Assembly (NCBI RefSeq): GCF_003065605.1
Contig: NZ_CP026952.1
Location: 930,001 to 994,000, forward strand
Reading direction: 5' to 3'
DNA length: 64,000 nt
From: Aeromicrobium chenweiae
Lineage (GTDB): Bacteria; Actinomycetota; Actinomycetes; Propionibacteriales; Nocardioidaceae
In this document: positions 1 to 64,000 of the stretch, in pieces
How the letters are laid out: each line of letters opens with the position of its first letter
Position numbering within the stretch: the first letter of the stretch is position 1
The notes under the pieces: model-generated
Seen by the model: the letters and a program-made list of their open reading frames with translations, nothing else
What the model was told of the DNA's origin: nothing
Database searches by the model: none
Program-made: the position numbers and the translations under genes

Positions 1-598
1 CGCCGGCCAGCTCGTCCTCGGACAGGTCCTCGCCGATCCACCCCCACAGGACGGTGCGCAGCTTGTGCTCGGCGTGGAAGGTCAGGCCGTGGTCGATGCC
101 GTGCCGGTGACCGCTCACCATCTCCAGGACGTGCCCGCCCTTGCGGTCGGCGTTGTTGACGACGATGTCGAAGACCGCCATGCGTCGCAGCTCGGGGGAG
201 TCCTCGTGGATCAACGACACCGGACGGTCGTGGGCGTCGAAGCCGTCGAAGACGTGGCGCCAGCCCTGCTCGGGCACCGCGTCGCTCGGGACGAGGTCGA
301 CGGCGTCCTGCGTCGGGTCGACGTCCTGCCAGAGCTGGACCATGCCGGGGCCGAGGGGGCCGTCCCGGAGCCAGGTGCGGGGCACGACGTCCCAGCCGAG
401 CACCTCGGACACGAGGTACGCGGCGACCTCGCGGTGCGCGAGGCAGCCGTCGGGGAAGTCCCAGAGCGGACGCTCGCCCGAGATGGGCTTGTACGCGACG
501 GCCACCTCGCCGATGCGTCCGACGAAGGTCGCGTTCGAGGCCGGCATGACCCGGCTGGTGACCTCGAGATCGCCGTCGAGGTCGAGGTCGGTCGTCAC
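1..598 (-). CDS. SCO1664 family protein (phosphatidylinositol kinase-like fold), C-terminus cut by window edge
   Basis: The reading frame is open from a GTG at 598 down to the left edge, so the C-terminus is missing. The visible ~199 residues include a lysine in AYKPISGERP (near residue 38), an FDIVVNNADRKGGHV stretch (near 149-163) and HGIDHGLTF (near 170). This is the HxxDxxxxN/D...D layout of the PI3/4-kinase-like SCO1664 family. Its biochemical role is unknown. The GTG start overlaps the stop of the DUF3090 gene (GTGA), so the two are probably translationally coupled. From known actinobacterial gene order, mshC (mycothiol ligase) would be expected just beyond the left edge; that is inference. 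Confidence 0.8.
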   Translation of the reverse strand, partial: MTTDLDLDGDLEVTSRVMPASNATFVGRIGEVAVAYKPISGERPLWDFPDGCLAHREVAAYLVSEVLGWDVVPRTWLRDGPLGPGMVQLWQDVDPTQDAVDLVPSDAVPEQGWRHVFDGFDAHDRPVSLIHEDSPELRRMAVFDIVVNNADRKGGHVLEMVSGHRHGIDHGLTFHAEHKLRTVLWGWIGEDLSEDELAG

Positions 599-1164
599 CG
601 GAACCCTTCGGGCAGCTCGCAGACGTGCTCGTCCGAGTCCATCGGCAGGCTGCACAGCGGGCAGATCGGCCGACCCGCCCCGACCACCTCGCGCGTCCGC
701 TTGGAGAACGCGCGGGCGCTGCCGACGGGGATGCGCACGACCAGGACCTCGTCGGGCTCGACCTCGTCCAGGTCGATGGTCTCGAGCTCCTCGGCCTCGA
801 CCACGAGGATCGGGAACGCCTCGATGACCATCTGGGCCGTCGTCGGGTCCCAGCCGAGGCTCATGGCGCCCGCGCGGAACTCCTCCTCGACGGGCTGGTC
901 GAGCGGCGCGTTGTCGACGAGCGGGGCGGGGGGGAGGGCGGGGACGCTGAACGGGTTGCCGTCCTCGGCCATCAGTCCGTCGAGGACCTCCTCGATCTTC
1001 TCGGCCAGGGCCGCGGCCTGCTCCTTCTCGATCGCGACGCTCACGATCTTCTTGCCGGCGCGAGCCTGCAGGAAGAACGTCCGGGCGCCGGGTTCACCGA
1101 CGGTTCCGACGACGAAGCGGTCCGGCCAGTCGAATCCGTGGACGAGGGGTGGCATGCGGTCCAT
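595..1164 (-). CDS. DUF3090 family protein
   Basis: A 189-residue protein with the family hallmarks: a FVVGTVGEPGARTFFLQAR stretch near the N-terminus, an acidic middle, and a C-terminal CPLC...C cluster that looks like a small metal site. Function is unknown. The family is nearly restricted to Actinobacteria and is found between a histidine phosphatase and the SCO1664-family protein, as here. The ATG at 1164 follows the upstream stop by one base (TAA-C-ATG), which argues for coupling. An in-frame ATG at 1155 is an equally possible start. There is no good Shine-Dalgarno sequence for either, consistent with re-initiation. Confidence 0.85.
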   Translation of the reverse strand: MDRMPPLVHGFDWPDRFVVGTVGEPGARTFFLQARAGKKIVSVAIEKEQAAALAEKIEEVLDGLMAEDGNPFSVPALPPAPLVDNAPLDQPVEEEFRAGAMSLGWDPTTAQMVIEAFPILVVEAEELETIDLDEVEPDEVLVVRIPVGSARAFSKRTREVVGAGRPICPLCSLPMDSDEHVCELPEGFR

Positions 1165-1165
1165 G

Positions 1166-1861
1166 TTAGGCGGGCCCGCCCGGGCCCGCGCCGCCGCCGA
1201 CCTGGGCGTCCGGCGCCGGCGGTGCCGCACGGAGCCAGGACAGGTCGCCGGCATCGGTGTTCGTCGCGACGACGTCGGGACGCGCCGCGCCGTACCGCAC
1301 GATCGAGACCGACGCCGGATTGACGTTGATGCGCTGGAACAGGTCGAGGTGCATGCCCAGGGCATCGGCCAGGATCGACTTGATGATGTCCCCGTGGCTG
1401 ACCGCGACCCAGACGGCGCCGGGCCCGTGCTCGGCCTCGAACGCGGCGTCGTGCCGGCGGATCGCCGCGACGGACCGGGCCTGCATGGCCTGGAGCGACT
1501 CCCCGCCGGGGAACACGGCCGCCGACGGCTGGCCCTGCACGACCTTCCAGAGGTCCTCCTTGGCGAGCTCGCTGAGCTTGCGGCCCTGCCACTCGCCGTA
1601 GTCGCACTCGGTGATGCCGCGCTCGGCGACCGTCGCGGGTGGGTCGGCCTGGTGGTGCAGGATCGCCCGGGCGGTCTGGCGGCAGCGCTCGAGCGGGCTG
1701 GTGACCACGCCCGCGACCGGCACGACGGCGAGGCGCTCGCCCGTCCGCGCGGCCTGCGTGCGTCCGGTCTCGTCGAGCCGGATGCCGGCAGTCCGTCCGG
1801 CGAGGACGCCGCTCGCATTCGCGGTGGTGCGTCCGTGCCGGACGAGGATGACGGTGGCCAT
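1166..1861 (-). CDS. Histidine phosphatase family protein (MSMEG_4193-type phosphomutase-like)
   Basis: A 231-residue phosphoglycerate-mutase-fold protein. The catalytic RHG triplet is at residues 8-10 (LVRHGRT), followed by SPLERCRQTA and a second histidine in VAVSHGDIIK. These are the phosphohistidine and general-acid regions of the branch-2 histidine phosphatases. The tail after about residue 205 is low-complexity Gly/Pro/Ala. The substrate is unknown. It is the first gene of a three-gene minus-strand unit with DUF3090 and the SCO1664-family protein, and it diverges from the cyclase gene across only 43 bp. Confidence 0.88.
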   Translation of the reverse strand: MATVILVRHGRTTANASGVLAGRTAGIRLDETGRTQAARTGERLAVVPVAGVVTSPLERCRQTARAILHHQADPPATVAERGITECDYGEWQGRKLSELAKEDLWKVVQGQPSAAVFPGGESLQAMQARSVAAIRRHDAAFEAEHGPGAVWVAVSHGDIIKSILADALGMHLDLFQRINVNPASVSIVRYGAARPDVVATNTDAGDLSWLRAAPPAPDAQVGGGAGPGGPA

Positions 1862-1904
1862 GCGGCTGATCGTAGACGGGGACCGAAGCCGCTAGGTTGG
1901 TGGC

Positions 1905-2714
1905 GTGTCAGCCCTGGAGGTCGTCCTGGCAGCGTCGACCGCTGTGCTCGCGGCGGCGCTCGTGGTCACGTTCGTCCGTCTGCGTGTCGCCCGCCGCCAG
2001 GTCGCGAGGCTGCAGGAGGGACGGCGGCGGCCGGACCGGTCCCGCCTCGTCCCGACGCCGACCGAGGCCGTGCGCACCGTGGTCGGCACGGCGTTGAGGG
2101 TGCGCGACCAGGGGCTGGGCGGCGTCATCCGCAGCTCGATCGACGACCTGGCCCAGTGGGCCGACGTGGAGCGCCCCGACCTGGCGCGCCTGGCGTCCGC
2201 CGACGGGACCGTGACGATCCTGTTCTCCGACATCGAGGACTCGACCGCGCTGAACCACCTGCTCGGCGACCGTGACTGGGTCCGCCTGCTGGCGCGCCAC
2301 GACCGGCTCGTGAAGCGCGCCGTCGCCGCGCACGACGGTCACGTCGTGAAGACGCAGGGCGACGGGTTCATGGTGGCGTTCGCCGAGGCGTCCGAGGCCG
2401 TGGGTGCCGCGTGCGCGATCCAGCGCGCGCTCGCCCGTGTCCGGCCCGGACGGAAGCTGGACGGGATCCGGGTCCGCGTGGGTGCCCACCGCGGCTCCGC
2501 GGTGCACCGCGACAACGACCTGTTCGGGCGCAACGTCGCGATCGCCGCGCGGGTCGCGTCGCAGGCCGACGGGGGAGAGGTGCTGGTCAGCGAGGCGGTG
2601 CTCGCAGCCGTCGGTGAGGACGCGCTTCACGTCCTGGACAGTCGCGAGGTCGAGCTCAAGGGCGTCCCGGGCACGCACTGCCTGCACCGGATCGACTGGG
2701 CGGCCGGATCCTAG
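1905..2714 (+). CDS. Membrane-anchored class III adenylate/guanylate cyclase
   Basis: 269 residues. An N-terminal membrane helix (about 5-25) is followed by a linker and a class III cyclase homology domain (about 100-262). Visible catalytic features are FSDIEDST (first metal Asp), KTQGDGF (substrate-contact Lys and second metal Asp) and GRNVAIAARV (transition-state Asn/Arg). It should convert ATP to cAMP at the inner membrane face, probably as a homodimer; the cognate sensor is not obvious. The GTG start lies 6 bases after a TAGGTT hexamer (1893-1898), so the mRNA may be leaderless. Confidence 0.85.
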   Translation: MSALEVVLAASTAVLAAALVVTFVRLRVARRQVARLQEGRRRPDRSRLVPTPTEAVRTVVGTALRVRDQGLGGVIRSSIDDLAQWADVERPDLARLASADGTVTILFSDIEDSTALNHLLGDRDWVRLLARHDRLVKRAVAAHDGHVVKTQGDGFMVAFAEASEAVGAACAIQRALARVRPGRKLDGIRVRVGAHRGSAVHRDNDLFGRNVAIAARVASQADGGEVLVSEAVLAAVGEDALHVLDSREVELKGVPGTHCLHRIDWAAGS

Positions 2715-2807
2715 GCCGAAATCCCCGCCGGGGCGGTGTTTTTGCCACCGTACGAGGCGAGATCCGCGCTCATATGGTGACGCATCCACCGCCCCCGCCG
2801 ACGAGCG

Positions 2808-2840
2808 TTTTCTTGACTGACTCAAGAAAACCGCTAGACT
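2808..2840 (+). promoter_or_regulatory. fur-katG promoter with a perfect 23-bp palindromic Fur-type operator
   Basis: A -35 TTGACT (2813-2818) and a -10 TAGACT (2835-2840) are separated by 16 bp. Across the -35 lies a perfect inverted repeat, TTTTCTTGA and TCAAGAAAA, with a 5-bp spacer (2808-2830). The predicted transcription start coincides with the ATG at 2848, so fur is probably leaderless. FurA/CatR-type regulators of katG in other actinobacteria bind AT-rich sites at the same place, so autorepression is the likely function. Confidence 0.8.
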
Positions 2841-2847
2841 CGTGGCG

Positions 2848-5593
<2,746 letters not shown>

Positions 5594-5614
5594 TCCACGC
5601 CTGAAGCAGAACCC

Positions 5615-5650
5615 CGAGGGGGCCGGTCGCGTTCGCGGCCGGCCCCTTCG
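5615..5650. terminator. Bidirectional hairpin terminator after katG
   Basis: Arms of 16 bases (5615-5630 and 5635-5650) pair with two mismatched or wobble positions around a GTTC loop. It sits between the convergent katG and SDR genes. There is no strong T-run, so it is GC-rich and U-poor as is usual in this kind of genome. Confidence 0.65.
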
Positions 5651-5653
5651 GCG

Positions 5654-6445
5654 TCACAGCATGGTCGTCAGGACTCCGCCGTCGGCACGGACGGCCGCGC
5701 CGTTCGTGGCCGAGGACAGCGGGCTGGCCAGGTAGGCGGCGAGGTGGGCGATCTCGGCCGGCTCGATGAACCGCTCCAGCAGCGTCGTCGCGTTCTGGCC
5801 GATGATCGAGTCCTTCATCGCCTCCTCCGGCAGGTCCTGGGCCCGGGCGATCTGTCCGACGGTCTGCGCGACGCCGTCGGAGTAGGTCGGCCCCCCGAGG
5901 ATCGTGTTGACGGTCACCTCGGTGCCCCGGGTGAGCTTGGCCAGCCCGTTCGCGAGGGCCAGCGCCCCGGCCTTGGTCACGCCGTAGTGCACCATGTCGG
6001 CCGGGACGTTCACGCCCGACTCGCTGCCGACGAAGATGATCCGTCCCCAGCCCGTGGCCAGCATGCTGCCGAGCACGTGCCGGGAGAGCCGGACGCTGCT
6101 CATGAGGTTGACCTCGAGGTAGCGCTGCCAGTCGTCGTCGGAGATCTCGGTGAACGGCTTGACCTCGAACAGGCCGACGTTGTTCACCAGGATGTCGACG
6201 GAGCCCAGCGACTCGAGCAGCCGCGTCACCTGCTCGGCGTCACCGAAGTCCGCGGCGAGACCTGAGACGTCCGCGCCCGGGGCTGCTTCCCGGAGGCTGG
6301 CCACGGCGGTGTCGACCCGCGTGGCGTCTCGTCCGTTGACGATGACCGACGCGCCCTCCGCGAGGAGTGCCTCCGCGATCGCGTAGCCGATTCCCTGTGT
6401 CGATCCGCTGATGAAAGCGGTCTTGCCGTTGAGCTGAAGATCCAT
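5654..6445 (-). CDS. SDR family oxidoreductase
   Basis: 263 residues of classical short-chain dehydrogenase. The nucleotide-binding turn is SGSTQGIGYAIAEAL (about 13-27), followed by the NNVG motif. A serine in FVGSESG and the YGVTKAG active-site Tyr-X3-Lys complete the catalytic set. It should be an NAD(P)(H)-dependent alcohol/carbonyl oxidoreductase of unknown substrate. The ATG at 6445 was chosen because AGGAG precedes it; upstream codons in the open frame run into the operators. It is divergent from the MarR gene and probably its target. Confidence 0.85.
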   Translation of the reverse strand: MDLQLNGKTAFISGSTQGIGYAIAEALLAEGASVIVNGRDATRVDTAVASLREAAPGADVSGLAADFGDAEQVTRLLESLGSVDILVNNVGLFEVKPFTEISDDDWQRYLEVNLMSSVRLSRHVLGSMLATGWGRIIFVGSESGVNVPADMVHYGVTKAGALALANGLAKLTRGTEVTVNTILGGPTYSDGVAQTVGQIARAQDLPEEAMKDSIIGQNATTLLERFIEPAEIAHLAAYLASPLSSATNGAAVRADGGVLTTML

Positions 6446-6494
6446 GATGGTGTCGTCTCCTGGGGTCGTGCCGCCCATGACGGCACCGGTGATT

Positions 6495-6543
6495 ACTTTC
6501 CTGGTCAAGTGAAGAGTAGGTCGCGTCACTTTCCCAATCAAGT
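6495..6543. promoter_or_regulatory. Pair of matched MarR-type operators
   Basis: Two palindromes of the form ACTT-N8-AAGT occur at 6495-6510 and 6528-6543, exactly 33 bp apart. The second extends to a perfect TCACTT...AAGTGA and the first has one mismatch. They lie between the divergent SDR and MarR genes. The spacing of about three helical turns puts both on the same DNA face. Confidence 0.7.
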
Positions 6544-6587
6544 GAAACGGGCGCACGGTGGGCGTGACTTCGCGTACTGTTGCGCTC

Positions 6588-7079
6588 ATGCCGGATCCCC
6601 GTACCCCTGCCGAGCTCAGCGGTGAGGACCTCGAGACCTGGTCCGCGCTGGCGACCCTCCTGGAGTGGCTGCCCGCCGCGCTCGACAGCCAGCTGCAGCG
6701 TGACGCCGACCTGACGCACTTCGAGTACGGCGTCCTGTACGCGCTCGCGACGGCTCCCGACAGCACGCTGCGCATGAGCGTCCTGGCCGGCTACGCCAAC
6801 AGCTCGTTGTCCCGACTGTCCCGGGCGGCGTCACGGCTCGAGACCAGGGGCTGGCTGCAGCGCTCGAGCGACCCGGCGGACGGGCGCTACACGCTCGCGA
6901 CGCTCACCGACACGGGCCGGCGGAAGGTCGAGGAGGCCACCCCGGCGCATGTCGAGACCGTTCAGCGGCTGGTCCTCGCCCCGCTGACGCAGGCGCAGAC
7001 CCGGCAGCTCAGGGAGATCAGCCGGCGGATCACCCGCTCGATCCGGGACGAGGGCGCCTGGAGCCCGCTCGGCACCTGA
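6588..7079 (+). CDS. MarR family transcriptional regulator
   Basis: 163 residues with a winged helix-turn-helix core: LTHFEYGVLYALA, then MSVLAGYANSSLSRLSRAASRLETRGWL as the recognition region, and DPADGRYTLATLTDTGRR as the wing. It likely represses the divergent SDR gene and itself through the paired operators. The ATG at 6588 sits 7 bases after a TACTGT hexamer (6575-6580), suggesting a leaderless transcript. A GTG at 6558 is in frame but would start inside the promoter region. Confidence 0.87.
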   Translation: MPDPRTPAELSGEDLETWSALATLLEWLPAALDSQLQRDADLTHFEYGVLYALATAPDSTLRMSVLAGYANSSLSRLSRAASRLETRGWLQRSSDPADGRYTLATLTDTGRRKVEEATPAHVETVQRLVLAPLTQAQTRQLREISRRITRSIRDEGAWSPLGT

Positions 7080-7136
7080 CCGCGAGCGGAACATGGACGG
7101 GACATCTGGCGTTGCCTTGGCTGGAGAGGAGTCGTC

Positions 7137-7829
7137 ATGACGACCATCGGCATCCTGGGCGCCGGCCAGGTGGGAAGCACCTTGGCCCGCGCATCGATCG
7201 CGGCGGGCTACGACGTGGTGATCGCCAACTCGCGAGGTCCTGAGACGCTGCGCGGGCTGGTCGACGAGCTCGGTCCGCGCGCACGAGCCGCGTCCCCCGC
7301 GGAGGCCGCGGCCGCAGCCGACTTCGCCGTCACCGCGTTCCCGTACGCCCCGGACGTGCTGCCGCCGGTGGAGGCGCTCGCAGGCAAGGTCGTCATCGAC
7401 AACAACAACTACATGGCCTGGCGCGACGGGAGCTGGCCCGAGATCGAGTCCGGTCGCACGACGATCCACGAGCTGCGCCAGCAGCAGCTGCCCACCTCGA
7501 AGATCGTGAAGGCGTTCACCCACGTGCAGTTCCACGCGCGGTCCCCGATCCGTGTCCCGGACGACCGGCTGCCTGCGCTGATCCGGCTGGCCCGGCCGGC
7601 CGGACACCCCGAACGGAAGGCGCTGGCCGTCTCCAGCAACCACCCCGAGGCGGTCGAGCTGGTGACGCGCTTCTACGACGACCTGGGGTTCGACGCCGTG
7701 GACAACAGCCCGCTGAGCGAGTCGTGGCGCAGCGCCCCCGGCACCCCCATGTGGCGGCACCACGTCGACGGACAGAGTCGCGAGGAGCTCATCCGCAACC
7801 TGCGGCGGGCGGAGCGCCCGGTCGGCTGA
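7137..7829 (+). CDS. NADPH-dependent F420 reductase-like oxidoreductase (Rossmann)
   Basis: 230 residues. The N-terminus is a dinucleotide fold with GILGAGQVGSTLARA (about 5-19), followed by IANSRGP, which resembles NADP-preferring F420:NADPH oxidoreductase and pyrroline-carboxylate-reductase-like proteins. Residues 95-230 include the VIDNNNYMAWRDG and IVKAFTHVQFHA segments of this family. The substrate is not predictable. GGAGAGGAG lies just before the ATG. It ends 4 bp from the convergent hydratase-like gene. Confidence 0.75.
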   Translation: MTTIGILGAGQVGSTLARASIAAGYDVVIANSRGPETLRGLVDELGPRARAASPAEAAAAADFAVTAFPYAPDVLPPVEALAGKVVIDNNNYMAWRDGSWPEIESGRTTIHELRQQQLPTSKIVKAFTHVQFHARSPIRVPDDRLPALIRLARPAGHPERKALAVSSNHPEAVELVTRFYDDLGFDAVDNSPLSESWRSAPGTPMWRHHVDGQSREELIRNLRRAERPVG

Positions 7830-7833
7830 CGGC

Positions 7834-8601
7834 CTAGCGGCGGGAGATCGACTCCCGCAGGGCCCGGACGTGCTCGACGAACGCCGGCCGTGTGGTCGAC
7901 CAGGCCTGCGCCCGCGTCTCGGCGGCGAAGATCGCCTCGTGGTCCGGCGTCTGCTGGGCCTGACGAAGGGTCGAGACGTAGCGGCGGACGAGCGCACCCT
8001 CGATCCCGTCGAGGCGCGCCCCGAGCGCGAGCGCCTCGTCGATCAGCTTCTCGGGTGCGGTCACCTTCGCGACGAGCCCGACCTCGTGCGCGCGCTGGGC
8101 GTCCCAGCGTTCGCCGAACAGCACCGCGAGCGTGGCCTGCTGATGACCGACGGCCCGTTCCATCAGCCACGTGTGGCCGCCTCCGGGGTGCAGGCGCAGC
8201 TGGGCGAAGCGGGTGTCGAACCGGGCCGCGGTCGACGCGAGCCGGACGTCGCAGGCGAGGGCGAGGTTGAGCCCCGCGCCGACGGCCGGCCCGTTGACCG
8301 CCGCGATCGTGGCGAGCGGCGAGCGCAGGACACGCAGGAATCCCTCGTAGACCTCACGGACGTCGTCGAAGTCCCCGGCGGCGGACTGCTCCAGGGTGGA
8401 CAGCTCGGCGCCGGCGCAGAACGCCTTGCCGCGGCCCGTGACGACGAGCGTGTTGACCCCGGGCACCGACTCGGCGCGGGTCACGTCCTCGTCGATCGAA
8501 CGCACCATCGCCGAGGTCAGGATGTTGCGCCGGTCGGGGTCGTCGAGCGTCAGCAGGGCCGTGGCCCCCTGGATCGTCAGCGTGGTGGGGCGGGAGGTCA
8601 T
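7834..8601 (-). CDS. Enoyl-CoA hydratase/isomerase family protein
   Basis: 255 residues of crotonase fold. GRGKAFCAGAEL and AAVNGPAVGAGLNLALACD form the CoA site and oxyanion hole. At the place where hydratases carry the first catalytic glutamate (a PEI-like motif) this protein reads AQLRLHPGGGHTW, so ordinary hydratase chemistry is doubtful and an isomerase or other CoA reaction is possible. The ATG overlaps the stop of the PucR gene (ATGA), so the two are co-translated. Confidence 0.82.
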   Translation of the reverse strand: MTSRPTTLTIQGATALLTLDDPDRRNILTSAMVRSIDEDVTRAESVPGVNTLVVTGRGKAFCAGAELSTLEQSAAGDFDDVREVYEGFLRVLRSPLATIAAVNGPAVGAGLNLALACDVRLASTAARFDTRFAQLRLHPGGGHTWLMERAVGHQQATLAVLFGERWDAQRAHEVGLVAKVTAPEKLIDEALALGARLDGIEGALVRRYVSTLRQAQQTPDHEAIFAAETRAQAWSTTRPAFVEHVRALRESISRR

Positions 8602-10253
8602 GACGTCACGGTAGTGCCGCGCGTGCCCGGCCGAGGACGAGCCCGGCCGACGCGGATGTCGTGCACCAGCAGCGCGACGCCGAGCGACAGCACCGAGTCC
8701 GCGTCGTCCAGGTCGACCGCGAGGATCGACTCCAGCTTCCGCAGTCGGCCGTAGAGGGCCTGCCGGCTGATGTGGGTCGCCTGGGCCAGTGCTGCCTTGT
8801 TGCCGCGCAGCTCGACGTACCGGCGCAGCAGCTCGAGCAGGCCGGTCGCGTGCTCGGCCTCGTGTGCGAGCAGTGGGCCGAGCTCGGACTCCGCGAACCC
8901 GAGCACCCGCTCGTCGTCCTGCAGCTGCGCGACGAGACCGCGCAGGCGTACGTCGGTCGAGCGGAACCAGCGTGCCGACGACGGCTCGAGCGCCCGTGCG
9001 GCCTCGGCGACGTGCACAGCCGTGCGCATCCGCGAGGCCGCGACGAGGAGCGTGGCGGCGGCGCGGCCCACGCCGAGGACGGGGCCGGACGCGGGGGCGG
9101 GCCCGTCGCGCCCGGTCGCGGTTGCGAGCGCCTCCAGGGCGGTGTCCTCCTGGACCCCCGGGCGCAGCGCGATGACGATCCCCACCCCGCCGTCGTCGAC
9201 ACTGCCGGCGATCGCGTCGAGGCGGGCCGTCACCAGCGCGTCCGAGACGGTCTCGAGCTGTGCGCGGGCACGCCGCTGACGGGCGACCTGGTCGGGCAAC
9301 GTCGCGCGCTCGAACAGTGCGACGACCGGCAGGTACGCGACGCCGGCTCGCATGCCGAGGGCGGCGGCCCGTGCCAGGCCGTCCGCCTCGTCCTGGACAC
9401 GGCCGTCCACGAGCTCCTGCAGCAGCGACTCCTGGGCCTGCGACTGCAGCCGGGTCGCGTCGCGCTCGACGAGTCGGGACAGCTGGAGCGCCTGGGCGGC
9501 GCGCTGCATGACCATCGCCGTCGTCGCCGGGTCGTGGGCGGGCTGCGGGGCCACGACGCGTCCCCACGGCGCACCTCGCAGGCCGACCGGGCACGTGAGC
9601 CACTGCTCGGGACCCGTCGTGCCGGCCTCCTCCAGCACCGGTGCGCGCCGGGAGCGCTCCTCCCACTCACGCAGGAGTGCCCCGGACGTCCGACCGTGGC
9701 GGGCGAGGGCCACCACGTGGTGCCCGGCGTCCTCCAGCACGACCGGCGCGTCGATCAGCCCGGCCGCCGCGGCGAGGATCGCGGACGCGTCGGCGCTGTC
9801 CAGGCTCAGGTTGGTGAAGACCTCGTGGGTCCGCTGCGCCAGCTCGAGCCCCTGGTACTGCTCGCCCACGATCAGGCGGTGCACCGCCTCGGTGATCGAG
9901 ACGAAGCGGACGGGGGAGTGCAGCGCGACGAGCGGCAGCTGCAGTCGCTCGGCCTGGCGCACCACGTCGGCCGGCAGCTCGGGCAGCCGGGGACCGAGCT
10001 CGACGATGAGGCCGCACGCGCTGGCCTGGGCGAGCTGGGTGACGAACCGCTGCGGATCGGCCGTCGGTCCCACCAGCGGGAGCCCGGTCGTCAGCACGAC
10101 CTCGTGGCCGCCGAGCAGGTCCGCCATGTCGTCGACCTCGGTCACGTGCACCCACCGCACGGGGCGGTCCAGAGCGTCCTCGCCGGCCAGCACCTCCGGG
10201 CGTCCCGCCACGAGGACGTCCAGTGCGAGGATCGTGCGCAGTGTCAATGGCAT
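8598..10253 (-). CDS. PucR family transcriptional regulator
   Basis: 551 residues. The N-terminal PucR domain starts at MPLTLRTIL and runs to about 125, a GGDEF-like regulatory middle follows, and the C-terminal PucR helix-turn-helix ends with RYVELRGNKAALAQATHISRQALYGRLRKLE. Such proteins usually activate or repress purine, amine or amino-acid catabolic genes nearby. It faces the amine catabolic operon and is coupled to the downstream hydratase-like gene. The ATG at 10253 matches the usual family start; one arm of the inverted repeat covers codons 2-5. Confidence 0.88.
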   Translation of the reverse strand: MPLTLRTILALDVLVAGRPEVLAGEDALDRPVRWVHVTEVDDMADLLGGHEVVLTTGLPLVGPTADPQRFVTQLAQASACGLIVELGPRLPELPADVVRQAERLQLPLVALHSPVRFVSITEAVHRLIVGEQYQGLELAQRTHEVFTNLSLDSADASAILAAAAGLIDAPVVLEDAGHHVVALARHGRTSGALLREWEERSRRAPVLEEAGTTGPEQWLTCPVGLRGAPWGRVVAPQPAHDPATTAMVMQRAAQALQLSRLVERDATRLQSQAQESLLQELVDGRVQDEADGLARAAALGMRAGVAYLPVVALFERATLPDQVARQRRARAQLETVSDALVTARLDAIAGSVDDGGVGIVIALRPGVQEDTALEALATATGRDGPAPASGPVLGVGRAAATLLVAASRMRTAVHVAEAARALEPSSARWFRSTDVRLRGLVAQLQDDERVLGFAESELGPLLAHEAEHATGLLELLRRYVELRGNKAALAQATHISRQALYGRLRKLESILAVDLDDADSVLSLGVALLVHDIRVGRARPRPGTRGTTVTS

Positions 10254-10285
10254 GCGGGTCAGGGTACGCCGCCGCATTGACACTG
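10239..10285. promoter_or_regulatory. Perfect 11-bp inverted repeat between pucR and the amine operon
   Basis: CAGTGTCAATG at 10239-10249 and its exact reverse complement CATTGACACTG at 10275-10285 are 36 bp apart centre to centre. The left arm is inside the pucR coding start and the right arm is in the intergenic region. The right arm overlaps a smaller palindrome, GACAC-T-GTGTC (10279-10289), and contains TTGACA in the plus direction. This is a candidate PucR binding site controlling both directions. Confidence 0.6.
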
Positions 10286-10375
10286 TGTCCACTCCGCCCG
10301 CGGGAACGCGACACCATGACCATGGTGCCGGGTCCGCCCACGCGGGAGGATGGACGGAACCTCCGAAGGAGCCCC

Positions 10376-11791
10376 ATGACCTCGCACCGCACGGTCTTCG
10401 AGCGGCAGGCGCCTGCCGCCCGCCAGGTGACGGACGCCCTTCGCGGGAGCCGGCGCGCGGTCTTCTGGCTCGAGGACGTCGAGACGTTCGACCGGCCCTC
10501 GCTCACCGGGACGATCGACGCCGACCTCACGGTCGTGGGCGGCGGCTACTGCGGGCTCTGGACCGCGCTGCTCGCCAAGCGCCGCGACCCCACGGCCCGG
10601 GTCGTGCTCCTCGAGGCCGAGACGATCGGCTGGGCGGCCTCCGGGCGCAACGGCGGGTTCGCCGAGGCCAGTCTCACGCACGGTGAGGACAACGGCCGTC
10701 GCCGCTGGCCCGAGGACTACGACACGCTCCACCAGATGGGCCTGGACAACCTCGACGCGATCGAGCGCGACGTCGCGGAGCTGAAGATGGACGTCCAGCT
10801 CGAGCGGACCGGCGTGCTCGAGGTCGCGTACGAGCCGCACCAGGTGCGCTGGCTCCAGGAGTCCGGCCGCGGCGAGTGGCTGGATCGTGACGCGGTGCAG
10901 GCCGAGATCGCGAGCCCCGTCTTCCACGCCGGACGCTGGGTCAAGGACGAGTGCGCACTGGTGCACCCCGGCCGTCTCGTCCACGAGCTCGCCCGGGTCG
11001 CGGCCGATCTCGGTGTCGAGATCTTCGAGCACTCCGCCGTCTCGGGCCTGGGGTCGGGCCGCACCGGGCGGGTCGACGTCCGCACGACCCGTGGCCTGGT
11101 GCGCAGCCGCACGGTCGCGCTGGCCACCAACGTGTTCCGGCCCCTGCTTCGCCGCTCGCGGCTCTCGACCGTGCCGGTCTACGACTACGTGCTGATGACC
11201 GAGCCCCTCAGCCCGGCCCAGATGAGCGACGTCGGCTGGGCGCACCGCCAGGGCGTCAGCGACCTCGCCAACCAGTTCCACTACTCCCGGCTGACCGCGG
11301 ACGACCGGATCCTCTACGGCGGATACGACGCGGTCTATCACGCGGGCCGCCGGGTCCGGCCCGAGCACGAGGACCGGGACGCCTCCTACCGCCGGCTCGC
11401 CTCGCACTTCCTCACGACGTACCCGCAGCTCGAGGGGCTCGGCTTCAGCCACCGGTGGGCCGGTGCGATCGACACCTCGACGCAGTTCTGCGCGTTCCAC
11501 GGGCTGGCCCGGCGCGGCCGGGTGGCGTACGCGGCGGGGTTCACCGGTCTCGGGGTCGCCGCGACCCGGTTCGCGGCGGAGGTCATGCTCGACCGGCTGG
11601 CCGGTGACGCCACGCCGCGCACGCAGCTGCAGATGGTGCGCAGGAAGCCGCTGCCGTTCCCGCCCGAGCCGTTCGCGAAGATCGGCATCGAGGCAACGAA
11701 GTGGTCCCTCGACCGGGCGGACCACCATGAGGGCCGGCGCAACCTGATGCTGCGCACCCTCGACCGCCTCGGGCTGGGGTTCGACTCATGA
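10376..11791 (+). CDS. FAD-dependent oxidoreductase (DAO family, gamma-glutamylputrescine oxidase-like)
   Basis: 471 residues. The FAD-binding turn is LTVVGGGYCGLWTALLAKRR (about 50-69), followed by AASGRNGGFAEA, a signature of the glycine-oxidase/PuuB branch. A C-terminal RRGRVAYAAGFTGLGVAATRFAAE closes the flavin site. It probably oxidises an amine or N-acylated polyamine to the aldehyde, handing over to the next gene. GAAGGAG precedes the ATG at 10376. First gene of the operon divergent from pucR. Confidence 0.82.
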   Translation: MTSHRTVFERQAPAARQVTDALRGSRRAVFWLEDVETFDRPSLTGTIDADLTVVGGGYCGLWTALLAKRRDPTARVVLLEAETIGWAASGRNGGFAEASLTHGEDNGRRRWPEDYDTLHQMGLDNLDAIERDVAELKMDVQLERTGVLEVAYEPHQVRWLQESGRGEWLDRDAVQAEIASPVFHAGRWVKDECALVHPGRLVHELARVAADLGVEIFEHSAVSGLGSGRTGRVDVRTTRGLVRSRTVALATNVFRPLLRRSRLSTVPVYDYVLMTEPLSPAQMSDVGWAHRQGVSDLANQFHYSRLTADDRILYGGYDAVYHAGRRVRPEHEDRDASYRRLASHFLTTYPQLEGLGFSHRWAGAIDTSTQFCAFHGLARRGRVAYAAGFTGLGVAATRFAAEVMLDRLAGDATPRTQLQMVRRKPLPFPPEPFAKIGIEATKWSLDRADHHEGRRNLMLRTLDRLGLGFDS

Positions 11792-11856
11792 CCGCCGAGA
11801 CACCGCGCCCGCCCGACGTCCCTTTGCCCGACCCCACGGAGGAACCGACCGCATGA
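11788..11856 (+). CDS. Possible 22-residue bridging ORF
   Basis: A complete ATG...TGA reading frame of 22 codons fills the gap between the FAD oxidase and the aldehyde dehydrogenase. Its ATG overlaps the oxidase stop (ATGA, 11788-11791) and its stop overlaps the dehydrogenase ATG (ATGA, 11853-11856). The product would be proline- and acid-rich (MTAETPRPPDVPLPDPTEEPTA, in order). The dehydrogenase ribosome site GGAGGA lies inside it. It could be a coupling device or a coincidence; no family is recognised. Confidence 0.35.
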   Translation: MTAETPRPPDVPLPDPTEEPTA

Positions 11857-13283
11857 GCGACATCGTCCAGAACTACGTCAACGGCGCCCTCGTGGACTCC
11901 GGGACCACCGACTTCATCGAGCTGGTCGACCCGACGACCGGCCTGGCGGGCGGCCGGTCACCGATCTCCACCGCGGCCGAGGTGGACGAGGCGTTCCAGG
12001 CGGCGCTCACGGCGTCGCGCACGTGGAAGCGGACGACGCCCAAGGCCCGTCAGCTCGCACTGCTGCGGATCGCGGAGGCCGTCGAGGCGGCTCGGGACGA
12101 GCTCGTGGAGCTGCAGGCGCGGGACACCGGACAGGTCAAGGAGCACATCGCGACCGAGGAGATCGACCAAGGCGTCGACCAGCTGCGGTTCTTCGCCGGC
12201 GCCGCCCGGTTGCTCGAGGGCAAGGCGACGGGGGAGTACGTCGAGGGGCTGTCGTCGAGCATCCGCCGCGAGCCGATCGGCGTCGTGGCACAGGTGACGC
12301 CGTGGAACTACCCGTTCGCGATGGCGATCTGGAAGATCGCGCCCGCGCTGGCCGCCGGCAACACGATCGTCCTCAAGCCGAGCGACACGACGCCGCGGTC
12401 GACGGTGCGGCTGGCCGAGATCGCCGGTGACGTCCTGCCGCCCGGCGTCCTCAACGTCGTCAACGGCGACGCCGGGACCGGCCGGCTGCTGGTCGAGCAC
12501 CCCGTCCCCGGGCTGGTCGCGATCACCGGGTCCGTGCGGGCGGGGATCGAGGTCGCGGTGTCCGCGGCACGGAACCTCAAGCGGGCCCACCTGGAGCTGG
12601 GCGGCAAGGCCCCGGCCGTCGTGTTCGCCGACGCCGACCTGGCCGCCGCGGCCGAGGGCATCGCGATGGGCGGGTTCTTCAACGCGGGCCAGGACTGCAC
12701 CGCCGCGACGCGGGTCATCGCCCACGAGAGCGTCCACGACGAGCTGCTCCGCCTCCTCGTCGAGCAGGCGAAGGCTGCCGGCCCCGGTGCTCCGGACGAC
12801 GCGGATGCGACGTACGGCGCGCTCAACAACGCGAACCACCTGGCCTCGGTCGAGCGGATGGTCGGCGGGATCGGCGACCACGCCCGCATCGAGGCGGGCG
12901 GCCGTCGCGTGGACCGTGACGGCTTCTACTTCGAGCCCACGGTGATCTCGGGGGTGCGGCAGGACGACGCGATCGTCCAGCAGGAGGTCTTCGGACCCGT
13001 GCTGACCGTCCAGGCGTTCGGCACCGAGGAGCAGGCCACCGAGCTCGCGAACGACGTCCCGTACGGGCTCGCGGCCAGCGTCTGGACGAAGGACCACGGG
13101 AGGGCGCTGCGGATGACCGCCGACCTCGACTTCGGCTGCGTGTGGGTCAACACGCACATCCCGTTCGTCTCGGAGATGCCGCACGGCGGCTTCGGCGCCT
13201 CGGGGCACGGCAAGGACCTGTCCGCGTACGGGCTCGAGGAGTACACGCGGGTCAAGCACGTCATGAGCAACGTGGAGGGCTGA
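11853..13283 (+). CDS. Aldehyde dehydrogenase (gamma-aminobutyraldehyde dehydrogenase-like)
   Basis: 476 residues of the ALDH superfamily, oxidising an aldehyde to the acid with NAD(P)+. PWNYPFAMAIWKIAPALAAGNT is the cofactor and substrate funnel. The general base is Glu248 in LELGGK and the nucleophile is Cys282 in NAGQDCTA. Its place between an amine oxidase-like flavoenzyme and a monoamine oxidase supports aminoaldehyde substrates such as 4-aminobutanal, made from putrescine. GGAGGA precedes the ATG. Confidence 0.9.
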   Translation: MSDIVQNYVNGALVDSGTTDFIELVDPTTGLAGGRSPISTAAEVDEAFQAALTASRTWKRTTPKARQLALLRIAEAVEAARDELVELQARDTGQVKEHIATEEIDQGVDQLRFFAGAARLLEGKATGEYVEGLSSSIRREPIGVVAQVTPWNYPFAMAIWKIAPALAAGNTIVLKPSDTTPRSTVRLAEIAGDVLPPGVLNVVNGDAGTGRLLVEHPVPGLVAITGSVRAGIEVAVSAARNLKRAHLELGGKAPAVVFADADLAAAAEGIAMGGFFNAGQDCTAATRVIAHESVHDELLRLLVEQAKAAGPGAPDDADATYGALNNANHLASVERMVGGIGDHARIEAGGRRVDRDGFYFEPTVISGVRQDDAIVQQEVFGPVLTVQAFGTEEQATELANDVPYGLAASVWTKDHGRALRMTADLDFGCVWVNTHIPFVSEMPHGGFGASGHGKDLSAYGLEEYTRVKHVMSNVEG

Positions 13284-13286
13284 CCG

Positions 13287-14642
13287 GTGACGGACGAGCA
13301 GGTCGACGTGCTGGTGGTGGGGGCCGGGGCCACCGGCCTCTCCGCGGCGTACGCGCTGCAGCGGGCCGGGCGATCGGTGCTGGTGCTGGAGTCGCGCGAC
13401 CGGGTCGGTGGGCGGCTGTGGACCGAGGAGGTCGACGGGGTCGACCTCGAGATCGGTGGGCAGTGGGTCTCGCCGGACCAGGAGGCGCTCCTGGCGATGC
13501 TCGACGAGCTGGGCCTCGAGACGTTCGAGCGGCACCGCGAGGGGGAGTCGGTCTATGTCGGCCTCGACGGCGAGCGTCGGACGTTCACCGGTGAGGTGCT
13601 GCCCGTCGCACCGGCCGTCGAGGCGGAGATGGACCGCCTGACCGAGCTGCTCGACGAGCTCTCGGCGCAGATGGACCCCGCCCGGCCTTGGGACATGCCC
13701 GGCGCCACCGAGCTCGACCACGTGACGTTCCGCGCCTGGCTCGACGAGCAGTGCGAGCACGAGGAGGCCCGCGACAACATCGCGATGTTCATCGCGCAGG
13801 CGATGCTGACCAAGCCCGCCCACACGTTCTCGGCGCTGCAGGCCGTCCACATGGCCGCGAGCGCGGGCAGCTTCAGCAACCTGGTCGACTCCGAGTTCAT
13901 CCTCGACCGCCGCGTCATCGGCGGGCTGCAGCAGGTGCCGCTGCAGCTGGCCGCCCGGCTGGGCGACGCGGTCCGCACGGGACACGACGTCGAGAAGGTG
14001 TGCTGGCACGACGGGGGAGTGACGGTCGCGTGCGGCGACCTGACCGTCAGCGCCCGCCACCTCGTCCTGGCCATCCCGCCGACGGCGGTCACCCGGGTGA
14101 GGTTCGAGCCCCCGCTGCCTTCGGTCCAGCGCGAGACCCGCCAGCACCAGTCGTTCGGCCAGGTCATCAAGGTCCACGCGACGTACGAGACGCCCTTCTG
14201 GCGCGACGCGGGGCTCTCCGGGACGGCGTTCAGCCCCTACCTGACGGTCCACGAGGCGTACGACAACACCAACCACGACGAGGACCGCGGCACGCTGGTC
14301 GGGTTCGTGTCCGACGTGCAGGCCGATGCGGTGCTCGCGCTCGACGCCGACCAGCGGCGCGCGATCATCCTGGAGTCGCTGCAGACCTACTTCGGCCCCG
14401 AGGCGGCGTCCCCGCTCACGTACTTCGAGAGCGACTGGACCTCCGAGGAGCTCGGCAGCGGTGCGTACGGCTCGAGCTTCGACCTGGGCGGCCTGACCCG
14501 GTTCGGTCCCCGCCTGCGCGAGCCAGCAGGCCCCATCCAGATCGGCAGCTCCGACGTCGCAGGCCTGGGCTTCCAGCACGTCGACGGAGCGCTGCGCGTC
14601 GGCGCCCAGATGGCGCGTGCCATCACCGACCCCACCAGCTGA
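13287..14642 (+). CDS. Flavin monoamine oxidase family protein (putrescine oxidase-like)
   Basis: 451 residues. The N-terminal FAD motif is DVLVVGAGATGLSAAYALQRAG (about 7-28), followed by the GG motif in RVGGRLWT. A C-terminal TRFGPRLREPAGPIQIGSSDVA flanks the flavin site. It is close in length and layout to actinobacterial putrescine/monoamine oxidases, which release aldehyde, ammonia and peroxide. The start is a GTG 3 bp after the dehydrogenase stop. Peroxide made here could matter for the nearby katG, but that link is inference. Confidence 0.87.
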   Translation: MTDEQVDVLVVGAGATGLSAAYALQRAGRSVLVLESRDRVGGRLWTEEVDGVDLEIGGQWVSPDQEALLAMLDELGLETFERHREGESVYVGLDGERRTFTGEVLPVAPAVEAEMDRLTELLDELSAQMDPARPWDMPGATELDHVTFRAWLDEQCEHEEARDNIAMFIAQAMLTKPAHTFSALQAVHMAASAGSFSNLVDSEFILDRRVIGGLQQVPLQLAARLGDAVRTGHDVEKVCWHDGGVTVACGDLTVSARHLVLAIPPTAVTRVRFEPPLPSVQRETRQHQSFGQVIKVHATYETPFWRDAGLSGTAFSPYLTVHEAYDNTNHDEDRGTLVGFVSDVQADAVLALDADQRRAIILESLQTYFGPEAASPLTYFESDWTSEELGSGAYGSSFDLGGLTRFGPRLREPAGPIQIGSSDVAGLGFQHVDGALRVGAQMARAITDPTS

Positions 14643-14671
14643 CCAACCCCGACCCACGAGAGGTGCGACCC

Positions 14672-16048
14672 ATGAACGTCACCCGATCCGAGCACGACCG
14701 CCTCCAGCAGTCGGCCAAGGACCACCTGGTGCTGCACTTCTCGAAGCAGGAGATCGACGACCTGCTGGTCCTGGACCGCGGGGAGGGACCGTACGTCTTC
14801 GACACCACGGGCCGCCGCTACATCGATGCCCTCTCGAGCCTGTTCTGCTCGCAGCTGGGCTACTCGTACGGCGAGGAGATGGCCGACGCCGCGCGGCGGC
14901 AGCTGACGTCCCTCGCATTCAACACGAGCTGGGGGACCTCTCACCCGGCCGCGATCGACCTGGCCGAGAGGATCTCCGACCTCGCACCGGCCGACGACTA
15001 CCGGGTGTTCTTCACCGGCGGCGGCTCGGAGTCGGTCGAGGCCGCGTGGAAGATGGTGCGCGAGCACTTCATCGCGGTCGGCCAGCCGCAGCGCACCAAG
15101 GCGGTCGCGCGCGAGCGGGCGTACCACGGGGTGACGTTGGGAGCGCTGTCGTTCACCGGTGTGCAGCCGTTCAAGGAGGGCTTCGGCGCTCCACCCGTGG
15201 AGGTGGCGAGGGTCTCCAACACCAACGCGTTCCGAGCGCCGGACGCTCAGGACGAGGACGCGTTCTGCCGCCGTCTGCTGCAGGAGGTCGAGGACGCCGT
15301 CGTCGCGGCCGGTGCAGACGAGGTCGCGCTCATCATCGCCGAGCCCGTGCAGAACGCGGGCGGCTGCTTCACGCCCCCGGCGGGCTACTGGGCGGGCCTG
15401 CGACGGATCGCCGACACGTACGGCGCCCTGCTCATGGCCGACGAGGTCATCACCGGATTCGGCCGGATCGGGGAGTGGTTCGCGGTCTCGCGCGAGGACG
15501 TGGCGCCCGACCTCGTCACAGTCGCGAAGGGGCTCACCTCGGCGTACGCCCCGATGGGCGCGACCCTCGTCCGTGAGCGGGTCATCGCCCCGCTGGTCGA
15601 GCAGCGCAAGGTGTTCCGCCACGGCATCACGTTCGGCGGGCACCCCCTCAGCGCGGCGTTGGCGATGAAGAGCATCGAGATCATCGAGCGCGACCGGGTG
15701 CTCGAGAACGTCCGGGCGCAGGCGGATCCGCTGCGCGAGCGGCTCCACCACCTGCTGGAGCTCCCGATCGTCGGCGACGTCCGGGGCGCCGGCTTCTTCT
15801 GGGCGATGGAGCTGGTCAAGGACGACTCCGCGACCCGCTTCGACCAGGCCGAGCGCGACGACCTGCTGCGCGGCTTCCTGCCGGCCCGGTTGCGGGAGGC
15901 GGGGCTCATCGCACGCTGCGACGACCGCGGCGACGCGGTGCTCCAGATCGCGCCCCCGCTCATCAGCGACGCAGCGCTGCTGGACGACATCGCGGCCGGC
16001 CTGACCGACGTCCTGCGCGACGCCGGCAAGCACATGGGCGTGGGCTGA
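14672..16048 (+). CDS. PLP-dependent class III aminotransferase (putrescine/polyamine-pyruvate type)
   Basis: 458 residues. Class III aminotransferase features are FFTGGGSESVEAAWKM (phosphate-binding loop), RAYHGVTLGALSFTG, the LMADEVITGFGR Asp that holds the pyridine nitrogen, and the Schiff-base Lys286 in TVAKGLTSAYAP. It is likely an omega-amine:pyruvate or putrescine aminotransferase acting on the same substrates as the upstream oxidases. GAGAGG precedes the ATG at 14672. Last gene of the amine operon. Confidence 0.88.
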   Translation: MNVTRSEHDRLQQSAKDHLVLHFSKQEIDDLLVLDRGEGPYVFDTTGRRYIDALSSLFCSQLGYSYGEEMADAARRQLTSLAFNTSWGTSHPAAIDLAERISDLAPADDYRVFFTGGGSESVEAAWKMVREHFIAVGQPQRTKAVARERAYHGVTLGALSFTGVQPFKEGFGAPPVEVARVSNTNAFRAPDAQDEDAFCRRLLQEVEDAVVAAGADEVALIIAEPVQNAGGCFTPPAGYWAGLRRIADTYGALLMADEVITGFGRIGEWFAVSREDVAPDLVTVAKGLTSAYAPMGATLVRERVIAPLVEQRKVFRHGITFGGHPLSAALAMKSIEIIERDRVLENVRAQADPLRERLHHLLELPIVGDVRGAGFFWAMELVKDDSATRFDQAERDDLLRGFLPARLREAGLIARCDDRGDAVLQIAPPLISDAALLDDIAAGLTDVLRDAGKHMGVG

Positions 16049-16060
16049 CGCGGACGGACA

Positions 16061-16120
16061 ATGAGGGGTTGGGGCAGCTGTGGCCACCCAAAACCCTCAT
16101 CCTCGGTCCCGAGACCGGGG
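16061..16120. terminator. Two tandem hairpins between convergent genes
   Basis: An imperfect inverted repeat spans 16061-16100: ATGAGGG at one end and CCCTCAT at the other, with 14 of 18 arm positions pairing. It is followed at once by CCTCGGTC-CCGA-GACCGGGG (16101-16120). They separate the aminotransferase from the convergent TetR gene and probably terminate both. Confidence 0.55.
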
Positions 16121-16124
16121 GACG

Positions 16125-16715
16125 TCAGCCGCTGACGGACTCCATCGCCTCGTCGAGCAGGCTCGCGAGCGGGACGTCGGGGTGGCTCGCCCAGGCGACC
16201 TGTGCGGCCTCGAAGCAGGCCAGGGCGCTGCCGGTGAGGGCCGCGGCCCGGGTGTCGGGGCCGGTGCGCCGTCGGCGGGCCGGCAGCCGGTCGGCCACGA
16301 GGGGGGTCAGCAGCTCGAGCCAGGTCGTGCGGCGCTCCTGCTGCGTCGCGCGCAGCGCCGGCTCGTCCCGCAGCATGACCTGCAAGGGACGAGCGACGTC
16401 CGCGTGGCTCTCCTGGAGCTCGACCAGGTGCTGGAAAGCGGCCCGCAGGGCCGGCCAGGCCGCCTCGTCGGACGGGCGGTCGCGCAGCGCCTGGGCGATC
16501 TGGTCGCCGGACTCGACGAGGCGTGACAGGACCAGCTCGTCCTTGCCGGTGAAGTAGCGGAAGAACGTCCGGCGCGACATCCCGGCGGCCTCGGCGATCT
16601 GGTCGATGGTCGTGGCCTCGAACCCCTGCCGGGCGAAGAGTCGCCAGGCCTGGCGCGAGACCTCGTCGCGCACCGCTGCGCGCGCGTGGTCACGCAGCGT
16701 CATCTCACCGGACAT
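16125..16715 (-). CDS. TetR family transcriptional regulator
   Basis: 196 residues. The N-terminal helix-turn-helix is FARQGFEATTIDQIAEAAGMSRRTFFRYFTGKDEL (about 28-62), and the C-terminal ligand domain is alpha-helical. It is transcribed away from the MFS exporter across a 97-bp gap that carries a TetR-like palindrome. By analogy with such pairs it should repress the exporter until a drug or metabolite binds. Confidence 0.9.
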   Translation of the reverse strand: MSGEMTLRDHARAAVRDEVSRQAWRLFARQGFEATTIDQIAEAAGMSRRTFFRYFTGKDELVLSRLVESGDQIAQALRDRPSDEAAWPALRAAFQHLVELQESHADVARPLQVMLRDEPALRATQQERRTTWLELLTPLVADRLPARRRRTGPDTRAAALTGSALACFEAAQVAWASHPDVPLASLLDEAMESVSG

Positions 16716-16742
16716 GTCGCCACCCTATCTGTCGTGCCTTGA

Positions 16743-16771
16743 TTGGCACCGAGTGTCAGGTTGGGCATAAG
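16743..16771 (+). promoter_or_regulatory. MFS promoter with embedded TetR-type operator
   Basis: TTGGCA (16743-16748) and CATAAG (16766-16771) are 17 bp apart. Between and over the -35 lies TGGCAC-CGA-GTGTCA (16744-16758), a palindrome with one mismatch. Binding there would block the exporter promoter. Confidence 0.5.
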
Positions 16772-16812
16772 GTGTCCGAGTTCGTACGCCCTGCCCGTGG
16801 AAGAAGTGATCG

Positions 16813-18249
16813 ATGACCGACCAAGACCTCGCGGCCCAGCAGCCGCCCGTGCGCGCCTCCTCCCGGCGGGCGACGCTCGAGCTCGTGTTCGTGGGGCTGG
16901 GTGCACTGGTCGTCGCGCTGTCGCAGTCCCTGCTGATCCCGGTGCTCTCGATCCTGCCGGCCGAGCTCGACACCTCTGCCAGCAACGTCAACTGGTTGCT
17001 GACCTCGACCCTGCTCGCGGCGGCCGTCTCGGTGCCGATCATGGGGCGCCTCGGCGACATGTTCGGCAAGCGCCGGCTGCTGCTGGTGGCGGTCGGCGCC
17101 CTGGTCGTCGGCTCCCTGCTGACCGCCGTCACCGACAACATCGGCCTGCTCATCGCCGGCCGGGCGATCCAGGGCTGCGCCGCAGCCGCGATCCCGCTCG
17201 GCATCAGCCTGCTCGCGGCGGTCCTGCCGCGCGAGAAGGTCGGCTCGGCCATCGCGCTGGTCAGCGCGATGCTCGGCATCGGCGGCGCGCTCGGCCTGCC
17301 GATCGCGGGCCTCGTCGCCGAGCACGCCGACTTCCACGTGCTGTTCTGGATCACGTTCGGCGCCGGCCTCATCGCCTTCGTCGGCATCCTCACCATCGTC
17401 CCGGAGGCTCCGGGACGCAGTGGCGGGCGCGTCGACGTGATCGGCGCCGTGCTGCTCGCCGCCGCGCTCATCTGCCTGCTGCTGCCGCTCTCGCAGAGCT
17501 CGGCCTGGGGCTGGGGCGACTCCCGCATCTGGGTCCTGCTGGCGATCTCGGCGGTCCTGGTCGCGGTCTTCGGGTTCAGCCAGATGCGGATCAACGACCC
17601 GCTCGTCGACCTGCGCGCCCTCGGTCGTCGTCCCATCGTGCTGACCAACATGGCCTCGATCCTGTTCGGGTTCGCGCTGTTCGCCTCGTTCATCGGCACC
17701 GCCTCGTACGTCGAGGCACCCGAGTCGACCGGGTACGGGTTCGGCTCGAGCCTGCTCGTGGGCGGGCTGGCGATGCTGCCCGGCGGCATCGCGATGCTGC
17801 TGCTCTCCCCGGTCGCGGCCAAGCTGATCGAGCGGCGTGGCGCTCCGCAGACGCTCGCCCTCGGCGCCGTCATCGTGGCCGCCGGCTTCCTCATGCGGAT
17901 CGTCGTCCACGACTCGCTGTGGCAGGTCATCGTCGGCTCCGCGATCGTGGGCGCCGGAACGGGGATCGGCTACGCCGCGATGCCGGCGCTGATCAACGCC
18001 CACACGCCGGGCAACGAGATCGCTTCGGCCAACGGCCTCAACACCTTGTTCCGCAGCCTCGGCAGCTCGCTGGCCAGTGCGATCGGCGGCAGCATCCTGG
18101 CAGCCAACACGGTGATCCTGGGCAACATCGCCGCGCCGTCGTTGTCGGCCTATCAGCAGCTGTTCGCGATCTGCGGCGGTGCGGCGGTCCTGGCCGCGGT
18201 GCTGGTGCTGCTCATCCCGCATCGCCCCACGGCGTCGCAGAGCCACTGA
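16813..18249 (+). CDS. MFS transporter, DHA2-type drug exporter
   Basis: 478 residues with about 14 hydrophobic segments. The loop 2-3 motif reads GRLGDMFGKRRLLL (about 76-89), and a GIGGALGLPIAGLV segment in helix 5 is the antiporter motif typical of drug/H+ antiporters. The export substrate is unknown. Regulation by the divergent TetR gene is likely. It ends in a hairpin shared with the convergent kinase gene. Confidence 0.88.
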   Translation: MTDQDLAAQQPPVRASSRRATLELVFVGLGALVVALSQSLLIPVLSILPAELDTSASNVNWLLTSTLLAAAVSVPIMGRLGDMFGKRRLLLVAVGALVVGSLLTAVTDNIGLLIAGRAIQGCAAAAIPLGISLLAAVLPREKVGSAIALVSAMLGIGGALGLPIAGLVAEHADFHVLFWITFGAGLIAFVGILTIVPEAPGRSGGRVDVIGAVLLAAALICLLLPLSQSSAWGWGDSRIWVLLAISAVLVAVFGFSQMRINDPLVDLRALGRRPIVLTNMASILFGFALFASFIGTASYVEAPESTGYGFGSSLLVGGLAMLPGGIAMLLLSPVAAKLIERRGAPQTLALGAVIVAAGFLMRIVVHDSLWQVIVGSAIVGAGTGIGYAAMPALINAHTPGNEIASANGLNTLFRSLGSSLASAIGGSILAANTVILGNIAAPSLSAYQQLFAICGGAAVLAAVLVLLIPHRPTASQSH

Positions 18250-18252
18250 CCC

Positions 18253-18299
18253 CTTCCTGGTCGCCGGCGGTCCGTCAGACGGTGCCGGCGATCAGGAAG
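18253..18299. terminator. Convergent terminator hairpin overlapping the kinase 3' end
   Basis: Arms of 16 bases (18253-18268 and 18284-18299, one mismatch) enclose a second stem CCGTC-A-GACGG. The hairpin lies between the MFS gene and the convergent kinase and includes the kinase stop codon and its last seven codons. Confidence 0.6.
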
Positions 18300-19720
18300 C
18301 CGCTGCCGGACTTCTCGAGCTGGAGGGTGACCGCCTCGGAGCGCCGGTCGCCCTTGAAGTCGTACGAGTACGTGTACGAGACGCGCATCGACGCCGGGTC
18401 GGCAGACACCTGCTCGACGGCGAGGTTGGCGACGTCGCCCCAGAAGCCCTTGTACCCCTTGAGGCCGTCGCTGGCCCGTTGGTAGTCCGGGGTCAGCATC
18501 GTGAAACCGGCGTCGGGATCGTTGCTCGCCGTCGCCAGGTAGTCCGCCGCGAACCCTTCCATCGCCTCGGCCGTCACCCTGTCGCCGGCGGGCTGCGGGT
18601 CGTCCTTGGCGGGTGCAGACCCGGAGTCCTTCGAGGGGGTCCCGGCCGCCGCAGCGGGCGGGTTGCCGGCCGGCTCGTCGCGCAGACCGACGAACGCGAT
18701 GACGGCGAGCAGGGCAGCGACGGCGCCCGCGGCGACCAGCCAGGGCGCGCGGGACCCACCGGGCCGGGCAGGGCGTCGGGCGCGGGTCGGCGTCGGGCGC
18801 GACTCCCTCGCCGGCTCCACTGGTGGGGCCACCGGCCGCTCCAGCGGGCGGAACGCGGTCGTGGCCGTCGGCTCGGGCGCTGCCGCGAAGGCGTCGAATC
18901 CCTGCGTCGCGTCGAGGTCGTGGGCGGGCTCGGCGCCGGTCTGGGCGGCCACGGCCTGCTCGACCGCGGCCATCGTCGGTCGTGCGTCCGGGTCGTGCTG
19001 CATCATGGCGGCGACGAGCGCTGCGAGCGGGCCACCGACGTCCAGGGCCGGCGGTGCCTCGTGCACGATGCGATACATGGCGCCGAGCACGTTGTCGCCC
19101 ACCGCGTAGGGCGGCTGACCCGCCAGGGCGTGGAACACGGTCGCACCGAGCGACCACACGTCGCTCGCGGCCGTCGCCGTGCGCCCGCTCGCGACCTCGG
19201 GCGACAGGTAGGCGGGCGAGCCCGTCACCAGGCCCGTCTGGGTCAGGGATGCGTCGGCCTGCGCGCGGGCCACGCCGAAGTCCGACAGCTTCGCGACACC
19301 GTCGTGGGTCAGCAGGATGTTGGACGGCTTGACGTCCCGGTGGACGATGCCGTGCTCGTGGGCCGCCGCGAGGGCCCCGGCGACCTGCTCGACCAGGGGC
19401 GCGAGCTCGTCCGGGTCCAGGGTGCCGCGCGTCGCGATGAGGCCGGCGAGGGTGGGGCCGTCGACGTGCTCCATGACGAGCCACTGGTGGCCGCCGTCGT
19501 CGACGAGGTCGTACACCGCGACGACGTTCTGGTGGTTGATCCGCGCGGCCAGGTGGGCCTCGCGCTCGGCACGCTGCAGGTCGGGCTCGCCACCGCCGTG
19601 CCCCATGCCGATCTGCTTGACCGCGACGATCCGGTCGAGCACGACGTCGCGGCCCAACCACACCGCGCCCATGCCGCCCCGACCGATCTCATGATCGAGC
19701 TCGTACCTGTCCGCGAGCAT
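18275..19720 (-). CDS. Membrane serine/threonine protein kinase
   Basis: 481 residues. The kinase domain (about 6-260) has the glycine loop GRGGMGAVW (13-21), the ATP lysine Lys35, the HRD catalytic loop (127-129) and the DFG metal site (147-149), so it looks active. A Pro/Arg-rich linker leads to one membrane helix (about 321-345). The ~110-residue outer domain has no PASTA repeats and resembles NTF2-like sensor folds only loosely. AGGAGG precedes the ATG. The Lrp gene upstream is on the same strand. Confidence 0.9.
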   Translation of the reverse strand: MLADRYELDHEIGRGGMGAVWLGRDVVLDRIVAVKQIGMGHGGGEPDLQRAEREAHLAARINHQNVVAVYDLVDDGGHQWLVMEHVDGPTLAGLIATRGTLDPDELAPLVEQVAGALAAAHEHGIVHRDVKPSNILLTHDGVAKLSDFGVARAQADASLTQTGLVTGSPAYLSPEVASGRTATAASDVWSLGATVFHALAGQPPYAVGDNVLGAMYRIVHEAPPALDVGGPLAALVAAMMQHDPDARPTMAAVEQAVAAQTGAEPAHDLDATQGFDAFAAAPEPTATTAFRPLERPVAPPVEPARESRPTPTRARRPARPGGSRAPWLVAAGAVAALLAVIAFVGLRDEPAGNPPAAAAGTPSKDSGSAPAKDDPQPAGDRVTAEAMEGFAADYLATASNDPDAGFTMLTPDYQRASDGLKGYKGFWGDVANLAVEQVSADPASMRVSYTYSYDFKGDRRSEAVTLQLEKSGSGFLIAGTV

Positions 19721-19792
19721 CCGACCTCCTGTCCTCGACCATCCAAACTAGGCGGTGCGCGGTGATGGCGCTCGGTCGGCCGCCGAATCGCG

Positions 19793-20287
19793 TCAGGCCG
19801 TGCGGAACGAGGGCGACCGGGTCGGGCCCTCGTCCGCGCCCTTGCGCAGCATCGGCAGGACGCGCGGCGGCACGAGCTCGGACAGCACGATGACGCTGGT
19901 CGACCGGGCCACCGAGCCGGACTGGCTGATGTGCAGCAGCGTGTCCTTGAGGTCCTCGTGCGAGGTCGCGGCGATCTTGCAGACGACATCGGCGTTCCCG
20001 CTCGTGATGTACGCCTCCAGGACGTTGGGCAGCGAGTCCAGCTCGGCGGTCACGGCGTCGAGCGAGCCCTGCACGATCTCGAGGGTCACGAACGCCAGGA
20101 CCGGGTGGCCGGCCGCGACGAGGTCGACGTCGGGCCCGTACCCCGTGATGACGCCGGCCTCCTCGAGCTTGGCCAGACGGGACTGGACCGTCGCCCGGGC
20201 GACGCTCGTCAGGCGCGACAGCTCAAGGTCCCCGACGCGAGGATGGGTGTGCATCGCCTCGACGAGGGCGACATCGAGCTGGTCCAT
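19793..20287 (-). CDS. Lrp/AsnC family transcriptional regulator
   Basis: 164 residues. The N-terminal helix-turn-helix is LSRLTSVARATVQSRLAKLEEAGVI (about 24-48) and a RAM ligand domain follows (about 65-140). It diverges from hppD across 121 bp and is the natural candidate for a tyrosine- or homogentisate-responsive regulator of the hppD-hmgA-fah genes. No clear operator was found in the gap. A C-terminal extension after about 145 is rich in Arg/Ser/Pro. Confidence 0.88.
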   Translation of the reverse strand: MDQLDVALVEAMHTHPRVGDLELSRLTSVARATVQSRLAKLEEAGVITGYGPDVDLVAAGHPVLAFVTLEIVQGSLDAVTAELDSLPNVLEAYITSGNADVVCKIAATSHEDLKDTLLHISQSGSVARSTSVIVLSELVPPRVLPMLRKGADEGPTRSPSFRTA

Positions 20288-20315
20288 CGGGACTCCATCC
20301 AGTCATTCTGCCTAG

Positions 20316-21608
<1,293 letters not shown>

Positions 21609-21626
21609 GCCCAGGAAGTCCTGACC

Positions 21627-22808
21627 GTGGCCCACTACCGCACCGCCGGCAGCGTCCCGCCCAAGCGGCACACCCAGCACCGTGCCCCGGACGGGGCGCT
21701 GTACCGGGAAGAGCTGATGGGGGAGGAGGGATTCTCCTCGGACTCCTCGCTGCTGTACCACCGCGGCGTGCCGTCGGCGATCGTGGACGCCCGGCGCTGG
21801 GACCTGCCCGACCACACCACGACGCCCAACGAGCCCCTCCTGGCCCGGCACCTGTCGCTGCACGACCTGTTCGACGACGGGGGACGGCGGGACCTGGTCA
21901 CCAGCAGGCGGCTGGTCCTGGCCAACGCCGACGTCCGCATCTCGTACGTCGTGGGGGCCGAGACGTCGCCGCTGTACCGCAACGCCACCGGCGACGAGTG
22001 CGTGTTCATCGAGGACGGCTCGGGGACCCTCGAGACGGTGTTCGGGCACATCGACTTCGGTCCCGGCGACTACCTGATCGTCCCGCGGGCGACGACCCAC
22101 CGCTGGGTGCCGGCCGAAGGTGGCGTGCGGGCGTACTGCATCGAGGCGAACAGCCACATCTCACCGCCGCGCCGCTACCTGTCGAGGTACGGGCAGCTCC
22201 TCGAGCACGCGCCCTACTGCGAGCGCGACCTGCGCGGACCGGGTGAGCCGGAGCTCCGCGAGGAGAGCGACGTCGAGGTGCTCATCAAGCACCGGGGGTC
22301 CGGACCGCTCGGGCTGGCCGGATCGGTGCACGTCGTGCCGCAGCACCCGTTCGACGTGATCGGGTGGGACGGCTGCCTGTACCCGTACGCGTTCAACGTC
22401 AGGGACTTCGAGCCGATCACGGGGCGGGTGCACCAGCCGCCGCCGGTGCACCAGGTGTTCGAGGGGGCGAACTTCGTGATCTGCAACTTCGTGCCGCGCA
22501 AGGTCGACTACCACCCGCTGGCGATCCCGGTGCCGTACTACCACTCCAACGTGGACTCCGACGAGGTCATGTTCTACGTCGCCGGCGACTACGAGGCGCG
22601 CAAGGGGTCGGGCATCGGGCGTGGCTCGGTGTCGCTGCACCCCGGCGGCCACTCGCACGGTCCGCAGCCGTCCGCGATCGAGGCCAGTCTTGGCGCGGAG
22701 TCGTTCGACGAGCTCGCAGTCATGGTCGACACGTTCCGTCCGCTCGAGCTCGGCGAGGGTGGGCGGGCCTGCGACGACGGCCGCTACGCCTGGTCGTGGT
22801 CCCGGTGA
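21627..22808 (+). CDS. hmgA: Homogentisate 1,2-dioxygenase
   Basis: 393 residues, cupin-like. It opens the ring of homogentisate to maleylacetoacetate. Iron ligands are visible as YYHSNVDSDEVMFY (His and Glu) and HPGGHSHGPQP (His). It is somewhat shorter than the ~430-residue proteobacterial enzymes, as is common in actinobacteria. The GTG start lies 18 bp after hppD, with AGGAAG upstream, so the two are co-transcribed. Confidence 0.94.
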   Translation: MAHYRTAGSVPPKRHTQHRAPDGALYREELMGEEGFSSDSSLLYHRGVPSAIVDARRWDLPDHTTTPNEPLLARHLSLHDLFDDGGRRDLVTSRRLVLANADVRISYVVGAETSPLYRNATGDECVFIEDGSGTLETVFGHIDFGPGDYLIVPRATTHRWVPAEGGVRAYCIEANSHISPPRRYLSRYGQLLEHAPYCERDLRGPGEPELREESDVEVLIKHRGSGPLGLAGSVHVVPQHPFDVIGWDGCLYPYAFNVRDFEPITGRVHQPPPVHQVFEGANFVICNFVPRKVDYHPLAIPVPYYHSNVDSDEVMFYVAGDYEARKGSGIGRGSVSLHPGGHSHGPQPSAIEASLGAESFDELAVMVDTFRPLELGEGGRACDDGRYAWSWSR

Positions 22809-22813
22809 AAGAC

Positions 22814-22930
22814 CCGCGACTGGCGCAAAACGGTCCGCGACTGGCGCAGAGTGAAGAAAGTGGGACGGCGTGTCGTGCACAACTGCGCCACTCGCGGTCC
22901 GGGGTGCGCCACTCGCGGTTCGGGGTGCGC
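22814..22930. repeat. Mirrored array of a GC-rich 14-mer between hmgA and fumarylacetoacetase
   Basis: CCGCGACTGGCGCA occurs at 22814-22827 and 22835-22848. Its near-exact inverse TGCGCCACTCGCGG occurs at 22884-22897 and 22905-22918. Both pairs have a 21-bp period, and a fifth partial copy (TGCGC at 22926) continues the second series. Direct and inverse copies differ at one central base. The outer and inner pairs can form a long two-part hairpin around a 35-base loop. Confidence 0.8.
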
Positions 22931-22932
22931 GG

Positions 22933-24090
22933 GTGACGGACTTCGGACGGGCGACGCTGCCGTACTGCTCGTTCGTCCGCCCGGGGGAGGAGCGCGCACG
23001 CGTGGGCGTCGGGGTCGGCACGGACGTCCTCGACCTCACGGCGGCGTCGGCGGCACGGGGGCACGTCCACGCAGGGCTGTTCGCGGCCGGGTCGCTCGAC
23101 CCGTTGCTGGCCGCCGGCCCCCTGGCCTGGCACGAGGTGCGGACGTTCGTCGCGGCCAGTCTCGACGCGTTCGCGGAACACCTGTCGCCGGCGGCCGGGG
23201 TCGAGCTCGTGCTGCCGTTCACGGTGGCGGACTACGTCGACTTCTACGCCTCCGAGCACCACGCGACCAACGTCGGTCGGCTGTTCCGGCCGGACGGGGC
23301 CGCGCTGACGCCGAACTGGAAGCACCTGCCGATCGGGTACCACGGCCGCGCCGGGACGGTCGTGGCCTCCGGGACACCCGTCCGGCGGCCGTCGGGGCAG
23401 ACCCGCGGGCACGACGGCACGATCGCGTTCGGCCCGACCGCCAAGCTCGACATCGAGGCGGAGATCGGCTTCGTGGTGGGGGCCGGCTCGACGCTCGGCG
23501 AACCGGTGCCGACGTCGTCCTTCGACGACCACGTCTTCGGGATCTGCGTCGTGAACGACTGGTCGGCGCGCGACGTCCAGGCCTGGGAGTACGTCCCGCT
23601 GGGCCCGTTCCTCGGCAAGTCGTTCGCCACCTCGGTGTCGCCCTGGGTGGTGCCGCTCGCGGCGCTGGCGGGAGCCCGGGTCGACCCGCCACGCCAGGAC
23701 CCGGAGCCGCTCGCGTACCTGCAGGACGAGGACGCGTGGGGGCTCGACCTCGAGCTCGAGGTGATCGTCAACGGCACCGTCCTGTCACGGGCACCGTACG
23801 CGCAGATGTACTGGACGCCCGCGCAGATGCTCGCGCACCTGACCGCGAACGGAGCGGCTCTGCGGCCGGGTGACCTGTTCGCCTCCGGCACCGTCAGCGG
23901 GCCCGAGCAGGGTCAGCGGGGATCGTTGCTCGAGCTGTCCTGGAACGGCTCGCATCCCGTGCTGCTCGACGACGGCTCGTCCCGGTCGTTCCTGCTGGAC
24001 GGCGACCGGGTCACGATCGCGGCCAGCGCCAGGCTGGCCGGCGGACGACGCATCGCCCTCGGCCAGGTCGACGGGCAGGTCGTCGCCTGA
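22933..24090 (+). CDS. fahA: Fumarylacetoacetase
   Basis: 385 residues from the GTG at 22933. It hydrolyses fumarylacetoacetate to fumarate and acetoacetate, the last step of tyrosine degradation. The N-terminal SH3-like part is followed by the catalytic barrel: DFYASEHHATNVGRLF carries the catalytic His and a metal Asp, and KLDIEAEIGFVVG and NDWSARDVQAWE supply metal carboxylates. An earlier ATG at 22870 would begin inside the repeat array and add a repetitive leader, so it was not chosen. Confidence 0.92.
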   Translation: MTDFGRATLPYCSFVRPGEERARVGVGVGTDVLDLTAASAARGHVHAGLFAAGSLDPLLAAGPLAWHEVRTFVAASLDAFAEHLSPAAGVELVLPFTVADYVDFYASEHHATNVGRLFRPDGAALTPNWKHLPIGYHGRAGTVVASGTPVRRPSGQTRGHDGTIAFGPTAKLDIEAEIGFVVGAGSTLGEPVPTSSFDDHVFGICVVNDWSARDVQAWEYVPLGPFLGKSFATSVSPWVVPLAALAGARVDPPRQDPEPLAYLQDEDAWGLDLELEVIVNGTVLSRAPYAQMYWTPAQMLAHLTANGAALRPGDLFASGTVSGPEQGQRGSLLELSWNGSHPVLLDDGSSRSFLLDGDRVTIAASARLAGGRRIALGQVDGQVVA

Positions 24091-24092
24091 CG

Positions 24093-24263
24093 TCAGCCCT
24101 CGGGATCGGGCTGCGTCTCGGGTGCCGGCTCCCGGTCGGGCTCCTGGCCGGGCTCCGGCGTGGGCAGCACCTCGGGGAAGGCCGGGTCCGGCATGTCGGG
24201 GGTCTCGGGACGGCTCGGCTCGTCCTCCTCGGGCAGGGCGGGCTCGGGGGGTGCGACGGTCAT
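24093..24263 (-). CDS. Small proline/glutamate-rich protein
   Basis: 56 residues, almost entirely Pro, Glu, Asp and Ala, with PEP-like steps throughout and no hydrophobic segment. A near-consensus ribosome site (GAGGAGG) 6 bases before the ATG is the main reason to believe it is translated. It is acidic and probably disordered. No function can be assigned. It converges on fumarylacetoacetase and diverges from the acetyltransferase gene. Confidence 0.6.
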   Translation of the reverse strand: MTVAPPEPALPEEDEPSRPETPDMPDPAFPEVLPTPEPGQEPDREPAPETQPDPEG

Positions 24264-24356
24264 TGGGTCCTCCTCGATGGTCGTGCGCCCCGCGTACCCG
24301 GCGAGCCGGTCGTCAATCACGTGGACTCGGCGCGGCCGCCTTGATTGGATGGGCGG

Positions 24357-25265
24357 ATGTCGTTGCGTCTGCCTGCCGGTCTCACCGAGCGTCCACTGAC
24401 GATGGCGGACGCGCCCGAGGTGACGGGGGTGCTGGCGGCGTCCGAGCGGCACTTCGTCGGGGAGGCCTTCATCGACGAGTCCGACGTGATCGGCATGTGG
24501 TCGACGGAAGGACGCGACCTGGCGACGGACACGCTGGCGGTGCTGGACGACGGCAGGATCGTCGCCGGTGCCGAGGTGAACACCCGCCGGCACCTCCTCG
24601 TGGAGGTGCTCCCGTCGCACCTGGGCCGCGGCATCGGCACGGCGCTGGCCGACTGGGCCGAGGGGCTGGCCCGTGGTCGAGGCTGGGAGGTCGCGGAGCA
24701 GCAGATCGCGAGCGCGGACACCGCGGGGGCGGAGATCCTGGCCGCTCGCGGCTACGAGCGCGTGTCGGGCGAGTGGGTGCTGCGGCTCGACGAGGATGCG
24801 CCGTTGCGGCGTCACGCGCTGCCGGCGGACGTCGTGATCCGCCCCTTCGAGCCGGCGGACGCACGAGCGGTGCACACGGTGGTCGTCGACGCCTTCGCCG
24901 AGTGGGAAGGGCAGTTCCGTCTCGCGTACGAGGACTGGCACACGCGCCACGTGGAGCGTGACGGCGCGGACACGTCGCACTGGCGGGTGGCGACCGCGGC
25001 GGGCGAGGTCGTGGGTGCGGCAGTCGTGCACGACAGCGACGGCGCGACCTGGGTGCACCAGCTCGCGGTCCGTGCGGACCACCGCGGTCAGGGGATCGCG
25101 CAGGGGCTCCTCGCGGAGGCCTACGACGCAGGACGACGCCGCGGCTGCCTCACGGGCGAGCTCGCGACGTCGTCACGATCGGGCGCGCTGCCGCTCTACG
25201 AGCGCCTCGGAATGCGCGTCGTCGGCGAGTTCGAGTCGTGGCAGCTGCGTCTTGGTCAGCCCTGA
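24357..25265 (+). CDS. GNAT family N-acetyltransferase with two GNAT domains
   Basis: 302 residues with two tandem acetyltransferase folds. The acetyl-CoA loops are [17 protein letters not shown] (about 85-100) and [18 protein letters not shown] (about 240-257). The tandem layout recalls mycothiol synthase MshD, but the sequence lacks clear MshD-specific motifs, so the substrate is left open. The ATG at 24357 is used. It ends 10 bp inside the convergent L36 gene. Confidence 0.82.
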
Positions 25266-25378
25266 CGGGCCTTCAACCGGGGGTTGTCGCGGTTGATCAC
25301 GAACGTGCGTCCGTGACGCCGGACGACCTGCGAACCGGCCTGGTTCTTGAGCGAGCGAAGTGAGCTGCGGACCTTCAT
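25256..25378 (-). CDS. rpmJ: 50S ribosomal protein bL36, zinc-free (type B) paralogue
   Basis: 40 residues starting [19 protein letters not shown] and ending in NPRLKARQG. It contains no cysteine, so it lacks the zinc ribbon of the main L36 and belongs to the C-minus paralogues that replace it when zinc or thiols are compromised. AAAGGA precedes the ATG. A GGAAT-N18-GTT promoter match and a perfect 15-bp palindrome lie upstream, and a small hairpin (25395-25411) sits in the leader. Confidence 0.93.
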
Positions 25379-25415
25379 GGGATGTCCTTTCGTCTGTCGG
25401 AGAAACCGACACACA

Positions 25416-25445
25416 TGACAACCGTTGTCAGTCAGCGGCTATTCC
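25416..25445 (-). promoter_or_regulatory. SigR/SigH-type promoter and 15-bp palindrome before rpmJ
   Basis: On the minus strand GGAAT (25445-25441) and GTT (25422-25420) are exactly 18 bp apart, the disulphide-stress sigma consensus. Overlapping the -10 is TGACAAC-C-GTTGTCA (25416-25430), a perfect palindrome of the TGA...TCA shape seen in actinobacterial Zur sites. The -35 overlaps the arfB stop codon. Confidence 0.6.
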
Positions 25446-25849
25446 CAGCTGCCGCCGCGACCCTGCTTGAGGGAGCCGCGTCGCTTCTTCTCGTCCAGGC
25501 GGCGACGCTGCGAGGACCGGCTCGGCTTGGTGGCCCGACGCGGACGGTCCGGGACGATCGCCCGCCCGACGAGCTCCTCCAGGCGGACGCGCGCGGCTTC
25601 GCGGTTGCGGTGCTGCGAGCGGTACTGCGACGACACCACCGTGATCGTGCCGTTGACCAGCCGGTTGCTCAGCCTGGTTGCGGCGAGCTCCTTCTGGGCG
25701 GGGGAGAGCGCGGTGGTGTCGGCCAGCGACCAGATCAGCTCGACGCGGGTGTCCGTGGTGTTGACGTGCTGTCCGCCCGCGCCGGAGGAGCGAGAGAACC
25801 TCCAGGTCATCTCGCTCTCGGGCAGGTTCAGGCGTCCGTCATGACTCAT
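25439..25849 (-). CDS. arfB: Alternative ribosome-rescue factor ArfB (peptidyl-tRNA hydrolase, YaeJ type)
   Basis: 136 residues. The catalytic GGQ is at 25-27 in RSSGAGGQHVN. The C-terminal tail is strongly basic (about 105-136), as needed to enter the empty mRNA channel of stalled ribosomes. It frees nascent chains without a stop codon, a back-up to tmRNA/SmpB, both of which are also in this window. The start overlaps the end of the PadR gene by 11 bp. Confidence 0.93.
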   Translation of the reverse strand: MSHDGRLNLPESEMTWRFSRSSGAGGQHVNTTDTRVELIWSLADTTALSPAQKELAATRLSNRLVNGTITVVSSQYRSQHRNREAARVRLEELVGRAIVPDRPRRATKPSRSSQRRRLDEKKRRGSLKQGRGGSWE

Positions 25850-26423
25850 CGTCCGCCAGTATGCGGTACATGGCCTTGCGGGCGTCCTCGACCACCGCTG
25901 TGGCCTTCTCCTGCTGGGCGGGCGTGCCGACCTGCGCGACCTGCTTCCAGGCCACGACGAACCCCTTGAGGCTCGTCGAGAGGTCGTGCATCTCGCGGCG
26001 CTGGTCGGCGCGGTCGTCCTCCCACGGGGTGCCGAGCTGCTCGCGATGCTCCGCGACGTACGCGTCGCCTTCCTCGGTCAGCGTCGCGGTCTTGCGGCCG
26101 TCGACGCGCTGGAACGTGAGGAGTCCTTCGTCCTCGAGCTGCTGGAGCACGGGGTAGATCGAGCCGGGGCTGGGTGACCAGGATCCCTCGCTCCGCTCGC
26201 CGATCTCCTGGATGAGCTGGTAGCCGTGCTTGGGCCCCTCCGCGAGGAGGAGCAGGGCCGCGGCGCGGACGTCGCCGCCGCGACCGCCGCGACGCCGGCC
26301 ACGGGGGCGGCCGGGGCCGCCGAACCCGGGGCCGAAGTCGGCGCCGAACCCGCGGTCCTGATGGTGCCTGCCGCGGCGGCGATCGGCCGGGCGGCGAGTG
26401 TCTGAGAAGTCGTTGCTTCGCAT
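25839..26423 (-). CDS. PadR family transcriptional regulator
   Basis: 194 residues. A low-complexity Arg/Gly/Asp-rich leader (about 1-50) precedes the PadR winged helix: LLLLAEGPKHGYQLIQEIGERSEGSW, then PSPGSIYPVLQQLEDEGLL. The C-terminal helices are short. The ATG at 26423 is chosen; an ATG at 26453 is in frame. It probably regulates its own promoter through the large near-palindrome upstream. arfB and rpmJ follow on the same strand. Confidence 0.87.
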   Translation of the reverse strand: MRSNDFSDTRRPADRRRGRHHQDRGFGADFGPGFGGPGRPRGRRRGGRGGDVRAAALLLLAEGPKHGYQLIQEIGERSEGSWSPSPGSIYPVLQQLEDEGLLTFQRVDGRKTATLTEEGDAYVAEHREQLGTPWEDDRADQRREMHDLSTSLKGFVVAWKQVAQVGTPAQQEKATAVVEDARKAMYRILADDES

Positions 26424-26446
26424 GGGGTGACCCACTTTCTCTACAA

Positions 26447-26497
26447 CCGACATGTTGTCGATATCTAAACGATATATCGGCAACGTGTCGGCGTCAA
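26447..26497 (-). promoter_or_regulatory. PadR promoter covered by a 45-bp near-palindrome
   Basis: On the minus strand TTGACG (26497-26492) and TATCGT (26474-26469) are 17 bp apart. Arms CCGACATGTTGTCGATAT (26447-26464) and the inverse of CCGACACGTTGCCGATAT (26474-26491) match at 16 of 18 positions around a 9-bp spacer. The right arm fills the gap between -35 and -10, so a bound repressor would occlude the polymerase. Confidence 0.65.
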
Positions 26498-26505
26498 GAA
26501 GGTGG

Positions 26506-26937
26506 TCAGCCGCCGGCGACGTAGCTGCTGAGCTGGTCGCGCTCGAACTCGAGCTGTTCCATGCGGTGCTTGACCGCGTCGCCGATGCTGAGGACGCCGA
26601 TCAGCCGGCCGTCCTGGAGCACGGGCACGTGACGGATGCGGTGCTCGGTCATGATCGCCATCAGGCTGCCGAACGAGTCGTCCGGCGAGCAGGTCCGCAC
26701 GTCGGTCGTCATGATGTCCGCCACCGCCATGTCGCGCGCGTTCTCGGCCCCGCGCAGCTTGCGGACGATGTCGCGCTCGGACACGATGCCGAGCATCTGG
26801 TCGCCGTCGGCGCTCACCACCAGGGCGCCGACGTTGAGCTCTGCGAGCCGGTCCATCAGCTCGCGGACCGTGGCATCGGGGGCGATCGTGTAGACCGCGT
26901 CGCTCCCCTTGGACGACAGGACCTCGTTCACGCGCAT
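26506..26937 (-). CDS. CBS domain-containing protein
   Basis: 143 residues consisting of two CBS motifs (about 5-60 and 70-128), with GALVVSADGDQMLGIVSERDIVRKL and VPVLQDGRLIGVLSIGDAVKHRM. Such stand-alone Bateman modules bind adenosine nucleotides and act as energy or stress sensors; no partner domain is attached. The ATG at 26937 has GGAG at a good distance. An ATG at 26949 is also in frame. Confidence 0.9.
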   Translation of the reverse strand: MRVNEVLSSKGSDAVYTIAPDATVRELMDRLAELNVGALVVSADGDQMLGIVSERDIVRKLRGAENARDMAVADIMTTDVRTCSPDDSFGSLMAIMTEHRIRHVPVLQDGRLIGVLSIGDAVKHRMEQLEFERDQLSSYVAGG

Positions 26938-26997
26938 CGGAGACTCCATTCCTGGGTTCCCCGCACTGTAACCCCGGTCACACCCCGGGGGCGAGCA

Positions 26998-27918
26998 TCA
27001 CGAGGACTCGTCGGCCGGTTCCCGTGCGAAGTCGAACGTGCGGACGTTGTCGCGCTCGGGCGGCCCGGACTCGTCCTCGGGCTCGTCGGTCCACGACCGG
27101 TCCGGCGGCCCCTGGTCCGGGAAGTGCCCCAGGTACGCCATCGCGGCGTCGTGCAGGCGCGTGTTGGTGGCCAGGGCGTTGTCGCCCCAGGGCCCGGGCG
27201 CACCGGCGAGGCTCGTGAACGTGCCCCCGGCCTCGCGGACGATGACGTCGAGCGCGGCCATGTCCCAGATCTTGAGCTCGGGCTCGGCAGCGATGTCGAC
27301 GGCGCCCTCCGCGAGCAGCATGTACGACCAGAAGTCGCCGTAGGCGCGGGTCCGCCAGCAGCGGCGCATCAGCGCGGCGAACGCCTCGCCGCGGCCGATC
27401 ACGTCCCAGCCGCCGAGCGAGGCGTACGACAACGAGGCGCTCTCGAGGTCGGACACCCGCGAGACCTGGATCTGGCGCGACGACATGAGCGACTTGCCCG
27501 TGAAGGCACCGGTGCCCTTGCTGGCCCACCAGCGACGGCCGAGGGCGGGTGCGGACACGCAGCCGGCGACGATCTCGCCGTCCTCCTCCAGGGCGATGAG
27601 GGTGGCCCACACAGGGACGCCGCGGACGAAGTTGGAGGTGCCGTCGATCGGGTCGATGATCCAGCGCCGTCCGCCGGGACCGTTCGTGCCCTCGTCCTCG
27701 CCCTGCTCCTCGCCGAGCACGACGTCCCGGCCGCGGGCGGACTTGAGGGTGCGCCGTACGGCGGCCTCGACGGCCTGGTCGGACTCGGTCACGTACGTCA
27801 TGTCCGGCTTCGTGTCGACCTGGAGATCGACCGCGAGGAAGCGTTCCATCGAGAGGTTGTCAGCGTTGTCGGCGAGCACGTGTGCGAGGCGCAGGTCGTC
27901 GTTGTACGAGTGAGCCAT
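26998..27918 (-). CDS. hisN: Histidinol-phosphatase HisN (inositol monophosphatase family)
   Basis: 306 residues. IMPase-family metal motifs are GEEQG, WIIDPIDGTSNFVRG and WDMAALDVIVREAGG. Length and gene order beside rsgA and aroA match the actinobacterial HisN, which removes phosphate from histidinol phosphate in histidine synthesis. The C-terminal ~40 residues are Asp/Glu/Pro-rich. Other IMPase substrates cannot be excluded from sequence alone. Confidence 0.85.
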   Translation of the reverse strand: MAHSYNDDLRLAHVLADNADNLSMERFLAVDLQVDTKPDMTYVTESDQAVEAAVRRTLKSARGRDVVLGEEQGEDEGTNGPGGRRWIIDPIDGTSNFVRGVPVWATLIALEEDGEIVAGCVSAPALGRRWWASKGTGAFTGKSLMSSRQIQVSRVSDLESASLSYASLGGWDVIGRGEAFAALMRRCWRTRAYGDFWSYMLLAEGAVDIAAEPELKIWDMAALDVIVREAGGTFTSLAGAPGPWGDNALATNTRLHDAAMAYLGHFPDQGPPDRSWTDEPEDESGPPERDNVRTFDFAREPADESS

Positions 27919-27978
27919 GGCCCTCAGGGTACGGCGTTCGCAGTCCGAATCCGCCGTCGGCACACGGAACGGCCGTGC

Positions 27979-28986
27979 CTAGTACTCGTCCTTCTGGTCA
28001 CGGCTGGCCAGGATGCGCCGGAACGACTCGACCCGCGCGGCCGCCAAAGTGCCGTCCGCGACCGCCACGTCGAGCGCGCACTCGGGCTCGGTCGCGGAGT
28101 GCAGGCACCCGCGGGGGCAGCCGCGAGCGACCTCCTGCAGGTCGGGAAAGGCCTTGATGATGTCGTCGACCTCGACGTGGGCGAGGCCGAACGAGCGGAT
28201 GCCGGGGGTGTCGATGATCCACCCGCCGAACGGCAGCTCGAGGCTGATCGCGGACGTCGAGGTGTGCCGGCCGCGTCCGGTCACCGCGTTGACGTAGCTG
28301 ACCGACCGGCGGGCATCGGGCACGAGCGCGTTGACGAGCGTGGACTTGCCGACCCCGCTGTGTCCGACGAGGACGCTCGTGCGGTCGCGCAGGGCGTCCC
28401 GCACGGCGTCGAGGTCGCCGTCCTGCCGGGTCACCAGGACGCGCACACCCAGCGGCTCGAACATCGCGACGATCTCGTCGGGCGAGCCGAGGTCGGACTT
28501 GGTGAGGCAGACGAGCGGCTCCATGCCGGCGTCGAACGCGGCCACGAGACACCGGTCGATGAGCCCCGCACGCGGCGGCGGGTCAGCCAGGGCGGCGACG
28601 ATGACGAGCTGGTCGGCGTTGGCCACGATGATGCGCTCGATCGGGTCGTCGTCGTCCGCCGTGCGACGCAGCACCGTGCGCCGCGGCATGACCTCGACGA
28701 TGCGGGCCAACGAGCCCTCGTCGCCGCTGATGTCGCCGACGACCCGGACCTCGTCGCCGACGATGACGCCCTTGCGGCCGAGGTTGCGCGACTTCATCGC
28801 GGTGATCACGCGGGTGCCCCTCGCGCCGGTCGACGGCTCGTCCAGCGTGACGGTGTACCGGCCGCGGTCGATCGTCACGACGCGGGCGGTGGCCGCCTCG
28901 TCGTAGTTGGGCCGCACCTTCGTCCGGGGTCGCGTGTGACGACGGGGGCGCTCGAACCGGGCGTGCTCGTCGTCCTGGCGTGCCAT
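27979..28986 (-). CDS. rsgA: Ribosome small subunit-dependent GTPase RsgA
   Basis: 335 residues. An N-terminal OB-fold is followed by a circularly permuted GTPase: G4 TKSD precedes the P-loop GHSGVGKSTL, then DTPGIRSFG. The C-terminal zinc knuckle is CPRGCLHSATEPEC. It checks 30S maturation. It sits 4 bp after aroA on the same strand and 60 bp before hisN, the usual actinobacterial trio. Confidence 0.95.
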   Translation of the reverse strand: MARQDDEHARFERPRRHTRPRTKVRPNYDEAATARVVTIDRGRYTVTLDEPSTGARGTRVITAMKSRNLGRKGVIVGDEVRVVGDISGDEGSLARIVEVMPRRTVLRRTADDDDPIERIIVANADQLVIVAALADPPPRAGLIDRCLVAAFDAGMEPLVCLTKSDLGSPDEIVAMFEPLGVRVLVTRQDGDLDAVRDALRDRTSVLVGHSGVGKSTLVNALVPDARRSVSYVNAVTGRGRHTSTSAISLELPFGGWIIDTPGIRSFGLAHVEVDDIIKAFPDLQEVARGCPRGCLHSATEPECALDVAVADGTLAAARVESFRRILASRDQKDEY

Positions 28987-28990
28987 CGCG

Positions 28991-30283
28991 TCAGACCTTC
29001 GCCGGCGCGGTCATCAGGCGTTCCCAGACGGGGGCGAAGTTGGGGTAGGTCTTGATCGTCGTGACGACGTTCTCGACCAGGAGGTCGGGCACCCGCAGAC
29101 CGAGGACCACCGCGGCGTGGGCCATGCGGTGGTCGTCGTACGTCCGGAAGGTGTCGCCGTGCAGCGGTCGCGGCCGGATGAGCAGGCCGTCTTCGAGCTC
29201 CTCCGCGTCCCCGCCGAGACGGTTGATCTCGGTGACCAGCGCGGCCAGGCGGTCGGTCTCGTGGCCCCGCAGGTGCGCGACTCCGGTGAGGCGCGAGGGC
29301 GTGGTCGCGAGGGCGGCCATCGCGGCGATGACCGGTGTCAGCTCGCCGACGTCGTGCAGGTCGAGCTCGACACCGGTCAGCTCGGGCCCGGCCGCGAAGA
29401 CCAGGTCGGCGCCGTCGGGGGTGACCGTGCCGCCGAACGCCGGGACGATGTCGCGCCACGCGTCGCCGGCCTGGTCGGTGTCGCGGGGCCAGCTGCGGAT
29501 GCGGACCTCGCCGCCGGTGACCAGCGCGCCCGCGATGAACACGCCGGCGTTCGACAGGTCGGGCTCGATCTCGACGTCGAGCGCGTCGATCGTGCCGGGG
29601 TGGACGACCCAGCGCGCCGGCTCGTCGGTGTCGACGCGGACGCCGCGGCGGCGCAGCTCGGCGACCGTCATCTCGATGTGCGGCATCGACGGCAGCGTCC
29701 CGCCGGTGTGGCGCAGGTCGAGCCCCTGCTCGAAACGGGCACCCACGAGCAGCAGCGCCGAGACGAACTGGCTCGACGCGGACGCGTCGACCTCGACGGT
29801 CCCGCCGGGCACCCGGCCGCTCCCGTGCACCGTGAACGGCAGCGCGCCGCGGCCGCCGTCGTCGACCTCGACGCCGAGACTGCGGAGCGTCGCGATCGTG
29901 GTGGCCATCGGGCGGACGCGCGCGTGCTCGTCGCCGTCGAAGGTGACCGGGGCGTCGCCGAGGGCGGCGAGCAGGGGGACGAACCGCATGACGGTGCCGG
30001 CCAGGCCGCAGTCGACCGTCACCGGATCGGCCCCGGTCGAGCGGGCCGGCGTGACGGTCCACGTCATGCCGTCGCGCTCGATCGTGGCACCGAGCGTCGT
30101 GAGCGCGGCCGCCATCAGGTTCGTGTCCCGCGAGCCGAGAGGTCGGGTGATGACGGACGGCCCGTCGCCCAGGGCAGCGAGGATCAGGACGCGGTTGGTC
30201 AGCGACTTCGAGCCGGGAACGAGGACCTCGCCGACGAACGGCGTGTCACGGTGGGGCGCGAGCCAGGGGAGCGGGTCAGTCAT
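28991..30283 (-). CDS. aroA: 3-Phosphoshikimate 1-carboxyvinyltransferase (EPSP synthase)
   Basis: 430 residues. It transfers enolpyruvyl from PEP to shikimate 3-phosphate for aromatic amino acid synthesis. Visible landmarks are the phosphate-binding VPGSKSLTNRVLILAALG near the N-terminus, the LAGTVMRF loop in place of the NAGTAMR type, and the TYDDHRMAHAAVV C-terminal motif. The ATG at 30283 gives the family N-terminus. It is followed by rsgA. Confidence 0.95.
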   Translation of the reverse strand: MTDPLPWLAPHRDTPFVGEVLVPGSKSLTNRVLILAALGDGPSVITRPLGSRDTNLMAAALTTLGATIERDGMTWTVTPARSTGADPVTVDCGLAGTVMRFVPLLAALGDAPVTFDGDEHARVRPMATTIATLRSLGVEVDDGGRGALPFTVHGSGRVPGGTVEVDASASSQFVSALLLVGARFEQGLDLRHTGGTLPSMPHIEMTVAELRRRGVRVDTDEPARWVVHPGTIDALDVEIEPDLSNAGVFIAGALVTGGEVRIRSWPRDTDQAGDAWRDIVPAFGGTVTPDGADLVFAAGPELTGVELDLHDVGELTPVIAAMAALATTPSRLTGVAHLRGHETDRLAALVTEINRLGGDAEELEDGLLIRPRPLHGDTFRTYDDHRMAHAAVVLGLRVPDLLVENVVTTIKTYPNFAPVWERLMTAPAKV

Positions 30284-30324
30284 CGCCGCCAGCCTATCGG
30301 TCCGTGCGGGGATGCTGCCGGACG

Positions 30325-30810
30325 TCAGCTGCGGATGTGGTCCAGCTGGTCCGCGACCGATGCCGCGGCGTCCGTCATCTTGTCCTTCGCACGACGCACG
30401 AGGATCTTCTTGTGCGGGTCGGGGTCGAGCGTCGCCATGAGCAGGCCACCGGTCAGCGCCATGTTCTTCATGAAGTGGATGCGCTGGTTGGTGCGCGCCG
30501 CCGGGTCGTTCTCGTCCCAGTAGCGGTGGCCGGCCGCGGTCGTGGGCGGCAGCGACACCGCGAGCACCAACGCCGAGAGCCGGGGGAGGTGTCCGGTGGC
30601 CAGTCCCAGCCCGGCGACCAGGTGCACCGCACCGTTGACACGGGTCAGGTTCGAGCCGTTGACCGGGATCTGCGGGGCCACCTTCTTGATGAGGTCGGCC
30701 ACCGGCTGCGCCTTCGCGGCACGCGGACCGGGCTGCTTGAGCGCCATCGCCCCGCCGTGGATGAACAGCGAGGCAAGCATCGGACGCGCCACCATGCGCA
30801 AGAGGGTCAT
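30325..30810 (-). CDS. DoxX family membrane protein
   Basis: 161 residues with four hydrophobic helices and the DoxX-type start RMVARPMLASLFIHGGAMALKQP. The function of this family in actinobacteria is uncertain; some members sit in oxidoreductase complexes for thiol or redox homeostasis. The ATG at 30810 diverges from the SRAP gene across 63 bp. The C-terminal 30 residues are charged and cytoplasmic. Confidence 0.82.
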   Translation of the reverse strand: MTLLRMVARPMLASLFIHGGAMALKQPGPRAAKAQPVADLIKKVAPQIPVNGSNLTRVNGAVHLVAGLGLATGHLPRLSALVLAVSLPPTTAAGHRYWDENDPAARTNQRIHFMKNMALTGGLLMATLDPDPHKKILVRRAKDKMTDAAASVADQLDHIRS

Positions 30811-30873
30811 GGACCATTCATACCGGACCCGCGTGCGGGGCATCCTGTCCGTGCCCTGTGGCACGCTGGTCGC

Positions 30874-31605
30874 ATGTGCGGGCGCTACGCGACGACCCAG
30901 ACCTCGGCCACCCTCCACCAGGCCTTCGAGGTCGACCTGGCGAACTCGTTCGTCGAGCTCGAGGCCGACTACAACATGGCGCCGACCAAGCTCGCGCCCG
31001 TGGTCATCGGACGCCGTGAGGACACCGCGGAGTCGTCCGCGCGTCCCCAGCGCGAGCTGCTCACCGCCCGGTGGGGCCTCATCCCCAGCTGGGCCAAGGA
31101 TCCCTCGATCGGCAACCGGCTGATCAACGCCCGGTCCGAGACGGTCGCGGAGAAGCCCGCGTTCAAGAAGGCGTTCGCGCGGCGGCGGGCGCTCGTCCCC
31201 GCCGACGGCTACTACGAGTGGTACGCCGGCGAGCCCGCCGAGGGCAGGAAGAAGCCCACGAAGCAGCCGTTCTACATCACGCCCAAGGACGGGTCTGTCC
31301 TCGCGATGGCAGGACTCTACGAGTTCTGGAAGGACCGCGAGGACGGCGAGTGGGTCATCAGCTACACGATCCTCACCACGACCGCCGAGGACGCCGTGGG
31401 ACACGTCCACGAGCGCATGCCGTTGTTCCTCGAGCCCGAGGCGTACGACGCCTGGCTCGACCCCGCGCCGCGCGCCACCGACGAGCTGCTCGGGCTGCTG
31501 ATCCCGGCCGCCCCGGGACGCCTGGACGCCTACCCGGTCTCGACCGCCGTCAACAACGTCCGCAACAACGGACCCGAGCTGATCGCCCCGCTCGCCGCGG
31601 AATAG
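30874..31605 (+). CDS. SOS response-associated peptidase (SRAP, HMCES/YedK type)
   Basis: 243 residues. Cys2, exposed after Met removal (MCGRYA), is the residue that crosslinks to abasic sites in single-stranded [29 protein letters not shown] and the VGHVHERMP histidine region are the family signatures. It shields abasic sites at replication forks. Its stop codon overlaps the -35 of the sigma-factor promoter. Confidence 0.94.
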
Positions 31606-31643
31606 CAGCACCCCTCCGGCGGTTGTACATTGCAGGAGGTCAG
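31599..31643 (+). promoter_or_regulatory. SigR/SigH-type autoregulatory promoter with ribosome site
   Basis: GGAAT (31599-31603) and GTT (31622-31624) are exactly 18 bp apart, the disulphide-stress sigma consensus. A predicted start near 31632 leaves a very short leader carrying AGGAGG (31634-31639) placed 4 bases before an in-frame ATG at 31644. That ATG would give a sigma factor 27 residues longer than the one starting at 31725. Confidence 0.75.
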
Positions 31644-31724
31644 ATGCTGACACATGCACGACAGAACAGCTCATCGATCACGCCACTGCGCCCGCGTACG
31701 GTTCCGGGAGTAGGCTGGGAGGCG

Positions 31725-32354
31725 ATGACCGTCACCCCAGAAACCCCTGACATCCCCGACGCGCGGGAGACCGAGACCCCGGAGCAGCAGCAGGCTCGCT
31801 TCGAGGCCGACGCCCTGCCGTTCCTGGATCAGCTGTATTCCGCTGCGCTGCGCATGACGCGCAACCCGCACGACGCCGAGGACCTCGTCCAGGAGACCTT
31901 CTCGAAGGCGTTCAGCGCCTTCCACCAGTTCAAGCCGGGCACCAACCTCAAGGCGTGGCTGTACCGCATCCTCACCAACACGTACATCAACTCGTACCGC
32001 AAGAAGCAGCGCCAGCCGCAGCAGGTCACTGACGAGATCGAGGACTGGCAGATCGCCCGCGCGGAGTCGCACGGCTCCTCGGGCCTGAAGTCGGCCGAGA
32101 TGGAGGCGCTCGAGCACCTGCCCGACAGCGACGTCAAGGACGCGCTGCAGGCGCTGCCGGAGGACTTCCGCTACGCGGTGTACCTCGCGGATGTCGAAGG
32201 CTTCCCCTACAAGGAGATCGCGGAGATCATGGACACGCCGATCGGCACCGTGATGTCCCGGCTGCACCGAGGGCGGCGGCTGCTGCGCGAGATGCTGGCC
32301 GACTACGCGCGTGACCGTGGGATGGCAGTGACGGGAGCAGGTGACAAGGCATGA
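31725..32354 (+). CDS. sigR: RNA polymerase sigma factor of the SigR/SigH (disulphide-stress ECF) type
   Basis: 209 residues from the ATG at 31725. Region 2 is [19 protein letters not shown] with [23 protein letters not shown]. Region 4 is [46 protein letters not shown]. It is released when its zinc anti-sigma is oxidised. TAGGCT (31711-31716) lies 8 bases before this ATG, so a vegetative leaderless transcript is likely. The ATG at 31644, behind the sigma's own promoter and a strong ribosome site, gives a 236-residue form. It overlaps the anti-sigma gene by 4 bp. Confidence 0.93.
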
Positions 32355-32626
32355 GCACGAGCAACTGTGAGGGACCCGACTGCGAGAAGGCCCTCGAGAA
32401 CCTCTATCTGTTCATCGACCACGAGATCGACACCGCGAGCTGTGCCGAGATCCAGAACCACATCGACGAGTGCACGACGTGCCTCAGCGAGTACGACCTC
32501 GAGCGCGTGGTCAAGAGCCTCGTCTCCCGCTCGTGCTCGGAGGTGGCCCCCGAGCCCCTGCGCGACAAGGTGCTGATGTCGATCCGCACCGTCCAGGTCA
32601 CGATCACCGAGCAGAAGCAGGCCTAG
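32351..32626 (+). CDS. rsrA: Zinc-containing anti-sigma factor of the RsrA/RshA type
   Basis: 91 residues. The ZAS motif is HIDECTTC (His-x3-Cys-x2-Cys, about 37-44), with a further cysteine near residue 11 completing the redox-active zinc site. It binds the sigma factor when reduced. Disulphide formation ejects zinc and releases the sigma. The ATGA overlap with the sigma gene keeps the pair balanced. Transcription ends at the hairpin 29 bp downstream. Confidence 0.94.
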
Positions 32627-32654
32627 CTCCCGGTCCCACCACGACCGGAACGAA

Positions 32655-32683
32655 GAAATCCCCGTCCGATGGACGGGGATTTC
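32655..32683. terminator. Strong terminator between the anti-sigma gene and bL37
   Basis: A perfect 13-bp stem (32655-32667 with 32671-32683) closes on a 3-base loop. The outer bases give GAAA on one side and TTTC on the other, so it can work for both the plus-strand sigma operon and the convergent minus-strand bL37 gene. Confidence 0.85.
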
Positions 32684-32699
32684 TCATGTGCTGCTGGAT

Positions 32700-32774
32700 T
32701 CACGCGTTGGGGCGCTTTCCGTGGTTGGCGCCCTTCTTGCGGCGTGCGCGACGCTTGCGGCCGGTCTTGCCCAT
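32700..32774 (-). CDS. 50S ribosomal protein bL37 (AURKAIP1/COX24 domain)
   Basis: 24 residues, MGKTGRKRRARRKKGANHG then KRPNA, extremely basic. This is the tiny actinobacterial large-subunit protein bL37, first seen in mycobacterial ribosome structures. AGGAGG lies just before the ATG. It is easily missed because it is so short. It is the most downstream gene of the minus-strand block that starts with the CotH protein, or has its own promoter in the 26-bp gap. Confidence 0.92.
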   Translation of the reverse strand: MGKTGRKRRARRKKGANHGKRPNA

Positions 32775-32800
32775 GGTGTTCCTCCTCGAAAGTCGATGCC

Positions 32801-33172
32801 TCAGTCTCCCACAGGCGTGATCCGGGACAGAAATCGCTCCCGGTCCACGACGACACGACGCACCTCGCCGCTGGCCAGGAGGGCCCCGGAGGCGTCCTGG
32901 GCGACGACCTGGAAGCGGATGAGGCGGCCGTCGGTGTGCACGACCGTGGCGGTCGCGGTCACCTCGGCGCCGACCGGGCTCGCGGCCAGGTGCTCGATCT
33001 CGACCCGGGTGCCCACGCTCGTGCGATCCACCGGCAGGTCGAGGGCGGCACACGTGGCCTCCTCGAGCCAGGCCAGGACGCGGGGTGTCGCCAGCACGTC
33101 CAGGTCGCCCGAGCCCAGCGCCGCCGCCGTGTCCGCGGTGGTGACCGTGTGGGTGACGCTCGCCGAGTCCAT
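32801..33172 (-). CDS. Hotdog-fold thioesterase family protein
   Basis: 123 residues with the single-domain hotdog pattern: VLATPRVLAWLEEATCAAL, GTRVEIEHLAASPVGAEVTATATV and FQVVAQDASGALLASGEVRRVVV. It resembles the fluoroacetyl-CoA thioesterase-like group, in which Glu/His/Thr residues act on a small acyl-CoA. The substrate is unknown. It lies 9 bp from the zinc-ribbon gene on the same strand. Confidence 0.8.
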   Translation of the reverse strand: MDSASVTHTVTTADTAAALGSGDLDVLATPRVLAWLEEATCAALDLPVDRTSVGTRVEIEHLAASPVGAEVTATATVVHTDGRLIRFQVVAQDASGALLASGEVRRVVVDRERFLSRITPVGD

Positions 33173-33181
33173 CCTGCGACC

Positions 33182-33760
33182 CTAGTGGACCTCCACGCGC
33201 TGGATCACGACGCCGCCGAACCGGGCCTCGTCGATCGTGCACTCGATGCCGTCGATCCAGCACCGGCCGGTCTCCAGCACGTCGCCGGCGATCTCGCTCT
33301 GCGTGCCCGAGGGCGACTCCGCGTAGAACACGACGAGCCCGCCGAAGGGTCCCTCGTTGTACCCGACGATCCGCCGCCCGTCGCGGTCCGTCGCGCGCTG
33401 CTGGCACTCCGCGCACACCGAGGCGGGATAGCGATCGCTGTGGAAGGTCGCTGCGCCGCACACGGGGCACGGGTGGGTGGGCGGAGGCGCCGGCTCGACC
33501 GCGAACGCGTCCGTCCCGTGCCGGTGCCGCTGCTCGGCGAGCCAGCCGACGATCAGGGTGTCGACGGTCTCGCCCGACAGCTCGGTCATGCTGGTCTGGT
33601 AGCCGCCGTCGTAGCCGATGATCGCGGCCCGGTCGCCGCCGTCGAAGGCGAACCCGCCGCAGACCAGGTCGCTCTCGAGCTCCTCGTGGGGGTGCGGCGT
33701 CACGTCGACGTGGAGCAGCTCGCGCGCCTTCGCAGCGGCTGTCTCGCGGGTGAGGGTCAT
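33182..33760 (-). CDS. Zinc-ribbon protein of unknown function
   Basis: 192 residues with an unrecognised N-terminal domain (about 1-90, VCGGFAFDGGDRAAIIGYDGG) and a zinc ribbon CPVC...CAEC (about 97-120). The C-terminal domain (FGGLVVFYAESPSGTQ) looks like a compact beta fold. The ATG overlaps the HIT stop (ATGA), so the two are translationally coupled. No function is assigned. Confidence 0.65.
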   Translation of the reverse strand: MTLTRETAAAKARELLHVDVTPHPHEELESDLVCGGFAFDGGDRAAIIGYDGGYQTSMTELSGETVDTLIVGWLAEQRHRHGTDAFAVEPAPPPTHPCPVCGAATFHSDRYPASVCAECQQRATDRDGRRIVGYNEGPFGGLVVFYAESPSGTQSEIAGDVLETGRCWIDGIECTIDEARFGGVVIQRVEVH

Positions 33761-34176
33761 GCCAGGGCCTCCCGGATCGTGGCGGCGTAGGTCTCGGCCT
33801 CGCCGTCGGCGTACTTGGTGCGCGGCCAGAAGAAGCCGCGCAGGCCGTCCCCCTTGGTGCGGGGGACGACGTGGACGTGCAGGTGGGCCACGCTCTGCGA
33901 CACCACGTTGTTCATCGCGACGAACGTGCCCTGCGCGCCGAGACCCGACGTGATCGCGGTCGCCACCCGCTGCGCGGTCGAGAACAGCGGGACGATCAGG
34001 TCCCCAGGAAGATCGGGCAGCGTGACGACGTGCTCGCGGGGGACCAGCAGCACGTGCCCCTTGAACACGGGGCGGACGTCGAGGAAGCCGACGACGTCGT
34101 CGGTCTCGAGCACCCGGGCCGCCTCGGTCGTCCCGGCCACGATCTGGCAGAACAGGCAGCCCGGGTCGCTCGTCAT
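33757..34176 (-). CDS. HIT family nucleotide hydrolase/transferase
   Basis: 139 residues. The catalytic histidine triad is HLHVHVVP (about 99-106), and the N-terminus CLFCQIVAG is the classical HINT start. It hydrolyses nucleotide phosphoramidates or related adenylated compounds. It is coupled to the zinc-ribbon gene and 18 bp downstream of the CotH gene. Confidence 0.92.
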   Translation of the reverse strand: MTSDPGCLFCQIVAGTTEAARVLETDDVVGFLDVRPVFKGHVLLVPREHVVTLPDLPGDLIVPLFSTAQRVATAITSGLGAQGTFVAMNNVVSQSVAHLHVHVVPRTKGDGLRGFFWPRTKYADGEAETYAATIREALA

Positions 34177-34194
34177 GACCCCATCATGCCCGGG

Positions 34195-36090
34195 TCAGCC
34201 GGAGAGGTGGCCGTCCAGCCACGTGTAGCGGTCCGCGACCCAGGACTGCACCGCGCCGATCTCGGCCGGCCACGAGCCGTGGAAGACCGCGTACGGGGGG
34301 AGGTCGAGGATCGACGGCCCGATCGGGAGCCCGGAGCCGCCGGCGCCCTCCGCGAAGTTGCGCGGCGCGGAGTCCCGCAGCTCCCGGGCCAGGGCCGGGA
34401 CGTGGTCCGACAGACCCGCCAGCGGCACCCGGACCTGCTTCCAGCGCGCCTTCAGCTGCGCGGTGAACTCGGGATCGGCCAGCAGTCGGTTGTACCAGTG
34501 CCCCTCGGGCACGCGGATCTGCGTCGGACCGTACTCACCGAACGGCGCGCCGGTGAACAGCTCTGACGGCAGTTCCGCCCCGAAGGCCGCTCGGTTGCCC
34601 ATCGAGAGGTCGAAGTCCCACACCGGTCCCATCCCGAGCGTGCCGTCGGGGGACAGGATCATCCAGATGCTGTTGTTCATCGCCGAGTCGTAGTTCTTGA
34701 GCAGCTCGTTGACGATGTACCAGTCGACGAACGAGCGGACGTCGATCGTCGACAGGTCGCCTGCGTACAGCGCGTCCTCGGCCGCCTGGACCTTCCGGGC
34801 GACCTCGGCCTGCGTCCCCGTGTCCGGGTCGTCGGGCTCCTTGAAGTAGACCTGGAAGCCACGGTCGGTCGTGAACCGGGGGTCGTCGTCGGTGTTCGCG
34901 TCACCCTCCAGCAGGTAGCCGCCGTCCGGCAGCACGACGCGCTCCTTCTCGGCCTCGATGTTCTCGCCGAGCTGGTAGAGACCGCTGTAGCTGCCGTCGA
35001 CCCACAGCTCGGCGTACTGCATGCGAGGTGTCCAGGGGCGACCGACGAGGCGGCTGGCCTCGAACGCGAGCGTGTTGCGGACCAGCGACCGGTCGTAGAA
35101 GTTGGCGAGCAGGGCCCAGTTCTTGCTCTCGGGCATCCCGAGTAGCGAGGCCTTCTTGTCCAGCTTGATCTTGTAGGACAGCTTGATCTTGACCCAGGCC
35201 GTGCTGTTGCCGCGCACGCGCAGCTTGCCGCGGGTGGTCGAGGCCGGCAGACCCGATCCGCGCGGGTCGACGACGATCTCTCCGGGCACGTACGTCTCGC
35301 CGCTGGTGATCGGTGTGCTGTCGTCCGTCCTGATGTCGACGCGGGCCACGGGGGACTCGACGGTCAGTCGCGACTCCGGCGACGTGCTGGTGGGCAGTCC
35401 GGCGCCCGTGACGACGGCGCGGTACCGCAGCGTGCCGGGGTCCGGCGCGTCGAACGACAACGAGGTCCGGCCCGACTCCGGCTGGGTCCCCGTGGCGTCC
35501 GTGACCCAGGTGGCGCCCTCCAAGCGCTGGACCTGGACGGTTCGACCCGCGACCGCGGGTGTCGACGTGACGTCGGCGGTCACGGTGTGCCCGGCGGCGG
35601 TGGCGAGGCTCAGCGTCGTCGTGGCGGGCGCGACCTCGGCGTCCGGGTTCGCCGTCGGGGGAGCGGGCTTGACGACGGGCTTCGGCGTGACGACGGGCTT
35701 CGGCGTCTTGACGACCGGGCGCACGGGCTTGACCACGATCTTGGCCGACTTCTGCGAGCTGTAGGTGCGGCCCTTGCCCTTGCGCTTCGCCTTGGGGAGA
35801 TAGGTGCGGAAGGTCAACGACGAGGCGCTCGACTTGTACGTGAACGAGTAGCGTCCCGAGGACGTGCTCTTGGTCTTGCGGGCGGTGGTCCAGCGTCCGC
35901 CGATGTACCGCTGCAGCCGCACCGGCCGCGCGAACTTCGGCGTGGTCGTGCCCTTGATCGTGAACGTCTTGTCCTGGACCGGTCGGGACGGCTTGACCGT
36001 CAACGGTGCGACGGACGCCGACGCGGGGGTGGGCACCGCGAGTCCCGTCGCCAAAAATGCCGCCACCAGGATCAGCCTGCGCAGATACAA
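34195..36090 (-). CDS. Secreted CotH kinase family protein with Ig-like repeats
   Basis: 631 residues from a TTG at 36090 that has GGAG 5 bases upstream; no ATG or GTG in frame suits the signal peptide. Signal peptide about 1-27 (LVAAFLATGLAVPTPASASV). Then come beta-rich repeats, a Lys/Pro-rich spacer (about 120-150), a second beta domain, and the CotH kinase-like domain (about 260-620) with MQYAELWVDGSYSGLYQLGEN, an ...EKERV basic patch and PVWDFDLSMGN, the DFD-like metal site. Such proteins phosphorylate surface proteins outside the cell. Confidence 0.85.
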   Translation of the reverse strand: MYLRRLILVAAFLATGLAVPTPASASVAPLTVKPSRPVQDKTFTIKGTTTPKFARPVRLQRYIGGRWTTARKTKSTSSGRYSFTYKSSASSLTFRTYLPKAKRKGKGRTYSSQKSAKIVVKPVRPVVKTPKPVVTPKPVVKPAPPTANPDAEVAPATTTLSLATAAGHTVTADVTSTPAVAGRTVQVQRLEGATWVTDATGTQPESGRTSLSFDAPDPGTLRYRAVVTGAGLPTSTSPESRLTVESPVARVDIRTDDSTPITSGETYVPGEIVVDPRGSGLPASTTRGKLRVRGNSTAWVKIKLSYKIKLDKKASLLGMPESKNWALLANFYDRSLVRNTLAFEASRLVGRPWTPRMQYAELWVDGSYSGLYQLGENIEAEKERVVLPDGGYLLEGDANTDDDPRFTTDRGFQVYFKEPDDPDTGTQAEVARKVQAAEDALYAGDLSTIDVRSFVDWYIVNELLKNYDSAMNNSIWMILSPDGTLGMGPVWDFDLSMGNRAAFGAELPSELFTGAPFGEYGPTQIRVPEGHWYNRLLADPEFTAQLKARWKQVRVPLAGLSDHVPALARELRDSAPRNFAEGAGGSGLPIGPSILDLPPYAVFHGSWPAEIGAVQSWVADRYTWLDGHLSG

Positions 36091-36146
36091 CGTGTCTCCT
36101 TTAGTCGCCGGAAGTTTACTCGCTCGCGAGGGCTTACAGTGGCGGT

Positions 36147-36329
36147 ATGGCTGAATCAGAGGGCACCGACAAGCAGGCCGACATGAAGGCCAAGTTCCGC
36201 GAGGCGCTGGAGAAGAAGAAGGGCAAGCACCACGCGACGACAGAGGGCGCTGAGCACGACGGCAGCGAGAAGTCGCACGGAGCGACCGGGCCGACGCAGT
36301 CGCCGGAGTTCCGCCGCAAGAGCGTGTGA
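36147..36329 (+). CDS. DUF5302 domain-containing protein
   Basis: 60 residues, charged and Lys/Glu/His-rich, with KAKFREALEKKKGK and a conserved-looking C-terminus QSPEFRRKSV. This is the small actinobacterial family DUF5302, of unknown function. A TACAGT hexamer (36135-36140) ends 6 bases before the ATG, suggesting a leaderless mRNA. It is immediately upstream of prfB. Confidence 0.83.
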   Translation: MAESEGTDKQADMKAKFREALEKKKGKHHATTEGAEHDGSEKSHGATGPTQSPEFRRKSV

Positions 36330-36351
36330 CCGGACGGGGTAGCCTCGACAG

Positions 36352-37461
36352 GTGGCAACTCCGGACTTCACAGAGCAAACCAAGGCCCTCGATGCGACCC
36401 TCACGTCCATCGAGAAGGTCCTCGATCTCGATGCCGTGCGCAAGGAGATCGCCGAGCTGCAGGAAGAGGTCGGTGCGCCCGATCTCTGGGACGACCAGGC
36501 CAACGCCCAGCGCGTGACCGGTCGCCTGTCGACCCTGCAGGCCGAGGTCGAGCGCGTCACGGGCCTGCGCCAGCGGCTCGACGACGTCGAGATCATGCAC
36601 GAGATGGGCGCTGAGGAGGGCGACAGCGACACGTTGGCCGACGCCGACAACGAGCTGGTGCGCATCAAGAAGGCGATCGACTCCCTCGAGATCCGCACGC
36701 TGCTGTCGGGCGAGTACGACGAGCGCGACGCGCTGGTCTCGATCCGTTCGGGCGCCGGCGGCGTCGACGCCGCCGACTTCGCCCTCATGCTGCAGCGCAT
36801 GTACATCCGCTGGGCCGAGCGCCACGGCTACACCGTCGAGGTCTACGACGTGTCGTACGCCGAGGAGGCCGGCATCAAGTCCACGACCTTCGCGGTCAAG
36901 GCGCCGTACGCGTACGGGACGCTCTCGGTCGAGGCCGGCACGCACCGACTGGTGCGCATCTCGCCGTTCGACAACCAGGGCCGCCGCCAGACGTCGTTCG
37001 CCGCGATCGAGGTCGTCCCGGTGCTGGAGCAGACCGACGAGATCGACATCCCCGAGGAGGAGATCCGGGTCGACGTCTACCGCTCCTCCGGCCCGGGTGG
37101 GCAGAGCGTCAACACGACCGACTCGGCCGTCCGCCTGACGCACATCCCGACCGGCACGGTCGTCAGCTGCCAGAACGAGAAGAGCCAGCTGCAGAACAAG
37201 GCCAGCGCGATGGTGATCCTCAAGGCCAAGCTCCTGGCCCTCAAGAAGGCCGAGGAGCGGGCGCACCTGGACGAGCTGCGCGGCGACGTGCAGGCGTCGT
37301 GGGGCGACCAGATGCGCAACTACGTCCTCAACCCGTACCAGATGGTCAAGGACCTGCGCACCGACTACGAGACCGGCAACACGCAGGCCGTGCTCGACGG
37401 GGAGATCGACGACTTCATCGAGGCCGGCATCCGCTGGCGTCGCGAGCACGCGGCCGCGTAG
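36352..37461 (+). CDS. prfB: Peptide chain release factor 2
   Basis: 369 residues. The peptide anticodon SPF is in RISPFDNQG and the catalytic GGQ is at 249-251 in [10 protein letters not shown]. It ends translation at UGA and UAA. The reading frame is continuous: the programmed +1 frameshift of many bacterial prfB genes is absent, as usual in actinobacteria. The GTG start lies 6 bases after TAGCCT (36340-36345), again a leaderless layout. Confidence 0.97.
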
Positions 37462-37488
37462 CGAGTCCCCTCGGGCGGCGCCGGCTGG

Positions 37489-38307
37489 TCAGCGGTCGTC
37501 GTCGCCAGGGGCGGCGTCGCGCTCCTGCTGCTCGTCGACCCTCTTCTTGACCCGTCCCATCCCGGGCACCTTGCCGAGCATCATGTTCAGCTCGCGGGTG
37601 AGGTCGAGCAGGTCGTGCAGGTCGGGGCCGACGTTGCGCAGCGTCTCCATCATCGGCAGCACGTCGGTCTCGATGCGCTCCACCAGGTTCGGCAGGTGAT
37701 CGACGAGGCGCACGACGGCCTCGACCTCGTCGGGCGAGATCGTCGTGGACATGCGCTCGGCGATCGGGCGGAGGCGCTCGAGGATCGGGGCGAACTCGTC
37801 GAACATGCGCAGCCCGCGCTCGACGGTCGGCTCGACGCTGGCGAGCAGGCCCGCACCGCGGACGACGAGCGCGTCGGCCTGGTCGATCGTCGCGTCGACC
37901 CGCGCCACCGCCTCGTCGGCGCGGGTGTTGGTCTGGCCGATCTGGTCGATGGCGTGGTCGGCGCGGGTGTTGGTCTGGCCGATCTGGTCGATGGCGTGGT
38001 CGGCGCGGGTGTTGGTCTGGCCGATCTGGTCGATGGCGTGGTCGGCGCGGGTGTTGGTCCGGCCGATCGTGGTGATGGCCTCGTCCGCCCGCTCGATCGT
38101 CCCGTCGATGCGCTTGATCGCGTCGTCGGCCGCCAGCCGCGTCGTCTCGACCTGGTCCACGAGCCCGTCGACCCGGTCGAGCAGGATCTCTGCGGCGTCG
38201 AGCAGCGCGGCAGCGCGCGGCACCAGCGTCAGCGCCGTCTCGACGAGCGCCGGGCCGCGGGCGATCAGGGCCAGCGCGTCACGGGGGTCCACGAGCGGAA
38301 GTCTCAT
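37489..38307 (-). CDS. Coiled-coil-like protein with exact 14-residue repeats
   Basis: 272 residues, acidic and helical. The N-terminal helix (about 5-45) is followed by repeats of IGQTNTRADHAIDQ (three exact copies near 90-130 with diverged units on both sides), spaced as two heptads each. An amphipathic middle (DEFAPILERLRPIAERMS) and a C-terminus VPGMGRVKKRVDEQ follow. It looks like a long trimeric or dimeric coiled coil. No family function is recognised; it lies convergent to prfB. Confidence 0.7.
   Translation of the reverse strand: MRLPLVDPRDALALIARGPALVETALTLVPRAAALLDAAEILLDRVDGLVDQVETTRLAADDAIKRIDGTIERADEAITTIGRTNTRADHAIDQIGQTNTRADHAIDQIGQTNTRADHAIDQIGQTNTRADEAVARVDATIDQADALVVRGAGLLASVEPTVERGLRMFDEFAPILERLRPIAERMSTTISPDEVEAVVRLVDHLPNLVERIETDVLPMMETLRNVGPDLHDLLDLTRELNMMLGKVPGMGRVKKRVDEQQERDAAPGDDDR
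37919..38086. repeat. 42-bp tandem repeat inside the coiled-coil gene
   Basis: Three identical 42-bp units (37919-37960, 37961-38002, 38003-38044) are followed by a diverged fourth (38045-38086). The unit is 14 codons, so copy-number change keeps the frame and adds two heptads. The exact identity points to recent duplication or ongoing slippage. Confidence 0.92.
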
Positions 38308-38365
38308 GCTTCGACGCTAACCCTGCGACGAGGACGCCGCCCGCTCACCGGTGTCGTCGTGCGGC

Positions 38366-39373
38366 TCAGTCCGACGAGCTGAACGCCGCGTCGAAGGCTG
38401 CGGTCGGGGCGTCGAAGAGGTTGGCCTTGACGTACGCCAACGCCTCCGGCGCGCCCAGCAGGCGGTCCATGCCGGCGTCCTCCCACTCGATCGAGACCGG
38501 GCCGTCGTACCCGATCGTGTTGAGCATGCGGAAGCACGCCTCCCACGGCACGTCACCCCGGCCGGTCGACACGAAGTCCCAGCCGCGGCGCGGGTCCGCC
38601 CACGGCAGGTGCGAGCCGAGCCGGCCGTTGCGGCCGTTGCCGACCTGCTTCTTCGCGTCCTTGCAGTCGACGTGGTAGATCCGGTCCTTGAAGTCCCACA
38701 GGAACCCGAGCGGGTCGAGGTCCTGCCACACGAAGTGCGACGGGTCCCAGTTGAGGCCGAACGCCTCGCGGTGCCCGATGGCGTCCAGGGCGGCGTGCGT
38801 GGTCCAGTAGTCGTACGCGATCTCGCTCGGGTGCACCTCGTGGGCGAAGCGGACGCCCTCCTCGTCGAAGACGTCGAGGATCGGGTTCCACCGGTCGGCG
38901 AAGTCCCGGTAGCCCGCGGCGATCATGGCCTCGGAGGCCGGCGGGAACATCGCGACGTACTTCCAGATCGAGGACCCGGTGAACCCCACGACGGTGTCGA
39001 CGCCGAGCATGCGCGCGGCCCGTGCGGTGTGCTTCATCTCCTCGGCCGCCCGCTGGCGCACGCCCTCGGGCTCGCCGTCGCCCCACACCCGCGCCGAGAG
39101 GATGTCGTGGTGACGCTCGTCGATCGGGTCATCGCACACCGCCTGGCCCTTGAGGTGGTTGGAGATCGCGTAGACCTTCAGGTCGTGCTTCGCCAGGATG
39201 TCCAGGCGGGTCTTGATGTAGTCGGGATCCTCGACGGCGGCCCACGGGTCCAGGTGGTCGCCCCAGCAGGCGATCTCCAGACCGTCGTAGCCCCAGCCGG
39301 CTGCCAGGGCGGCGACCTCCTCGAACGGGAGGTCGGCCCACTGGCCGGTGAACAAGGTGATGGGACGGGTCAT
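38366..39373 (-). CDS. Sugar phosphate isomerase/epimerase family TIM-barrel protein
   Basis: 335 residues of AP-endonuclease-2-like TIM barrel. Metal ligands are likely in HEVHPSE, NWDPSHF, HVDCKD and SIEWED. Family members epimerise, dehydrate or cleave keto-sugars and inosose-type compounds. Being coupled (ATGA) to a Gfo/Idh oxidoreductase suggests the two act in sequence on a 3-keto sugar or cyclitol. The exact substrate is unknown. Confidence 0.85.
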
Positions 39374-40557
39374 GCTGTGGCTCCGATCTGGTGGGTGGTG
39401 CCGTCGACGGCGCTCGCCTCGACGGCCGCGAGGACCCGCTGCACGGCGAGCCCGTCGGCGAAGGAGGGCGTGGGGTCGGCGCCCTTGGCGATGTCGGTGA
39501 CCAGGTCGACGACCTGGTGGGTGAACCCGTGCTCGTACCCGAGGCCGTGGCCCGGAGGCCACCACGCCGCGATGTACGGATGCGTCGGTTCGGTGACGAG
39601 GATGCGCCGGAAGCCGGCCACGGACGGGTCCTCCGTCGCGTCGAACAGCTCGAGCACGTTCATGTCCTCGAAGTCGAACGCGAGGGAGCCCAGCGTGCCG
39701 TTGATCTCGAGCCGCAGCGCGTTCTTGCGTCCGGTGGCGAACCGGGTGGCCTCGAAGACCCCGATGGCGCCGCCGACGAAGCGGGCGGTGAAGGCGGCCG
39801 CATCGTCGACGGTCACCGGTCCGCGCTCGGTGGCGCTGGAGGAGGTACCCCCGAGCGTGGCATGGTCGCCCCCCACGGGGCGGGTCGGGACGAACGTCTG
39901 CATCAGGCCGTTGACCGAGGCGATCGCGTCGCCGGAGACGAACTGGGCCATGTCGATGATGTGGGCGCCGATGTCGCCGAGGGCACCCGAGCCGGCCAGG
40001 GACTTGTCGAGGCGCCAGCTGAGCGGGGCGTCCTCGTCGGCGAGCCAGTCCTGGAGGTACTGCCCGCGGACGTGGCGGATGGTGCCGATCCGGCCCGAGG
40101 CGACGAGCTGGCGGGCGAACGCCACGGCCGGCGTGCGGCGGTACGTGAACCCGCACATCGCCCGCACCCCCCGCTCGGCGGCGGCCGCAGCGGCGTCGGC
40201 CATCGCCTCGGCCTCCTCGACGGTGTTGGCCAGGGGCTTCTCGCACAGGACGTGCTTGCCGGCCTCGAGGGCGGCGATCGCGATCTCGGCGTGCGTGTGG
40301 CCGGGGGTGCAGATGTCGATGACGTCGATGTCGTCGCGGGTCAGCAGCGCGCGCCAGTCGGTCTCGACGGACTCCCAGCCGAAGCGGCGGGCGACGTCGC
40401 TCGCGGCGGCCTCGTCCCGGCCGCAGATCGCCGACAGACGGGGCGTCACCGGGAGGTCGAAGAAGGCCGGGGCGGTCCGCCAGGCCTGCGAGTGGGCGGC
40501 GCCCATGAAGGCGTAACCGACCATGCCGATGCCGAGGTCGGGACGTGTGTCAGACAT
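39370..40557 (-). CDS. Gfo/Idh/MocA family oxidoreductase
   Basis: 395 residues. The N-terminal NAD(P) fold is [17 protein letters not shown] (about 9-25), followed by the characteristic [13 protein letters not shown] lysine motif (about 100-112). The C-terminal [16 protein letters not shown] has the catalytic Asp/His pair. It oxidises a sugar or cyclitol hydroxyl. It is coupled to the TIM-barrel gene and downstream of the sugar transporter genes. Confidence 0.9.
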
Positions 40558-40602
40558 GTGCCAGCTTTCGTGTGAGGACGTGGAGGGGCGGGGGAGGTGG
40601 TG

Positions 40603-40632
40603 CGGGGCCCGCAGCGATGGCTGCGGGCCCCG
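40603..40632 (-). terminator. Hairpin between the binding-protein gene and the oxidoreductase gene
   Basis: A perfect 13-bp GC stem (40603-40615 with 40620-40632) closes on a GATG loop, 6 bp after the binding-protein stop. In this position it would attenuate read-through into the two enzyme genes or protect the 3' end of the upstream message, so that binding protein exceeds enzymes. Confidence 0.6.
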
Positions 40633-40637
40633 GACGA

Positions 40638-41690
40638 TCAGGACTCGAACGCCGACGGGAGGTAGGTGTCGACATTCTCCTTCGTCACGACCGGTGCCGA
40701 CAGCTTGAGCTGGCGGGGCACCTCGATCTCGGCGAGGTCCGACATCGACTTGCCCTGGACGAGCAGGCGGGCGAGCTTGATCCCGTCGGCGGCCTGCGTG
40801 GACGGGTAGACCACCGTCGCCTTGAGCACCGAGTTGTCGGCCTTGATGTCCCGCATGACGTTGGCCGATCCCGCGCCGCCGATCATCGTGAACTCGTCGC
40901 GTCCGGCGTTCTTGACGGCCGCGAGGACGCCCACGCCCTGGTCGTCGTCGTGGTTCCACAGGTAGTCGATCTTGGGTGCGGCCTGCAGCAGGTTCGAGGC
41001 GGCCCGCTCGCCGGACTCGACCGTGAACTCGGCGGCGACCCGGTTGTCGACCTTGAGGCCGCACGACTTGAGGGCGTCCGCGAAGCCCTTCGAGCGCTCC
41101 TGCGTCAGCGGGAGGGAGTCGATGCCGGCGATCTCCGCGACCTTGAGGCCCTTCTTGCCGGCGGCGTCGTCGCAGACGAAGGTGCCGGCCGAGACGCCCA
41201 TGCCGTAGTTGTCGCCCAGGACCGTGGTCCGGGCGGCGAACGGGGAGTCGAACTCACGGTCGACGTTGATCACCGTGATCCCCGCGTCCATCGCCTTGCG
41301 GGCGACGGGGGTCATGGCGGCGCCGTCGAACGGCAGCAGGACGATCGCGTCGACCTTGTCGTTGATGAACGTCTCCACCTGCGAGATCTGGAGGTTGACG
41401 TCGTTGGTGCCCTCGGCGACCTTCAGGTCGACGTCGTCGTACTTCTTGGCCTGGGCGATCGCGGACTTGCTGATCGAGCCCATCCAGCCGTGGTCGGCCG
41501 CGGGGGCGGAGAAGCCGATCACGACCTTGTCGCCGGACTTGTCGTTGTCGGTGTTGCTCTTGCTGATCGCTTCGCTGGTGTCGTTGTCGTCGCCCGAGCC
41601 GTTGGTGCAGGCACCGAGGACGAGGGTGGCTGCCGCGAACGCGCCGACCGTGGCGAGCGCACGACGGCGACGGGGATGGGTCGTGGACAT
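40638..41690 (-). CDS. Sugar ABC transporter substrate-binding lipoprotein
   Basis: 350 residues. The lipobox is LVLGAC with lipid-bearing Cys28, followed by a Gly/Ser/Asp linker. The periplasmic-binding fold of the ribose/galactose type includes VDAIVLLPFDGAAMTPVARKAMDAGI and the NHDDDQGVGVLAAVKNAG hinge. It delivers a monosaccharide or cyclitol to the permease. Part of a minus-strand operon ATPase, permease, binding protein, oxidoreductase, isomerase. Confidence 0.92.
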   Translation of the reverse strand: MSTTHPRRRRALATVGAFAAATLVLGACTNGSGDDNDTSEAISKSNTDNDKSGDKVVIGFSAPAADHGWMGSISKSAIAQAKKYDDVDLKVAEGTNDVNLQISQVETFINDKVDAIVLLPFDGAAMTPVARKAMDAGITVINVDREFDSPFAARTTVLGDNYGMGVSAGTFVCDDAAGKKGLKVAEIAGIDSLPLTQERSKGFADALKSCGLKVDNRVAAEFTVESGERAASNLLQAAPKIDYLWNHDDDQGVGVLAAVKNAGRDEFTMIGGAGSANVMRDIKADNSVLKATVVYPSTQAADGIKLARLLVQGKSMSDLAEIEVPRQLKLSAPVVTKENVDTYLPSAFES

Positions 41691-41729
41691 GTGGACTCCT
41701 GTGGTGGTGGGGGATGCGGCGTGGCGGTG

Positions 41730-42743
41730 CTACGTCTTGCGGTTCGCGATGCGCTGCTGCAGGAGCACGGCGATCACGATGATCACGCCCTTGGCGACGG
41801 CCTGGGCCGACGTCGAGAGGTTGTTGAGCGTGAAGACATTGGTCAGGGTCGTGAAGATGAGGACGCCGAAGAGCGTGCCGACGATCGTGCCGCGGCCACC
41901 GCTCAGCAGCGTCCCGCCGATGACCACGGCGGCGATCGCGTCGAGCTCGTAGAGGTTGCCGTGGGTCGAGGTCCCGGTCGTGGTGCGGGACATGATCATC
42001 ACCGCGGCGATGCCGCAGGTCGCGCCCAGCAGCGCATACAGGTAGACCGTGTGGCGCTGCACCCGGATACCGGCCAGGCGGGCCGCCTCCGGGTTGCCGC
42101 CGACCGCGAACGTGCGCCGTCCGAACGTCGTGCGGTTCAGCAGGAACCAGCCGGCCAGCGTGACCGCGGCGAAGATGAGGACGATGACCGGGATGCCGAG
42201 GGGCTCGGCCCCGAAGAAGTCGAGGAATCCCTGGTTGCGGATGATCTGGGTCTTGCGGTCCGCGATGATCTCGGCCAGTCCCCGGGCCGACGCCAGCATC
42301 GCCAGGGTGGCGATGAACGGCACGACCCTGCCGTACGCGACGAGGACGCCGTTGATCGTGCCGCACACCGCGCCGACCACGATCGCGCTGAAGACCATTG
42401 CGACCCAGCCGATGTCGTCCGCCATGGCCTGGGTGCCGGTGGTGGTGGCCCAGACCGAGGCGAGCGCGACGATCGCGCCGACGGACAGGTCGATGCCGCC
42501 TCCGGTGATCACGAACGTCATCCCGATCGAGACGACCCCGATCACGGCCGCCAGTCGCAGGATCGTGAGCAGGTTGTCGGTGCTGGCGAAGCGGTCGCCG
42601 GCCGAGACGACGCCCACCACGCAGAGGATGATCAGGGCGATCACCAGCCCGAGGTTGCGGGCCAGGCCGAGGGAGCCGGCGCGGTCCCCGCGGGGCGGCT
42701 TCGCGGGCACGGAGAGGGACGGGTCACGCAGGGAGGCGCTCAC
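41730..42743 (-). CDS. Sugar ABC transporter permease (RbsC family)
   Basis: 337 residues with about 9-10 membrane helices and the family marks ITGGGIDLSVGAIVALASV and AVGGNPEAARLAGIRV (the cytoplasmic coupling loop). ELDAIAAVVIGGTLLSGGRGT is the second conserved stretch. The GTG start overlaps the ATPase stop (GTGA). It forms the channel, probably as a homodimer. Confidence 0.92.
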   Translation of the reverse strand: MSASLRDPSLSVPAKPPRGDRAGSLGLARNLGLVIALIILCVVGVVSAGDRFASTDNLLTILRLAAVIGVVSIGMTFVITGGGIDLSVGAIVALASVWATTTGTQAMADDIGWVAMVFSAIVVGAVCGTINGVLVAYGRVVPFIATLAMLASARGLAEIIADRKTQIIRNQGFLDFFGAEPLGIPVIVLIFAAVTLAGWFLLNRTTFGRRTFAVGGNPEAARLAGIRVQRHTVYLYALLGATCGIAAVMIMSRTTTGTSTHGNLYELDAIAAVVIGGTLLSGGRGTIVGTLFGVLIFTTLTNVFTLNNLSTSAQAVAKGVIIVIAVLLQQRIANRKT

Positions 42744-44284
42744 GCGACTTCCCCCTTCTGGTCGTCGAGGGTGGGCTGGTGCTCGTGGGTGGCCAGGATG
42801 CGGTCGAGGACGCCGGACGCGTCGATGGCGTCGCTGGGGCCGTCGTGGACGACCGAGCCCTCGGCGATGACGAGGATCCGGTCGGACAGGCCGAGGACCT
42901 CGTCGATGTCGCTGGAGACGACCACGAGCGCGACGCCGGAGTCGGCGAGCTCGCGGATCAACGTGTAGATCTCCGCCCGGGCGCCGACGTCGACCCCACG
43001 GGTGGGCTCGTCGAGCAGCAGGACCTTGCACGACCGCAGCAGCCAGCGGGCCAGGACGACCTTCTGCTGGTTGCCGCCCGAGAGCGTGCGCATGAGACGG
43101 TCGGGTGCATCGGGACGGACGTCGACGGACCGGGCGGCTTCATGGGCGGCACGACGCTCGGCGCCCTCGGTGGAGACACCGAGACGGGCGAAGCGATCGA
43201 TGCTCGCGAGGGAGATGTTGCGGTACACGGCCTCGTCGAGGATCAGGCCCTGCGACTTGCGCTCCTCGGGGCACAGGCCGAGCCCGGCGCGGACCGCCGC
43301 GTCGACCGAGCCGTTGCGCAGCCGGCTGCCGTCCACCGTGACCGAGCCGCCGGTGGCGCGCCGGGCGCCGTAGATCGTCTCGATGATCTCGCTGCGGCCG
43401 GCCCCGACGAGGCCGGCGAGACCGACGACCTCGCCGGGCCGGACCTCGAACGAGACGTCGGCGAACTCGCCGTCGCGGACCAGGTGGTCGACCGTGAGGA
43501 GCGCGGGTCCGTCGGGCAGGGGCGTGGACCGTCGGGGGAAGACCGACGACACGGTGCGTCCGGTCATGAGCGTGATGAGCTCGGAGGTCGGGGTGTCCTT
43601 GGCGGAGATGTCCCCGGCGACCGTGCGGCCGTCCTTGAGGACCGTGAGCCGGTCGCCGATGCGGCGGATCTCCTCGAGGCGGTGGGAGATGTAGACGATC
43701 GCGGCGCCGGAGGACCGCAGGTCCTCGACCACGCGGAACAGCCCGTCGACCTCATCGGGGTCCAGCACCGCGGACGGCTCGTCCATCACGATGACCCGGG
43801 CCTGGCGGGACAGGGCCCGGGCCATCGAGACGATCTGCTTGCCGGCGGCCGAGAGGCTGCCGACCTCGCGCGTGGGGCGGATCTCGGGGTGGCCGAGGGT
43901 CGCCAGGAGGGTGCGCGCTGCCTTGTTCATGTCGGCGTCGCGGGTGATGCCGCCGCGGGCCCGCTCGTGGCCGAGGAAGATGTTGTCGGCGACGCTGAGC
44001 CCGTCGATCAGGTCCAGCTCCTGGTAGATGGTCGCGATGCCGGTGGCCAGTGCCGCCTGCGGGTCGCTGAACGTGACCGGCTCGCCCTCCCACAGGATCG
44101 TCCCCTCGTCGACGCCGTGGGCGCCGGCCAGCACCTTGATGAGGGTCGACTTCCCGGCGCCGTTCTGGCCCAGCAGGCAGTGCACCTCGCCGGGACGCAC
44201 GACCAGGTCGACGCCGTCCAGCGCCCGGACACCGGGGAACTCCTTGACGATGCCGCGCATCTCGAGCAGGGGGGCGGTTGACAT
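42740..44284 (-). CDS. Sugar ABC transporter ATP-binding protein (RbsA/MglA type)
   Basis: 514 residues with two ATPase halves. The first has Walker A GQNGAGKST (about 39-47), a weak signature LSAAGKQ and Walker B VIVMDEPSA. The second lacks a full Walker A (GLVGAGRSE) but has the signature LSGGNQQK and LLLDEPTRGVD. One canonical and one degenerate site is normal for this class. TAGCAT ends 7 bases before the ATG, so the operon may be leaderless. Confidence 0.93.
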   Translation of the reverse strand: MSTAPLLEMRGIVKEFPGVRALDGVDLVVRPGEVHCLLGQNGAGKSTLIKVLAGAHGVDEGTILWEGEPVTFSDPQAALATGIATIYQELDLIDGLSVADNIFLGHERARGGITRDADMNKAARTLLATLGHPEIRPTREVGSLSAAGKQIVSMARALSRQARVIVMDEPSAVLDPDEVDGLFRVVEDLRSSGAAIVYISHRLEEIRRIGDRLTVLKDGRTVAGDISAKDTPTSELITLMTGRTVSSVFPRRSTPLPDGPALLTVDHLVRDGEFADVSFEVRPGEVVGLAGLVGAGRSEIIETIYGARRATGGSVTVDGSRLRNGSVDAAVRAGLGLCPEERKSQGLILDEAVYRNISLASIDRFARLGVSTEGAERRAAHEAARSVDVRPDAPDRLMRTLSGGNQQKVVLARWLLRSCKVLLLDEPTRGVDVGARAEIYTLIRELADSGVALVVVSSDIDEVLGLSDRILVIAEGSVVHDGPSDAIDASGVLDRILATHEHQPTLDDQKGEVA

Positions 44285-44291
44285 GGCTGTG

Positions 44292-44327
44292 ATGCTAGTC
44301 ACACGTTTTGTCGCTCGTCAAGCAAAA
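44292..44327 (-). promoter_or_regulatory. Promoter of the sugar ABC operon with a candidate ROK operator
   Basis: On the minus strand TTGACG (44321-44316) and TAGCAT (44297-44292) are 18 bp apart, and the ATG follows after 7 bases. TTTTG-N12-CAAAA (44306-44327) covers the -35 and is the best operator candidate for the divergent ROK repressor. Confidence 0.6.
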
Positions 44328-44393
44328 GTCGAACGTTGGGCGACAGTGTTCTCGCTTCGGCATGACCCAAGGGGGTCTGGTTTACTCATGGTC

Positions 44394-45590
44394 ATGAGCG
44401 CGTCCTCGGGACTTCCCCCGACTCTGGTGGGCACCGGCGACCTGTTCCAGCTGCTGCGTGACGGCACCCCCCGGACCCGCGGCGAGCTCGCCCAGCTCTC
44501 CTCCCTCGCCCGCTCGACGATCACCGCCCGCGTGGAGGCGATGCTGTCCTCGGGACTGCTGGAGCCCGTCGGGGAAGCGGCGTCCACCGGGGGACGCCCG
44601 CCCACCCGGTTCGCGCTCAACCGGCGGGACCGGGTGGTCCTCGCGATCGATCTCGGCGCCTCGCACGCGAGCGTGGCCGTCAGCGACCTGTCGGGCCAGG
44701 TGCTCGACGAGAGGACCGTCGTCAGCGACATCGCCGACGGCCCGGTCGTGGTGCTCGACCGGGCCGCGGCGATCGGGGTGGAGCTGCTGGCCGGGCTCGG
44801 CCGGCTGCCGGCCGACGTCGCGGGCGTCGGCATCGGGGTGCCGGGACCCGTCGAGCACGCCAAGGGACGTCCGGCGAACCCCCCGATCATGCCGGGATGG
44901 CACGACTTCGACGTCCCCGAGCACTTCGGCCGGCACTTCAGCGGCCCCATCCTGGTCGACAACGACGTGAACCTCATGGCCCTCGGCGAGTACGTCACGT
45001 CGTGGCACAGCACACCGCACCTGCTGCTGGTGAAGGTCGCGACCGGCATCGGAGCGGGCATCGTCACCGACGGGCGCCTGCTGCGCGGTGCGCTGGGCTC
45101 CGCGGGCGACCTCGGGCACGTCCAGGTGGCGGGCGCCCCGGCCGACGTCGTCTGCCGCTGCGGCAACACCGGCTGCCTCGAGGCGGTGGCTGCCGGTCCG
45201 GCGATCGCGGCCAAGCTGCGTGCGAAGGGGCTGGACGTCGAGAGCTCCCAGCAGATCGTCGACGCCGTCTCGGCCGGTGACATCGCCGCCCTGCAGGCGG
45301 TCCGCGAGGCCGGCCGTGACCTCGGCTCCGTGCTCGCGACCTGCGTGAACCTGCTCAACCCGTCGGTCATCGTCATCGGCGGAAAGCTCTCCGAGGCGGG
45401 GGAGTACCTCCTCGCCGGGGTCCGCGAGGTGGTGTACCAGCGGTCCCTGCCGCTGGCGACGCACAACCTGCGGATCGTGGGCACATCGGCCGGCAGCCGC
45501 GGAGCCATCCTCGGTGCGAGCGCGATGGTGATCGACGCGGTCCTCGCGCCGGGGGCCGTGGACGAGTACGTCGCAGCACGGATCGCCTGA
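44394..45590 (+). CDS. ROK family transcriptional regulator
   Basis: 398 residues. The N-terminal winged helix (RGELAQLSSLARSTITARVEAMLSSGLL, about 28-55) is fused to a sugar-kinase-like ROK domain with LAIDLGASHASVAVSD, the GIGVPGPVEH region and the zinc site CRCGNTGCLE. It senses a sugar or its phosphate and controls the divergent ABC operon. TTTACT (44381-44386) lies 7 bases before the ATG; the alternative ATG at 44388 is less likely. Confidence 0.9.
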   Translation: MSASSGLPPTLVGTGDLFQLLRDGTPRTRGELAQLSSLARSTITARVEAMLSSGLLEPVGEAASTGGRPPTRFALNRRDRVVLAIDLGASHASVAVSDLSGQVLDERTVVSDIADGPVVVLDRAAAIGVELLAGLGRLPADVAGVGIGVPGPVEHAKGRPANPPIMPGWHDFDVPEHFGRHFSGPILVDNDVNLMALGEYVTSWHSTPHLLLVKVATGIGAGIVTDGRLLRGALGSAGDLGHVQVAGAPADVVCRCGNTGCLEAVAAGPAIAAKLRAKGLDVESSQQIVDAVSAGDIAALQAVREAGRDLGSVLATCVNLLNPSVIVIGGKLSEAGEYLLAGVREVVYQRSLPLATHNLRIVGTSAGSRGAILGASAMVIDAVLAPGAVDEYVAARIA

Positions 45591-45638
45591 GACCGGCCCT
45601 CCCACGACACTGGGGTCCACCTGCCTAGACTCGTCCGA

Positions 45639-46328
45639 GTGATTCGATTCGACAAGGTCACCAAGACCTACCCCGGCCAGAAGCGCCCCGCGCTCGACGC
45701 CGTCGACCTCGAGATCGAGAAGGGCGAGTTCGTCTTCCTCGTCGGCGCCTCGGGCTCCGGCAAGTCGACCTTCCTGCGTCTGATCCTGCGCGAGGCCCGC
45801 CCCACGAGCGGTCGCGTCTACGTCGCCGGCAAGGAGATCAACAAGCTCTCGAGCTGGAAGGTGCCCAAGCTGCGCCGCCAGGTCGGCACGGTCTTCCAGG
45901 ACTTTCGCCTGCTGCCCAACAAGACCGTGACGGAGAACGTCGCGTTCGCCCTCGAGGTCATCGGCAAGCCCCGCAGCGAGATCAGCAAGGTCGTCCCCGA
46001 GACGCTGGAGATGGTCGGCCTGGAGGGCAAGGGCCACCGCATGCCCGACGAGCTTTCCGGCGGCGAGCAGCAGCGCGTCGCGGTCGCCCGCGCCTTCGTC
46101 AACCGGCCGATGATCCTCATCGCCGACGAGCCCACCGGCAACCTCGACCCCGCCACCAGCGTCGGGATCATGAAGCTGCTCGACCGCATCAACCGCACGG
46201 ACACGACCGTCGTCATGGCGACGCACGACTCGTCGATCGTGGACCAGATGCGCAAGCGGGTCATCGAGCTCGAGGGCGGACTGATCGTCCGCGACGAGGC
46301 CCGCGGCATCTACGGCTACCAGAACTAG
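45639..46328 (+). CDS. ftsE: Cell division ATP-binding protein FtsE
   Basis: 229 residues. Walker [10 protein letters not shown] (about 36-44), signature [15 protein letters not shown] and Walker [12 protein letters not shown]. It powers FtsX, which transmits the signal for septal wall cleavage. The GTG lies 7 bases after TAGACT (45626-45631). Its usual neighbour prfB is 8.2 kb upstream here because the sugar cluster lies between. Confidence 0.96.
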
Positions 46329-46341
46329 AGGATCCCTGCAG

Positions 46342-47256
46342 ATGCGAAGCACCATGAGTGAGCTGCGCCAGAGCCTGTCGCGCAACAAGTCCATGTCGAT
46401 CTCGTTGATCGTCACCATGACCGTGTCGCTGCTGCTGGCAGCGCTGGGCCTGCTGATCCTGGCCCAGTCCGACCGCACCGAGAAGTACTACGGCGACCGG
46501 CTGCAGCTGCAGGTCGACCTGTGCACGCGCAACTCGCCGAGCGCCAACTGCATCGGGGGCCTGACCACGAAGGACCAGCAGGCCGCGATCGAGGAGGCGC
46601 TGCGGGAGAACCCGCAGGTCAAGTCCTTCGAGGAGCGCACGCCGAAGGAGCAGTACGAGCGCTCGCGCGTGCTCTACAGCCAGTCCGACACGGGCAAGAA
46701 GCTGCTCGAGACCCTCAGCCCCAGGTCGTTCCCCTCGACGTACTTCGTGACCCTGAACGACCCGGAGAAGTTCGACAGCGTCGAGAGCCAGCTGAGCGGT
46801 ATGGAGGGCGTCGGCCGGGTCAGCTCGATCAAGGAGCTGCTCGGGCCGTTGTTCACCTTCCTGGACAACCTGCGCAACGGTGCGCTCGCGATCTCGGCGC
46901 TGCTGGTCGTCGCGGCGATCCTGCAGGTCTCCAACACCATCCGCATGACGGCGTACGCCCGGCGGCGGGAGATCGGCATCATGCGACTGGTCGGTGCGTC
47001 GAGCTGGCACATCCAGCTGCCGTTCGTGCTCGAGTCGATGCTGGCGGCGCTGATCTCCGCCGCCCTCGCGGCCGGCGGGCTCGCGGCCTTCATGCAGTTC
47101 GTCGTCTACGGGTACCTGCGGGACACCCTGTCCACGACGACCACCTGGGTCGGCTGGCAGGACGCGTTCACCGTGATGGGCGAGACCACGGTCCTCGCGG
47201 TGCTGCTCGCGATGGTGCCGACACTCCTGCTGACCCGCAAATACCTGGACGTATGA
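46342..47256 (+). CDS. ftsX: Cell division protein FtsX
   Basis: 304 residues. The first membrane helix is at about 20-44, the extracytoplasmic domain runs from about 45 to 185 with a cysteine pair (LCTRN...NCIGG), and three C-terminal helices contain the ARRREIGIMRLVGAS motif. FtsE energy opens the outer domain, which activates a peptidoglycan hydrolase. The M23 protein encoded next is the natural partner. Confidence 0.95.
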   Translation: MRSTMSELRQSLSRNKSMSISLIVTMTVSLLLAALGLLILAQSDRTEKYYGDRLQLQVDLCTRNSPSANCIGGLTTKDQQAAIEEALRENPQVKSFEERTPKEQYERSRVLYSQSDTGKKLLETLSPRSFPSTYFVTLNDPEKFDSVESQLSGMEGVGRVSSIKELLGPLFTFLDNLRNGALAISALLVVAAILQVSNTIRMTAYARRREIGIMRLVGASSWHIQLPFVLESMLAALISAALAAGGLAAFMQFVVYGYLRDTLSTTTTWVGWQDAFTVMGETTVLAVLLAMVPTLLLTRKYLDV

Positions 47257-47358
47257 GGCACGTAGCCTAAAGTTGGGCTTGACAGTTCCATCGTCACGCT
47301 CCATCCGCACGTCGACAGTCCCCGGATCTTCGGGGTAACTTCCCCCAAGGTCGAGGTC

Positions 47359-48630
47359 ATGTCCACCACCGTCACGCACCCCAGGCACCGCCGTGCCCTG
47401 ACCGCTCTGGTCCTCACGGCGGCGCTCGTCGCGTCCCTCGCCACCCCGTCGTTCGCGGACCGCAAGGACGATCTCCAGAAGCAGAAGAAGGACGCGGGCA
47501 GGGAGCAGGCCGAGGCCAAGAAGCACCTCGCCGAGTCCACCCAGGAGCTGATCGACGCGGCGGCCGCGCTGAGGGCCGCGCAGGGCAAGCTCAACGCCGC
47601 GCAGGCGACGCTCGGTCGTACGCGGGGCAAGCTCGCGACCGCCAAGGCGATCGACGACCAGATGCAGCTCAAGCTGGAGCAGAGCCAGGCCCGGCTGGCC
47701 GCGGCACGCGCCAAGCTCAAGAAGGGCGAGAAGAAGCTGAGGGCGTCCGAGTCGTCGGTCGAGGAGTTCGCCGTCCAGCAGGCGCTGCAGGGTGACCGTC
47801 GGCTGAATGCCGTCAGCGGCTTCCTGCGCGGTGAGGACACCGAGCAGTTCAGCGAGCAGATGAGCCTCAACACCGTGGTGGGCGATCAGCAGGTGGCCAC
47901 GATGCAGCGCCTCGACGCGACCCGCGTCATCCTCAAGCTCAAGCGGCAGAAGGTGCAGAAGCTGCGTGACGAGGTCAAGGTGCAGCGTGCCCAGGCCGCC
48001 GCGAACCTGGTCGAGATGCAGCGCCTGGAGAAGATCGCCGAGGAGCAGGCCGCCGTGGTCGCCCAGCTGGTCAAGGCCCGCGAGGACGTCCGCAACTCCG
48101 CCTCGGCTGCCGTGGCCGAGGACGAGCGGCAGTACCGCGAGAAGGTCGCGGAGGCCAACCGCCTCGCCGCGCAGCTCCGCGCGCTGGCGACCAAGCAGGT
48201 CAAGACCCGCGGCAAGGGCAGCGGCGGTGACAGCGGGGGTGCGCTCTCGTACCCCGTCAGCGGACCCGTCACGTCGCCGTTCGGCATGCGCAAGCACCCC
48301 ATCACCGGGGTCTACAAGCTCCACGACGGCACCGACTTCGGCGTCGGCTGCGGCACCCCGATCAGGGCCGCCGCCAGCGGCACCGTCATCCAGCAGTACT
48401 TCAACGCGGCGTACGGCAACCGGGTCATTCTCAACAACGGTGTCAAGCGCGGCGTCAACGTCGTCACGACGTACAACCACCTCTCGCGGTTCGCGGTGAG
48501 CGCAGGCAGCAAGGTCTCGCGCGGCCAGGTCATCGGGTACGTCGGCACGACCGGCTACTCCACCGGGTGCCACCTGCACTTCATGGTGCTGAGCAACGGC
48601 ACGATGGTGAACCCGATGGGCTGGTTGTGA
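47359..48630 (+). CDS. EnvC-like M23 peptidase with coiled coil
   Basis: 423 residues. Signal peptide about 1-36 (ending TPSFA-DRKDD). A long coiled coil (about 37-285) is followed by a LytM/M23 domain with HDGTDFGVGCGT and the second zinc/catalytic motif HLHF. This domain order matches EnvC, the FtsX-regulated activator, but the M23 site looks intact, so it may cut cross-links itself. It follows ftsX by 102 bp, with AAGG upstream of the ATG. Confidence 0.9.
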   Translation: MSTTVTHPRHRRALTALVLTAALVASLATPSFADRKDDLQKQKKDAGREQAEAKKHLAESTQELIDAAAALRAAQGKLNAAQATLGRTRGKLATAKAIDDQMQLKLEQSQARLAAARAKLKKGEKKLRASESSVEEFAVQQALQGDRRLNAVSGFLRGEDTEQFSEQMSLNTVVGDQQVATMQRLDATRVILKLKRQKVQKLRDEVKVQRAQAAANLVEMQRLEKIAEEQAAVVAQLVKAREDVRNSASAAVAEDERQYREKVAEANRLAAQLRALATKQVKTRGKGSGGDSGGALSYPVSGPVTSPFGMRKHPITGVYKLHDGTDFGVGCGTPIRAAASGTVIQQYFNAAYGNRVILNNGVKRGVNVVTTYNHLSRFAVSAGSKVSRGQVIGYVGTTGYSTGCHLHFMVLSNGTMVNPMGWL

Positions 48631-49100
48631 GGCGGATCGAGTCCAGCGTCGTCGTCGACGTCGATCCTGCGATCGCCTTCGCCGTCTCGCAGACCACCGG
48701 TGACGTCCGGCTCCGGTGGGACCCGTTCATCCACGAGCAGCACTTCCTCGACGGCGCGAGCGCTCCGGCCAAGGGCGTCCGCACCGAGACCCGGCACCGC
48801 TCGCGGCTGCACATGGTCAGCGAGTACGTCTCGTTCAACCCGCCCACCAACGTGGGCATGAAGATGGTCGAGGGGCCCTGGTTCTTCGAGTCGTTCGCCG
48901 GGGGATGGCGTTTCGCCCCCGAGCCCGGGGGACGCTGCCGGGCCACCTGGCGCTACAGCTTCCGCTGCCGTCCGCAGTGGCTCGCCCCGGTGGCCGAGCG
49001 CATCGGCACCGTCGTGCTGCGGCGCGACATCGATCGGCGGATCGCCGGCTTCGCCCGCGGATGTGCCGATCCGGTCGTCGTGGCAGCCGCAGGCGGATGA
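48627..49100 (+). CDS. SRPBCC family protein
   Basis: 157 residues of START/Bet v1-like fold, seen in IESSVVVDVDPAIAFAVSQTTGD and GGRCRATWRYSFRCRPQWLAPVAERIG, ending in a helix. These proteins bind lipids or aromatic ligands. The GTG start overlaps the M23 stop (GTGA), tying its expression to the hydrolase, which is an uncommon pairing. No specific ligand is predicted. Confidence 0.78.
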   Translation: MRRIESSVVVDVDPAIAFAVSQTTGDVRLRWDPFIHEQHFLDGASAPAKGVRTETRHRSRLHMVSEYVSFNPPTNVGMKMVEGPWFFESFAGGWRFAPEPGGRCRATWRYSFRCRPQWLAPVAERIGTVVLRRDIDRRIAGFARGCADPVVVAAAGG

Positions 49101-49128
49101 ATCTGGCCGGAGGTGACACAATGGGCGG

Positions 49129-49605
49129 GTGGCCAAGGAAACGGGGCGCAAGCTCGTTGCGCAGAACAAGAAGGCGCGCCACGACTACCACATCGAAGAC
49201 ACGTTTGAGGCCGGTCTGGTCCTGACGGGCACCGAGGTGAAGTCGTTGCGTGCAGGTCGCGCATCCCTGGTGGACGGCTTCGGCGAGATCGACCGCGGCG
49301 AGGCGTGGTTGCTCGGGGTGCACATCCCCGAGTACACGCAGGGCACGTGGACCAACCACGAGACCCGCCGCCGTCGCAAGCTGCTGCTCAACCGCTCCGA
49401 GATCGACCGGATCGAGCGGCGCACGACCGAGAAGGGCCTGACGATCGTCCCGCTCTCGCTGTACTTCAAGGACGGTCGAGCCAAGGTCGAGATCGCGCTG
49501 GCGCGTGGTAAGAAGACCTACGACAAGCGCCACGCCATCGCCGAGCGCACCGCGACCCGTGAGGCCGAGCGCGATCTCGGGCGCCGCCTCAAGGGCATGC
49601 ACTAG
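49129..49605 (+). CDS. smpB: SsrA-binding protein SmpB
   Basis: 158 residues. An OB-fold ([26 protein letters not shown]) has the conserved YTQGTW/NHE loop, and a basic C-terminal tail ([17 protein letters not shown]) folds in the mRNA channel. It delivers tmRNA to stalled ribosomes. The start is a GTG, with CACAAT ending 6 bases upstream. Its partner ssrA is 4.7 kb downstream, farther than usual. Confidence 0.97.
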
Positions 49606-50480
49606 TGACACTGGAGGACTCCGATCTTCCGGCCCTGATCGAGGATCTGGGCCTGCCGGGCATCGTGGACGTGCACGCCCACTTCATGCCGCCGCAGATC
49701 CTGGCGAAGGTGTGGGCCTACTTCGACTCCGCCGGTCCGTTGCTCGGCCGTCCGTGGCCGATCGCGTACCGGACGAGCGACGACGACCGGGTCGCGCGCC
49801 TGCGCTCGATGGGGGTGCGGCGGTTCTCCGCGCTGTCGTACGCCCACCGGCCCGGAGTGGCGGGCTTCATGAACGACTGGACCCGCGACTTCGCCGAGCG
49901 CACCCCCGACGCCCTGTGGTCGGCGACGTTCTACCCCGAGCCGGACGCCGCGACGTACGTGCCGCAGCTGGTCGCGGACGGCGTCGAGATCTTCAAGGTC
50001 CACGTCCAGGTGGGTGACTTCGCGCCCAACGACCCGCTGCTGGAGCCCGTCTGGGCGACGCTGGCCGAGAGCGGGACGCCCGTCGTCCTGCACGCCGGGT
50101 CCGGCCCGGCTCCCGGCCGGCACACCGGCCCGGCCGGCGTCGCGGACGTCCTGTCCCGCCACCCGGATCTGGCGCTCGTCATCGCCCACCTCGGCATGCC
50201 CGAGATGGACGAGTTCCTCGACCTCGCCGAGCGGCACGACAACGTCCGCCTCGACACCACGATGGCGTTCGTCGACTTCTGGGGCCAGCCGGTCCCCGAC
50301 GGGGTGCCGCAGCGGCTGCTCGACCTGCAGGAGCGGATCCTGTTCGGCACGGACTTCCCCAACATCCCCTACGCGTACGCCCACCAGGTCGAGGTGCTGC
50401 AGCGGCTGGCCCTCGGCGACGACTGGATGCGCAGCGTCCTGTGGCACAACGGGGCCGAGCTGTTCGGCGTCGACGCATGA
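49605..50480 (+). CDS. Amidohydrolase family protein (2-amino-3-carboxymuconate-semialdehyde decarboxylase-like fold)
   Basis: 291 residues of amidohydrolase-2 TIM barrel. The metal site is VDVHAHFMPP (about 21-30), followed by VLHAGSG, IAHLGMPE and FGTDFPN. Members decarboxylate or hydrolyse aromatic or lactone compounds. The GTG uses the last base of the smpB stop (TAGTG), so it is read from smpB transcripts, although the function is unrelated. Confidence 0.85.
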   Translation: MTLEDSDLPALIEDLGLPGIVDVHAHFMPPQILAKVWAYFDSAGPLLGRPWPIAYRTSDDDRVARLRSMGVRRFSALSYAHRPGVAGFMNDWTRDFAERTPDALWSATFYPEPDAATYVPQLVADGVEIFKVHVQVGDFAPNDPLLEPVWATLAESGTPVVLHAGSGPAPGRHTGPAGVADVLSRHPDLALVIAHLGMPEMDEFLDLAERHDNVRLDTTMAFVDFWGQPVPDGVPQRLLDLQERILFGTDFPNIPYAYAHQVEVLQRLALGDDWMRSVLWHNGAELFGVDA

Positions 50481-50493
50481 ACGGCCGCCCGGC

Positions 50494-51900
50494 GTGAACG
50501 CCGGCACCGTCCGCCTCGCGACCGCGCAGGGCAGATGGCTGCTGGCAGCGATGATCCTGGGCTCCGGGATGGCGTTCCTCGACGGGTCGATCGTCGGCCT
50601 GGCGCTGCCCGCGATGCGGTCGGACCTGGACGCCGGGGCGGCCGGGGTCCAGTGGATCGTCAACGCCTACACGCTCACGCTGGCGGCCCTCATCCTCATC
50701 GGCGGATCGCTGGGGGACCGGCTCGGGCGGCGCGCGGTGTTCGTGACCGGTGTCGTCTGGTTCGCCGCCGCGTCCGTCGTCTGCGCAGCGGCGCCGACGA
50801 TCGAGGTGCTGGTCGCGGCTCGCGGCCTGCAGGGCGTCGGTGCGGCGCTGCTGACGCCCGGCAGCCTGGCGATCATCTCGGCGACGTTCGCGCCTGAGGA
50901 CCGCGGACCGGCGATCGGCCTGTGGTCCGGCCTGTCGGGGGTGACCACGGCGATCGGCCCGTTCGTCGGCGGCTGGCTCGTCGACACGACCGGCTGGCGG
51001 GGCATCTTCTGGATCAACGTGCCGCTGGCCGCAGCGGTGGTGTGGATCGCGGTCCGTCACGTGCCCGAGACGACGGGGCAGCAGGAGCGCCTCGACTACA
51101 CCGGCGCCGGCCTGACCGCGGCGGGTCTTGCCGCGCTGACGTACGGGCTCGTGGAGAGGTCCTGGCCGTGGGTGGGTGTGGGAGCCGTTGTCATGGTGGT
51201 CTTCGTGGTGCACCAGAAGCTCACCCCCCACGCGCTCGTGCCGGTGGCGCTGTTCGCGGACCGGATCTTCACCGCGGCCAACATCTGCACGTTCGCGATC
51301 TACGGCGCGCTCGCCACCTCTGCGTTCCTTCTCGTGCAGCAGCTGCAGTACGTCTCGGGGTTCTCCCCGTTGGAGGCCGGTCTCGCGAGCCTGCCGATGA
51401 CGGTCATCATGCTGCTGTTCTCCGGCCGGGCCGGAGCGCTGGGGGCACGGATCGGCCCGCGGTGGCCCATGACGTTCGGGCCCCTGATCGCCGCGGCCGG
51501 CCTGCTGCTGATGCTGCGCATCGGGGAGGGCGCGAGCTTCTGGGTCGACGTGCTGCCCGCCACCGTCGTGTTCGGCATCGGGATCACGACACTGGTCGCG
51601 CCGCTCACCACGGCCGTCCTCGCCGCAGCGCCCATGGCGCAGACGGGGATCGCCTCGGGCATCAACAACGCCGTCGCCCGGACGGCTTCGTTGCTGGCCG
51701 TCGCGGCCATCCCGCCGATCGCCGGCATCACCGGGCGGGACTTCGCCGATCCTGACGTGTTCGGCCCGGGGTTCGACACCGGCACGATGATCTGCGCAGG
51801 TCTGCTCGTCGTCGCGGCGGCGTGCGCAGCGAGCCTCATCCACGGCGGTGCCGTGAGCCGCGATGCACTGCAGTCCGGCGACGGGCCGGCTCCGGCATAG
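50494..51900 (+). CDS. MFS transporter, DHA2/EmrB-QacA type
   Basis: 468 residues with about 14 hydrophobic helices. GSLGDRLGRRAVFVTG is the loop 2-3 motif, and GVTTAIGPFVGGWLVDTTGWRGIFWINVP is the antiporter motif region. It exports drug-like or metabolic compounds using protons. A GTG start is used because no ATG in frame fits the first helix. It is 13 bp downstream of the amidohydrolase gene. Confidence 0.87.
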   Translation: MNAGTVRLATAQGRWLLAAMILGSGMAFLDGSIVGLALPAMRSDLDAGAAGVQWIVNAYTLTLAALILIGGSLGDRLGRRAVFVTGVVWFAAASVVCAAAPTIEVLVAARGLQGVGAALLTPGSLAIISATFAPEDRGPAIGLWSGLSGVTTAIGPFVGGWLVDTTGWRGIFWINVPLAAAVVWIAVRHVPETTGQQERLDYTGAGLTAAGLAALTYGLVERSWPWVGVGAVVMVVFVVHQKLTPHALVPVALFADRIFTAANICTFAIYGALATSAFLLVQQLQYVSGFSPLEAGLASLPMTVIMLLFSGRAGALGARIGPRWPMTFGPLIAAAGLLLMLRIGEGASFWVDVLPATVVFGIGITTLVAPLTTAVLAAAPMAQTGIASGINNAVARTASLLAVAAIPPIAGITGRDFADPDVFGPGFDTGTMICAGLLVVAAACAASLIHGGAVSRDALQSGDGPAPA

Positions 51901-51983
51901 GAGATTTCCTGTCCGCCACCTCCTTTTTCGCCGCCCGATGTGTCATGTTCGAGGGATTCACTGACTCTCGGGGGGTTGGAATC

Positions 51984-54173
51984 ATGCGAACACGTGTGCC
52001 ACGCGCCACGGCCGTGCTGGTCGGGCTGGGACTGACAGCGGCCTGGGCGCCTGCGGTCGCCACGACGGACTCGACGGCCGCGACGACGGTCGACTGCTCA
52101 TGGGCATCGCCGGGCGTTCCGCTCGAGCAGGCCTTCACACGCGCCGGGCAGGAGGCCGGGGTGCCGGCGGAGCTCGTGAAGGCGGTGTCGTACCTGCAGT
52201 CGCGATGGGACGACCACGGCGGGCGGCCGAGCGCCGACGGAGGCTACGGGCCGATGAACCTCACCGATCTCGCCGTCGCGTCCGGTGACAAGGGCGACGG
52301 GTCCTCCTCCCGTCCGGCGGCGTCGTCGCAGACCGCCAGGCTGGGGGCGCGGCTCACCGGCCTGCCGCTCAGCCGGGTCAAGACCGACCCGGTCGCCAAC
52401 GTCTGCGCGGGCGCGGCGGTGCTCGCTTCGTACCAGGACACCCCGAGCCCCGACGTCAACGACTGGCGCGAGGCGGTCGCCCGCTACGGCGGCTCGAGCC
52501 GGGAGCTCGCCCGCCAGGTCTTCACGACGCTGCGCCACGGCGAGAGCCGGGTCACGGACCGGGGCGACACGGTCACCCTGGCGGCGCAGTCGCAGGCCAC
52601 GGTGCCGGCCGCCCCGCAGGCAGCCGCCGGGACCGGCAGGACCGACTGCCCGGTCGTCCTGGCCTGCGAGTGGGTGCCGGCGCCGTACGAGAAGGGCGAC
52701 CCCGCGGAGCCGGACTCGACCAGCAGCTACGGCAACCACGACATCGCGGACCGCACCGGCAGGGGCGGCCCGAGGCTCAGGTACATCGTCATCCACGACA
52801 CCGAGGCGACGTACGACGGATCACTCGATCTCGTGCAGGACCCGACCTACGTCGCGTGGAACTACACCGTCCGCTCCAGCGACGGGCACATCGCGCAGCA
52901 CCTGGACGCCAAGGACGTCGGCTGGCACGCGGGCAACTGGTACGTCAACATGCACTCGATCGGCATCGAGCACGAGGGCAAGGGAGGGAACGGCGGCTGG
53001 TTCACCGAGGCGATGTACCAACGCTCCGCCACGCTCGTGAGACACCTCGCGAGGAAGTACGACATCCCCCTCGACCCGGCGCACGTCATCGGCCACGACC
53101 AGGTGCCTGGCACCACCGCAGGCGCGACCGCGAGCGTGCACTGGGACCCGGGACCGTACTGGGACTGGGAGCACTACTTCGAGCTGCTGCGCGCCCCGAT
53201 CGCCGGGAAGGCGCGCCCCACGAGCGGTGTGAAGGTCGGTGATGTCGTGACGGTCAAGCCGGGGTACGCCGGCAACCCGCAGACCCTGACCCAGTGCGAG
53301 GAGCAGTCGCCGGGCTCGGGCCCGTGCCGGGTCGGCGCGCCGACCAACTTCGCGACCCTCCACCAGGGCCCCAGCGCGACCTCCCCGCTCGCGAAGGACG
53401 TCGGCACGCACCCGACCGGCAGCCCCGACGGCACCACGTCCGTCAACGACGTCAGCGCGCGCGCCCAGGCCGGCAACCGGCTCGTCGTCGCCGCGCTGCA
53501 GGACGACTGGGTGCAGGTCTCCTGGTCCGGCGAGCTCGCGTGGATCCACAACCCGGCGGCGCGGCCGGTGCTGGTCAGGACCCCGGGCGCGACCGTGACG
53601 GTCAGGCCGGGGGCCACGAGCGCACCGGTCTACGGGCGTGCCTATCCCGAGGAGTCGGCCTATCCGTCGACCGTGCCGTACCAGTCGGTCTCCCCGGTCG
53701 AGTACACGCTGAAGCCGGGCCAGGCATACGCGCTCACGGACCGCAGGGTGGTGACGGACTACTACAGGGCCACGACGTACGACGGCTCGGCGCCGGGGGA
53801 CCGCACCGACGTCCGGGGTCGGGACGTCTACTACCAGCTCGCGCTCAACCACCGGATCTTCTACGTGCGGGCAGCGGACGTGCAGGTCCACGAGCCGGGC
53901 CGGCTGGTGAACCGTTCGCGCCCGCGGGTCCAAGGCAGGCCGCAGGTGGGTCAGAGGCTGACAGCGCTCCCCGGCACCTGGTCCGGAGGTGCTCCGGCGA
54001 GCTTGGCACATCGCTGGTTCCGCGACGGCCGGCCTGTCGCGGGTGCCCGCTCGGCGACGTACGTCGTGGGCCGGCGGGACGTCGGGCACCGCCTGGCTGT
54101 CGTGGTGACGGCGTCGGCCCCCAACGCGAAGGACGTCCGTGCGACGTCGAGGAGCGTGAGGATCAGGCGCTGA
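51984..54173 (+). CDS. Secreted N-acetylmuramoyl-L-alanine amidase with a lysozyme-like N-terminal domain
   Basis: 729 residues. Signal peptide about 1-28. Residues ~35-190 resemble a lytic-transglycosylase-like fold (GVPAELVKAVSYLQSRWDDHGG...GYGPMNLTD), but the usual catalytic Glu position reads Gln (YLQSRW). The amidase-2 domain (about 265-410) has the zinc histidines in IVIHDTEAT and VIGHDQVPG and a HWDPGPYWDW end. The C-terminus has SH3-like and Ig-like modules. It cleaves the stem peptide from peptidoglycan. Confidence 0.88.
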   Translation: MRTRVPRATAVLVGLGLTAAWAPAVATTDSTAATTVDCSWASPGVPLEQAFTRAGQEAGVPAELVKAVSYLQSRWDDHGGRPSADGGYGPMNLTDLAVASGDKGDGSSSRPAASSQTARLGARLTGLPLSRVKTDPVANVCAGAAVLASYQDTPSPDVNDWREAVARYGGSSRELARQVFTTLRHGESRVTDRGDTVTLAAQSQATVPAAPQAAAGTGRTDCPVVLACEWVPAPYEKGDPAEPDSTSSYGNHDIADRTGRGGPRLRYIVIHDTEATYDGSLDLVQDPTYVAWNYTVRSSDGHIAQHLDAKDVGWHAGNWYVNMHSIGIEHEGKGGNGGWFTEAMYQRSATLVRHLARKYDIPLDPAHVIGHDQVPGTTAGATASVHWDPGPYWDWEHYFELLRAPIAGKARPTSGVKVGDVVTVKPGYAGNPQTLTQCEEQSPGSGPCRVGAPTNFATLHQGPSATSPLAKDVGTHPTGSPDGTTSVNDVSARAQAGNRLVVAALQDDWVQVSWSGELAWIHNPAARPVLVRTPGATVTVRPGATSAPVYGRAYPEESAYPSTVPYQSVSPVEYTLKPGQAYALTDRRVVTDYYRATTYDGSAPGDRTDVRGRDVYYQLALNHRIFYVRAADVQVHEPGRLVNRSRPRVQGRPQVGQRLTALPGTWSGGAPASLAHRWFRDGRPVAGARSATYVVGRRDVGHRLAVVVTASAPNAKDVRATSRSVRIRR

Positions 54174-54186
54174 CGCGGTGTGTGGG

Positions 54187-54218
54187 CACGCCCCTGCGGA
54201 ATGATTCGCGGGGGCGTG
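54187..54218 (+). terminator. Terminator hairpin after the amidase gene
   Basis: A 12-bp stem (54187-54198 with 54207-54218, one G-T wobble) closes on an 8-base loop. There is only a weak T-rich tail. It overlaps the -35 of the stress-type promoter for ssrA. Confidence 0.65.
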
Positions 54219-54238
54219 TCGTTGTGGTGGAGTAGGAT
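54198..54238 (+). promoter_or_regulatory. SigR/SigH-type promoter and vegetative -10 before ssrA
   Basis: GGAAT (54198-54202) and GTT (54221-54223) are exactly 18 bp apart, matching the disulphide-stress sigma consensus. TAGGAT (54233-54238) is a second, vegetative-type -10. Both would produce a short 5' leader before the mature tmRNA end at 54275, to be removed by RNase P. Confidence 0.65.
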
Positions 54239-54274
54239 GGACACGTTGCTTCGGCAGCGGTTGAAAACTCAAGA

Positions 54275-54644
54275 GGGGCTGATCGGTTTCGACTAAGGTC
54301 GTTCGATTCAGGTGAAGCGGGTAGAGGATCCAGGGTTATCTCTTTAACGATCTCTGGAAACCAACAAGTGCCGATTCCAAGCGCACTGACTTCGCCCTCG
54401 CTGCTTAAGCGATAGGTGAAGGGCTGGCCCGGGGGCGTCTCCGCTCCGGATTGCCAGTCTCATTAAGGAGACTTGCTGGTCACACGGCGTCGCAGCGTGT
54501 GATCGGGACTTTTCTGCGACTGAGCCCGTCGGCGACGCGTCTGTTCGAGCGCCGGGGCTGAGAAAAGCGACTAGACAGACTGCACCCGGAGAAGCCCTGA
54601 CTCAGCGCCGTAGGACCGGGGTTCGATTCCCCGCAGCTCCACCA
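54275..54644 (+). ncRNA. ssrA: Transfer-messenger RNA (tmRNA)
   Basis: About 370 nt. The 5' end GGGGCTGATCGGTTTCGACT pairs with the 3' acceptor CAGCTCC and is followed by encoded CCA; the T arm reads GGTTCGATTCC. The tag frame is 54370-54408 and encodes ADSKRTDFALAA before TAA, an actinobacterial proteolysis tag ending in ALAA. It rescues ribosomes stalled on broken mRNA, with SmpB, and marks the products for proteolysis. Confidence 0.97.
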
Positions 54645-54647
54645 ATG

Positions 54648-54694
54648 AAAAATGCCTCCGCCATCCCCGGTCTTGGGATGGCGGAGGCATTTTT
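54648..54694 (+). terminator. Strong intrinsic terminator of ssrA
   Basis: A perfect 20-bp inverted repeat (54648-54667 with 54675-54694) around a 7-base loop ends in five T residues. It begins 3 bases after the tmRNA CCA and is the most classical rho-independent terminator in the window. Confidence 0.95.
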
Positions 54695-54770
54695 CGTTGG
54701 TGAAAACAGCCGAGCGAATCGAGTGGGCCCCTCCCCGCGGCCGCGCCTCGCGCCGCAGGCGCCATCCGCG

Positions 54771-54860
54771 GCCGCCAGCAAGGGATCCCCGCAGCTCTCC
54801 GGGCGCACGAGGGCCCGGCCGCCCCTGGGCGCCGCCAGCAAGGGATCCCCGCAGCTCTCC
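54771..54860. repeat. 30-bp direct repeat with 60-bp period downstream of ssrA
   Basis: The same 30 bases occur at 54771-54800 and 54831-54860 with no mismatch. Each copy carries TCCCCGCAGCTC, 12 bases identical to the 3' part of ssrA (54628-54639), and a GGATCC. The 30-bp spacer and the flanks are not repeated. The rest of the 54695-54934 gap shows no gene. Confidence 0.85.
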
Positions 54861-54934
54861 TGGGTGCGCGACGCGCCCGGCATGCCGGAACTCACCACAC
54901 TTGCGCCTGACCCAGCCACGGCTAGCGTGACCCC

Positions 54935-55222
54935 ATGAGTTCCTTCACCGACGCCCAGATCGAAGACGCGCTCGAGAACCTGCCCGGGTGGTCGCAAGAG
55001 GGCGAGGCGATCGTCAAGTCGTACGAGTTCAGCACCTTCGACGCGGCGATCGCCTTCATCAACCGTGCGGCAGGCCCGATCACCGAGATGGATCACCACC
55101 CGGAGTGGACGAACGTCTACAACCGGGTCGACATCCGGTTGAGCAGTCATGACGTGGGTGGCGTCACCGATCGGGACGTCCGCCTGGCCAAGGTCATCGA
55201 GCGCGTGGCCGACGCGTCGTAG
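54935..55222 (+). CDS. 4a-hydroxytetrahydrobiopterin dehydratase (pterin carbinolamine dehydratase)
   Basis: 95 residues. The active-site motif MDHHPEWTNVYNRVDIRL carries the two adjacent histidines, and a third histidine (SSHD) completes the family site. It recycles the pterin cofactor of aromatic hydroxylases such as phenylalanine hydroxylase, which would feed the tyrosine route at 20.4-24.1 kb. TTGCGC, 16 bp, TAGCGT, then 6 bases to ATG is a leaderless promoter layout. Confidence 0.9.
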   Translation: MSSFTDAQIEDALENLPGWSQEGEAIVKSYEFSTFDAAIAFINRAAGPITEMDHHPEWTNVYNRVDIRLSSHDVGGVTDRDVRLAKVIERVADAS

Positions 55223-55225
55223 GGC

Positions 55226-55837
55226 TCAGGCCCACAGGTCGCTGCCGAACTGGAACCAGATGGCGGCGATCACCGCGACGTACCAGAGGATGTTGATCAG
55301 CAGCGTCCAGTCGGTGACGAAGCGGGAGACCGGGTTGCCCGGCAGGAACTCGCGCAGGTTGCGCGCGGTCAGCCACACGAAGATCGGGATCATCACCGCC
55401 CAGACCACCATGCACCACGGGCACAGCTTCTCGATCGAGTAGATGCTCTGCGACTGCAGCCAGGTCACGAAGCCGATGCCGAACAGTGCGCCGGCCTGCA
55501 GTCCGAGCCACACGAAGTCGGGCAGTCGCACCCGTGCGGCGATGAGCACGCCGAGGGTCAGCACGATCGCGAAGCCGGCCACGCCCATGAGCGGGTTGGG
55601 GAAGCCGAACACCGAGGCCTGGTCGGTGTTGATGACGCCGCCGCAGCTGACGAACGCGTTGATGTCGCAGCCGAGGGCCTTGTCGGGCTCCTGGAGGAAC
55701 TTCACCTTGTCGATGATGAGGATCGCCGCCGAGAGCATCCCGATCGCGCCGCCGATCGCGAGCAGCCAGCCGAGCCCCCGGTCGTCCGGCTCGTAGGCCT
55801 CCAGGTCGGAGTCCGCCACGGTCCTCTGCTCAGTCAT
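55226..55837 (-). CDS. Vitamin K epoxide reductase (VKOR) family protein
   Basis: 203 residues with about five membrane helices. The loop cysteines are GCDINAFVSCGG (about 56-67) and the active CPWC lies near 140, at the outer end of a helix. With a DsbA-like partner it reoxidises disulphide-forming enzymes in the envelope using menaquinone. No DsbA gene is adjacent. TAGGAT ends 7 bases before the ATG. It is convergent with the pterin dehydratase gene. Confidence 0.92.
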   Translation of the reverse strand: MTEQRTVADSDLEAYEPDDRGLGWLLAIGGAIGMLSAAILIIDKVKFLQEPDKALGCDINAFVSCGGVINTDQASVFGFPNPLMGVAGFAIVLTLGVLIAARVRLPDFVWLGLQAGALFGIGFVTWLQSQSIYSIEKLCPWCMVVWAVMIPIFVWLTARNLREFLPGNPVSRFVTDWTLLINILWYVAVIAAIWFQFGSDLWA

Positions 55838-55890
55838 GACAGTGATCCTAGGGCGAGGGCACAATCAGTCGGCCTCTCGGCCGTCATCCC

Positions 55891-55960
55891 AGCCCAGATC
55901 TGCGGACTTCTGCACCGTTCTGCGTCCGCGAAAGCGTGCAGGAGTCCGCAGATCTGGGCT
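55891..55960. repeat. Large hairpin with 24-bp arms at the nei 3' end
   Basis: Arms 55891-55914 and 55937-55960 are inverse copies with a single mismatch, around a 22-base loop. The right arm runs into the nei stop codon (55959-55961). It may terminate the lhr-nei transcript or be a copy of an interspersed palindromic element. Confidence 0.8.
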
Positions 55961-56738
55961 AGGGCTGGCAGTGGGGGCACCAGAAGATGTTGCGCTCGGC
56001 GGTCGGCCGGTCGCCGAGCTGGCCGTTCATCAGGCGCGTCCCGCAGCGGCGGCAGCGGGCCCGCTCGCGGCGATAGACCCACCGGTCCTCGCCGGTGCGG
56101 GTGCTGCCGGTGAACGACCGCTCGATGCGCGACTTGTTGACGTCGAGCATGCGCTGCCCGCGGGAGATGACCCGCGCGACGTCCCGGACCTGACCGACGG
56201 GACGGTGCGGCGAGAGCCCCATGATGAACAACAGCTCGTTGACGTACTCGTTGCCGAAGCCGGCGAGGTTGCGCTGGTCCATCAGCGCCAGGAACACCGG
56301 ACGGTCGGGGTCCGCGGACACCCGCCGGACGGCTTCGTCGAGGTCCCAGTCCGGTCCGAGCAGGTCGGGCCCGAGATGGCCGATCGCCTCGGCCTCGTCG
56401 CTGCGCGCCAGGACCTCCAGGATGCCCAGGGAGTAGCCGATCGCCTGCCACTCGGCGTTCTCGAGGACCGCGCGCGCGGAGTGACCGGGACGTCGCCAGT
56501 CGGTGCCGAGCCGCTGGACGTGCCAGGCGCCCTCCATCTTCAGGTGGGAGTGGATCGAGTGCTCCGCGGTGCGGATCAGCAGGTGCTTGCCGTGGCTGAC
56601 GACCTCGTCGACGAGCTCACCGGACAGGTCCACCGTCGCGAACGCGGGCACGCGGAAGTCCGTGCGGGTCAGCACCTGGCCGGCGAGCGCCTCGTGGAGG
56701 TGGTGCGCGGTGCGCCAGACGGTGTCGCCCTCAGGCAT
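55959..56738 (-). CDS. nei2: Endonuclease VIII-like DNA glycosylase (Nei2/Fpg family)
   Basis: 259 residues. The N-terminal catalytic block is MPEGDTVWRTAHHLHEAL (Pro2-Glu3 after Met removal), then the central helix-two-turn-helix with LDVNKSRIERSF. The C-terminal zinc finger has CRRC and CPHC. It excises oxidised pyrimidines. The ATG lies 8 bp inside the lhr 3' end, so the two are coupled. Confidence 0.92.
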   Translation of the reverse strand: MPEGDTVWRTAHHLHEALAGQVLTRTDFRVPAFATVDLSGELVDEVVSHGKHLLIRTAEHSIHSHLKMEGAWHVQRLGTDWRRPGHSARAVLENAEWQAIGYSLGILEVLARSDEAEAIGHLGPDLLGPDWDLDEAVRRVSADPDRPVFLALMDQRNLAGFGNEYVNELLFIMGLSPHRPVGQVRDVARVISRGQRMLDVNKSRIERSFTGSTRTGEDRWVYRRERARCRRCGTRLMNGQLGDRPTAERNIFWCPHCQP

Positions 56739-59700
56739 CGAGTCGCAGCCCCTTGATCGTGGGCTCGAAGCCCGCCTCGGCCAGTGCCTCGCCGAACGCG
56801 CTGGCGGCCACCGGCCGGCCGTCGACGGTCTCGATGGTGAGCCGGCTGATCCGCCGGCCCCGGACGGTGGCCGCCAAGGACGTGGCGGCCGCGGCGAGGC
56901 GTGCCGGATCGTCGTCGAAGACGAGGGCCTTCTTGCCGCCCCGCTCGAGGTAGACCACGAGCCGGCCGTCGTGCATGACGACGAGGGACCCGGCCTTGCG
57001 CGCCGGGCGGTGCCGGGACGAGTCGTCCTCGGCGGCGCGGGCGGGCCAGGGCAGGGCCGCGCCGTAGGGGTTGGCCGGGTCGGTGGCGGCCAGGGTGAGG
57101 GCACGGGCGTCGGTGGGCCGGTCGTCGTCGGTCGCGTGGGCGCGCATGCGGTCGACCGTGGACGTCGCGGCGAACTGGGCGGCGCCCAGCGTCTCGATGT
57201 AGTAGCCGCGGAGCACCGAGCCGGTCTGCTCGAGCTCGCGGAGCACGCGGTAGATGGCCGCGAAGCCGCCCGGTGTCTGCTCGGCCATGACCGAGCCGCG
57301 GGTCACCACGCCGTAGCGTCCGATGAGCGCCTCGGTGCGGGCCAGCTGCAGCGCGGTGGCGTCGGCGGTGGTCTCGGTCAGCGCGAACCACCGGCCGCTG
57401 ACGGTCGGCGGCCCCTGCACCGCGACGCGCGGCGACCGGGGCCGACGGCCGTGGATGCGGGCACGGGGTGTGGGCCTGCTCGTGCGGTGGGCGCCGCCTC
57501 GCCCGACGAGCGTGCGCAGCGGGGCGAACGTGTCGTTGCTGACCCGACCGCTCCAGACGAGGTCCCACAGCGCCTCGGCGACCTGGGCATGGTCGGGCAG
57601 GCCGCCGTCGGTGCCGAGTGCGTCGACGAGCTGGCGGAACAAGAAGGCGCCCCCGCCGTCCAGCGCATCGGCGATCGCGGTGTGCAGGGCGTCGGTCTCG
57701 GCGGGCTGCGCACCGGCAGCGCGCAGCACGAAGTCGGCCGGGTGGAGCTGCACCCAGCCGTCGTTGCCCGGCAGGGTGCCGGCGCCCGACCACACGACCT
57801 CACCGGCCGAGGTCAGCTCGTCGAGCATCGCGGGGGAGTAGTCGCGGACCCGAGCGGGCAGCACGAGCGACTCCCACGCCGAGGCCGGCAGCGCGAGACC
57901 GGCCAGCTGGTCGATCACGGACAGGACGCCGTCGGGACCCCGCAGGCTGCCGCCGACGCCCTGCCAGGACGGCAGGAACCGGGCGAACGTGCCCGGGTCG
58001 ACGGGCTCCACCTGCTGGCGCGCCGCAGCGAGCGAGCGGGAGCGGATGCGGCGCAGCACCCCGGGCTCGACCCACTCGCTGCCCGTCGCGTGCGGGCGGA
58101 ACTCGCCCTCGGTCAACCGTCCGTCGCGGGAGAGCCGGCGCAGCACCTGCTGCACGACCGCGGTGCCGAGACCGAAGCGTTCGGCGACCTCCTGCGTCGT
58201 GAACGGCCCGTGGGTGCGGGTGTGCCGGGAGATCAGGTCGGTCAACGGATCGGCGGACGACTCGAGGTACGCCTCGGAGACGCCGAGCGGGATCACGACG
58301 CCCAGGGCGTCGCGGAGCCGGCCGGCGTCCTCGACGACGGCCCAGCGGATCTCGCCGGCCATCGAGACCTCGATCGCGCGCCGGGCGTCGCGCAGCTCAC
58401 CGAGCCACGTCGGCGCGTGGTCGGCGAGGTCGGGCTGCAGACGGGCGGCGACCTCGGCCTCGGTGAGTGGTCCGAGCATGCGCAGGAGGTCGGCGACTCC
58501 CTCGATGTCCTTGGCCCGGCGGTCCTCGGTCAGGCGCTGCAGCTCCAGCTCGGTGCGCTCGAGCACGTCGGGGTCGAGCAGCTCGCGCAGCTCGGCCCGC
58601 CCGAGCAGCTCGGCGAGCAGGGTGGGGTCGAGCGTCAGCGCGGAGGCGCGGCGCTCGGCCAGCGGTGTGTCGCCCTCGTAGAGGAACGCCGCGACGTAGC
58701 CGAACAGGAGGTTCTGGGCGAACGGTGAGGCGCGCTCGGTGGTGACCTCGGCGATCTGCACCTCGCGGGAGGCCAGGCGCCGGGTCAGCGCGGTCAGCGC
58801 CGGCAGGTCGTAGACGTCCTGCAGGCACTCGCGGGCGGTCTCGAGCAGGATCGGGAACGTCGGGTACTTGCGGGCGACGTCGAGCAGCTGGGCCGAGCGC
58901 TGGCGCTGCTGCCACAGTGGGGCGCGGGACCCGGGGTTGCGCCGTGGCAGGAGCAGCGCGCGGGCCGCGCACTCGCGGAAGCGCGAGGCGAACAGCGCCG
59001 AGCCGCCGACCTCCTCGGTGACGATTTTGTCGAGCTCGTCGGCCTCGAACACGAACAGGTCGGCGCCGGGCGGCTCGGTCTCGGTGTCGGGGATGCGCGC
59101 GACGATGCCGTCGTCGCTGGCGACCACCGAGCCGTCCATGCCGTAGCGCTCGACGATGCGGGCCGCGACGGCCAGTGCCCACGGCGCGTGGACGCGGCGG
59201 CCGAACGGCGAGTGCAGGACGACCCGCCAGTCGCCGAGCTCGTCGCGGAACCGCTCGACCACCAGGGTGCGGTCGGACGGGACCTGGCCGGTCGCGGCCT
59301 TCTGCTCGCCGAGGTACGCGCTCAGGTTGTCCGAGGCGCGCCGGTCCAGCCCCAGCTCCGACGCGTGCCCGGCCAGCTGCTCGGCCGACAGGGCGGACGC
59401 CTCACGGACGAAGGCGCCGATCGCCTCGCCCAGCTCGTAGGGCCGGCCGACCGCGTCGCCCTTCCAGAACGGGAGCCGGGCTGGCTGGCCGAACGCCGGC
59501 GTGACGATGACCCGGTCGTGGGTGATCTCCTGGATGCGCCAGCTCGTGGCGCCGAGCGCGAAGACGTCGTTGATGCGCGACTCGTAGACCATCTCCTCGT
59601 CGAGCTCGCCGACCTTGCGTGAGCCCGTCTCCTCGGTGCCCGCGGCGAGGTTGACCGAGAACATCCCGCGGTCGGGGATCGTGCCGCCGCTGGTGACCGC

Positions 59701-61287
59701 CAGACGCTGGGCGCCGGGGCGTCCGGTGATCGTGCCGGCGTCACGGTCCCACACCAGGCGTGGACGCAGCTCGGCGAACTCGTCGGAGGGGTAGCGGCCG
59801 GAGAGCAGGTCGAGGGTCGCGTCGTACGCGGACCGGGGGAGCGTCGCGAACGGGGCGCTGCGGCGCACGGTGTCGAACCACTCCTCGACGTCGAGGCTCT
59901 CCAGCGCGGTCGCGGCGACGGTCTGCTGGGCGAGGATGTCGAGCGGGTTGGCCGGGATGTCGAGCCGCTCGATGAGGCCGTGCTGCATGCGCGACGTGGT
60001 GACCGCGGAACCGAGGAGGTCCTGGCGCGACGTGGGGTAGAGGACGCCGCGGGACAGCTCGCCGACCTGGTGGCCGGCTCGCCCCACGCGCTGCAGCGCG
60101 CTGGCGACCGACGGTGGGGTCGAGACCAGCACCACGAGGTCGACCGCTCCCATGTCGATGCCCAGCTCGAGGCTCGACGTGGCCACGACGCATCGCAGCC
60201 GGCCGGACTTCAGCTCGTCCTCGATCAGCGCCCGCTGCTCCTTGCTGACCGATCCGTGGTGGGCGCGCGCCAGGACGGGTTCGGCGCCCTCGGACTGCGC
60301 GCTGCCGCCCATCAGCTGAGCCGGTGGCCGGCCTGAGTCACGGGGCACGGGATCGGTCTCGAGGTGCTTCGCGTACGCCTCGTTGAGGCGTGCGGTGAGT
60401 CGTTCGGCCACACCGCGGGAATTGACGAAGATGATCGTCGAGCGGTGCTCCAGCACCCGGCGCATGGCGGACTCCTCCACGTGCGGCCAGATGCTGCCCC
60501 GGGGGGCCTCGTCCTCGAGCGCACGGGCACCGCTGCCCTCCTGGCGGGGTGGGGCGGGGATGCTGGTCATGTCGTCGACCGGGACCTCGACGTGCATCTC
60601 GAGGCGGCTCGGCGACGGGGGCGCGACGACCTGCACGCGGCCGGACCCCGCGAGGAACCGGGCGACCTCGTCGTGCGGGCGCACGGTCGCGCTCAGCCCG
60701 ATGCGACGTGCCGGGGTGTCCAGGAGCGCGTCGAGCCGCTCGAGCGACAGCGCGAGGTGGGCGCCGCGCTTGGTGCCCGCCACGGCGTGGATCTCGTCGA
60801 CGATGACGGTGTCGACGCTGCGCAGGGTCTCGCGGGCGGCCGACGTGAGCATCAGGAACAGCGACTCGGGAGTCGTGATGAGGATGTCGGGCGGACGGGT
60901 GACCAGTGCCCGGCGGTCGCGCTGGGAGGTGTCGCCGGAGCGGACGCCGACGGTGACCTCGCGGAACTCGTCGCCGCGCCGGGCCGCCGCCTGGGTGATG
61001 CCGACCAGGGGTGAGCGCAGGTTGCGCTCGACGTCGACGGCCAGCGCCTTGAGCGGGGAGATGTAGAGCACCCGGGTGCCCTCGGACTCGCCGGCGTGCA
61101 TCAGCCGGTCGATGGCCGAGAGGAAGGCCGCCAAGGTCTTGCCCGAACCGGTCGGCGCGACGACCAGCACGTGCTCGTCGCCGGCCACCCCGTCCCACGC
61201 CCCCACCTGGGCGGGAGTGGGTGCGTCGAAGGACTCGGTGAACCACGCCCGGGTCGCGGGCGCGAACCGGGCGAGCGGATCGGACAT
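56731..61287 (-). CDS. lhr: Lhr family ATP-dependent helicase
   Basis: 1518 residues. Superfamily 2 motifs are VVAPTGSGKTLAAF (motif I, about 40-53), DEIH (motif II), LSATVRP (III) and RVGRAGHQ (VI), followed by the winged helix, the Lhr core beta-barrel and the long C-terminal Lhr-CTD with several helical repeats. It translocates on single-stranded DNA and unwinds RNA:DNA hybrids, induced by DNA damage in mycobacteria. The start at MSDPL (61287) follows family practice. Confidence 0.95.
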   Translation of the reverse strand: MSDPLARFAPATRAWFTESFDAPTPAQVGAWDGVAGDEHVLVVAPTGSGKTLAAFLSAIDRLMHAGESEGTRVLYISPLKALAVDVERNLRSPLVGITQAAARRGDEFREVTVGVRSGDTSQRDRRALVTRPPDILITTPESLFLMLTSAARETLRSVDTVIVDEIHAVAGTKRGAHLALSLERLDALLDTPARRIGLSATVRPHDEVARFLAGSGRVQVVAPPSPSRLEMHVEVPVDDMTSIPAPPRQEGSGARALEDEAPRGSIWPHVEESAMRRVLEHRSTIIFVNSRGVAERLTARLNEAYAKHLETDPVPRDSGRPPAQLMGGSAQSEGAEPVLARAHHGSVSKEQRALIEDELKSGRLRCVVATSSLELGIDMGAVDLVVLVSTPPSVASALQRVGRAGHQVGELSRGVLYPTSRQDLLGSAVTTSRMQHGLIERLDIPANPLDILAQQTVAATALESLDVEEWFDTVRRSAPFATLPRSAYDATLDLLSGRYPSDEFAELRPRLVWDRDAGTITGRPGAQRLAVTSGGTIPDRGMFSVNLAAGTEETGSRKVGELDEEMVYESRINDVFALGATSWRIQEITHDRVIVTPAFGQPARLPFWKGDAVGRPYELGEAIGAFVREASALSAEQLAGHASELGLDRRASDNLSAYLGEQKAATGQVPSDRTLVVERFRDELGDWRVVLHSPFGRRVHAPWALAVAARIVERYGMDGSVVASDDGIVARIPDTETEPPGADLFVFEADELDKIVTEEVGGSALFASRFRECAARALLLPRRNPGSRAPLWQQRQRSAQLLDVARKYPTFPILLETARECLQDVYDLPALTALTRRLASREVQIAEVTTERASPFAQNLLFGYVAAFLYEGDTPLAERRASALTLDPTLLAELLGRAELRELLDPDVLERTELELQRLTEDRRAKDIEGVADLLRMLGPLTEAEVAARLQPDLADHAPTWLGELRDARRAIEVSMAGEIRWAVVEDAGRLRDALGVVIPLGVSEAYLESSADPLTDLISRHTRTHGPFTTQEVAERFGLGTAVVQQVLRRLSRDGRLTEGEFRPHATGSEWVEPGVLRRIRSRSLAAARQQVEPVDPGTFARFLPSWQGVGGSLRGPDGVLSVIDQLAGLALPASAWESLVLPARVRDYSPAMLDELTSAGEVVWSGAGTLPGNDGWVQLHPADFVLRAAGAQPAETDALHTAIADALDGGGAFLFRQLVDALGTDGGLPDHAQVAEALWDLVWSGRVSNDTFAPLRTLVGRGGAHRTSRPTPRARIHGRRPRSPRVAVQGPPTVSGRWFALTETTADATALQLARTEALIGRYGVVTRGSVMAEQTPGGFAAIYRVLRELEQTGSVLRGYYIETLGAAQFAATSTVDRMRAHATDDDRPTDARALTLAATDPANPYGAALPWPARAAEDDSSRHRPARKAGSLVVMHDGRLVVYLERGGKKALVFDDDPARLAAAATSLAATVRGRRISRLTIETVDGRPVAASAFGEALAEAGFEPTIKGLRLDA

Positions 61288-61399
61288 GCCCCCCATCGTT
61301 CCAGCCGGGTACGACAACCGCTCGGCGCGGAGCGGCGCCGTCGCCCGACCGCGTACGCTGATCAACCGTTGCGCTCGATGACAGGGGAGAGAACCGGAC

Positions 61400-62425
61400 G
61401 TGTCCGACACCAGCCTCAAGTGGTTGACCGCGCTCGTCGCAGCGGGTCTCGTCGCGGCCGTGGCGCTCGGTGCCGTGGCCGGCTCGCGCTCGATCGCGGA
61501 TGCCCTGCGCCCGTCGGCCGAGCAGGCGCTGGCCGCTGCGGGTCTCGACGGCGTCGCGGTCACGTTCGAGGGCCGCGAGGCGCAGCTCAGCGGCGGGAGC
61601 CGGACCGACCTGCGTGAGGCGCGCGACGTCGTCGAGGGCGTCCAGGGCGTGCGCTGGGCTCGAATCGACACCGGTCGCGACACGGGTCCGGAGGACCGGG
61701 TGCGAGCGGCGGACCCGAACACGTCCACGATCTCGCTGGAGCGGTCCCCTGACGGGGTGGTGATGAGCGGTGTGGTGCCCGACCCTGACGCGGCGGCCGA
61801 CATCAAGGCGGCAGCGTCACTGGTCTTCGACACGACCGTCTCCGGCGACCTCGAGGTCGATCCGGACGTGAAGGCGGCGCCGTGGGCCGGGGCCGTCCCG
61901 GGCCTGCTCGGTGACGTCGTGTCCGTGGAGGACCTGCGGCTCGACGTCGACGGCACCGGGACGGTGAGCATCGGCGGGACCATCCAGAGCGCCGCGGGGC
62001 GCGACCGCGTCGTCGATCTGGTCGCGACCGCGCTGCCCGCCCTCGAGGTCGTCGACGACCTCCGGATCGATGCCGGGAGCCTCGACAAGGCCGACGCCGC
62101 GGTCCTCAACTCCACGACGATCACCTTCCCGCCGGGCGTCTCGTACCTCGGGGCCCACGACGGCGTGCCGCTGGCCGCGGTGGCCGACGTCCTGCGCCGC
62201 AACGTCGGCGTCACGGTCGAGATCGGCGGGCACTTCGGCCCCAAGGATCCCCGGCAGGGCCAGGTCTTGAGCAAGGCGCGGGCCGCAGCGGTCAAGACGT
62301 ACCTCGTGGGCCTCGGCATCGAGCCCGAGCGCGTCTCGACGCGCACCTACGGCTCGGCCCGTGCCGGGATCAGCGCGACCGCCGAGCGGTACCGGCGCGT
62401 CGACCTCGTCGTGAAGGAGCGCTGA
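61400..62425 (+). CDS. OmpA/BON-domain envelope protein (ArfA/OmpATb-like)
   Basis: 341 residues. An N-terminal membrane anchor (about 7-28), then repeated BON-like domains (about 35-230) with VVEGVQGVRWARIDT and VVDDLRIDAGS, and a C-terminal OmpA-like peptidoglycan-binding domain (GGHFGPKDPRQGQVLSKARA...). The order matches mycobacterial ArfA, linked to ammonia release at acid pH. The start is a GTG with GGGGAGAG upstream. It is 3 bp before the sunset-domain gene. Confidence 0.85.
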   Translation: MSDTSLKWLTALVAAGLVAAVALGAVAGSRSIADALRPSAEQALAAAGLDGVAVTFEGREAQLSGGSRTDLREARDVVEGVQGVRWARIDTGRDTGPEDRVRAADPNTSTISLERSPDGVVMSGVVPDPDAAADIKAAASLVFDTTVSGDLEVDPDVKAAPWAGAVPGLLGDVVSVEDLRLDVDGTGTVSIGGTIQSAAGRDRVVDLVATALPALEVVDDLRIDAGSLDKADAAVLNSTTITFPPGVSYLGAHDGVPLAAVADVLRRNVGVTVEIGGHFGPKDPRQGQVLSKARAAAVKTYLVGLGIEPERVSTRTYGSARAGISATAERYRRVDLVVKER

Positions 62426-62428
62426 GCG

Positions 62429-62956
62429 GTGTCGGACTACACGGTCGGCGAGATCGCCGTCTGGCTGGTGCTCACCGCAGTGCTGGCCTTCGTCCTCGGC
62501 TGGCTGGTGCGCGAGCTCCAGGTGCGTGCCGGCAGGCGTCGCGCTCCCCGACCCGCGATGAAGGCCGCTCCCACGCCGGATCCCACGGACGTGCCGGCCC
62601 CCGAGGAGGTGCCCGCGCCGGAGCCGGAGACCGCGCCGGAGCCGAAACCGGAGCCCGCGCCGGAGCCGAAACCGGAGCCACAGCCGGCGAAGAAGGCCAC
62701 GCCGTCGGCACGCCGCGGCGTGGAGCCCCCGTCGGCGGACCACGTGATCAAGGGCAACACGTCCTCGAAGATCTACCACCTCCCGGACAGCTCGTCGTAC
62801 GCGCGGACGAAGGCCGGTGTCTGGTTCCGCACCGAGGCCGAGGCCGAGGAGGCCGGCTTCCGCAAGGCCGGCGCGGGACGCCGCGGCGGCAAGAAGGCGC
62901 AGGCCCCCCAGGGCTCCGTGCCGAAGAAGCAGCCCGGCAAGCCCTCGGACGGCTGA
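62429..62956 (+). CDS. Membrane protein with Pro/Glu repeat linker and sunset domain
   Basis: 175 residues. One N-terminal helix (about 8-30) is followed by a Pro-Glu-Ala-Lys linker with EPKPEPAP-type repeats (about 52-90). The C-terminus is HVIKGNTSSKIYHLPDSSSY...VWFRTEAEAEEAGF, the compact sunset domain of envelope proteins. The GTG start is 3 bp after the OmpA-like gene, so the two are probably partners in the wall. Confidence 0.8.
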   Translation: MSDYTVGEIAVWLVLTAVLAFVLGWLVRELQVRAGRRRAPRPAMKAAPTPDPTDVPAPEEVPAPEPETAPEPKPEPAPEPKPEPQPAKKATPSARRGVEPPSADHVIKGNTSSKIYHLPDSSSYARTKAGVWFRTEAEAEEAGFRKAGAGRRGGKKAQAPQGSVPKKQPGKPSDG

Positions 62957-63005
62957 GGCGCCCCACCTCCCCGGACGACAACCTGGCATGGGGCATGCTG
63001 GCGAC

Positions 63006-64000
63006 ATGAACCTGCGTCTCCTGGCCGTGGCGGCTGCCACGTCCCTCGCCCTGGCTGCCTGCAGCTCGTCCTCGGACCCGGCGGAGAAGCCGGCCCCGGG
63101 GGCCAGCAAGGGCACCGCGAAGCCCCTCGTCGAGGTCTCCCCGCTGACCGGCAAGGCCATGAAGAAGGGTCGTCCGGACAATCCCGTCTTCGTCGTCAAG
63201 ATCGAGAACACCGACGGCGGCGCCCCGCAGTACGGCCTCGACCACGCCGACATGGTGATCGAGGAGCTCGTCGAGGGTGGGCTCACCCGTCTTGCGGCGT
63301 TCTACTACTCCTCGCTCCCGTCGAAGGTCGGCCACGTGCGATCGCTGCGCACCAGCGACATCGGCATCGCCGGCCCGGTCGGCGGCCAGATCGTGGCATC
63401 CGGCGGCGCGAGCGGCGCCTACAGGAAGGTCGAGAAGGCCGGGATCCGGGTGTTCTCCGAGGACGGTGGCGCGCCGGGCTTCAGCAGCGACCCGCTCAAG
63501 GTCCGCCCCTACAACCGCCTGATCGACCTCAAGACCGTCAACCGCAAGGCCAAGCGCACACGGATCCCCGGTCCGTACCTGCCGTGGGCGCCCGCGTCCG
63601 GTGCGAAGGCCGCGGCGCCGAAGGCGGGTGCCGCGACCACGCCGGCGCCGAAGAAGGCGACCGCCGCGACCGTGCGCTTCAGCGACTTCACGACGACGTC
63701 CTGGGCGCTCAAGGGCGGCAAGTGGGTCCGCACCAACGGCCACGCCGAGGCCGGCAAGGACTTCAAGGCCGACACCATGATCGTGCTGTCCTGCCGGGTG
63801 GGCGACGCCGGCTACACCGACCCGGCGGGCAACCCCGTGCCGGAGACGGTGTTCGAGGGACGCGGGGAGGCCCGGGTCTTCCACGGTGACGAGGTCACGT
63901 CCGTGACGTGGGTCAAGTCCGGCCTGAAGAAGGGGCTGCGATTCGAGACCGCCGACGGCAAGCCGTACCGGATCAACCCGGGCCACGTGTTCCTCGAGCT
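63006..64000 (+). CDS. DUF3048 domain lipoprotein (YerB-like), C-terminus beyond window
   Basis: 331 codons are visible and the frame is open at the right edge. Signal peptide with lipobox LALAAC (Cys19). The two DUF3048 halves start at LVEVSPLTGKAMKKGRPDNPVF and GLDHADMVIEELVEGG. The middle has an Ala/Lys/Pro spacer (about 200-220). The family is surface-anchored and of unknown function. CATGCT ends 6 bases before the ATG. Confidence 0.9.
   Translation, partial: MNLRLLAVAAATSLALAACSSSSDPAEKPAPGASKGTAKPLVEVSPLTGKAMKKGRPDNPVFVVKIENTDGGAPQYGLDHADMVIEELVEGGLTRLAAFYYSSLPSKVGHVRSLRTSDIGIAGPVGGQIVASGGASGAYRKVEKAGIRVFSEDGGAPGFSSDPLKVRPYNRLIDLKTVNRKAKRTRIPGPYLPWAPASGAKAAAPKAGAATTPAPKKATAATVRFSDFTTTSWALKGGKWVRTNGHAEAGKDFKADTMIVLSCRVGDAGYTDPAGNPVPETVFEGRGEARVFHGDEVTSVTWVKSGLKKGLRFETADGKPYRINPGHVFLE

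What the first reader, a model, noticed from the sequence alone, without database searches (positions are those of the whole stretch)
11788..11856. 22-codon ORF that tiles exactly between two genes by ATGA overlaps
The ORF begins on the stop of the FAD oxidase and ends on the start of the aldehyde dehydrogenase. A double ATGA fit by chance is unlikely though not impossible in GC-rich DNA. It could let ribosomes pass from one gene to the next without leaving the message.
Basis: seen in the sequence. Interest (0 to 1): 0.5.

Follow-up and report, generated by a model that had tools for sequence, protein, structure and literature searches.

The report
In-frame scar of a lost gene
The 22-codon reading frame between two enzyme genes is what remains of a cupin gene after most of it was deleted in frame; both stop/start overlaps survived, so it may still hand ribosomes from one enzyme gene to the next.

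Summary
ORF 11788-11856 (MTAETPRPPDVPLPDPTEEPTA) overlaps the FAD-oxidase stop and the aldehyde dehydrogenase start by ATGA. It is best read as a gene remnant, not a chance fit. In four congeners and one Rhodococcus the slot holds a 119-127-codon cupin gene (PF05899), with ATGA or GTGA at both junctions in 5 of 5. Codons 3-22 align in frame with the last 19 codons of that cupin; none of 20,000 shuffles and none of 2,815 control ORF ends score as high. In the oxidase tree the window and G048, the only other species seen with a 22-codon version, sit among cupin bearers. So about 100 codons were lost in frame, leaving start, tail, Shine-Dalgarno-like site and both overlaps: a natural counterpart of a Keio knockout scar. 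The peptide has drifted; only the ends are conserved. A present-day ribosome-relay role is plausible but not shown. Indirect support: at pbpA-pknB of the same genus a tiled mini-ORF occurs in 32 of 47 genomes, length varying but frame mostly kept. Against: furA-katG in this window.

The parts
10322..11791 (+). FAD-dependent oxidoreductase (DAO family), upstream partner; stop TGA 11789-11791
   Evidence: PF01266 E 9.4e-48; start codon of the gene not determined, an in-frame ATG at 10322 was used
11788..11791 (+). ATGA overlap 1: oxidase stop / mini-ORF start
   Evidence: the same site is the cupin start (ATG or GTG) in G044, G020, G005, G007 and Rhodococcus AW25M09
11788..11856 (+). 22-codon mini-ORF = in-frame deletion remnant of a cupin gene
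11795..11856 (+). segment homologous to the last 19 codons of the cupin gene (plus one extra codon)
   Evidence: local alignment to the G020 and G044 cupin 3' ends, same frame, 46 and 45 of 59 aligned bases identical; 0 of 20,000 shuffles (G020 tail) and 0 of 2,815 control ORF ends (either tail) reach the score
11838..11843 (+). GGAGGA, Shine-Dalgarno-like site for the ALDH, inside the remnant
   Evidence: read; last 27 nt of the remnant 26/27 identical in G048, where the site reads GAAGGA
11853..11856 (+). ATGA overlap 2: mini-ORF stop / ALDH start
   Evidence: an ATGA or GTGA overlap joins cupin and this ALDH in 5 of 5 cupin-ALDH operons
11853..13283 (+). aminobutyraldehyde dehydrogenase family gene, downstream partner
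   Evidence: PF00171; NF010000 626 bits, cut-off 615
13287..14642 (+). flavin amine oxidase, next gene of the operon
   Evidence: PF01593 E 7.9e-69; follows the ALDH in 6 of 6 loci that carry this ALDH (L128, L129, L028-L031); not found behind the more distant ALDH of G008 (L130)
14672..16048 (+). aminotransferase-like gene, next gene of the operon (named by me from the sequence; no family search was run on it)
   Evidence: start found; follows the amine oxidase in L127, L128, L028-L031 and L033, not within the 8 kb read of G034 (L129)
8598..10292 (-). divergent regulator, weak match to PmfR
   Evidence: NF045769 47.5 bits, far below its cut-off of 800

Best explanation
The mini-ORF is the remnant of a small EutQ-like cupin gene that stood between the oxidase and the ALDH in the ancestor and overlapped both by ATGA or GTGA. 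In the common ancestor of this species and G048 about 98-100 internal codons were lost in frame. The start codon and the last ~19 codons stayed, including the stop and the Shine-Dalgarno-like site of the ALDH, so both overlaps survived. Supported by comparison: the ancestral slot, the homology and frame of the tail, the place of the loss on the tree, and relaxed constraint on the middle of the peptide. Inferred: ribosomes ending the oxidase reinitiate on the mini-ORF and then at the ALDH, and this relay is why an in-frame remnant persisted (I put this functional half at about even odds; the confidence below is for the origin).
For: Full cupin (119-127 codons) in the slot in G044, G020, G005, G007 and Rhodococcus AW25M09, ATGA or GTGA at both ends in 5 of 5; Cupin_3 PF05899 55.4 bits. 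Mini-ORF versus G020 cupin tail: score 38, 46 of 59 aligned bases, one 3-nt gap, same frame; best of 2,815 control ORF ends 29, 0 of 20,000 shuffles; versus G044 tail score 35, best control 33. Tree: window+G048 (100/98) inside a clade (96/95) with the cupin bearers G044, G020, G005 and Rhodococcus. No cupin in the own genome at E 0.01, while the same query finds the operon's cupin in G044, G020, G005, G007. Oxidase stop is ATGA/GTGA in 39 of 42 non-identical loci with a cupin hit behind it and in 9 of 56 without. Cupin stop is ATGA/GTGA in 5 of 5 loci followed by this ALDH and in 3 of 32 others (37 of the 42 cupin loci examined). G048 versus window: first 10 nt 10/10, middle 15/32, last 27 nt 26/27, while fourfold sites are 0.63 (oxidase) and 0.59 (ALDH) identical.
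Against: G048's version alone does not match the cupin tails significantly (47 of 500 shuffles against G020, 225 of 500 against G044); its kinship rests on the ends it shares with the window. The middle of the two mini-ORFs is not better aligned than shuffles (1300 of 5000 gapped, 645 of 5000 ungapped). An in-frame deletion is expected 1 time in 3, so selection for the frame at this locus is not shown. G034 lacks the cupin and joins oxidase and ALDH directly by ATGA, so a mini-ORF is not needed for coupling. The ALDH has its own Shine-Dalgarno-like site. No expression data.
Confidence: 0.8

Rival explanations
1. Pure decay: the remnant is a neutral leftover. The in-frame deletion was a 1-in-3 chance, the ALDH is translated from its own Shine-Dalgarno site, and the mini-ORF does nothing. 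(This shares the cupin origin with the best explanation and denies only the relay.)
For: Only two species have it; the peptide middle is near random and all three frames are open after the oxidase stop; GGAGGA lies 9 nt before the ALDH start; the furA-katG double overlap of this window is absent from G048, so such fits can come and go.
Against: Length, frame and both overlaps are the same in G048 despite heavy drift, though this is weak; at pbpA-pknB in the same genus frame is mostly kept while length varies.
Confidence: 0.4
2. A selected small protein: the 22-residue peptide itself has a function.
For: Open in two species; 7 of the last 8 residues are the same in both.
Against: Only 11 of 22 residues identical to G048 while ALDH is 446 of 476 and oxidase 424 of 478; several tail residues of the cupin are replaced by Pro or Asp; no Pfam hit. 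The conserved end coincides with the ALDH initiation site.
Confidence: 0.04
3. Chance fit of spacer DNA between two genes.
For: Double fits occur at a background rate (13 of 52, shifted frames 7 and 3).
Against: Homology to the cupin tail in the same frame, and both overlaps present in the three-gene arrangement of relatives.
Confidence: 0.03
4. A mobile repeat of the MIRU type, which is reported to carry a small ORF that becomes coupled to the next gene.
For: Same geometry at the downstream start (passage of the review PMC12548453).
Against: Single copy: next best match in the own genome E 0.26. In the genus only G048, at the same site, matches over the full length (E 2.4e-14); the 14 other listed matches are 21-41 bases long with E 2.3e-4 to 0.009.
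Confidence: 0.01

Closest known systems
Keio-type in-frame deletion scar (E. coli knockout design)
   Same: Start codon and last codons of the deleted gene kept in frame, with the downstream ribosome site, so that a short peptide should couple the neighbours; the 34-residue scar and its purpose are stated in passages of PMC8547470.
   Different: Natural, 22 residues, arisen by deletion. PMC8547470 reports that 34 residues were not enough for most genes tested, so the natural scar may work only in part.
Translational coupling by 4-nt overlap (termination-reinitiation)
   Same: ATGA junctions, the commonest spacing of unidirectional gene pairs (PMC10666635 passages).
   Different: Two overlaps in series with a 22-codon ORF between; no measurement here.
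MIRU small ORF of mycobacteria
   Same: A short ORF coupled to the next gene with -4 spacing (PMC12548453 passage).
   Different: MIRUs are repeats that appear mobile; this is a single-copy gene remnant.
EutQ-like cupin gene (PF05899) of the oxidase operon
   Same: Parent of the mini-ORF: same slot, same frame, same tail.
   Different: The cupin domain is gone.
pbpA-pknB mini-ORF of Aeromicrobium (found here)
   Same: Tiled by ATGA in 32 of 47 genomes; free peptide, mostly kept frame.
   Different: No known parent gene; recurrent across the genus; 7-56 codons in the tiled cases.

Membership tests
Remnant (pseudogene) of the operon's cupin gene | Same position between the same neighbours as an intact homologue in relatives | tested here: met
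Remnant (pseudogene) of the operon's cupin gene | Sequence homology to the intact gene beyond chance | tested here: met
   for the window; for G048 alone not significant against the tails
Remnant (pseudogene) of the operon's cupin gene | Loss derived, not ancestral, on a tree | tested here: met
   (nested position; the fork that joins window+G048 to G020/G005/Rhodococcus has 91/82, and some deeper forks are weak)
EutQ-like cupin PF05899 | Cupin domain present | tested here: not met
   no Pfam family in the 22-aa product; about 100 codons missing
Termination-reinitiation coupled genes | Stop/start overlap or gap of a few nt at each junction | tested here: met
Termination-reinitiation coupled genes | Downstream translation depends on upstream translation | not testable with these tools
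   needs reporters or ribosome profiling
Termination-reinitiation coupled genes | Overlap geometry conserved by selection | tested here: inconclusive
   this locus: two species only; pbpA-pknB of the genus: 9 of 14 independent length differences are multiples of 3, against 15 of 51 at control junctions; furA-katG not conserved
MIRU-type repeat | Several copies in the genome | tested here: not met
Regulatory leader/uORF (attenuator) | Conserved peptide or stall codons | tested here: not met
   peptide middle not conserved between the two species that have it
Regulatory leader/uORF (attenuator) | RNA structure or terminator | tested here: not met
   193 of 200 shuffles of 11770-11890 fold at least as well; no terminator-like site in 11500-12000

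The most novel reading that the evidence does not exclude
Aeromicrobium operons use relay mini-ORFs in which only frame and the two stop/start overlaps are selected, while length and peptide drift freely; a dead gene caught between two coupled genes is retained as such a relay, so double-overlap mini-ORFs can be readable fossils of lost operon genes. The window's ORF is one made from a dead cupin, and pbpA-pknB is a genus-wide one.
Probability: 0.35. Interest if true: 0.6.

Novelty: new variant of a known kind. Interest (0 to 1): 0.4.

Why it matters
It catches, in nature, the operation that geneticists perform on purpose: removing a gene from a tightly overlapped operon while keeping a small in-frame scar, so the neighbours stay linked. 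If selection keeps such scars, translational coupling limits how operons can lose genes, and short double-overlap ORFs, easily passed over in annotation, become markers of lost genes and a test bed for reinitiation. The pbpA-pknB junction gives 14 independent pairs of genomes with different lengths on which that idea can be tested further.

Tried and rejected
Chance fit: rejected because of the cupin homology, although double fits have a real background rate. MIRU-like repeat: rejected by copy number. Functional peptide: unlikely because of drift. Attenuator: no structure or terminator found. Cupin moved elsewhere: none found in the own genome.

Compensating frameshifts between the window and G048 (an idea from one gapped alignment): not supported, 1300 of 5000 shuffles reach the gapped score. 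Cupin origin of the 24-codon double-overlap ORF of G021 (oxidase to amine oxidase, ALDH also missing): not supported by alignment to eight cupins (109 to 494 of 500 shuffles); descent from the G034 spacer inconclusive (770 of 5000). The furA-katG double overlap of this window as a second conserved case: rejected; as parsed, none of the other 29 loci shows an ATG/GTG-started tile (30 of the 45 matches were fetched, and in some of them the junction could not be parsed).

The first gene finder missed the window's own known pair and was replaced; one search is not used. The oxidase fourfold figure was made without aligning an indel and is replaced. Literature searches for a described natural in-frame scar or serial-overlap mini-ORF brought up no such report in the listings seen and the passages read; (this operon in Aeromicrobium) returned no paper at all. 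Three papers were read, in passages only.

Full report
OBSERVATION. The neighbours are a DAO-family FAD oxidoreductase (PF01266) and an aminobutyraldehyde dehydrogenase family protein (PF00171; NF010000 above cut-off), followed by a flavin amine oxidase (PF01593) and a gene I read as an aminotransferase. Polyamine catabolism is my inference from these families. The window lies at 930001-994000 of a 3.72-Mb genome.

HOW UNLIKELY BY CHANCE. With a home-made gene finder on 400 kb of the own genome, 400 kb of G048 and the window, 52 genes ended in ATGA/GTGA with a close next gene that was not directly overlapped. In 13 of them (this ORF included) the ORF starting on that stop ended on a candidate start of the next gene, against 7 and 3 for the two shifted frames; among 239 genes with other stops the three frames gave 26, 20 and 37. 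The geometry alone therefore has a noticeable background rate. Starts were not curated, so these are rough numbers.

WHAT IT IS. I located the oxidase in the 49 genomes of the genus that are held (20 with a match at E 1e-80) and in 80 loci of a genome collection (the best 80 of 563), and read what follows it. The operon with an ALDH at least 86% identical occurs in the window genome, G048, G044, G020, G005, G007, G034 and Rhodococcus AW25M09. In G044, G020, G005, G007 and the Rhodococcus a 119-127-codon cupin gene fills the slot. It starts on the oxidase stop and its stop carries the ALDH start (ATGA or GTGA each time) in all five. Pfam places it in Cupin_3/EutQ-like PF05899 (55.4 bits); the four solved relatives found are listed as uncharacterised or hypothetical proteins. 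G048 has a 22-codon ORF (MTAASRPPTRPQQTDPTKEPTA), again with both overlaps. G034 has no ORF between: the oxidase stop is directly the ALDH start.

Aligned to the cupin genes, the window's mini-ORF matches their 3' ends in the same frame: AETPRPPDVPLPDPTEEPTA against TETLRKIYVLLPD-TEDPPA of G020, 46 of 59 aligned bases identical (45 of 59 with G044). The score without the terminal overlap bases is 38 against G020 and 35 against G044. None of 20,000 shuffles reach 38, and among 2,815 control 3' ends (open frames of at least 150 codons on both strands of the two 400-kb samples and the window; not all are genes) the best are 29 and 33. Against more distant cupins the match fades (G005: 2 of 500 shuffles, Rhodococcus: 7, G007: 25; G041, G019, G022: 55, 347, 266), as expected. 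G048's mini-ORF does not match cupins convincingly by itself (47 of 500 against G020; the lower figures against G007 and G019, 18 and 26, are not at the cupin tail). It shares its first 10 and 26 of its last 27 bases with the window.

The oxidase tree puts window and G048 together (100/98) inside a clade (96/95) with the cupin bearers G044, G020, G005 and Rhodococcus; the fork uniting them with G020/G005/Rhodococcus has 91/82. The simplest history is one in-frame loss of about 98-100 codons in their common ancestor. The cupin query finds no match in the window's genome at E 0.01 but finds the gene in G044, G020, G005 and G007, the positive controls; G048 has two distant cupins elsewhere (37% and 32% identity).

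THE OVERLAPS ARE INHERITED. Over 98 non-identical oxidase loci, the oxidase stop reads ATGA/GTGA in 39 of 42 with a cupin hit behind it (tblastn, E below 0.01, G044 cupin as query, so remote cupins may be missed) and in 9 of 56 without. Those 9 are the window, G048, G021, G034, G008 and L040, L067, L096, L107. By eye, G034 and G008 have an ALDH starting there, and L040 and L067 may be truncated cupin starts; L096 and L107 I cannot assign. The cupin stop reads ATGA/GTGA in 5 of 5 loci followed by this ALDH and in 3 of 32 others (which examined 37 of the 42 cupin loci; L022, L023, L061, L065 and L076 were left out). So each overlap tracks a coupled neighbour, and the window kept both after the gene between them was gutted.

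DOES IT STILL DO ANYTHING. Against: only two species have it; the middle of the mini-ORF is near random between them (15 of 32; 645 of 5000 shuffles do as well) and all three frames are open after the oxidase stop; the ALDH has GGAGGA 9 nt before its start. For: the conserved part is the part that holds the ALDH initiation site and overlap, while fourfold sites of the neighbours are only 0.59-0.63 identical; and the bare gap of 61 nt would be too wide for reinitiation in the pairs measured in PMC10666635 (abstract and passages), although that paper cites other work that saw coupling across longer gaps. RNA across the junction folds more weakly than most shuffles (193 of 200 at least as well).

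A TEST WITH MORE POWER. One tiled mini-ORF lies between pbpA and a pknB-like kinase gene (named by me from the sequence; outside the window, at 33.8 kb of the genome). I read this junction in 47 of 49 genomes (two had no pbpA match). pbpA as parsed ends in ATGA/GTGA in 47 of 47. The ORF starting there stops exactly on the kinase ATGA in 32, 4-5 nt before the start in 10, and otherwise in 5 (two inside the kinase gene, one 22 and one 31 nt short, one fused in frame); the 31-nt case (G016) may be a frame-shifted pbpA end. Gap length runs from 16 to 163 nt; 38 of 47 are 1 mod 3, and of 23 distinct lengths 15 fall in that class, 7 and 1 in the others (binomial P 0.0017). On a tree, 14 independent pairs differ in length and 9 of the differences are multiples of 3 (P 0.017). 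At control junctions between G000 and G048 (upstream stop not ATGA/GTGA in both) 15 of 51 length differences are multiples of 3 (Fisher P 0.027). This is moderate support that frame is under selection while peptide and length are free. The junction was chosen after it was seen, and kinase starts were picked by a rule that uses a Shine-Dalgarno motif. The furA-katG double overlap of this window (3291-3329) is a counter-example: G048 has a 3-codon ORF there, six relatives have a direct overlap, and none of the other 29 loci as parsed shows a started tile.

COMPARISON WITH THE KNOWN. Short coupled ORFs that may deliver ribosomes, and MIRUs with a -4 junction, are in a 2025 review (PMC12548453, passages). 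The engineered Keio scar is a 34-residue in-frame peptide meant to keep coupling, and was found not enough for most genes tested (PMC8547470, passages). The window's ORF resembles such a scar in layout; it is not a MIRU (single copy) and no longer a cupin.

VERDICT. Origin as an in-frame remnant of the operon's cupin gene: strong. Present function as a relay: plausible, about even. Most of the value lies in the general question it opens, for which pbpA-pknB gives first evidence.

Noticed in passing
outside the window: G000:C1 about 33770-33830 (minus strand), L177-L223: A mini-ORF between pbpA and a pknB-like kinase, 7-56 codons when tiled, unrelated peptides, tiled by ATGA in 32 of 47 genomes of the genus with frame mostly kept.
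   Followed up: yes
window 3291-3329: 12-codon ORF ([12 protein letters not shown]) tiled between a Fur-like regulator gene and a KatG-like gene by GTGA and ATGA; not conserved in G048, while six relatives have the two genes directly overlapped. Gene names are mine from the sequence.
   Followed up: yes
L033 / L127 (G021), between oxidase and amine oxidase: 24-codon ORF (MTGTTPLRPGQVAPHPEAQEEAQA) tiled by ATGA at both ends, with both cupin and ALDH missing; origin unresolved.
   Followed up: partly
L023 (G025), between oxidase and cupin: 28-codon ORF tiled by GTGA at both ends between the oxidase and the cupin; its two ends carry near-identical 16-nt stretches, as if a short piece had been inserted; in G011 (L022) the cupin frame opens directly on the oxidase stop.
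   Followed up: no
L129 about 4148-4195 (G034): 13-codon ORF (MTPPRHSMKEGRA) tiled by ATGA between ALDH and amine oxidase; in G044 (L028) the same junction reads ATGAGATGA, a two-codon tile.
   Followed up: partly
L031 (Rhodococcus sp. AW25M09): Oxidase-cupin-ALDH-amine oxidase operon whose oxidase branches inside the Aeromicrobium part of the tree, which suggests horizontal transfer or a misnamed record.
   Followed up: no
window 50480 and 22808: Two further tiled ORFs (MNGRPA, 6 codons; and a 43-codon one) reported by the gene-finder scan.
   Followed up: no
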